DNA of 37,713 nucleotides from an uncultured Opitutales bacterium (GTDB lineage: Bacteria; Verrucomicrobiota; Verrucomicrobiia; Opitutales; Oceanipulchritudinaceae). Of this stretch, positions 1-37,713 are shown in pieces; position 1 is the first letter of the stretch; each line of letters begins with the position of its first letter. The translations under genes and the position numbers were made by a program. The notes below the pieces were generated by a model. It saw nothing but the letters and a program-made list of their open reading frames with translations. It ran no database searches and had not been told where the DNA came from. The stretch spans positions 1 through 37,713 of the forward strand of contig CAJXMX010000007.1 in NCBI GenBank assembly GCA_913056355.1. The letters are read 5' to 3'.

Positions 1-728
1 GGCTCTGGGCCATGGAAACCCCGCAAGCCTTTCCACGCGAACTGATCGAGCGGGCCCACGAGGCCCTGAAGACGCCGGTCACCGACGACCTTGCCGCCGT
101 GGAGGCCATCGGTGAACCGGTAGCCCTGGTGGAGTCCCCCACTCCCAATCCCAAGCTTACCCGTCCGGCGGACCTGGCCCTGCTGGAGAGCATCCTCAAT
201 CAAAACGCCATGAAAGATCCCACCACCCAGGAAATACGTGTCGGTTTCGGATACGACATCCACCGGCTGCAGAAGGGCCTTCCCCTTGTGCTGGGCGGAA
301 TCCGCCTGCAATCGGAATGGGGGCTGGTCGGGCACTCCGACGCGGACGTGCTCAGCCACGCCATTGCCGACGCCATTCTGGGGGCCTGCGGACTTCCCGA
401 CATTGGTCATTACTTTCCCAATACAGATCCCGGCATCGCGGGCATCTCCTCCCAGGAAATACTCCGCCGCGCCCGCCACGAGGCCAAGCAGGCAGGGATG
501 CGGCTGGTCAACGTGGATGCCACCCTGATTGCCGAGAAACCGAAAATCGCACCCTACATCGGCCGGATGAAGCAGCTCCTGGCGCAGACCCTGAAGCTGC
601 AGCCGACCGACATCGGGATCAAGGCCACCACCCAGGAACAGATCGGCGCCCTCGGACAGGGCGCCGGAATGGCCGCCCATGCGGTGGCCACCGTCCGGGG
701 CTCCCGGCAGTCGGAAAATCAGGAATAG
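1..728 (+). CDS. ispDF: Bifunctional IspDF, 3' part only: IspD C-terminus fused to complete IspF (MECDP synthase)
   Basis: Frame is open from the left edge (..LWAMETPQAF..) with IspD C-terminal motifs (TPQAF, TDDLAAVEAIG, NPKLTRPADLALLESIL), then a short linker and IspF motifs (GFGYDIHRL, LGG, GHSDADVLSHAIADAILGA, DIGHYFP). The ATG at 12 is internal. Confidence 0.88.
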   Translation, partial: LWAMETPQAFPRELIERAHEALKTPVTDDLAAVEAIGEPVALVESPTPNPKLTRPADLALLESILNQNAMKDPTTQEIRVGFGYDIHRLQKGLPLVLGGIRLQSEWGLVGHSDADVLSHAIADAILGACGLPDIGHYFPNTDPGIAGISSQEILRRARHEAKQAGMRLVNVDATLIAEKPKIAPYIGRMKQLLAQTLKLQPTDIGIKATTQEQIGALGQGAGMAAHAVATVRGSRQSENQE

Positions 729-1135
729 ACTTCGTCTTCGTCAAAGAACCGCTTGATCTCGGCGGCGGCCGATTCGGGTCCGTCGGAGGCATGCACGATG
801 TTGAGCATCATGTCGGTCCCCCAGTCTCCCCGGATGGTGCCGGCGGGAGCGGCCAGGGAATTGGTCGGCCCGAGCAGGCTGCGCACGCGCTCAATGGCCT
901 TGTTGCCCTCAAGAATCATGATCAGCACCGGGCGGGAGGACATGAATGCCTCGATCTCGGGAAAGAAGGGCTTGTCCGCGATATGGGCGTAATGCTCCTT
1001 GAGCAGGCCGCTGTCGAGCTGCTTCATCTTGGCCGCGATGATGTTGAAACCCACGTCCTCGAACCGGGTCAGGGCCGCACCGACTTTGCGCTTTTCAATC
1101 GCGTCGGGCTTGAAGATAATCAGTGTTTTTTCCAT
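719..1135 (-). CDS. ndk: Nucleoside diphosphate kinase
   Basis: MEKTLIIFKPDAIEKRKVG.. and NIVHASDGPESAAAEIKRFF (active-site His). Start set at MEKTL rather than the longer ORF start at 1234. Confidence 0.95.
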   Translation of the reverse strand: MEKTLIIFKPDAIEKRKVGAALTRFEDVGFNIIAAKMKQLDSGLLKEHYAHIADKPFFPEIEAFMSSRPVLIMILEGNKAIERVRSLLGPTNSLAAPAGTIRGDWGTDMMLNIVHASDGPESAAAEIKRFFDEDEVYS

Positions 1136-1212
1136 AGGGTGGTCTGAATTTCCCTTATCAGTAGAAGCCGTCGGATTGCTGGCAAGGATAAAGGATTCCC
1201 CCTGCACGCACC

Positions 1213-2688
1213 ATGGAGCCACATTCAGCAGCAACCCGGGAGCTTGTCCAACAACTTGGAGAAGAACAGGTAATCACCGAACCGGAGACGCTCTACCGCG
1301 TCTCCATGGACAATCTTCGCTACAGCCGGTTGCCATCGGCCTGCATCCGGCCTGTGGACGAGGACGCAGTGGGGAAAGTCCTCGAGCTGGCGAACCGCAG
1401 CCGGGTTCCGCTGACCCCCCGCGGGGCGGGATCAGCGACCACCGGGACCACCTCCCCGGAACCCGGCGGCTGGGTTCTCGACTTGTCCGGATGGCGGGAA
1501 ATCTTTATTGATCCGGTGGCCCGGATGGCCTTTGTCCAGCCGGGGGTGACCCTGGGGGCGCTCGACGAGGCGGCCGGGGAGCATGGACTGACCTATCCGC
1601 CGGACCCCGGATCCAAGGCCTACTGCACTGTGGGGGGATCCATCGCCACCAACGCCGGCGGCATGCGCGGGGCCAAGTACGGGGTGACCCGGGATTACGT
1701 GATTTCGTTGGAGGGCTTTCTCCCCACCGGGGAGTTTGTGCGCTGGGGCAGCAACGTGCGCAAGTTTTCCGCCGGTTTCAACCTGCGGGACCTCTGGGTC
1801 GGTTCGGAGGGGGCGCTCGGGGTGATCACCGGAGCCGTCCTGAAACTCCTTCCCAAAGCCCCCGCGCGGGCCACTTGCCTGGCCGTTTTCGGCTCGGCCC
1901 GCGAGGCCATCACCTGTTCGCAGGAAATCCTCAGCCGCGGATTGACCCCCTCGGCCATGGAATTTCTCGATTCCCAGACCGTGGCCTGCACCTTCTCCTT
2001 CTGGAAGCGGAAGTCGCCCCACCTGCTGGAGGAACTTCCTGAGGGGCTGCGGGCCTGGAACAACCGCCAGGACAAGCCGGCGGCCCTCATTATCGAGGTC
2101 GACGGCCGTCCCGGGGAAGTGGATACCCAGCTTAAGGAAATCCTCAAATGTGTCTCCGAACACACCCGGCACTTCGACAGCGCAGTCGATCCCGAGGCCG
2201 TGGAATCCCTCTGGAAGCTGCGGCGCTCCTGTTCACAGGCCATGTTTGAGCTGGGCCCGCGGAAGCTCAACGAGGATGTCGTGGTTCCGTTCGAACACCA
2301 GCTGGAGCTGCTGGAATACGTCGAGGACATGCACCGGCGGACCGGTCTCCCGACCCCCACTTTTGGCCATGCCGCGGACGGCAATTTCCATGTCCACATC
2401 ATGTACGACGACCTGGATCCCGACATCTCCATCCGGGCCGAAAAAGCCATCGGCGCCCTCATGGAGAAGGTCGTCGAGCTGGGCGGGGCCATCTCCGGCG
2501 AGCACGGGATCGGCCTGGCCAAGTCGCCCTTTTTCCAGATCCAGCATTCAGAGGCGGAAATCGCCGCCATGCGAAGGATCAAGGAGGCGCTGGACCCGAA
2601 TGGCATCCTTAATCCGGGCAAGCTGTGGCACCGGCACGAGCCCTGGACTTTTCCGCGGGAGAAGGTGCGCATGCCCTGGGACCATTGA
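1213..2688 (+). CDS. FAD-binding oxidase, GlcD / D-lactate dehydrogenase-like
   Basis: FAD-binding type 4 motifs (PLTPRGAGSATTG, VGGSIATNAGGMRGAKYG) and C-terminal GEHGIG..NPNGILNPGK-type motif. Confidence 0.9.
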   Translation: MEPHSAATRELVQQLGEEQVITEPETLYRVSMDNLRYSRLPSACIRPVDEDAVGKVLELANRSRVPLTPRGAGSATTGTTSPEPGGWVLDLSGWREIFIDPVARMAFVQPGVTLGALDEAAGEHGLTYPPDPGSKAYCTVGGSIATNAGGMRGAKYGVTRDYVISLEGFLPTGEFVRWGSNVRKFSAGFNLRDLWVGSEGALGVITGAVLKLLPKAPARATCLAVFGSAREAITCSQEILSRGLTPSAMEFLDSQTVACTFSFWKRKSPHLLEELPEGLRAWNNRQDKPAALIIEVDGRPGEVDTQLKEILKCVSEHTRHFDSAVDPEAVESLWKLRRSCSQAMFELGPRKLNEDVVVPFEHQLELLEYVEDMHRRTGLPTPTFGHAADGNFHVHIMYDDLDPDISIRAEKAIGALMEKVVELGGAISGEHGIGLAKSPFFQIQHSEAEIAAMRRIKEALDPNGILNPGKLWHRHEPWTFPREKVRMPWDH

Positions 2689-2730
2689 TGTGTACTGGAC
2701 AATACCCGGCAGGTCCCTAGCCTGCCCCGG

Positions 2731-3405
2731 ATGCGCGTCGTAGTGGTAGAGGATCAGGCCCTGTTCCGGGAATTCCTCGTTGATGCGCTGGAAGGGAAGC
2801 TGGATTGCCAGGTCGTCGGCCAGGCCGCCGACGGCGAAACGGCCCTTGATGTGGTCCGGGCACAAAAGCCCGATCTCCTGATCCTCGATATCCTGATCCC
2901 CAGGTTATCCGGTATCCATGTGGCCAGTATCCTGGGCAAGGAAATACCGACCCTGCGGATCATGGGCCTGTCCGCGGAACTGGATGTGAAGACCGTTCAC
3001 CAGGTCCACCGCCTGCAGCTGGCCGGCTTCATCGACAAGAACGACGCCGGACGGGAGGTCCTGCAGGAAGCCGTTGCCTGCATGCGAAAGCGTCAGCGCT
3101 ACTTTTCGCCGACCATGAGCAAAGTCCTGCGAAGCCTGAAAATCGATCCGCAGGCGTTTTCGAAGATCCTCACCCGCCGCGAGCAGGAAGTGCTGACCCT
3201 GGCCGGGGCCGGATGGAGCGACGACCATATCGCCGAGGCCCTCGGCCTGGGGGTGACCTCGGTCCAGACTCACCGCAAAAACCTCTTCCGCAAGCTGGAT
3301 GTGCACAGCACCCCGGAGTTGATCCGCTATGCCCACCAGGCGGGATTCTGGAAATCCGAATTTGAGCGCATGGATCTTCGGGACACCTATCACCTCCACG
3401 ACTAA
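2731..3405 (+). CDS. Response regulator, REC + LuxR-type HTH
   Basis: MRVVVVEDQALFREFL, DLLILDILIPRLSG, and LTRREQEVLTLAGAGWSDDHIAEALGLGVTSVQTHRKNLFRKL. Confidence 0.93.
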   Translation: MRVVVVEDQALFREFLVDALEGKLDCQVVGQAADGETALDVVRAQKPDLLILDILIPRLSGIHVASILGKEIPTLRIMGLSAELDVKTVHQVHRLQLAGFIDKNDAGREVLQEAVACMRKRQRYFSPTMSKVLRSLKIDPQAFSKILTRREQEVLTLAGAGWSDDHIAEALGLGVTSVQTHRKNLFRKLDVHSTPELIRYAHQAGFWKSEFERMDLRDTYHLHD

Positions 3406-3422
3406 CCGGAAGTATCCTTCGG

Positions 3423-6400
3423 CTAGAGGTGCTCGAATTCCTCGAAAAAGGACGGTAGGTGCCGCGCCAACTCTTTCCACTCGAGGCGGGCTCCCTCGAT
3501 ATCTCCGGCCATGGCCGCGACCTGCAGGTCCTTGAGCATTTCCGGCAGGACTCGCGGCCGCACCATGCTGAGGTGACCCAGCAGCTTGTGCGCCACGGAG
3601 CGGACCCGCCCGCAGTCGGAACCGCCGAGTGCGTCCACCAGTTGCTCCTCCAGCAGGAGGAAGTCGTTCCGCCAGCGGTCCTTGAGGGCTTTCCAGCCAT
3701 CGGCGGCCGGCATGTCTCCCAGGAGGCCCCGGCCGGACAGGTATTGTCCCGCCTCCGGTCCCTGGATCTTCTCCACCAGGGCATGCAGGCGTCTCTCGTC
3801 CAGCGGCTTGGTCAGGAAGGCGTTCATCCCATTCTGGAGGCACTTCTCCTGTACCTCGACCGTGGCGTACGCGGTCATCCCGACGATCACCATTTCCCTG
3901 GGCACCTGCCCGTCCGCGCGAAGGGCCCTGGCGATCTCCAGCCCGCTGAGGGACGGGAGGTCCCAGTCCAGGATGACCATCAAGAAACGGCCGCTCCGGG
4001 CCAACTCCAGGCCTTCCCTGCCATCGGCCACGGACTCCACCCGGCAACCCATCGCTCCCAGCTTGTCCTCCAGGATAATCCGGTTGTACTCCATGTCCTC
4101 CACCACCAGGACCGGGATTCCGGCAGCCCGCCCGGCGACGGTTTCCGGGGCGGCGGCGGCGCCGGTCAGAGGCCGCAGCTCGACCGGTATCAACACCCTG
4201 AATACGGAACCCTGCCCCGGCCGGGAATCCAATTCAAGGACCCCGTGCAGGCAGTCGACATAGGCCTTGACCAGGGCCAGGCCAATCCCGGTTCCCCGGA
4301 CCTTGGGGCCCTCCCGGGGCGCCTGGTAGAACTTCTGGAATACCTTTTCCGATTCCTCCCGGGAAATTCCGTCCCCGGTGTCCCTGACCTCGACTTCCAA
4401 AAGCGATTCCTCCCCTTCGCTCCGGGTCCGGATGGTCAATTCCACTTTTCCGGATCGCGTGAACTTGACCGCATTCGAGGTCAGGTTGCCGATGATTTGC
4501 TGGATCTTGCGCTCATCCGAGTATATCCCGGTCCCGGCGGACACCTTGACCGAGTCGTTCAGGACCAGTCCCTTGGCTTCCGCCTGGACCCGGTAAATCT
4601 GAATGATTCCCCCGGCCAGCTGGTGGATGTCGAACAAACGTTTATCAACCCTCAGCTGTCCCGAATCCATCCTCGCGAAATCCAGCACTTCCTCGACCGT
4701 GGAGCGCAGGTAATGGGCGGCCTTCTTGAGGGCCTTCAGGTTGCGCGCCGGGGCTGGCTGTCCCTCCCGTAACTCGCTGATCAGACCGATCACGCCGTTC
4801 AGCGGGTTGCGGATCTCATGGCTCAGGTTGGCGATGAAATCATCCTTGAAGCGGTTGGCCTTTTCCAATTCGCTGGTCCGCTCGCGCACCAGGCTCTTGA
4901 GGATTCGCTGGCGCCGCCGCAGGTAATGGCCCTGGCCCTGCAGAAAAGCGAAGACCAACAGCACCGCCAGGATCACATAGAGCCCCACCGCCAGGGGGCT
5001 CCGCAACCAATGCGGCCGGACATGGATCGGGACCGAAGCCATGGGCCCGGTTCGTCCGAAGGGATCCACGACCCGCACCTGCAGCTGGTAATCGCCGGCC
5101 ATCAGCTGCCCCAGCTCCCGCACGGCCAGCGCGTCCGGACGCCCCCAGGCTTCCTCGAGGCCCTTGATGCGGGATTGAAACCGGACCGGATAATCACTGC
5201 TGACCAGCGGCGCTCCGAACTGGAATCGCGGATTGGCTTCGCCAAACCCGAAATCCATTGCCTGCGCCGGGGCCAGCCCGGCAGCCACATCCCAGACCAC
5301 GGGAGCGGTCGGCTCCGGGATGCTCTCACTCAAGGACCGCTCAGCGACCAGCAGGCCCTTCCTTCCCGCGATGATAACTTCTTTCCCGCGGACCCGGATC
5401 TGCTGTATCCGACCCAGTGAGTTGAGGTCGACCCATGGAACCCTGCGCAATTCGGGCGGCCTGCCTGCCAGCCAGTCGACCTCAATGATGTAACTGGACT
5501 CGATGTCGTTGTCCCAGTAAACCAGCCAGCCCATGAGCCGCTGGTCCTCCGTCCACATGCAACCCGCCTGGAAATCCCGGCTACCGGGCTCGAACACCCC
5601 CTCCTCCCATGAATCCCCCGCGCCCCCGTACCGGTACAACTTACCTCCCAGAATCACCACCGGACCCGTCTCCGTCACGAAGACCGGCATCTCCCGGCCC
5701 TCCAGGACCTGCCCGGCAATCGACTCGTGCCGCTGCATCCGCAGGCCGGGTCCATCCGGATGAAACTCCAGCAGCGGGGACTTGTGCGACCAGGCCCAGA
5801 TCCGCCCCTGCCCGTCCGCTTCCAGCGCGTAGAGGTCCGTCCCCGCCTCGAACTGCTGGATGCGTTTCAGCTTATTGTCCTGGTCCAGTCGATACAATTC
5901 CAGCTGGTCCTTGAAACAGGTCAGCAGCCGCCCGTCCCCGAGCATGGCGAAGGCCCGGATCTCCCGGCCGAAATTATGCACTTCCCGCGTCTCCCGCCCG
6001 TCCCAGGACATCAGGCGGTCGTAGTTTAGGAAGTAGGCAACTTTATTAAAAGATAAACACTTATAAACCTCACCCTGGTGGATAATATTGTAGGTTGGCT
6101 TGGTTTGGCTCAAATCAAGTTCAACTAAGCCACTTTCAGTAGGTAACAGAATAGAGCTAGAAACTTGGATTATTCCATTTGGATTCCTGACAATTCCATC
6201 TTCAAAAATGAAGAAGCCTGCCAATTTTGGCTCCTTCCTCAAAACTGAAACTCCATCGAGTTGCAGCGCCATAACTTGATCGCGGGGATCAACAACGAAT
6301 TTTAGAATTATCGCACTAAGACCATCACCTTCGTCAATTACATCACAAATATTTTCCGTAGTATTAGAAAATTCTATTACTCCCCTATCAATAGTACCAA

Positions 6401-7190
6401 GATAGTAATTACCTTCTGAATTTCTGAATCCACAACTAGTAATGAGATGTTCTGATATTCCAAAATCAATATCCACCACTGACCCGTCGTGTTCTACCTC
6501 AAATATCCCATTACCTGAAAATCCTCTCAGGGAATTCCGGACAGTATCCTCCAAATATACTAAACTGTCATTTGCTAAGCCGGGATCATTTGAGATTAAC
6601 AACTTGCTATCATCCATAATCTTCCACAATCCGGAACCTACTTCATGAGCATATATTCCTGATTTCAGGAAATGAAATATGACCCTATGTTGGCCTTCAA
6701 ACTCCCAAGATGAAAAGTATCCTTCACTAACTTTAAACAAGCGCCTATCCGTACTTATCCAGAGGAAATCACCATCGTGATACAATTCCCATATTTCACC
6801 AAATCCATGATAGGCATCGGGAATCAGGTCCATTCGAGACTCATATTGCAAGGTTTGGGGATTCAAGACTCCAAGCGAATTGTAAGCTCCCAGCCATAAC
6901 ATGCCCTCTGGATCAAATGCCAATCCGCGAAGGTTAAAAAGCCGATCCGGCCCCAATGGAATTAAATGAATTCCATCCCATCTCCAGAGTCGATCCCTAC
7001 CAATATATGCCACACCCGAATCATCCCACACCACATTCCAGAAATATCCGCCTTGGCCAGATTCGTCAGCAATTATCTTTTTAGCTACAGGATCACGATC
7101 GCTTATTTCCTCACAGTATCCATTAGGTCTGATTCCCAACAGAAATACAAACGCAATTAAGATTAGGGATTTCTTAAAATCTAGACTCAT
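3423..7190 (-). CDS. Hybrid sensor histidine kinase: signal peptide, propeller repeats, Y_Y_Y, TM, HisKA, HATPase, REC, Hpt
   Basis: FIANLSHEIRNPLNGVIGLI (HisKA), NLTSNAVKFT / GTGIGLALVK (HATPase), PVLVVEDMEYNRIIL..VILDWDLPSLSG (REC), VAHKLLGHLSMV (Hpt). ATG start at 7190; the track start at 7199 is TTG. Confidence 0.92.
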   Translation of the reverse strand: MSLDFKKSLILIAFVFLLGIRPNGYCEEISDRDPVAKKIIADESGQGGYFWNVVWDDSGVAYIGRDRLWRWDGIHLIPLGPDRLFNLRGLAFDPEGMLWLGAYNSLGVLNPQTLQYESRMDLIPDAYHGFGEIWELYHDGDFLWISTDRRLFKVSEGYFSSWEFEGQHRVIFHFLKSGIYAHEVGSGLWKIMDDSKLLISNDPGLANDSLVYLEDTVRNSLRGFSGNGIFEVEHDGSVVDIDFGISEHLITSCGFRNSEGNYYLGTIDRGVIEFSNTTENICDVIDEGDGLSAIILKFVVDPRDQVMALQLDGVSVLRKEPKLAGFFIFEDGIVRNPNGIIQVSSSILLPTESGLVELDLSQTKPTYNIIHQGEVYKCLSFNKVAYFLNYDRLMSWDGRETREVHNFGREIRAFAMLGDGRLLTCFKDQLELYRLDQDNKLKRIQQFEAGTDLYALEADGQGRIWAWSHKSPLLEFHPDGPGLRMQRHESIAGQVLEGREMPVFVTETGPVVILGGKLYRYGGAGDSWEEGVFEPGSRDFQAGCMWTEDQRLMGWLVYWDNDIESSYIIEVDWLAGRPPELRRVPWVDLNSLGRIQQIRVRGKEVIIAGRKGLLVAERSLSESIPEPTAPVVWDVAAGLAPAQAMDFGFGEANPRFQFGAPLVSSDYPVRFQSRIKGLEEAWGRPDALAVRELGQLMAGDYQLQVRVVDPFGRTGPMASVPIHVRPHWLRSPLAVGLYVILAVLLVFAFLQGQGHYLRRRQRILKSLVRERTSELEKANRFKDDFIANLSHEIRNPLNGVIGLISELREGQPAPARNLKALKKAAHYLRSTVEEVLDFARMDSGQLRVDKRLFDIHQLAGGIIQIYRVQAEAKGLVLNDSVKVSAGTGIYSDERKIQQIIGNLTSNAVKFTRSGKVELTIRTRSEGEESLLEVEVRDTGDGISREESEKVFQKFYQAPREGPKVRGTGIGLALVKAYVDCLHGVLELDSRPGQGSVFRVLIPVELRPLTGAAAAPETVAGRAAGIPVLVVEDMEYNRIILEDKLGAMGCRVESVADGREGLELARSGRFLMVILDWDLPSLSGLEIARALRADGQVPREMVIVGMTAYATVEVQEKCLQNGMNAFLTKPLDERRLHALVEKIQGPEAGQYLSGRGLLGDMPAADGWKALKDRWRNDFLLLEEQLVDALGGSDCGRVRSVAHKLLGHLSMVRPRVLPEMLKDLQVAAMAGDIEGARLEWKELARHLPSFFEEFEHL

Positions 7191-7266
7191 GTAAAGCAAA
7201 AAGATTAATCAAATTTAGGTACATCCCCATTTGGAGGACTACCTGAAATAGCCTGATTCTCGCCCC

Positions 7267-7446
7267 ATGCGAATCACCTTATATTTCATCATTCGAGATG
7301 TGTTGGCCATTGTTTGTTTGTCCGTAGGAATAGTTCTTACCAGTCAAAATGAAGAATACCTAAAGTCAAACTTGGCTTATCATAAGGCCGATAGTAAATC
7401 GTATTTTCCAAGAGGAACTCTACCTTGTGGAAACAACCATCGCTAA
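7267..7446 (+). CDS. Possible 59-aa small ORF with N-terminal hydrophobic segment (not in ORF track)
   Basis: Own translation: MRITLYFIIRDVLAIVCLSVGIVLTSQNEEYLKSNLAYHKADSKSYFPRGTLPCGNNHR*. In-frame stop upstream at 7249-7251. No good Shine-Dalgarno at normal spacing. Just below the track's apparent 60-aa cutoff. Confidence 0.25.
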   Translation: MRITLYFIIRDVLAIVCLSVGIVLTSQNEEYLKSNLAYHKADSKSYFPRGTLPCGNNHR

Positions 7447-8357
7447 CCCCCATGCTGACCCTGGCGCCGGTGCGGTATGCGCGGATTCTGCGGGCCGCGG
7501 GGGGGCCAGTGGGTCTCATTGCATTGGGCCGGTTGCGGATCGGGGGCGTGGAATGCTACCGGGCCGGGGCACAACTGTCGGATCGCGGGTCGCTGCCGAT
7601 CGGGGAAAGGGCATTGTTTGGCCCGATTGACGGGAGCGGGACGGATCGATCACCGCTGCTGGCCAGGTACAAGGCGATTTCGGAGGCACTGGAGCGCTGG
7701 GCCTACCATGAGTGCCATGGTTCCGGGCGTGGGGACGCGTGCGGGCTGCATCTGGACCCGACCAGCAGCGGCATGGCCGCCTTTCCCGGACTTTGGAAGG
7801 GGCAAGCCCGGAGGCAGGCCCGGCGGGAGGCGGTGGAGCGCTGGTGCCTGGTCGAATGGTGGGCGGGACTCCTGGAGCACCGTCCCCTGACAGTGCCCTA
7901 CCCCGGTTTGAGCGGGATCGAAATTGACAATCCCATCGGCCGCGACCGGATGGTGATCATCTGGGGGAAGCTGGCCAACGGCAGGGTGGCCTACGGTTAC
8001 TCCGCCGCGCGGTCGCTGCGGGAAGCCACCTGGAAAGCCCTGGTTGAGCAGACCAGCTGCGCCGAGGTCCTTGCGGAACTGGCCGATGAACGGGCCGAAA
8101 GGGATCCGGCCCCGTGGGAGGATTTGAAAAACGAGCTGGAGCGGCGCGTCTTGTATTACTCCTCAACGGTGGGCCACCGCCGCTTTCGAGAGCGGCTGGA
8201 TAAACCGGTTTCAACAGCACGGAATCAGGCTCCCTCCCCGGTTTTCGACACGGAGGTGCCGGGCCCCTGGAGCCGTTATGCCACGGTCTGGCGGGTCCTG
8301 TACCCGACCCGCCGCCGGGACCACCACGATCCGGAGAGCCTGACCTTCTTCTGGTGA
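7425..8357 (+). CDS. Compact YcaO-like domain protein
   Basis: YcaO-family-like stretches: SPLLARYKAISEALERWAYHE, QARREAVERWCLVEWWAG, AYGYSAARSLREATWKALVEQTSCAEVL. TTG start at 7425 preceded by AGAGGA (7411-7416); alternative ATG at 7452. Confidence 0.6.
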   Translation: MWKQPSLTPMLTLAPVRYARILRAAGGPVGLIALGRLRIGGVECYRAGAQLSDRGSLPIGERALFGPIDGSGTDRSPLLARYKAISEALERWAYHECHGSGRGDACGLHLDPTSSGMAAFPGLWKGQARRQARREAVERWCLVEWWAGLLEHRPLTVPYPGLSGIEIDNPIGRDRMVIIWGKLANGRVAYGYSAARSLREATWKALVEQTSCAEVLAELADERAERDPAPWEDLKNELERRVLYYSSTVGHRRFRERLDKPVSTARNQAPSPVFDTEVPGPWSRYATVWRVLYPTRRRDHHDPESLTFFW

Positions 8358-9509
8358 TCAGGCCTTGCGAAGAATGAAACCCTTGAGGTACTCGGACTCC
8401 GGAAAATTGAGCAGGACCGGGTGGTCGATAGGCTGTCCCGTCTCGTAGAGGACCTGGACCTTGCTGCGGGTATCCGCGGCGGCCTGCTCGATGATCTCCC
8501 GGAAGAGGGACCGGCTGACGTGGTGCGAACAGCAGTAGGTGGCCAGGATCCCTCCCGGATTGAGGGCATGGAAGGCCCGCACATGGAGTTCCTTGTATCC
8601 CTTGCTGGCGCCGGCCACCGAGCGCTTGTTGGGGGCGAAGGAGGGCGGGTCGAGAACCACCAGGTCGAAGCGTTCCCGACGGTTGGCGGTGAAGAAATCA
8701 AAGACGTTCTCCTCCCGGAAATCGATCTCCACCTCGTTTTTGGCGGCGTTCTTCCTTCCCTGCTGGACAGCTTCCGCCGAGCTGTCGATGGCCACCACCT
8801 CGCGAGCCCCGGCCCGGGCACAATTGAGGGCAAAAGCACCCTGGTTGCAGAAAGCGTCGAGGACGCGCCAGCCGTCGGCCATGGTGGCGACCTTGAAATG
8901 CTCCTGGCGCTGGTCCAGGTAAAAGCCGGTCTTCTGGGCATTCTCCAGGTCCAGCCAGTACCAGACATTGTAGATCTGTCCCCAGAAGGGAGCCAGCGGC
9001 TGTCCGCTGACCGTCCGGCTGTGCAGTTCCAGGCCCTCCATGCGGCGCGAAGGGGCGTCGTTGCGGAGGACAATTTCCCGCGGCTGCCATTGTTCCTGGA
9101 TCAGTGGGAGCATTTCCGGAAGGGCGCGGTCGACTGCCAGGGTCAGGGCCTGCAGAACCAGAACCTCGTCAAACTGATCGATGACCAAACCGGGCAGATC
9201 ATCCGCCTCGGACCAGACCAGGCGGCGAAAGGGTTCCTCCTCGCGATTGTGGTCGGCGGCTTGCAGGGCCCGCGCCCAGAAAGTCACATCCCAGGCCTCC
9301 TTGCCGGTGGTGTAGCGGCGCCAGGCAATCTGGGAACGCGAATTGACGATTCCCATGCCGAGATGGTTGCCCCGGGAATCCTCGAGGGCGGCAGCCTGGC
9401 CGTCGAGGGCCGGATCCGGCTCACCGTCGAGCTCATTGACAAAAACCCAGGGATGCCCCCGGAGCACGCGGGCATGGCGTGCCTCCTTGCGCAGTACCAG
9501 CTTGTTCAT
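8358..9509 (-). CDS. rlmI: Class I SAM-dependent rRNA methyltransferase, RlmI family (PUA + MTase)
   Basis: N-terminal PUA-like LRKEARHARVLRGHPWVFVNEL; VLDAFCNQGAFALNCARAGA; FDLVVLDPPSFAPNK (motif IV). Confidence 0.88.
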   Translation of the reverse strand: MNKLVLRKEARHARVLRGHPWVFVNELDGEPDPALDGQAAALEDSRGNHLGMGIVNSRSQIAWRRYTTGKEAWDVTFWARALQAADHNREEEPFRRLVWSEADDLPGLVIDQFDEVLVLQALTLAVDRALPEMLPLIQEQWQPREIVLRNDAPSRRMEGLELHSRTVSGQPLAPFWGQIYNVWYWLDLENAQKTGFYLDQRQEHFKVATMADGWRVLDAFCNQGAFALNCARAGAREVVAIDSSAEAVQQGRKNAAKNEVEIDFREENVFDFFTANRRERFDLVVLDPPSFAPNKRSVAGASKGYKELHVRAFHALNPGGILATYCCSHHVSRSLFREIIEQAAADTRSKVQVLYETGQPIDHPVLLNFPESEYLKGFILRKA

Positions 9510-10630
9510 GGATGTCTTAAGCGGAGAAAATAATACCCAATCAGCGCAATCGCCGCCGTTTGCGGTATCAGGGCTGCCAGGAGGGGGTTGACCCCGCTGG
9601 TCCCGGCAAACTGGGCCAGGTTGAGCAGGAAATAGTAGAGGAAGAGGAGCCCCATTGCCTTGCTCACCCCGACGAAGGGATTGGTCCGGACACCGGTCAC
9701 GGAAAAGGGAATGGCCAGTCCGAGGACAATCAGGCAGCCCAAGGGACTGAAGAGCCGGTCGTAAAAGGAGACCGCGTACTGCGCCAGCCGGGGATCCTCG
9801 GCCGGGCGGAGGTAGTCGACGACGGATTTCAATTCAGAGAGGGAGAGGTCCTTGGGCCGTTTCTCAAGGGTTTTCATGAGGTTCGGATCCTCGTTGAATT
9901 CGGCATAGTGGACCCGCTCAAAGGGAAGGCTGCGGACGGGATCCCCGGATTCCGGACTGAAGCTGGTCTCCCGTCCACTGATCAGGGTCCAGCCGCCGTT
10001 AAGGTCGTCGTAAAATCCTTCATTGGCCACCAGACGCTTCAACTCATGGCCGTTCTCCGGATCCAGCTCGGAAATGGTCACGCCATAGGCCCGGTAATTG
10101 AACTCATTGAAGCGGTTCAGGAACCACAGGCGTCCGTCCCGGCGATTGAAGAAGGTCAGGTTGTAGTGCAGGCCGACCTCCTCCTCCGGGGTGTCCTCGC
10201 TCAGGGCCTTGGCGTAGGAAAGCTGGTTCCAGATCCCACGGGACTTTTCCACCGACCACGGCACGAGCCTGGCGTTAAGCTGGAAGAGGACCACGGTCAG
10301 GATCAAGGCCACCACCCAGAGGCTGCGGGTGATCCGGAAGAGGCTGTTTCCGGCGGCCCGCATGGCGGTGAGCTCATGGTGCTTGTGCAATTGACCCAGG
10401 GTGAATAGCAGCGAAACCATGAAAGTCATGGGCAGGGCCACGGGGATCAGGGTCGGCAGCAGGACCATGTAGTAAGAGATAATCTGCGAGGTACTGGCCC
10501 CAAAACCGAGCAGGTCCGGCAGGTTGTCCTGCAAGTCACCAATAATCATCAACCCGAACAGGACGAAAATGGTCATGCAGAAGACTTTGAACCATTCCAG
10601 GAAGATGTAGCGGTCGAGGAGCATTTTCAT
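9506..10630 (-). CDS. LptF/LptG family permease
   Basis: MLLDRYIFLEWFKVF, LPMTFMVSLLFTLGQLHKHHELTAMRAAG, C-terminal TM block; typical YjgP/YjgQ layout. Confidence 0.87.
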   Translation of the reverse strand: MKMLLDRYIFLEWFKVFCMTIFVLFGLMIIGDLQDNLPDLLGFGASTSQIISYYMVLLPTLIPVALPMTFMVSLLFTLGQLHKHHELTAMRAAGNSLFRITRSLWVVALILTVVLFQLNARLVPWSVEKSRGIWNQLSYAKALSEDTPEEEVGLHYNLTFFNRRDGRLWFLNRFNEFNYRAYGVTISELDPENGHELKRLVANEGFYDDLNGGWTLISGRETSFSPESGDPVRSLPFERVHYAEFNEDPNLMKTLEKRPKDLSLSELKSVVDYLRPAEDPRLAQYAVSFYDRLFSPLGCLIVLGLAIPFSVTGVRTNPFVGVSKAMGLLFLYYFLLNLAQFAGTSGVNPLLAALIPQTAAIALIGYYFLRLRHP

Positions 10631-13002
10631 GACAGTAAAGACTTCAAGGTCTCAAGATCAACCTTTGCCGACTGATGGGAGCTTTCGTCCAGCAAATCCT
10701 TCAGCAGGGCGGCCTTCTTGAGCTGCAACTCCAGGACCTTGTCCTCGACCGTCCCCTCGGTGACCAGTTTATAGCTGGTCACGGTCCGCTCCTGCCCGAT
10801 TCGGTGGGCACGGTCGGTGGCCTGGTCCTCGACGGCCGGATTCCACCAGGGATCGAAGTGGATGACCGTGTCGGCTCCGGTCAGGTTGAGGCCGGTCCCC
10901 CCGGCCTTGAGGGAAATCAGGCACACCGGCAAGGATTCATCCCGGTTGAACCGGTCACAGACGGCCAGGCGGTCGCGGGTTGATCCGTCGATGTAGGCCC
11001 AGCCAATCCCGGAATCCTCCAGCCAGCTCCGGAGCCGCTTGAGGAGCTTGACGAACTGGGAAAAGACAAGGATCCGATGGCCCCCGTCGATAGCCTCCTC
11101 CAGCAATTCCTGGAAGGCCCGGAACTTGCCGGATTCCTGCAGGGGATAATCCGGGTCCAGCAAACCGGGATCGGCGCAGACCTGGCGCAGGCGCAGGAGC
11201 TCCGTCAGCATGGTGAACCGCAGGCGGTTCTCGGAAGCGCCGGCGGAGGCCATTTCCATCAGGACCTGCTGGCTCTTCAACCGCACCTCGTGGTAGAGCC
11301 GTCCCTGGCGGTCCTCCATGCCGCACCACAGGGTCTGCTCGATTTTCTCCGGCAGTTCGGGGGCCACGGCCTTCTTTCCGCGGCGCAGGATATAGGGCAC
11401 CGCCTGCTGCAGGTGGCGCTTCTCGAACCAGGCCTTGTCCTCTCCCCTGCTGTCGGAGGGAGGCCGCTTGAGGTAGCCCGGCAGGCAAAAATCGAACAGC
11501 GAGCGCAGGTCATCGATGGAATTCTCGATGGGCGTCCCGGTCAGGACAAAGCGGGCCCCGGCCCGGACCGACCGGAGGGACCGGGCGGCCCCGGTCCGCC
11601 GGTTCTTGACGTGCTGGGCCTCGTCGGCGATGGCCAGGGAAAATCCGGCACCGGCGAAGAGCGCGTCATCGTTCCGCAAGGTGCTGTAGGAGGTCAGGCA
11701 GACATCCGGCTCTCCCGGGTCCGGCCAGAACTCCTGAAGCCGGGACGGGCCGTGATGGAGGTATACCTTCAGCCCGGGAGCCCATACGGAGAGCTCCCTC
11801 TGCCAGTTGCCGAGCAGGCTGGCCGGGGCCACCACGAGCGCCGGCCCGGAGGATTCCCCGGCCTTTCGCCAGCACTGGATCAGCCCGATGGCCTGGATGG
11901 TTTTGCCAAGGCCCATTTCGTCGGCCAGGATGCCGCCGAGGCGGTTGCGGTAGAGATGCCACAGCCAGGCCGTGCCGATCAGCTGGTAGGACCGGAAGCG
12001 GCGGGCCACCGACTCCGCCAGCGGAGGCGGCTGGAGACGGCCGATTTCGCGAATGGCCGCGCTGCGCTCGGTCCAGTCTTCCGGGAGGGCTTCGCCCAAC
12101 TCGAGATCATCGAGGATGGCGGCCGTATCGACGAGGGCCGAGGAGCGGACCCGGGTCTGGAACAGGCCCGTCAGGGGCAATCCGGGATCGCCGCCAAGGG
12201 CACGGCTGGCCTCGGAAAATTTCTCCAGCAATTCCTTCTCCAGAAGGTAGATCCGGTCCCCGCGGACGATGTAGTGACATCCCGAGAGCAGGGCGTTGTG
12301 AATGTCGCGAACCTCGATGCCCTCAGCGCGGACTTCCAGGCGCAACTCGAATCCGTCGCCGGTCTTCCGGGTCTGGCAATCCAGCTTGACCGGGACCAGC
12401 CGCCGCGTGCGCTCCTGAAAGCCATCGGTGAAGGCCGGCTGGTAATTCTGCTCCAGGCGCCGCCGCTGGGTGGCCAGGAAATTGAGGACCTTGTGCTGGT
12501 CCCGCAGCCACCACTTCCCGTTGCGGGGCTCATGGTGGAAGCCTTCGCTGCGCAGCCAGCCGGTGCAGGTTTCGTACTGCGGATGGTCTTTTTCCCGCAG
12601 GAGGATGGACAGGTACTGGGGCGAGCCCTCGACAACCATCCAGCCCTCCGGGAGAACGGACCGGCCGCGTCCCCGCGGAGCCTGCTGGGGCTGCGCGGTG
12701 GGGGCTTCCCGCTGGCTGCGCTGGGCGGCCAGCACCAGGGCCAGGGCGTGTTCGCAGACCTGCGCCCGTCGTCCCTTCGCGCAGTGGCACTTGTTCTGGA
12801 CGAAGGTCGTTGAACGCAGGTTCAATTCCGGTCGAAACGTTTCGCCTCCGACCTCGACGACGCCCGTCAGCATCGGGAATTCCCAGCCGGCTTTCTTGAC
12901 ACAATTCCGGTCCAGCAATTGCCGGGCCGTCCGCAGGCAGCCCCATCCGGACATTTCCGCCAGGGCCTCCCGGGTCAGGGATGGAAAATCAATCAGGCTC
13001 AT
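10627..13002 (-). CDS. SNF2-family DEAD/DEAH-like helicase with N-terminal SWIM-like zinc finger
   Basis: CHCAKGRRAQVCEHALAL (SWIM), GGILADEMGLGKTIQAIG (Walker A), LAIADEAQHVKN (DEAQ), SLKAGGTGLNLTGADTVIHFDPWWNPAVEDQATDRAHRIGQ (motifs V/VI). Confidence 0.95.
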   Translation of the reverse strand: MSLIDFPSLTREALAEMSGWGCLRTARQLLDRNCVKKAGWEFPMLTGVVEVGGETFRPELNLRSTTFVQNKCHCAKGRRAQVCEHALALVLAAQRSQREAPTAQPQQAPRGRGRSVLPEGWMVVEGSPQYLSILLREKDHPQYETCTGWLRSEGFHHEPRNGKWWLRDQHKVLNFLATQRRRLEQNYQPAFTDGFQERTRRLVPVKLDCQTRKTGDGFELRLEVRAEGIEVRDIHNALLSGCHYIVRGDRIYLLEKELLEKFSEASRALGGDPGLPLTGLFQTRVRSSALVDTAAILDDLELGEALPEDWTERSAAIREIGRLQPPPLAESVARRFRSYQLIGTAWLWHLYRNRLGGILADEMGLGKTIQAIGLIQCWRKAGESSGPALVVAPASLLGNWQRELSVWAPGLKVYLHHGPSRLQEFWPDPGEPDVCLTSYSTLRNDDALFAGAGFSLAIADEAQHVKNRRTGAARSLRSVRAGARFVLTGTPIENSIDDLRSLFDFCLPGYLKRPPSDSRGEDKAWFEKRHLQQAVPYILRRGKKAVAPELPEKIEQTLWCGMEDRQGRLYHEVRLKSQQVLMEMASAGASENRLRFTMLTELLRLRQVCADPGLLDPDYPLQESGKFRAFQELLEEAIDGGHRILVFSQFVKLLKRLRSWLEDSGIGWAYIDGSTRDRLAVCDRFNRDESLPVCLISLKAGGTGLNLTGADTVIHFDPWWNPAVEDQATDRAHRIGQERTVTSYKLVTEGTVEDKVLELQLKKAALLKDLLDESSHQSAKVDLETLKSLLS

Positions 13003-13011
13003 CCGGCTCGG

Positions 13012-14004
13012 TCAGTCCATGCGGAACATGACTTTTCCAAGCCGGGGATTTCCGGCGGCCTCGACGGCCTCCTTGTAGTCTTCAAGCCTGAAGGAGTCGC
13101 TGACCGTGGCGGTGACCTGCCCCTTGCGCATCAGGTCGAATATCTTGTCGAACATGATCTGGACGCGGGTTTCCGACTGGTTGCGAAACCACTGGTCCAT
13201 CCAGAAGCCGCGCAGGGTGACGTTGTTGAAAATGAGCGCCCGGGTCGGGAAACGGACCGCCTCGAACTGCATCGCCCCGATGGTCACATGGCTTCCGCCC
13301 GGCGACAGCGCATTGACCAGCCGGATGGCGCTCTCGCCGCCGATCGAGTTCAGGGCCAGCATCACCGGCTGGCCGCCGGTCAGGTCCTTGATGTTCCGGT
13401 CATAGCCGGACTCCTCCAGGACCACATGGTCGGCCCCGCGGTCCAGCAGCGGCTGGATCAATTCTTCGCGGCGCACCACATTCACGGTCTTGAGACCCAG
13501 ATGACGGGCCATTTCAATGACATGCAGGCCGACCGCGGAATTGGCCGCGTTCTGGATCACCCAGTCCCCGTCGTTGAGACCGGCGTCCCGCAGGATCCGC
13601 CAGGCCGTGGGCGGATTGATGGTGGCCATGGCGGCCATCTCGACGGGGATATCCGAGGGCACCCGGAAGAGGCCCTTGGCACTGGATAGTCCCATCTCCT
13701 GCCATGAGCCCATGTCGTCCGGTACCGTGACCCGGTCTCCGGGGGAAAAATCATCGACGTCAGCACCGACTGCGACAATTTCCGCCACCCCTTCCCGGCC
13801 GGCCACCGCGGGCAAGGCCTTCAACCGGCCGTACTTGCCCAGGATCATGCCGAAGTCGCTGGGATGGACCGGAGCGGCCAGGACCTTCAGGAGGACCTCT
13901 CCCGGCCCCGGATCCCGCAGGGATTGCGCTTCCAGTCCAAGCACTTCCAGGGGCTTGCCATAAGAGCTGTAAATTAGGGCTTTGCCGGTTTTCATGTATA
14001 ACAT
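13012..14004 (-). CDS. Zinc-independent MDR-family 2-enoyl thioester reductase / quinone oxidoreductase-like (MECR-like)
   Basis: PAVAGREGVAEIVAVGADVDDFSPGDRV, GDWVIQNAANSAVGLHVIEMARHLGLKTVNVVRR. Confidence 0.85.
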   Translation of the reverse strand: MLYMKTGKALIYSSYGKPLEVLGLEAQSLRDPGPGEVLLKVLAAPVHPSDFGMILGKYGRLKALPAVAGREGVAEIVAVGADVDDFSPGDRVTVPDDMGSWQEMGLSSAKGLFRVPSDIPVEMAAMATINPPTAWRILRDAGLNDGDWVIQNAANSAVGLHVIEMARHLGLKTVNVVRREELIQPLLDRGADHVVLEESGYDRNIKDLTGGQPVMLALNSIGGESAIRLVNALSPGGSHVTIGAMQFEAVRFPTRALIFNNVTLRGFWMDQWFRNQSETRVQIMFDKIFDLMRKGQVTATVSDSFRLEDYKEAVEAAGNPRLGKVMFRMD

Positions 14005-14108
14005 CCTCGGAAACCCGGAATCAAATTTCCAGATTATAAACCGGTGAAGACGACATGAAATCTGGTCCCTGTTCTTGCCACTATCATTTTATGCGGTTCG
14101 ATGCTGGA

Positions 14109-16175
14109 ATGAGCCAGACACATCCGTTTCTTGATACATCCTATCATATTCCCTGGTCCCGCCTGACGCCGGAGCATGTGGCAGCCGACATGGAGGTCGC
14201 CCTCCGGGAGGGAACCGAAGCCCTCGACCGGATCATCGCCGTTGAGGACGGGAAGGAAACCCTGGAGAACACCTTCCTGGCCCTGGAGGATGCCCAGGAC
14301 CTGGTCGGTCGTCCGTGGCACCTGGTCAACCATCTCACCGCGGTCAGCGACAGCCCGGAAATCCGCAAGGCCCACCGTGAGATGCTGCCCAAGGCGACGG
14401 AGTTCTTTTCCTCCATCCCCCTCAACCAGGGGCTCTACCTGAAGCTGAAGCAATTCGCCGCCAGCCCGGCCTGCCGGGAACTGGATCCCGTCCGCCGGCG
14501 TTTTGTCAGCGAGACCCTGAAGGATTTCGAGGACGCCGGCGCGGCGTTGGACGAAAAGACCCGCCAGCGGCTGAAGGACATCGAGTCCCTCCTGGCGGAC
14601 AAGACCAAGACCTATGCCGACAACTGCCTCGATTCCCTGAACGCCTTCGAGAAAGTGGTGGATTCGAAGGAGGAGCTGGCCGGTTTGCCGGAATCCGCCG
14701 TCGAGGCGGCCCTCAGCTCCGCCAAGGCCAAGGGTTACGGCACCGGGGAGGAGCCCAAATACCGCTTCACCCTGCACATGCCCTCCTACCTGCCGGTGCT
14801 GCAGCATGCTGATTCGGATGCATTGCGAAAGGAGCTCTTCCTCGGATTCAAGCGCGTGGGCCACTTCGGGAAGTACGAGAACGGGGACCTGGTGCGCGAG
14901 ATCCTGACCCTGCGCAAGGAAAAGGCTGACCTCCTCGGACGGAAGAATTTTCCCGACTGGGTATTGTCGCGGCGGATGGCCAAAAGCGGCCGCAAGGCCA
15001 TGGAATTTGTTGAGGACCTGCACGACCGTACCGGGGAGGCGTTTGCCCGCGAACACCGGGAGCTGCAGGAATTCAAGGCGGCCAAGACCGGCCAGCCGGC
15101 CGGCCCGCTGACACCATGGGAAGTCGGCTACTGGTCGGAAAAGCTGCGCAAGGAGAAGTTCGACTTCGACGAGGAGGCCCTGCGGCCCTACTTCCCGGTG
15201 GAATCCGTCATGCGCGGCATGTTCGAGCTGGTGGAGACCGTTTTCGGGATCAAGGTCAAGGAACAGACCGAGGACAAGCCGGAGACCTGGCACCCGGAAG
15301 TCCAGTACTACAACATTCTCGACGCGGCCAGCGGCCGTCACCTGGGTTCCTTCTACACCGACTGGTATCCGCGCGATTCCAAGCAGAGCGGTGCCTGGAT
15401 GAACTACCTGATTACCGGACGGGAGCAGGAAGACGGCACCTTGAGCCCGCATCTGGGCCTGATGATCGGAAACCTGACCCCGCCCGTGGGGGACAAGCCG
15501 GCGCTGCTCAGCCACCGTGACGTGGAGACCATCTTCCACGAGTTCGGCCACCTCCTCCACCACCTCCTCAGCGAGGTCAGGGTGCGCAGCCTGTGCGGGG
15601 TCAACGTGGCCTGGGATTTCGTCGAGCTGCCCTCCCAGATCATGGAAAACTGGTGCTGGGAACGGGAGAGCCTGGACCTCTTCGCCCGCCATTACAAAAC
15701 CGGGGAGAAAATCCCCGACGACCTTTACCGGAAGCTGGTCCGGACCCGGACCTTCGGGGCCGCCCGCCTGCAGATGCGGCAGCTCTCGTTCGGCCGCATG
15801 GACCTCTCCCTGCACCTGGAATTTGATCCCGCCTCGGGGGAGGATCTGGACGCCTTCATCGACCAGGCGCTTGAGGGCTACCTGGATCCGGTCAGCGAGA
15901 AGTTCCCCAGCAATGTCCGCAACTTCGGTCACCTGTTCACCGATTCCACCGGCTATGCCGCCGGCTACTACAGCTACAAGTGGGCGGAAGTGCTGGATGC
16001 CGACGCCTTTACCCGCTTCCTCAAGGAGGGAATCATGAATCCGGAGACCGGGCGCGCCTTTCGCAAGGCCATCCTGGCCAAGGGAAATTCCGAGGAGCCG
16101 GCGGTGCTCTTCCGGGAATTCATGGGCCGCGATCCCGACCCCCAGGCGCTCCTGGTCCGCCTGGGGCTGGTGTAG
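14109..16175 (+). CDS. prlC: M3-family oligopeptidase (oligopeptidase A-like)
   Basis: Zinc motif HEFGHLLHHLLSE (HExxH) with the surrounding M3 fold sequence. Start taken at MSQTHPFLD; the ORF extends back to 14055. Confidence 0.9.
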   Translation: MSQTHPFLDTSYHIPWSRLTPEHVAADMEVALREGTEALDRIIAVEDGKETLENTFLALEDAQDLVGRPWHLVNHLTAVSDSPEIRKAHREMLPKATEFFSSIPLNQGLYLKLKQFAASPACRELDPVRRRFVSETLKDFEDAGAALDEKTRQRLKDIESLLADKTKTYADNCLDSLNAFEKVVDSKEELAGLPESAVEAALSSAKAKGYGTGEEPKYRFTLHMPSYLPVLQHADSDALRKELFLGFKRVGHFGKYENGDLVREILTLRKEKADLLGRKNFPDWVLSRRMAKSGRKAMEFVEDLHDRTGEAFAREHRELQEFKAAKTGQPAGPLTPWEVGYWSEKLRKEKFDFDEEALRPYFPVESVMRGMFELVETVFGIKVKEQTEDKPETWHPEVQYYNILDAASGRHLGSFYTDWYPRDSKQSGAWMNYLITGREQEDGTLSPHLGLMIGNLTPPVGDKPALLSHRDVETIFHEFGHLLHHLLSEVRVRSLCGVNVAWDFVELPSQIMENWCWERESLDLFARHYKTGEKIPDDLYRKLVRTRTFGAARLQMRQLSFGRMDLSLHLEFDPASGEDLDAFIDQALEGYLDPVSEKFPSNVRNFGHLFTDSTGYAAGYYSYKWAEVLDADAFTRFLKEGIMNPETGRAFRKAILAKGNSEEPAVLFREFMGRDPDPQALLVRLGLV

Positions 16176-16227
16176 GTAGAAAACCGAATCGGTAACTCGA
16201 TCAACGAGCTTGGTTCCTTGATATGAT

Positions 16228-16280
16228 GCCCCGGAGGGGTCGCATCCGCCAATCGGTATCATCTGCGACCCCTCCGGGGC
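16228..16280. repeat. 17-bp perfect inverted repeat, 19-nt spacer
   Basis: gccccggaggggtcgca (16228-16244) and tgcgacccctccggggc (16264-16280) are exact reverse complements. Confidence 0.9.
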
Positions 16281-16452
16281 CGGTTTTCGATAACGGGCCA
16301 GTTCCCCGGGGCGTCGCTCGCCCTTCGGGCTCGTTCCGCCCAGCGCTAATGGCTTTCATCCCTTCGGGATTCCAGACTTCCGACACGGCCAATGGCTTCC
16401 CTACCTTCGAGGCAGACAATTTCTAACGAGCCAGATTTTGAAATTATTAATC

Positions 16453-16497
16453 AAAAAAGCCCGCTCCGATCCCGCAGGAGCGGGATGGGAACGGGCT
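16453..16497 (-). terminator. Intrinsic terminator downstream of htrA
   Basis: Minus strand: agcccg..tcc..atcccgc-tcct-gcgggat..gga..cgggct stem followed by a T6 tract (plus-strand aaaaaa 16453-16458). Confidence 0.85.
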
Positions 16498-16546
16498 GAA
16501 ATTATGGCCTCCCCGAATGGGCCAGGCGTTGAGCGGGGGCTCCGCC

Positions 16547-18043
16547 CTACTCGATCCGCAGGGCCAGGAATCCGTTGTTACCGCGGTAGGAGACCCAGAG
16601 CTTGTTGACCCGGCCCCGATGGAGGTGCTCGTTCAACTGGCCGATGGTGGTCACCGGCTGGTCGTTGATCTCGAGGATGATCATTCCCGGGGCCAGCACC
16701 TTGGCATAGGGTGAACGCGGATTAACTTCCGTGACCAGGATTCCCTCGTCCAGGTCCAGGTTCCACTGGTCCTTCACGGTGGGGGTCACCGGTTCGAGCC
16801 CGATGCCATCCAGGGGCGAGTCTTCACTCGTCACCACCGCGGAAGGATCGTCGAGGCTGCCCAGGGTGACCTCCAGCTCCTTCTGTTCGCCATCGCGCAT
16901 GATGACGACGTTGATCAGGGTCCCCGGGGCCATGGAGGCCACCGCCAGACGCAGGTCGGAAACCGACTCCACTTCCTGTCCGTCGATGGAGCGGATCACG
17001 TCGCCGCGCTGCATGCCGGCCTTGGCGGCCGGTGTCCCGTCCTGGACGGTCTCCACCAGGGCGCCTTTGGCGATCTCCAGTCCGAAGGCTTCCGCCATGT
17101 CGGGATTGAGGTCGCTGATGGAAACCCCGAGGTAACCGCGACGGACCTTGCCGAATTCAATCAGCTCCATGACCACGGTCCGGGCCAGCCGTGAGGGAAT
17201 GGCGAACCCGATGCCGATACTTCCTCCGGTCTGGGAAAAGATAGCGGTATTGATGCCGACCAGACGGCCCTTGGCATCGACCAGAGCCCCGCCGGAATTG
17301 CCGCGGTTGATGGCCGCGTCGGTCTGGATGAAATTCTCATAACCCTGGTTGCCGAGCAGGCCGAGGTTGGTCCGCTTGGTGGCGGAAACGATCCCCATGG
17401 TGCTGGTCTGGCCGACCCCGAGGGGATTACCGATGGCAAAGACGATATCCCCCACTTCCAGCATGTTGCTGTCGGCGATGGCAATCGATGGCAGGCCGTC
17501 CCGCTCGATCTTGAGCAGGGCCACATCGGTCCGCTCGTCGCGGCCGATCAGCTTGGCCTCCTCCTGGCTGCCGTCATTGAGATGGATCGTGATTTCGTCC
17601 GCCGGTTCCCCGGAATCGTCTGAAATCACGTGGTTGTTGGTCAGGATATACCCATCCTCGGAAATGATGACCCCCGAGCCCAGTCCGTAGGGGACCCGGC
17701 GCTCGTAGGTCTGGCCTTCCTGGCCAGGCGGCATCTGGTGGTTTTGATCATCCGGCATGCCATAATAGCGGCGGAGAAACTCCTCGATCGGGCTCCGTCC
17801 ACGATTGCGCATGATCTCCACGATGCTGGCCGTGGTCACGGAAACAACCGCCGACCGGGCCGGCTCCAGGACCTTCGCATAGCTGGTGATGTACGGTACG
17901 GAACCGTCATCGACGGCAGTCCGGTCCATGTCGAAGCCGTCCTCCGCACGGGATGTGGAAACCACTGTCGAGACCAGGACCAGGGCAAGCCCCAGCCCAC
18001 GCGTTAACTTGAATGAAAAATGGGAAAACAGTTTTTGTGTCAT
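16547..18043 (-). CDS. HtrA/DegP-like periplasmic serine protease with two PDZ domains
   Basis: Trypsin-like triad contexts LTNNHVI, DVALLKI, GNSGGALVDAKG; PDZ motifs RRGYLGVSI and GMIILEINDQPV. Start set at MTQKLFSHF (signal peptide); the ORF extends to 18118. Confidence 0.93.
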   Translation of the reverse strand: MTQKLFSHFSFKLTRGLGLALVLVSTVVSTSRAEDGFDMDRTAVDDGSVPYITSYAKVLEPARSAVVSVTTASIVEIMRNRGRSPIEEFLRRYYGMPDDQNHQMPPGQEGQTYERRVPYGLGSGVIISEDGYILTNNHVISDDSGEPADEITIHLNDGSQEEAKLIGRDERTDVALLKIERDGLPSIAIADSNMLEVGDIVFAIGNPLGVGQTSTMGIVSATKRTNLGLLGNQGYENFIQTDAAINRGNSGGALVDAKGRLVGINTAIFSQTGGSIGIGFAIPSRLARTVVMELIEFGKVRRGYLGVSISDLNPDMAEAFGLEIAKGALVETVQDGTPAAKAGMQRGDVIRSIDGQEVESVSDLRLAVASMAPGTLINVVIMRDGEQKELEVTLGSLDDPSAVVTSEDSPLDGIGLEPVTPTVKDQWNLDLDEGILVTEVNPRSPYAKVLAPGMIILEINDQPVTTIGQLNEHLHRGRVNKLWVSYRGNNGFLALRIE

Positions 18044-18172
18044 AATGTTTTCTGTTTGCGTCCTGAAGTTGGACGCGAATGACGGGCAGGAATTCAAAAA
18101 AAACCACCCGGCCACCAATGAAAGGAGGCACAGAAAACATATCCGGACCGCCCGGATTTTCCAGAATCCGGA

Positions 18173-19120
<948 letters not shown>

Positions 19121-19178
19121 AACTGAGGACTTGGGTTACTGAATGGGAAGCACGGTCGGGCTGGCAACCAAATACGGG

Positions 19179-20237
19179 TTAATCGCCGGAGAGATTTTCC
19201 TCCAGCCGCTTCAGGCGGGCCACGATATCGGGCAATTGGCCCAGTTGGGCCAAACGCCGCAATTCCTCACTCCGCGGCCGGCCGGGGGTGCCCATGAGGA
19301 CGGTTCCGGCCGGAGTATCCTTGGTGATGCCGGTCTGCCCGGTGGCAATGACCCCGTCGCCGACCTTGATGTGCCCGGCCACGCCCACCTGGCCGGCCAT
19401 GATCACGAAATTCCCTACCTCGGTACTTCCCGAAATCCCGACGCCGGCACAGATGATGCAATGCTTTCCCAGGATCACATTGTGGCCGATCTGCACCTGG
19501 TTGTCGATTTTTGTCCCCTGCCCGATCCGGGTCTCCGAGAAACGCGCACGGTCCAGGCTGGAGTTGGATCCGATATCCACATCGTCCTCGACGACCACGA
19601 TCCCGATCTGCGGGAGATGCTGATGGCCTTGCTGATCGGAATGATAGCCAAATCCGTCCGATCCTATAACCGCACTGGAGAAGAGCCGGCAACGCTTGCC
19701 GATCCGGCAGGACCAGCCGACCACTGCCCCGTGCTGGAGCAGGGAATCCTCACCGATTTCCGCCTCCTGCTCGATCCGGACATGGGATTCCAGGACCACC
19801 CGGGGACCGATCACGGCCCGGGGCCCGACCAGGCAATACGGGCCAATGCTGGCACTGGGATCTATCCGGGCGGTCTCGTCGATGGTGGCCGTCTCATGGA
19901 TGCCCGGAGGCGGCGGAGGCTGGATCCGCAGCTTGATCAGCTGGCAGACCTTGCCCAGGGCCAGGGAAGGATCCGGAGCAGGAATCCACATGCTTCCAGC
20001 AGGAGGCTGCCCCTCGTGATTTTGCGGAATGATGACCACGGCCGCTTTGGAACCGGCCAGGAACCTGGCATATTTTCCACTGCTCAGGAAGGCAATTTCC
20101 CCGTTGCTGGCGGAGCGCAGGTCCGCCACTCCGGTGATTTCCCCGTCATAAGTGCCCCGGACCTCGGGATTTCCAAGGGCCTTCAGGATCTCGCCGACCG
20201 AAAGTCGCCATTTCATGTCTCCAGATTGATTCCCCAT
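19179..20237 (-). CDS. lpxD: UDP-3-O-acylglucosamine N-acyltransferase
   Basis: Hexapeptide repeats (IDPSASIGPYCLVGPRAVIGP.., QIGHNVILGKHCIICAGVGISGSTEVGNFVIMAGQVGVAGHIKVGDG) and N-terminal LpxD domain. Confidence 0.93.
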   Translation of the reverse strand: MGNQSGDMKWRLSVGEILKALGNPEVRGTYDGEITGVADLRSASNGEIAFLSSGKYARFLAGSKAAVVIIPQNHEGQPPAGSMWIPAPDPSLALGKVCQLIKLRIQPPPPPGIHETATIDETARIDPSASIGPYCLVGPRAVIGPRVVLESHVRIEQEAEIGEDSLLQHGAVVGWSCRIGKRCRLFSSAVIGSDGFGYHSDQQGHQHLPQIGIVVVEDDVDIGSNSSLDRARFSETRIGQGTKIDNQVQIGHNVILGKHCIICAGVGISGSTEVGNFVIMAGQVGVAGHIKVGDGVIATGQTGITKDTPAGTVLMGTPGRPRSEELRRLAQLGQLPDIVARLKRLEENLSGD

Positions 20238-20261
20238 TCCCCCGAATCAACCGTTTATTAC

Positions 20262-20299
20262 AAAAAGAGCCCCGACACCGCACATGGGGCGTCGGGGCT
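20262..20299 (-). terminator. Intrinsic terminator between ompH and lpxD
   Basis: agccccgac (20268-20276) / gtcggggct (20291-20299); on the minus strand followed by cTTTTTg. Confidence 0.8.
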
Positions 20300-20322
20300 C
20301 CGGAAAATGGTTGATCGCGAAC

Positions 20323-20907
20323 TTAGTTGTTCGGAGCGTCGGCGTTCAGCTTGACCAGGACCTTCTCGGTGATGTCCATGGAGTCGCTGGCGTAGATGAC
20401 GGTCGGAACCCCGCTGCCGAGAATGTCGGAGGTATCCAGAACGAGGTCGGCATCGTAGTCGCGAAGGGCGATTTCATTGACCAGCTTCATGATTTCCTCA
20501 ATCAGCGAGCGGCGGATGTCCTGTCCCTGCTGGTTGAGGTTGTTCATGGTGGCCTGCTGCCACTGCTGGAATTCGCGCTGTCTCTGCTGGCCCTGGGCGG
20601 CGAGCTGCTGCAATTCGGCCTGCTTGGCTTCCTTGGATTCATCCGAAAGAACCGGATTCTGCAGTTCTTCCTGCATGGCCCGGATCTGGTCGGCAAAACC
20701 CTGCAGTTCCTTTTCCTTCTCCTGGGCTTCCGAGACGGCCTGTTCGCGGATGCTTTCCAGCCGCTGATTGGCCTGCTCGGACTTGTAGTAGCCGTCGAAG
20801 AGCTTCTGCATGCTGACTGTGAGGACCGTCAACTCTGCATTAGCGGCATTAAATGCAAGGGCGCCCATGGCGAAAACGGGCAGGAGGAGTTTGATTACTT
20901 TTCTCAT
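20323..20907 (-). CDS. OmpH/Skp family periplasmic chaperone
   Basis: Signal peptide then long Gln/Glu-rich coiled coil (QEKEKELQGFADQIRAMQEEL..), located directly after bamA and before lpxD. Confidence 0.87.
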   Translation of the reverse strand: MRKVIKLLLPVFAMGALAFNAANAELTVLTVSMQKLFDGYYKSEQANQRLESIREQAVSEAQEKEKELQGFADQIRAMQEELQNPVLSDESKEAKQAELQQLAAQGQQRQREFQQWQQATMNNLNQQGQDIRRSLIEEIMKLVNEIALRDYDADLVLDTSDILGSGVPTVIYASDSMDITEKVLVKLNADAPNN

Positions 20908-20985
20908 TTTGAACGATGTTGTGATAGATTAATTTGAAAGGTCAATGATGAACAGACCCGCATGAACAGTGGGCTGTTCAAAAAA

Positions 20986-23373
20986 TCAGAAGCGGGTCCC
21001 GAAGGAGAAATTGAACTGGTTGCCGGTGTCGTTGGTCCAGATCAGGTTGCCCGCCTCGTCATAGAGCTCGGTCGAGGTGAGGGGCAAGCCGAGGTCCAGT
21101 CGAAGCGGATTTCCGAGGACCAGAAGGCGGATCCCGACCCCCCAGTTGTCATTGAAAGTGGAGGGATCGAAGTCGAAATCATCCCGGTTGACAAAGCCCC
21201 AGTCGTAAAAAATGGCCAGGCGCAGGGGTTCGGCCACCTTGATCGAGTATTCGAGGCTGGCGAAGGCGTAGGAATTGCCCCCGATCGGCTCACCGGTGTA
21301 GTTGTCCCCTTCGGCGCGGTTGCTGACCGGGCCGACGTCGCGGTAATCGAAGCCGCGCAGGGAATCCGGACCGCCGAGGTAGAACCGGTCAAAGAACGGA
21401 GCCGGGTTGTCGCTGTATTCCCAGAGGGATCCGGCCCGGGCCAGGATGGAGATGACCTGGTCCCCGAACTCGAAGGTGGGAACAAAGAAGGCACTGCGGG
21501 CCTCCAACTTGACGTACTCGGTGTCGCCGCCAACCCCGGCAAAGGTGTTGGCCACGGATATCCGGCTCCCCCGGGTGGTGAAAATGAGGTCGTTCCGGGT
21601 ATCCCGCCAGAGGGTCAGGGTCACCTTGGAGACAGAACGCGGACTGAAGGCGGCCTCTTCGCGGATGACCTGGGGCGCCTGGAAGCTGACATTGTCGAGG
21701 TCGACCACTTCAAAGCCGTAGGAGAGCTGGCCGTTGACCAGGCCGAAGAGGCGCTTGCGGAGGTAGATCTCGAGGCCGGTCCGCATTTCATCATAGGTAG
21801 CGCTGTTGTAGTCGGTCTCGCGACGGAAAAGCTCGAAACCGAAGGCCAGGCGCCGTTCAAAGAGCCAGGGTTCCTCGAAGGCCATGACCACTTCATTGGA
21901 ACGGGAGCCGATAGAACCGCGGAAGCGGAACTTCTGGCCGTCCCCCTGCAGGAAGGGGGAGCGCCACTTGAAGAGGTCGAAGTTCCCCTGGGAGATCTCG
22001 AAGAAGACCATGGCGCTCTCCAGGGAGCTGAAGCCGGCCCCGAACTGGAAGTTGCCGGTGCGGCCTTCCTTGACCCGGATCTTCAGGTTGCGCTTGCCGG
22101 GAACATTGGTCGGCTCGGGGGTGAGCTGCACTTCCTCGAAGAACCGTGTGTTCTTGAGGATGGCCTCGCTGTTCTTCATGTAGACGAGGTTGAAGGTGCG
22201 GCCGGGAGCGAGGGCCAGTTCACGGATGATGACGATGCTCTTGGTCTTGGTGTTGCCCTCGATGACAATGGATTCCACGTCGAACTTCTCGCTCTCCCGG
22301 ATCCGGTAGATGAGGTCGATGTCACCGGACTCGATGTTGGCCCGCCGCTCCGGGCGGATGGAAGTGTCGAGGTAGCCGACGGACCCGTAGATGTTGGTCA
22401 GCCGCTCAATGTCCTCATCGAGGATTTCCGGGGAAAAGTAGTCCCCCGGCAGGAGGTCGATGGAGGCATAGAGCAGCGGCGTCGGGAAAATGGTATTTCC
22501 CTCGAAGCTGATGTTGCCGACCTTGTACTGCCGGCCTTCGTCGATCCGGATGGTGATGACAATCTCGCCGGGCTTGGGATAATCGAGGGAGACATTGGAT
22601 TCCGGGATGCTGACGTCGAGGTAACCGGCGTTCAGGTAAAGGGTGCGGAGCTTCTCGAGGTCCTCCTGGAACTTGACCTCGTCGAAGCGGCCGGAGCCGG
22701 TCAGCCAGGAAAGAAACCAGCGCCGGCGGGTTTCCATCTCCTTCTTGAGGCGGCGCCCCGAAAAGGCGGTGTTGCCGACAAACTCGACCGACTCGATCTT
22801 GAGTTTCTGTCCCTCGTTGATGAGGAAGGTGACCCGCCCTTCGCCGGTGTCCGGGTTCTTGTCCAGGCGGTAGTCGACGCGGACCTCGGTGTATCCCTTG
22901 TCACGGTAGTATTCCGTCAGGGTGTCCGCATCGCGCCGGATCCGCCGCTCATCAAGGCTTTGCCCGACCCGGACCTCTACTTTGCGGCGCAGGCGGCTGC
23001 TGCTGATCTTCTTGTTCCCGGCGATCTCGATGGAGGAAATCTTGTAACGGGCCTGGACGGTAAAAATGACCCGCACTTGTCCGCCCGGCATGTTCTCGGT
23101 CCGGGCCTCGATGTAGTCGAAGAGCCGGGTCATGTAGAGGCTTCGAATGGAACGGTCGACCAGGTTCTGGCTGAAAGGCATGCCCTCCCGGATCTGCAGA
23201 CGGGCCCGGATGGCCTCGTCACTGACATTGCGGATGTCAACAAACTCGATCTTGATTTCCCCGACAATGGGTTCGGCCGACTGGGCCGGGACCTGGCTCT
23301 GGCCCTGGGCAGTTGCTGGATGCAGGACGGCCAGGACAATCCCAAGGATCAGGGTGTGAATAAGACCTCTCAT
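20986..23373 (-). CDS. bamA: Outer membrane assembly protein BamA (POTRA + beta-barrel)
   Basis: POTRA repeats (VEFVGNTAFSGRRLKKEM, ISFEGNTIFPTPLL), FYLGGPDSLRGFDYRDVGP, terminal Phe (FNFSFGTRF). Start set at MRGLIHTLILG after the dnaB stop; the ORF extends to 23409. Confidence 0.94.
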   Translation of the reverse strand: MRGLIHTLILGIVLAVLHPATAQGQSQVPAQSAEPIVGEIKIEFVDIRNVSDEAIRARLQIREGMPFSQNLVDRSIRSLYMTRLFDYIEARTENMPGGQVRVIFTVQARYKISSIEIAGNKKISSSRLRRKVEVRVGQSLDERRIRRDADTLTEYYRDKGYTEVRVDYRLDKNPDTGEGRVTFLINEGQKLKIESVEFVGNTAFSGRRLKKEMETRRRWFLSWLTGSGRFDEVKFQEDLEKLRTLYLNAGYLDVSIPESNVSLDYPKPGEIVITIRIDEGRQYKVGNISFEGNTIFPTPLLYASIDLLPGDYFSPEILDEDIERLTNIYGSVGYLDTSIRPERRANIESGDIDLIYRIRESEKFDVESIVIEGNTKTKSIVIIRELALAPGRTFNLVYMKNSEAILKNTRFFEEVQLTPEPTNVPGKRNLKIRVKEGRTGNFQFGAGFSSLESAMVFFEISQGNFDLFKWRSPFLQGDGQKFRFRGSIGSRSNEVVMAFEEPWLFERRLAFGFELFRRETDYNSATYDEMRTGLEIYLRKRLFGLVNGQLSYGFEVVDLDNVSFQAPQVIREEAAFSPRSVSKVTLTLWRDTRNDLIFTTRGSRISVANTFAGVGGDTEYVKLEARSAFFVPTFEFGDQVISILARAGSLWEYSDNPAPFFDRFYLGGPDSLRGFDYRDVGPVSNRAEGDNYTGEPIGGNSYAFASLEYSIKVAEPLRLAIFYDWGFVNRDDFDFDPSTFNDNWGVGIRLLVLGNPLRLDLGLPLTSTELYDEAGNLIWTNDTGNQFNFSFGTRF

Positions 23374-23377
23374 AAAA

Positions 23378-24793
23378 TTATTCTTCAGGCTGGGAAGTGT
23401 AGTTCTCAAAGCGAGTAAAATCAGGAATAAAGGTTAGGGAGACGCTGCCGGTAGGCCCGTTGCGCTGCTTGGCGATGATCAGCTCCCGCTCGCGGGAAGC
23501 TTGGGGAACGACCACGTTTTCCTCGGAATCCCGCCTCGCGGCAAGGAGGAAAACGACGTCCGCGTCCTGCTCGATGGATCCCGACTCGCGCAAATCGGAG
23601 ATCCGGGGCTGCCGGTTTTCCTTTTCCGAGGCCCGGTTGAGCTGGCTCAGGACCAGGACCGGAACGTTCAATTCCTTGGCCATGGCCTTGATGCCGCGGC
23701 TGATCTCGGAAATCTGCTGCTCCCGGGGAACCCGCGAGTCGGTCCCGCTGATCAGTTGCAGGTAGTCCACCACGATCAGGTCGATCCCGTGCTGGCGGCG
23801 GATCCGCCGGGCCTTGGCCCGCATTTCCAGGATGTTGATCCCGCTGGAGTCGTCGACCCAGATCGGGGCGTCCTTGAGCACCGCCGCCTCCCTGGCCAGA
23901 AGCCGCTGCTGCTCGTGGCTGAGCATCCGGTCACGGACCCGGCGCATGCTGACCTTGGCCCGGCCGCAGAGCATTCGCATGGCCAACTGCTCGGCGGGCA
24001 TTTCCAGGCTGAAGACAAGAATTCCCTTGCCATTGCCCCGGGCCGGCAGAGCCACATTCTCGGCGATATTCATCCCGAGGGAGGTCTTCCCCATCGAGGG
24101 CCGGGCGGCCAGGACCACCATTTGCCCGGGATGAAGTCCGAAGGTCATCTTGTCGATATCGACATAACCGGTCAGGACCCCCTCCTCGTGCTTGCCGTCG
24201 AGGATGCTGCGGATCATATGGGCCGCCCGGTCCACCGAGAGGCTGAAGGCCTGGGCCGAGTCGCCCAGCCGGTCCTCGTTAATGGCCAGGATCCGCGCTT
24301 CCGCCTCGTTGATGAAGTTCTCCAGCTGGTCCTGGTTGACGTAGGCCTCGTCGGCGATGTGCGTGGTGGCCTCGATAAGCCGGCGCAGCAGCCACTTCTG
24401 GCGGACAATCTCCAGCCAGTAACGGGCGTTGGCGATGGACTCGATCCGGTTGGTCAGCTGTGTGATCACGGTCGCCCCGCCGACCAGCTTGAGCAGCGGG
24501 GTGTCGGGATCCACCAGCCGTTGCTGCCGCTTGAGCCACTCCATGCTGGAGACCGGACGGCTGGCCAGGGCGTCCATCACCGAGACCTCGTCCAGACCCT
24601 TGTTTTGGGTGAAGAGGTCGATGATGACCTGGAAGATGACCTTATGGGCCGGCTTGTAGAAGGAATCCGGCTGCAGGCCGACCTCCATGCAGTCGGAAAC
24701 GATCTGCTGCTGGGGGTCGATCAGGCAGGATCCCAGCAAGCCTTCCTCCGCCTCCACACTGTGCGGCGGGATGCGTCCTCGCTCCTCAGTCAT
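23378..24793 (-). CDS. dnaB: Replicative DNA helicase
   Basis: PHSVEAEEGLLGSCLID, VLAARPSMGKTSLGMNIAENVA (Walker A), DLIVVDYLQLI, SQLNRASEKENRQPRISDLRESGSIEQDADVVFLL. Confidence 0.97.
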   Translation of the reverse strand: MTEERGRIPPHSVEAEEGLLGSCLIDPQQQIVSDCMEVGLQPDSFYKPAHKVIFQVIIDLFTQNKGLDEVSVMDALASRPVSSMEWLKRQQRLVDPDTPLLKLVGGATVITQLTNRIESIANARYWLEIVRQKWLLRRLIEATTHIADEAYVNQDQLENFINEAEARILAINEDRLGDSAQAFSLSVDRAAHMIRSILDGKHEEGVLTGYVDIDKMTFGLHPGQMVVLAARPSMGKTSLGMNIAENVALPARGNGKGILVFSLEMPAEQLAMRMLCGRAKVSMRRVRDRMLSHEQQRLLAREAAVLKDAPIWVDDSSGINILEMRAKARRIRRQHGIDLIVVDYLQLISGTDSRVPREQQISEISRGIKAMAKELNVPVLVLSQLNRASEKENRQPRISDLRESGSIEQDADVVFLLAARRDSEENVVVPQASRERELIIAKQRNGPTGSVSLTFIPDFTRFENYTSQPEE

Positions 24794-24850
24794 GACGGGT
24801 GCGATGTCGCATGGCGCTGGGAGGTGATACCGGTGCAGGCGATGACACGC

Positions 24851-25339
24851 CTACTCAGACTTGGCTTCTTCTTCTTCTTCGATCGGGTTCTCCGACACGA
24901 CCTCGAACTCGAAGTCGAGGGAAACCTCCGGATGAAGCCGGATCCGCGTACTGTGGCGTCCCAGGCTCTTGACCGGGTTGTACAGGCTGACCTGCTTCTT
25001 GTCCAGCTCGACGCCGTTCTCGGCGATACGGCTGACCAGGTCCTGGGCCGTCACGGCCCCGAACATCTTGCCCCCGGGTCCCGTCTGGACGGCGAAGACA
25101 ATCTGGATCGTCTCCAGCTTGGCCGCGGTGGCCTGGGCGCCTTCCAGCTCGGAAGCGCGGCGTTTTTCAGCCCGGGTCTTGAGGGCCTCGATCTGCTTGC
25201 GGTTGGCCCGGGTCACCGGAATGGCCAGTCCGCGCGGAAGCAGGTAATTGCGGGCGTAGCCGGTCTTGACAGAAATGGTGTCCCCCTCGTCGCCGAGGTT
25301 TTCCACCGGTTGAAGTAACAGAAGTTCTGCGTTTGCCAT
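24851..25339 (-). CDS. rplI: 50S ribosomal protein L9
   Basis: LLLLQPVENLGDEGDTISVKTGYARNYLLPRGLAIPVT; acidic C-terminal tail. Confidence 0.96.
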   Translation of the reverse strand: MANAELLLLQPVENLGDEGDTISVKTGYARNYLLPRGLAIPVTRANRKQIEALKTRAEKRRASELEGAQATAAKLETIQIVFAVQTGPGGKMFGAVTAQDLVSRIAENGVELDKKQVSLYNPVKSLGRHSTRIRLHPEVSLDFEFEVVSENPIEEEEEAKSE

Positions 25340-25389
25340 GAGTATCGTCTCCTCTGGTAAAATGGATTTAGTTTGAAATTTTGGTCTGA

Positions 25390-25833
25390 TTAAAACGGAA
25401 CATCATCGTCCTCGAATTTGTCCGAATCCCCGGCAGGGCTGCTGTCACGGGAGGATCCGCCGGAGGAGGCGGACCCGGGACGGGACTCTTCCGAACGGTC
25501 GGAACCCCCGCTCATGAGCTGGAAATTCTCGACCACGACGGTCAGCTTGGAACGCTTGTCACCGGAATTGCTCTCCCACTGGTCCAGCCGCAGGCGGCCT
25601 TCCACAAACAATGGAGATCCTTTCTGGCAATAACGTTCAATTATCTCGGCCTGGTTGCCGAAGGCGTCGAGGTCGACAAAGGTCGTCTCCTCGCGGGTTT
25701 CGTCATCGCGGGTCCGGTACCGGCGGTTCACGGCCATTCCCAGCTTGGCGATTTTCAGGCCCGAGGTGGTGGTCCGGACTTCCGGATCACGGGTCAGGTT
25801 GCCCATCAGCAGGACTTTGTTGAAGTTGGCCAT
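25390..25833 (-). CDS. ssb: Single-stranded DNA-binding protein
   Basis: NKVLLMGNLTRDPEVRTT.. OB fold; acidic tip FEDDDVPF. Confidence 0.97.
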   Translation of the reverse strand: MANFNKVLLMGNLTRDPEVRTTTSGLKIAKLGMAVNRRYRTRDDETREETTFVDLDAFGNQAEIIERYCQKGSPLFVEGRLRLDQWESNSGDKRSKLTVVVENFQLMSGGSDRSEESRPGSASSGGSSRDSSPAGDSDKFEDDDVPF

Positions 25834-25855
25834 GTTTCCGGTCTCCCTTCTGCGC

Positions 25856-26155
25856 TCAGGCGGATTTGAACATGGCCCGCTTGATCAGGCGGTCCAGGCG
25901 GGTGCGTTCCTGGAAGGCGGCCGGCAGGTTGGCCGGACCGGACACGTCCACCGAGAGGTAGGTGTCGCCGGCGTGGCCCTTTTCGGTGATGCGGGAGAAA
26001 TCCCGGCGACCGAGGTTTTCCAGGGAATCGACGGTGCCGCCGAGTTCCTGCATGATTCCGGAAACCTTCTCCTCGATGGTTTCCACGGGGGAGTCATATC
26101 CGCGGGAGTCGAGGATAATGGTGACGTTATACTTCCGATTGGTTTGTTGGCTCAT
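25856..26155 (-). CDS. rpsF: 30S ribosomal protein S6
   Basis: NVTIILDSRGYDSPVETIEEKVSGIMQELGG..; located between pth and ssb. Confidence 0.88.
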   Translation of the reverse strand: MSQQTNRKYNVTIILDSRGYDSPVETIEEKVSGIMQELGGTVDSLENLGRRDFSRITEKGHAGDTYLSVDVSGPANLPAAFQERTRLDRLIKRAMFKSA

Positions 26156-26738
26156 TCTTGAGACTGCGTTGATTAATGGTATTCATGGCCAGGACCGGGC
26201 CCTTGTGGACGATCATTTCGATCTCCCTGAGGATCCGCTCCCAGCAGTTAGCGAGAGTTTCCGATTCCGCGGCGGTAAATTTGCCGAGAACGTAATCGGT
26301 CATGCCCATGGGGGACTTTTCCGCCGGAGCGATGCCCACCCGCAACCGGGGAAAATCAGCCCCGAGCTGCCGGATGATGTCTTCCACTCCGTTGTGCCCT
26401 CCCCCGCTGCCCCGGAGGGACAGCTTGGTCTCCCCGAGGGGAAACTGGTACTCGTCTACCACAACCAACACGGCCTTGGGGGACCACTTGTAAAAGCGGC
26501 ACACATTCCCGATGGCCTTCCCGCTGGCATTCATGAAGGTCTGCGGCTTGAGCAGCAGGACCGGATGGCCAGCGATCTCGATGGACGCGGTGTGGGCACA
26601 CATGCGATTGTCCGCCTTCCAGGTGGCGGCATGGGCGGCAGCCAGACGATCGACTGCCGCGAAACCGATGTTGTGGCGTGTTCCATCATATCGCGGCCCG
26701 GGATTCCCCAAGCCCGCGATGACACGCACCGATTGCAT
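26127..26738 (-). CDS. pth: Peptidyl-tRNA hydrolase
   Basis: VIAGLGNPGPRYDGTRHNIGFAAVDRL, KPQTFMNASGKAI, LRGSGGGHNGVEDII. Confidence 0.97.
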   Translation of the reverse strand: MQSVRVIAGLGNPGPRYDGTRHNIGFAAVDRLAAAHAATWKADNRMCAHTASIEIAGHPVLLLKPQTFMNASGKAIGNVCRFYKWSPKAVLVVVDEYQFPLGETKLSLRGSGGGHNGVEDIIRQLGADFPRLRVGIAPAEKSPMGMTDYVLGKFTAAESETLANCWERILREIEMIVHKGPVLAMNTINQRSLKNEPTNQSEV

Positions 26739-26762
26739 GCAAAGAACAGGTCAGGAGGGGAT

Positions 26763-27440
26763 TTAGTCCTCCTTGGTGGCGGCCTCCGCGACTTCGGCTT
26801 CTTCAGCTTCGCCTTCCCCGGCTTCCGCTTCCTCACCGATCACTTCCGGCTCTTCCTCTTCCTCGACACCGCTGGATCCGGCGGACGCACCGACACAGCC
26901 GACAACGACCAGGTCCGGTTCGTCGAGGAAGGTGACGCCCTCGGGGGCTTCGAGTTCAGACAAATGGATGGACTTGCCGATTTCCAGCTTGGTCACGTCG
27001 ATGGTGATGGATTCCGGCAGGTTGCGCGGACGGCAGCGGACCCGCAAGGTGTGGGCGCCCAGCTCGAGGACTCCGCCATAGTTGCGGACCCCGTCGGCGG
27101 TGCCGCGGGTATGGACCGGGATGTCGGCTTCCATGTCCTTGCCACGGACAATTTCCTTGAAATCGATATGCAGGAAGGCGTCGGTCCGGGTGTTGCGCTG
27201 CAGTTCCTGGATGATGGCGTAGTGGGACTCCGTGTCCCCTTCAATCTGGAGCTCGATCAGGGCGGCGCTGCCGGTGATCTTCCGGTAAGCCATGGCGAAC
27301 TCATGGTTGTCCACGGCGAGGTTCTGGTGGCCGGACTCGCCGTAGATGATGGCCGGAACGACCCCCCCCTGGCGCAGGTGCTTGCTGGCCGTACGGCCCA
27401 GATCGGTCCGCTTTTTCACGTTAAGCGTAATTTGTTTCAT
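26763..27440 (-). CDS. rplY: 50S ribosomal protein L25, CTC type with acidic C-terminal tail
   Basis: LRQGGVVPAIIYGESGHQNLAVD, LHIDFKEI, C-terminal CTC domain, Glu-rich tail. Confidence 0.95.
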   Translation of the reverse strand: MKQITLNVKKRTDLGRTASKHLRQGGVVPAIIYGESGHQNLAVDNHEFAMAYRKITGSAALIELQIEGDTESHYAIIQELQRNTRTDAFLHIDFKEIVRGKDMEADIPVHTRGTADGVRNYGGVLELGAHTLRVRCRPRNLPESITIDVTKLEIGKSIHLSELEAPEGVTFLDEPDLVVVGCVGASAGSSGVEEEEEPEVIGEEAEAGEGEAEEAEVAEAATKED

Positions 27441-27536
27441 ATCCTGGAAATGGTTCTGATTCGGGTATGTGGATCAAAGAAAAGAGGTGAGCCATACGGA
27501 GATGGTTGGCGAAAGCAAATCAAAAAGTTTATTTTA

Positions 27537-27663
27537 GACGAAGGACTAAGGACTAAGGACTAAGGACTAAGGTCTAAGGTCAGCAATCGGAAATTCAATC
27601 GGAAGGAGCTTGATCCCTTCATTCGTCCCTTGTCCTTAGTCCTTCGTCCTTCGTCCCTCGTCT
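27537..27663. repeat. Heptamer tandem array (GGACTAA-type) facing an inverted heptamer array (TTMGTCC-type)
   Basis: Left arm gacgaaggactaaggactaaggactaaggactaagg (27537-); right arm attcgtcccttgtccttagtccttcgtccttcgtccctcgtct (27621-27663), about 40-nt spacer. Confidence 0.9.
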
Positions 27664-27718
27664 AGTTTCTTCTTGCCAAGGCCAGAAGGCCCACGCAAGT
27701 TTTGGGGCTTCTTTGGAC

Positions 27719-27794
27719 GCCACCCTAGCTCAGCTGGTAGAGCAGCTCATTCGTAATGAGCAGGTCGTCGGTTCGAATCCGATGGGTGGCTCCA
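27719..27794 (+). tRNA. tRNA-Thr (anticodon CGT), CCA encoded
   Basis: Acceptor GCCACCC/GGGTGGC, anticodon stem-loop GCTCA-TTCGTAA-TGAGC, T arm GTCGG-TTCGAAT-CCGAT, 3' CCA. Confidence 0.95.
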
Positions 27795-27813
27795 GTTTTT
27801 ACGGCAGGCACGC

Positions 27814-30498
27814 TCAATCGAGGCGAAAGGAATGCCGCCCGGGCGGCACGGTTTGCCTGCCATTGTCAAGGAGCACCTCCCCGCTGGTGTTCGGCGGGAC
27901 AGTAAGGGTCAACCGCATCCCGCCGTCAGGTTCACGAACCCACTCGGACCGGGCCAGGCCGTAGGGAGTCTCCAGGCTGGCTGCGGCCGATTCCAGCGGT
28001 CCGCCGGGGACGGGATGGAAGCGGATGACCTTGTATCCGGGAGCGGCGGCTTGCAGGCCGGCGATGGACTCGTACATCCACTCCCCGATGGCGCCGTAGG
28101 CGTAGTGGTTGAAGGAATTCATGTCCACCGGTCCGAAACCATCCTCCTTGCTGTAGCTGTTCCAGCGTTCCCACATGGTGGTGGCGCCCTGTTCGATGGA
28201 GAAGAACCAGCCGGGATAGGTGGTGCGGAAGAGGATGGAATAGGCCAGGTCGGGACGACCGTAACGGGTCAGGACCGGACAGATCAGGGGGGTGCCGAGG
28301 AATCCGGTCCGCAGGTGGCCGTCGGCCTCCTCCGTGATGAGGCGGACGAGGTGCTCCAGGGCCTGCTGTTCCATCTCCGGGGTCAGGAGGTTGAAACCGA
28401 GGGCCAGGAGATACCCGGTCTGGGTCTCGTGTTTCGTGGTCAAGCGGCCTTCCCGGTCAAAGAAGGCCTTCTGGAAGGCCTGGCGAATCTGCTCGAACTC
28501 CGCCTGCCGCCGCTCCGCTTCCCGGTCCTTGCCGAGGACTTGCGCAGCCCGTCCCAGCAGGTCGGCGCAACGGGCAAAATAGGCGGTCCCGATCAGGGAC
28601 GTATCCGTATCCCCGGCCCGGTTGCCGAAGCGTGGGTGGTCCCCGACATTGTTCGGCTGGAGCCAGTCCCCGTAGGTGTAGCCGGAATGGATGAAATCCC
28701 TGGTCTCCGGATGTTCCTCATAATAGCGCAGCCAACCCTGCATCATCGCGAAGTTGTCCTCCAGGATCCGCCGGTAACCGAAAGACTGGTAAACCTCCCA
28801 GGGAACGATGACGGCCGCGTCCCCCCATGCGCTGGAGGAGGCGTCGCCCGACTTGGGGGACTGGGGCACATAGTACGGGATGCCGCCGTTCTCGTACTGG
28901 GAATCGCGCAGGTCGGCGCACCACTTCACGAAAAAGGCCAGGGTATTGAAATTGAAGTTGGCGGTGGCGCAGAAGACCTGGGCATCGCCGGTCCAGCCAA
29001 GCCGTTCATCCCGCTGCGGGCAATCGGTCGGGATGGCCAGGAAGTTGCCCCGCTGGCCCCACTGGATATTCCGCTGGAGCCGGTTCAAGGTGGGGTGCGA
29101 ACTGAGGAAGCTTCCGGTCGGCGGCATGTCGTTGTGGAGGACAACCCCGGTCACCCAGTCGGCGGACGGAGTCATTCCCTCCGGCACGCCGGACAACTCG
29201 ACATAGCGGAAGCCGTGGAAGGTAAAGCGGGGTTCCCAGCTCTCGGTGCCCTCCCCTTTGCAGGTGTAGTAATCGGTGGAAATCGCGGTGCGGTAATTCT
29301 CGGTGTAAAGGGTCCCGTCGTCCTTCAGCATTTCCGCAAAGCGCAGCCGGTAGGTTCGGCCGGGCTGTGCAGGAACCTCGATTCGGGCCCAGCCAACCAT
29401 GTTCTGGCCGAGGTCAAAGAGCCAGGCGCCATCTTCCAGCCGGCCCAGCACCCGGGCCTGCAGTTCCATGATCTTCCGGACCGGCTGGTTGGGCTGGGGC
29501 CGCAGGAGAATGTTGCGGTCGATAGGTTCGGTTGCGACCGGGTGCCAGTCCTGCGCCGGATAGCCCGGCTGACTCCATCCGCCCAGATCCAGGCGGGCAT
29601 CATACGTTTCCCCGAAGTAGATGTTGGAGGAGACAATTGGTCCGGTGGTTGCTGTCCAGGTGCCATCGCTGGACACGGTCTGGCGGCTTCCGTCGGCGTA
29701 GGTGACCTCCAGTTGCAGGAGCAATTTTGGGGTATCCCCGTAATTGTTGCTGTTGCCGCGCAGCTCCATCCGCCCGGCATACCACATTTCCCCAAGAATG
29801 GCCCCGATGACGTTCTCTCCCTGACGCAGCTGCTCCGTGATGTCGTAAGTAGCGAAGAGGTTGCGCTTGGTGTAGTCCGTGTATTCCGGGGAAAATTCCG
29901 AATCCCCCACCCGCCGACCGTTGATTTCCAATTCGAAGATCCCCTTGGCCGAGGCATAGATCCGGGCCGCCCGGACCTCCTTTTCGGCCAGGCGGAAGGC
30001 CTTCCTGAAAAAGGGAGCCGGCGCCGTTTCTTCCGGATTTTCCTCCGGCAGGTAAATCCACTCCGCCTCCCAGTCGTCCGGTTCCAGCAGTGACATCTCA
30101 ATCCAGGCCACGCCGCCGGGTGCGGATTCCCGGCCCTCGGCGTCCTTGTAGCGGACCTGCCAGTAGACCCGCTGGCGAGATTCCAGCGGCTTGCCGGCGT
30201 AATCCACAAACAGGCTCTGGTCGCTCTTGACCCAGCCGCTGTCCCATAGATCGGGATTCCCGGCAGGATCCCGGGGATCCGAGCTGCAGTAGATCCGGTA
30301 GGCCGACTGACGGCTGGCTGCCACTTCTGCCGGCAGTTTCCAGGAGAACTGCGGTACCCGTTCCGCATACCCAAGGGGATTTTCCAACAGCGGCCCCACC
30401 TTGAGGTCCACCGTGGGAGGAATTGAAGAAGCGGCAAAGCTGGCAGCGGGAATCAGGTTCATGGCGAGGGCGAAACAGGCAAGGTAGGACTTGATCAT
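27814..30498 (-). CDS. Alpha-L-rhamnosidase, GH78 family, secreted
   Basis: Signal peptide MIKSYLACFALAMNLIPAASFA; GH78 motifs FHGFRYVELSG, QWGQRGNFLAIPTDCPQRDERLGWTGDAQVF, MWERWNSYSKEDGFG..SFNHYAYGAIGEWMY. The ORF extends to 30537. Confidence 0.93.
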   Translation of the reverse strand: MIKSYLACFALAMNLIPAASFAASSIPPTVDLKVGPLLENPLGYAERVPQFSWKLPAEVAASRQSAYRIYCSSDPRDPAGNPDLWDSGWVKSDQSLFVDYAGKPLESRQRVYWQVRYKDAEGRESAPGGVAWIEMSLLEPDDWEAEWIYLPEENPEETAPAPFFRKAFRLAEKEVRAARIYASAKGIFELEINGRRVGDSEFSPEYTDYTKRNLFATYDITEQLRQGENVIGAILGEMWYAGRMELRGNSNNYGDTPKLLLQLEVTYADGSRQTVSSDGTWTATTGPIVSSNIYFGETYDARLDLGGWSQPGYPAQDWHPVATEPIDRNILLRPQPNQPVRKIMELQARVLGRLEDGAWLFDLGQNMVGWARIEVPAQPGRTYRLRFAEMLKDDGTLYTENYRTAISTDYYTCKGEGTESWEPRFTFHGFRYVELSGVPEGMTPSADWVTGVVLHNDMPPTGSFLSSHPTLNRLQRNIQWGQRGNFLAIPTDCPQRDERLGWTGDAQVFCATANFNFNTLAFFVKWCADLRDSQYENGGIPYYVPQSPKSGDASSSAWGDAAVIVPWEVYQSFGYRRILEDNFAMMQGWLRYYEEHPETRDFIHSGYTYGDWLQPNNVGDHPRFGNRAGDTDTSLIGTAYFARCADLLGRAAQVLGKDREAERRQAEFEQIRQAFQKAFFDREGRLTTKHETQTGYLLALGFNLLTPEMEQQALEHLVRLITEEADGHLRTGFLGTPLICPVLTRYGRPDLAYSILFRTTYPGWFFSIEQGATTMWERWNSYSKEDGFGPVDMNSFNHYAYGAIGEWMYESIAGLQAAAPGYKVIRFHPVPGGPLESAAASLETPYGLARSEWVREPDGGMRLTLTVPPNTSGEVLLDNGRQTVPPGRHSFRLD

Positions 30499-30656
30499 GG
30501 AACAATGGGTTGGAATTACCGGGGGACCGGCCCCCACTCAATAATTGTTCCGGTTTACGGGCAACCAGAATTCGTCCGGGCCTCCGGTCCCCGCGGCTGA
30601 AGCCGCTACTCTCAGGCGACGACTCGGAGTCCCTACTTTTAGGACCTTCGGCAAGC

Positions 30657-30740
30657 TCCCTTCGATTCACTCAGGGACATCGTCAGGTCACAATTCTCGA
30701 CAAGCTCGAATTATGCCGGGGCCTTCGATCAACTCAGGCC
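30657..30740. repeat. Cluster of three 21-nt hairpin units with shared core TCGAYNMRCTC
   Basis: TCCCT-TCGATTCACTC-AGGGA (30657-30677), AATTC-TCGACAAGCTC-GAATT (30692-30712), GGCCT-TCGATCAACTC-AGGCC (30720-30740). Confidence 0.85.
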
Positions 30741-32749
30741 GGGGCCGGGGCGGCTTCGGGACTGAGCTCTCCATCGCCCTTCTTCTTGTCATCGGACTTC
30801 TTGGGCTTCACTTCGCCCTCGAGGTCCTCGTCGTCCTGGGAATTGGCCTTGTCCTTGATGGTCTCCACGGGGGTGCGGATTTCACCGTACTTGATGATCT
30901 CGTGCACGTGGATGCCCTCGATGGTCTCGTGCTCGAGGAGCGCTTCACCGATCTTGCGCAGCGCTTCCCGATGCTCGTCCACGATTTCCTTGGCCCGCGA
31001 ATACTGCTTGGTGATGATCTCGGAAATGGCTTCGTCGATCTTCTCGGCGGTGGATTCGCTGAAATTCTGGTTCCGGTTAATCTCCTTGCCGAGGAAGACC
31101 TGGTCGTGGTTTTCCCCGAAGGCGACCGGTCCCAGCGAGCTCATTCCCCAGTCACAAACCATGTGCCGGGCGATCTTGGTGGCCTGCTTGATGTCCCCGG
31201 ATGCTCCGTTGCTGAAGTCATGGGTCTCCGTTTCCTCACCGATACGGCCGGCCATGAAGCAGCAAATCTGGTTCAGGAGGTGCTTTTTCGACTGCCCGAG
31301 GATATCCTTCTTGGGCAGCATCATGGTCATGCCGAGGGCGCGGCCGCGTGGGATGATGGTGACCTTGTGCAACGGCAGGTGCCCGTCGTCGATAATGGCC
31401 TGGACGAGGGCGTGGCCGGCCTCATGGAAGGCGGTCATGCGCTTGTCCTCGTCGTCCATCAACTTGCGGCGTTCCCGCCCGAAGGCGATCTTGTCACGGG
31501 CCTCCTCGATGTCGTGCCGGTCCACCACCCGCTTGTTGTACCGGGCGGCGATCAGGGCGCTCTCGTTGAGCAGGTTGGCCAAATCGGCACCGGAAAATCC
31601 GGGGGTGTTGCGGGCCACGGTGGAAAGGACGACATCCTCGCCCAGCTTGATCTTCTTGGCGTGAACCTTGAGGATCTCCTCTCGGCCGTGCAGGTCGGGC
31701 AGGTCGATAATGACCTGGCGGTCGAACCGGCCCGGGCGCAGGAGCGCGCTGTCGAGGACGTCGGGCCGGTTGGTGGCGGCCATGATGATGACGCCTTCAT
31801 GGCCGTCGAATCCGTCCATTTCAACCAGGAGGGAATTCAAAGTCTGTTCACGCTCGTCGTTGCCGCCTCCCAGGCCGGCGCCGCGCTGGCGTCCGACAGC
31901 GTCGATTTCGTCGACAAAGATAATGCAGGGGGCGTTCTTGCGGCCCTGTTCGAACATGTCGCGGACGCGGGCGGCCCCCACCCCGACGAACATTTCCACG
32001 AAGTCGGAACCGCTGATGCTGAAGAACGGCACATCCGCCTCCCCGGCCACGGCCCGGGCCAGGAGGGTCTTGCCGGTGCCCGGAGGCCCCACCAGGAGGG
32101 CGCCCTTGGGAATCCGGCCCCCTATACGCTGGAAGCGCTTGGGATCCTTGAGGAAGGAAACGACTTCCGCCACTTCCTCCTTGGCCTCGTCGCAACCGGC
32201 CACATCGCGGAAGGTCACCTTCTCGCGGTCCCGGGTCAACATCCGTGCCTTGCTCTTGCCGAAATTCATGGCCCCGCGCCCGGCGCTGCGGAGTTGCCGG
32301 ACAAAGAGGAAATAGAGGATCAGGACGATCAGGATAATCGGCAGCAGGGTCAGGACCAGGTCACCGAGGAAGGTGCTGGCCGGTTCCTCCTTGAAGAGGC
32401 CGGTGTTCTGCAGGATCTCGAGGTTGTCATCGGTCAGCTGACCTTCGGCGAGGAAGTTGATATCCTCGCCGGAGGGCTGCTTCATGCGACCCCGGATCTC
32501 ATGCCACTTGGGACCGCCCTGGGGCTTGGCCTTGATGACCGCCCCGGGCACAAGCCGGCTGTCCTCGCCTTTCTGGGCTTCCTGCTGGACTTCCCGGAGG
32601 GTCAGCTCTTCCGGCTTTTGCAGGTCGGAATTGGCAAAGTAAAGGAGGGTGAAAATGACAAAAAAGATCAGCAGCCAGATGCTGAGCATCCGGAACTGTC
32701 CCCCGTTGTTGAGGGGTTTATTGCGCTTCTGGTTGGAACTATCCGCCAT
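30734..32749 (-). CDS. ftsH: ATP-dependent zinc metalloprotease FtsH
   Basis: [59 protein letters not shown], zinc motif [11 protein letters not shown]. Confidence 0.98.
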
Positions 32750-34205
32750 GATTGAGTCGAAAAGCTGAGGAATGCGTTGAGTAAGTCAACTGTAGAGCCG
32801 ATTTGGCAAAGTGGCAAATCCGGAAGCGATGCGCCGGGGGAAAACCAGGCACCCACAGGATATCGCCGTTGTCATCCACTATGACAGGCAAGCGGTGTTT
32901 TTGTTCAGCCTTCAGTTTGGCATCTGAAAAAATGTCCTGCAGCTTGCGCCGTCCCGGGGCTCCCAGGGGCTGGTAGCGGTCGCCAGCCTGCCACTGGCGG
33001 ATGTAGAGCGGGCCGGCAACCCCCTCCAGCCAAGCTTCCCGACGGGGATCAGCCCGCCGGTAGCGGGTGTCCTCGGGGCCCAAAGGGACGACCTGAAGCC
33101 GCAGGCTTGAGCCATCGGGCAAAAAAAGCGGACCGGACTCGCCCGACCAGTGGCAGCCGGCGGGCCAGGAAAGCGGGACCGGAGGCGACTCCAGGCTCAG
33201 CCTGTTCCCCGTCCCCATGCGGAGATAACGCGGTGGCGCAACAGCCTCTCCCGGGAGGGTCACGGCCTCCCCTTCCCTACCCGACTGAATCACCCCAAGA
33301 ACTTGATCCACAACGGCTTTTGGAAGTAAATCCGCCGCATGCCACCGCATCCACCAGGCCATGAAAGCCCGCCGGACAAGGCCGGCAGGTTCCTTCTTCA
33401 GGCTTGAGGTATCAAGAAAATCCGGATCGGAAAAATCGATCCCCAGACGGAGAATGGACGCATCAAGGGCTTCCAGGCACTCTTCCTGCAGCTCCCTCGT
33501 CCGTTGGGCGGCCACATGCAGGTCCTGCGGAATCCGGCCGGCCAGGCGGGGAATGATCTCCAACCGGAGCCAGTTCCGGGTATGGGCGGGATCGGCGTTG
33601 CTGCGGTCCTCCCGCCAGGGAACGCCGAGGGACCGCAGGGTCCGGTGGATGCGTTCCCGGGTCAGGCCGAGCAGCGGCCGCAACCGGACCTGTCCGTCCG
33701 AAAAGCGCCGGACCGGCATGGGGGAGGCCAGTCCGGAGGGTCCGGACCCCGTCAGAACCCCCATCAGGAGCGATTCGAGGAGATCGTCGGCGTGGTGGCC
33801 GACCGCCAGACCGGCAGCCCTTTCAGATTCATAAGCCTCTCCCAGCCAGCCATACCGGGCTTCCCTGAGCAGGGCCTCATCGGATTCCAAGGGGGCTTTC
33901 GGGCGGCCGGCCAGGCAGCGAAGCCCCAGCCCTGCGGCCATTTCCTCCACGAAGGCCTGGTCGCCGTCGGACTCCGCTCCCCGGAGCTGGTGGTTAAAGT
34001 GGGCGATGACCAGGCGCTGCGGGTCGTCCGGGAAGAGGGCCCGCATGGCCAGGCTCAGGAAAACGGAATCCGCACCGCCGGAACAGGCAATGAGGAGCGT
34101 CCGGTCCGCCTCGAGCGACCTGAGGAATGCGGAGACCTTCGGATCAATCCACTCCGCCGGCCGAAGGGCCGAGAAGCACCGGGAAATCTCCGTCCAGTCG
34201 GGCAT
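32739..34205 (-). CDS. tilS: tRNA(Ile)-lysidine synthetase
   Basis: PP-loop [66 protein letters not shown]. Confidence 0.93.
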
Positions 34206-34208
34206 GCC

Positions 34209-35483
34209 TCAGGATCGAGGCGGCGTCAGGCGGTCGCCCCCGAAATGCGGGACCAGCGCATCCGGAAGCAGGACGCTCCCGTCGGCTTGCAGATTATTCT
34301 CCAGGATGGCCGCCAGCACGCGCGGGATGGCCAGGCCGGAGGCGTTGAGGGTATGGACCACCCGCGGCTTGCCGGATTCGTCGCGGAAGCGGATATTGGC
34401 CCGCCGGGCCTGGAAATCGGTAAAGCAGCTGCAGCTGGAGACTTCCAGCCAGCGCTGCTGGCCGCCCGCCCAGACTTCAACGTCGTACTGCTTGGCGTGC
34501 GGGAAGCCGATATCCCTGGAGCACATCAACAGGGTCCGGTAAGGCAATTTGAGGGCCTCCACGAGGCCCTGGACATGTTCCCTGAGACGCTCCAGCTCGA
34601 TCATGCTCTCCTCCGGATGGACCCATTCCACCAGCTCCACCTTGTCGAACTGGTGGACCCGGTTCAGCCCCCGGACATCCTTCCCGTAGCTTCCGGCCTC
34701 GCGGCGGAAACAGGGGGTGTAGGCGCAGGCCCTGAGCGGAAGTTGTCCGGCCTCGAGGATCTCATCGCGGTAGAAATTGGTCACCGGCACCTCGGCGGTG
34801 GGAATCAGGTAAAATCCGTCCTCCGGGGCGAAGTACATTTGCCCTTCCTTGTCGGGAAGCTGCCCGGTCGCGGTGGCGCTGGCGGCATTGACCATCAGCG
34901 GCGGATGCATCTCCTCGAATCCGGCCGCCGCGTTGCGTTCGAGGAAGAATTCCAGCAGGCCGCGCACCAGGCGGGCCATCTGGCCCCGGAAGACCGGGAA
35001 TCCGGCCCCGGTGATCTTGGTGCCCCGCTCCAGGTCGACATAGTGGGAAAACCAGCTGATGTCGTAGTGCGGCAGGGCCTCCCCGGAGACGGATTGCGGA
35101 TCCCCCCAGGTGTGGAAAGTGACGTTGTCGTCCTCCGACTGGCCGTCCGGGACGCTCGGATCCGGAACATTGGGGATGGACATGAAGGCCGCCTCCCATT
35201 CCGTCTCCACTTCGGCCTGTTTGGACTGCAGGGACTTCACTTCCTGGGCCAGCCCGCGCATTTCGGCGACCTTGTTCTGGAATGCCCCGGAGCCCTTGTC
35301 CAGCTTGGCCATTTCGGCGTTGGCCGCCTTCTGGGCAGCCCGCTTTTCCTCCGCCTCGCGGATGATCCGGCGGCGCTGCTCGTCCAGCTCAATGACCGCG
35401 TCGATATCGCAATCGAACTTCTTGCGGGCGATCCCGGCCCGCACCAGGTCTTGATTTTCACGGAAAAACTTCAGATCCAGCAT
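34209..35483 (-). CDS. serS: Seryl-tRNA synthetase
   Basis: MLDLKFFRENQDLVRAGIARK coiled-coil start; TAEVPVTNFYRDEI; ACAYTPCFRREAGSYGKDVRGLNRVHQFDKVELV; class II motif 3. The ORF extends to 35501. Confidence 0.96.
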   Translation of the reverse strand: MLDLKFFRENQDLVRAGIARKKFDCDIDAVIELDEQRRRIIREAEEKRAAQKAANAEMAKLDKGSGAFQNKVAEMRGLAQEVKSLQSKQAEVETEWEAAFMSIPNVPDPSVPDGQSEDDNVTFHTWGDPQSVSGEALPHYDISWFSHYVDLERGTKITGAGFPVFRGQMARLVRGLLEFFLERNAAAGFEEMHPPLMVNAASATATGQLPDKEGQMYFAPEDGFYLIPTAEVPVTNFYRDEILEAGQLPLRACAYTPCFRREAGSYGKDVRGLNRVHQFDKVELVEWVHPEESMIELERLREHVQGLVEALKLPYRTLLMCSRDIGFPHAKQYDVEVWAGGQQRWLEVSSCSCFTDFQARRANIRFRDESGKPRVVHTLNASGLAIPRVLAAILENNLQADGSVLLPDALVPHFGGDRLTPPRS

Positions 35484-35537
35484 AAGGGGCCAACGATGCA
35501 AAAGCCGCTGGTACTGGAAAGCTCAAAAAGCGTCCGC

Positions 35538-36347
35538 TCAGGATTTGGAAGCCGGGGGGAGACCCCAGGTGGTGAGCCGTTCCTCGATGAAGTCGGACAC
35601 CGCCTCGTGCACCGGATGGTCGCTGCCATCGATATACAGCGGTTCCCCAAACTCGAATTGGAAGGTCCGCTCCGGGTAGAAGGTCCCGTAATCCTTGAGG
35701 AGGGTGCCGTTGCTCCAGGCATCCGTCTTCAGGGCCACGGGAACGACCGGGACGCCGGCCCTCTTGGCCAGCTTGACCCCGATGGTGTTGAAGGATTCGC
35801 GGTCGAACTGCACCGTCCGGGTCCGCTGCGGGAAGATGATGATGGAAATGCCGCTGGCCAGGCGCTGCTTGCCACCTTCAAGGACCGCCTTGAGGTCTTC
35901 GCGGGGATTGGTCCGCCCCACCACGATGGGATCCCGGGAACGCATCACGTGCTTGAAAATGGGATACTCCACCAGGGATTGCTTGACGACAAAGGTGACC
36001 GGCATGAAGGGGCGGATGATGGAGGCCAGGAGAAAGGTCTCGGCGGTGCTCATGTGGTTCCCGATGATGACACAGGGTCCGTCGACCTTGGCCAGGTTTC
36101 CGGTCCCCCGGATCGAGAGCTTTCCCCCGGTCTTCTCGATGGCCAGGCGGATGTTGAAGCTGGACTGGTACCAGTCGGCATCCTCATAGGTGCCCCACTT
36201 GGCTTTGCCGGCGGAGCGAAGCACTTCGCTGGCTATCCGCCAGTAGAACATGGGTGAAGGAAGCATCCGGGAAAACAAACCGGGCGCGGGTTGCGGCGTC
36301 TCGTAATCCGCATAATAGGGGGGACTGTAGCTGGGAATCTCACTCAT
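35538..36347 (-). CDS. PlsC-like (1-acylglycerol-3-phosphate) acyltransferase with divergent motifs
   Basis: VIIGNHMSTAETFLL (HX4E in motif I position), SIIIFPQRTRTVQFDRESFNTIGVKLAKRAGVPVVPVAL (motif III region). Confidence 0.75.
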   Translation of the reverse strand: MSEIPSYSPPYYADYETPQPAPGLFSRMLPSPMFYWRIASEVLRSAGKAKWGTYEDADWYQSSFNIRLAIEKTGGKLSIRGTGNLAKVDGPCVIIGNHMSTAETFLLASIIRPFMPVTFVVKQSLVEYPIFKHVMRSRDPIVVGRTNPREDLKAVLEGGKQRLASGISIIIFPQRTRTVQFDRESFNTIGVKLAKRAGVPVVPVALKTDAWSNGTLLKDYGTFYPERTFQFEFGEPLYIDGSDHPVHEAVSDFIEERLTTWGLPPASKS

Positions 36348-36454
36348 GGTAACGGGCTTCTCTGGACGCTGGTTCCTCTACGTTCTTGCCCTAGGGAAAT
36401 GCCTCGTCAACACTATCAGCACACCTGTGAGCCAATTTGGCTGCAGCCCACGGC

Positions 36455-37369
36455 ATGTCAAAACCTCCATCCAGATCCCTCTGGCGCCCCACCAACGCCC
36501 TCGCCGCGCTGGGAATCCTCATTCTCAAGGCCGGCGCCAGGCTGTCCTTTCCCGCCCAGCACCGACTGGGCAAGGCCATCGGCAACCTGGTCTGGTACGT
36601 CTTTCCCTACCGCAAGGGAGTCGGAATGGCCAACCTCCGGGTCTGCTTTCCGGAAATGACGGAGAAGGAGCGCCATAATCTGCTCCAGAAACACTACCAG
36701 TCGATGGGCATCGGCATCTTCGAGATGGCCTCGGCGTGGTACAAGCCATGGGACGAGGTGATCGCGGTCTGCGATATCGAGGGCCTGGAAAACCTGAAGG
36801 CGGTCGACGACAGCGGCCGGGGGGCGATTGTCTTTACCGGACACTTCACAACCCTGGAGCTGATTGGCCGGCTATTCCTCAATTATCACAAGCTGAGCTG
36901 CCATTACCGCCACCTGAACCAGCCGGTCCTGAATCATGAACTGGAAACCATCCGCGCCCAGGGCATGCAGGAACAGATCGGCATCACCGAGGTCAAGAAG
37001 TTCATCCGTTGCCTCCGCGAGGGCCAGTTTGTCTGGTACACGCCGGACCAGGGGCGCCGGATCAAGTATTCGGTCATCCTTCCCTTCTTCGGCGAGCCGG
37101 CTGTCACCAACACCACCACCGGACGCATTGCCCGGGCCGGCAACGCGGCCGTCATTCCCTTCATCGGCTACCGCCGGGACGATGGCCGCTACAAGATCGA
37201 GATTTTTCCGGAGGATCCGGACATGGTCTCCAAAGACCCGATGGTCGAGGGGGCGGCCCTGAACCGGCATATCGAGAATTTTGTCCGCAAGGCCCCGGAG
37301 CAGTATTTCTGGCTGCACAAGCGGTACAAGTACCGCGGGGATGAATATCCCGACCTGTACGCCAAATGA
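36455..37369 (+). CDS. LpxL/HtrB-like lysophospholipid / lipid A acyltransferase
   Basis: FTGHFTTLELIGRLF (HX4E), VWYTPDQGRRIKYSVILPFFGEPAVTNTTTGRIARAGNAAVIPFIGYR. ATG at 36455; the track start at 36437 is TTG. Confidence 0.88.
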   Translation: MSKPPSRSLWRPTNALAALGILILKAGARLSFPAQHRLGKAIGNLVWYVFPYRKGVGMANLRVCFPEMTEKERHNLLQKHYQSMGIGIFEMASAWYKPWDEVIAVCDIEGLENLKAVDDSGRGAIVFTGHFTTLELIGRLFLNYHKLSCHYRHLNQPVLNHELETIRAQGMQEQIGITEVKKFIRCLREGQFVWYTPDQGRRIKYSVILPFFGEPAVTNTTTGRIARAGNAAVIPFIGYRRDDGRYKIEIFPEDPDMVSKDPMVEGAALNRHIENFVRKAPEQYFWLHKRYKYRGDEYPDLYAK

Positions 37370-37428
37370 GGCGGGCCAAATCAAGGTTTGTCAGTCGGTG
37401 AGCATGAATCTACAACGCACCCGATAGC

Positions 37429-37713
37429 ATGGAATACAAACGCTACCTCTCCATCGCCAAAAACCACCGGCGCCTGATCGTCATCGGACTCGTCGCCGGG
37501 GGCGTGGCCGGCCTGGCCAGCGGCTTCGGCGTGCCTTTCTTTATCCAGAAGGTCTTCCGGGACATTTTCGAGGACACCGGCCCCCGGTACACGCTGACTT
37601 ACCTGATCCTCATCGCCTGCCTGCTTCCGGCCGTTTTCCTGGTCCGGGGAATCGCCAGCTACATCAACCAGTACTTCCTCCAGTGGGCGGTGCAGAACAT
37701 CCTCCTGGAGATC
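37429..37713 (+). CDS. MsbA-like ABC exporter, N-terminal TM part, cut by window edge
   Basis: Own translation: MEYKRYLSIAKNHRRLIVIGLVAGGVAGLASGFGVPFFIQKVFRDIFEDTGPRYTLTYLILIACLLPAVFLVRGIASYINQYFLQWAVQNILLEI, with an ABC TM-domain look. Confidence 0.75.
   Translation, partial: MEYKRYLSIAKNHRRLIVIGLVAGGVAGLASGFGVPFFIQKVFRDIFEDTGPRYTLTYLILIACLLPAVFLVRGIASYINQYFLQWAVQNILLEI

Follow-up and report, generated by a model that had tools for sequence, protein, structure and literature searches.

Most of what is known of peptide-based quorum sensing with histidine kinases comes from Gram-positive bacteria. The agr system of Staphylococcus comprises a peptide precursor, a processing protein, a kinase and a regulator and occurs in variable specificity groups, and production of nisin is autoregulated via NisRK. 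A different sensor type is represented by the "hybrid two-component systems" (HTCS) of Bacteroides, among which those of the BT4663 type carry a DNA-binding domain on the same protein; BT4663 itself senses heparin/heparan sulphate. In the polymorphic ComQXPA system of Bacillus, the kinase is variable in its N-terminal sensor half and conserved in its cytoplasmic part (PMC4008528).

Here, a 37,713-nucleotide stretch of DNA from an uncultured Opitutales bacterium ("the window") illustrates how a hybrid kinase of mosaic appearance may have arisen. An AT-rich tract within it is probably the variable cassette for signal and receptor in a YcaO-linked peptide signalling module of four genes that resembles ComQXPA or agr. 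The balance of evidence leans slightly toward a broader proposal, that such modules form an undescribed family of peptide-based cell-cell signalling systems in the Verrucomicrobiota (Opitutales), in which YcaO-modified peptides, double-propeller kinases and co-varying cassettes would define separate communication groups. In the open-licence literature searched, no account of a YcaO-kinase-peptide module came to light. The features of the locus are as follows.

2731 to 3405, plus strand: LuxR/NarL-type response regulator, convergent with the kinase gene
3423 to 7190, minus strand: hybrid histidine kinase with signal sequence, two propellers, Y_Y_Y-like region, transmembrane segment near 5012, HisKA, HATPase_c, REC and an Hpt-like C-terminus
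3774 to 4847, minus strand: Pfam domains of the kinase (HisKA 4659-4847, HATPase_c 4179-4517, REC 3774-4112)
6022 to 7446, no strand: AT-rich tract, 39.8% GC, with the first sensor half of the kinase, the intergenic region and a small ORF
6026 to 7109, minus strand: first-propeller coding part of the kinase; the left tract edge lies at its junction with the second propeller
7191 to 7266, no strand: intergenic region between the divergent genes, where the promoters presumably lie
7267 to 7446, plus strand: candidate precursor peptide of 59 aa, MRITLYFIIRDVLAIVCLSVGIVLTSQNEEYLKSNLAYHKADSKSYFPRGTLPCGNNHR, a small ORF upstream of the YcaO-like gene
7414 to 7443, plus strand: its C-terminal core GTLPCGNNHR (compare GTLPCGSSKKY in G002 and CSLPCGNNRHNR in G003)
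7452 to 8357, plus strand: YcaO-like enzyme (remote match) with conserved SEAxER and EAxER helices, divergent from the kinase gene

Extent and Composition of the AT-rich Tract

The best-scoring AT-rich segment of the window covers 1425 bp, its GC content comparing with a window mean of 61.2% and about 63% in the surroundings; its score is 164, that of the next-best segment 24. Among coding dips in some 437 kb of sampled sequence of this genome, it also ranks first, with a score of 142 as against about 40 for the runner-up. Within the kinase ORF, GC at third codon positions (GC3) rises at codon 387, from 0.35 to 0.82 (delta lnL 135, edge placed to about ±5 codons), and GC at the first and second positions is shifted as well. 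The sharp break that the first-pass annotation had placed near 6030 inside an uninterrupted kinase ORF, as well as the return of GC-rich sequence by about 7450, are thus borne out by the edges at 6022 and 7446. Its figure of about 390 AT-rich N-terminal residues agrees with the step at codon 387, although what it took to be the first propeller blades is the entire first propeller.

The kinase gene leaves about 255 bp of the tract uncovered. Beyond the signal sequence and first propeller, it spans the intergenic region and the plus-strand 59-codon ORF, which had escaped the first-pass annotation. The TAA of this small ORF is the last codon of the tract, just before the YcaO-like ATG at 7452, and the left edge (residue ~392) falls at the junction of the two propellers, a low-confidence linker in the AlphaFold2 model. 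A consensus scan of the intergenic region for promoters and terminators found none. On another contig of the same genome, a 9-kb island at 47% GC (L050, 10948-19939; G000:C29) lies a few kb from a variant YcaO/kinase module.

The Kinase and Its Orthologues

The kinase starts at an ATG at 7190, with a TTG at 7199 as an alternative start. Of the domain layout proposed earlier, HisKA, HATPase_c and REC are recognized by Pfam, Hpt gives only a weak match in orthologues, and Y_Y_Y, like Reg_prop, gives weak profile matches in an orthologue. A Reg_prop family search of the same genome returned no matches, because the blades of the kinase are too divergent. The AlphaFold2 model of the sensor, built from three sequences with a mean pLDDT of only 66.7, is nearly all beta, with the weak linker at model residues 346-362 (protein residues 376-392), and Foldseek places it nearest to the double-propeller sensors BT4673 and BT4663. 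No DNA-binding domain is found by Pfam on the kinase itself; the LuxR-type regulator is a separate protein.

The locus is syntenic in the genus, in the order helicase, LptF-like, methyltransferase, YcaO-like, kinase, LuxR-type regulator, FAD oxidase and IspDF (the contig of G003, Verrucomicrobia bacterium GSL.Bin15, starts at the methyltransferase). Elsewhere in the window, an 818-aa ORF without a Pfam match (20962-23418, plus strand) is accompanied by a long antisense open frame. The N-terminal and C-terminal halves of the kinase do not have the separate relatives predicted earlier, as both are nearest to G003, G002 and then G009, an Opitutales bacterium of another genus. Nor is the internal GC step peculiar to this genome, since the orthologues of G001, G002 and G003 also dip in the same propeller region. 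Their dips overlap but differ in extent, covering query residues ~277-416 in G001 (whose contig starts at query residue 222, and which has some contigs masked as N and its background rate unused), 233-378 in G002 and 175-458 in G003. The G002 dip stops short of the peptide gene, which speaks against a cassette. All four genus members have a GC3 of 0.25-0.36 in the shared core, as opposed to 0.48-0.82 in the kinase part; the G009 orthologue has no dip. Fourfold sites are near random identity between most genus pairs, and with such saturation one old import is insufficient to account for the dips, so that the pattern has been renewed or maintained and a single ancient import kept as a relic is ruled out. 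Import of a foreign sensor into the kinase of the window is therefore only partly supported.

Block Replacement in Close Relatives

Replacement of the sensor by recombination within the propeller, as first proposed, does occur at this locus in close relatives, although in the window the shared relatives of the two halves and the genus-wide dips tell against it. In one such pair from a single genus, L157 and L158, the kinases are 92% identical and the sensors 37%, with fourfold sites saturated in the sensor only and unsaturated in the kinase. The divergent block, at about 0.5 identity as compared with about 0.88 outside it, starts at the sensor/kinase border, takes in the intergenic region and the peptide gene, and ends at approximately YcaO codon 60. 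As synonymous saturation is confined to this block, it has a different history and has not merely undergone fast protein change; like the tract of the window, it includes the candidate ligand gene. In a second pair, L077 and L080, nucleotide identity drops to 0.50-0.58 in an internal N-terminal block, which ends on the right at a GC step that coincides with a step in synonymous divergence. These two have an identical peptide core despite partly different first propellers, an observation that runs counter to a joint cassette. Most other kinase pairs of these species, taken as a control, diverge similarly in sensor and kinase.

Sensors are also exchanged in L204/L205 and L208/L209 (G196 vs G201), in which sensors are 28-32% identical and kinase cores 84-92%, with no YcaO gene in view; L204/L205 adjoins a peptidase-like gene. 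Sensor swapping is thus wider than the module and not specific to it. As the tract of the window is without a close relative, its own arrival by recombination is argued by analogy with these pairs.

A rival explanation is that composition may change locally without any import, either because a highly divergent region escapes a GC-keeping force and settles at an AT-biased equilibrium or because AT-rich codons are selected. The low GC3 of the shared core in all four genus members, despite a higher GC3 in their kinase parts, and the saturation of fourfold sites are consistent with this explanation, as is the weak conservation of the core, the lowest in the protein (20-34% identity). We nevertheless consider it unlikely, given the abruptness of the GC3 edge in the window, the accompanying shift at the other two codon positions, the lack of a dip in G009 and in most other propeller kinases, and the match of the GC step with the step in synonymous divergence in L077/L080. 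Low-GC3 blocks occur in 23 of 39 module sensors as compared with 1 of 19 other propeller kinases (Fisher p 6e-5, with relatedness ignored, the module copies not being phylogenetically independent); the one dip among the latter is weak, so that a generic property of propeller kinases is rejected.

A Linked Candidate Peptide and YcaO-like Enzyme

Among 373 genomes surveyed from the order, 40 carry the YcaO-like gene, in 43 copies, and in a sample of 388 genomes across the phylum all 14 carriers fall within the order and none outside. A divergent propeller hybrid kinase adjoins 42 of the 43 copies, the remaining one being at a contig end, and the LuxR-type regulator is also present in most modules. 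The assignment to YcaO is remote: the protein scores 18-22 bits against Pfam PF02624 (cut-off 25.7), falls below NCBIfam cut-offs too, and matches YcaO/SagD and not isoprenyl transferase. The SEAxER and EAxER motifs are invariant in alignments, and their Glu/Arg helices may correspond to the ATP-Mg site of YcaO enzymes. A profile search against solved structures gave no match, and the AlphaFold2 model, from three sequences, was poor (pLDDT 42.5) and left unused. A second module type (L050, L081, L180, L181, L182, L183) has its regulator on the kinase strand and peptide cores with IYC- or LC-type ends, and both types occur in G000 and G002; three modules (L170, L172 and L176) have a much shorter kinase open frame, of 681-819 aa, which may reflect a split gene, a frameshift or another receptor design.

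The small ORF lies upstream of the YcaO-like gene and on its strand in all 43 modules. A strict ORF test recovers it in 29 (0.9 ± 0.7 for shuffled sequence, none for the opposite strand), and the other 14 are assigned by eye, a softer basis. Its N-terminus is conserved and signal-like, basic and then hydrophobic, with AAE and LDP often next, and its C-terminus is variable, often with a CxxPC-like core; 40 of the 43 peptides have Cys among their last 25 residues, and Trp makes up about 1% of the last 16. In this combination of a short precursor adjoining a modifying-type enzyme gene, a conserved leader and a variable core, the modules share a trait of RiPP clusters. Tandem cores occur in four modules, as three copies of GCAQLPCYHRDFN in L077 and L080, four of AFCDTVCNF in L161 and three of DTCTWPCED in L173; such repetition in one precursor resembles multi-copy pheromone precursors. 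Pfam and NCBIfam give no meaningful family match for the four peptides tested, and no Shine-Dalgarno-like sequence lies directly 5' of the peptide ATG of the window. Mean GC is 53% in the peptide ORFs and 62% in the kinase parts.

Across 38 modules, similarity of the peptide core is correlated with that of the sensor once kinase similarity is held constant (partial rank correlation 0.35, reached in 0 of 300 permutations). The correlation holds after each clade is dropped (0/200 each) and with one module per genus (1/200). The core shows no such relation to the YcaO N-terminus (0.01) and no positive correlation with its own leader, though both are physically nearer to it than the sensor.

These associations bear on what the kinase senses. 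The first-pass annotation envisaged only an exchange of the sensor. On such a view, the kinase would respond, as BT4663 does, to a glycan or another outside ligand, with the small ORF and YcaO-like product being unrelated or accessory. Both the resemblance of the fold to glycan-sensing hybrid two-component sensors and the two swapped kinases with no YcaO gene in view accord with that possibility. Yet it appears decidedly unlikely, as YcaO-like gene, small ORF and kinase are almost always linked, the co-variation of core with sensor goes beyond that with kinase and YcaO, and the peptide gene lies inside the swapped block. A modified-peptide bacteriocin whose sensor controls its own production, in the manner of nisin, is an equally doubtful candidate. 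YcaO enzymes make peptide natural products (PMC7298704), and Cys-containing cores with tandem repeats would suit an antimicrobial peptide; however, the module contains no recognized transporter, immunity gene or additional modification enzyme (cyclodehydratase, dehydrogenase), most copies being viewed within a few kb, and the constant partners are instead the kinase and regulator. Finally, an assembly chimera, conceivable for a single contig of a draft in 425 contigs, is very unlikely, as the ORF is unbroken and aligns with its orthologues over both edges, synteny extends on both sides and three independently assembled relatives show similar dips.

A Proposed Mechanism and Its Significance

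Read from gene order and co-variation, the signalling module would comprise a small precursor peptide, a YcaO-like modifying enzyme, a divergent double-propeller hybrid kinase and a LuxR-type regulator. The YcaO-like protein would modify the variable C-terminal core of the precursor, the signal-like N-terminus would direct its export, and the periplasmic propellers of the kinase would read the peptide, with phosphate predicted to pass from the kinase through REC/Hpt to the regulator. Peptide core and sensor may diversify jointly and be swapped as a block by recombination while kinase and regulator stay conserved, an exchange that would leave behind cassettes with a different GC content, as a rule a lower one. 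The AT-rich block of the window reaches from the stop codon of the peptide to the junction of the two propellers.

If this holds, the module extends histidine-kinase peptide quorum sensing to the Verrucomicrobiota and suggests a signalling role for YcaO-like enzymes as well as a peptide ligand for propellers of the glycan-sensor type. The mosaic-looking kinase would then be explained by a recurrent mechanism instead of a one-off transfer, and the 43 natural signal/receptor pairs make ligand specificity directly testable.

Comparison with Known Systems

Each of the described systems shares some of these features. A variable Cys/Ser/Thr core precursor beside a YcaO gene is also found for YcaO-dependent azoline, thioamide and amidine peptides (cf. 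PMC7298704, PMC10352776), but the match to YcaO here is a remote one, kinase and regulator are the constant partners, and neither a partner cyclodehydratase or dehydrogenase nor a transporter is recognized. The Bacteroides HTCS BT4663 and BT4673 likewise combine a periplasmic sensor of two propellers and Y_Y_Y with kinase and REC, whereas the kinase described here has its regulator on another protein and is linked to a pair of peptide and YcaO-like genes. The agr system resembles the module in uniting a peptide precursor, an enzyme or processing protein, a kinase and a regulator with variable specificity; it differs in its membrane protease AgrB and transmembrane sensor AgrC and has nothing YcaO-like, while a YcaO-like gene stands beside the precursor in all modules here.

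Differences from ComQXPA are numerous. ComQ is an isoprenyl transferase and the enzyme here is YcaO-like, the peptides, with so little Trp near their C-termini, are not of the Trp-modified ComX type, and neither peptide nor enzyme is homologous. ComP senses by transmembrane helices, in contrast to the periplasmic double propeller, and the genes here are divergent, encode a hybrid kinase with REC and belong to Gram-negative Verrucomicrobiota. In both, however, a signal precursor, a modifying enzyme, a histidine kinase receptor and a regulator with a LuxR-type domain occupy one locus, and here too, as L157/L158 and the co-variation indicate, signal and sensor half are polymorphic while kinase and regulator are conserved.
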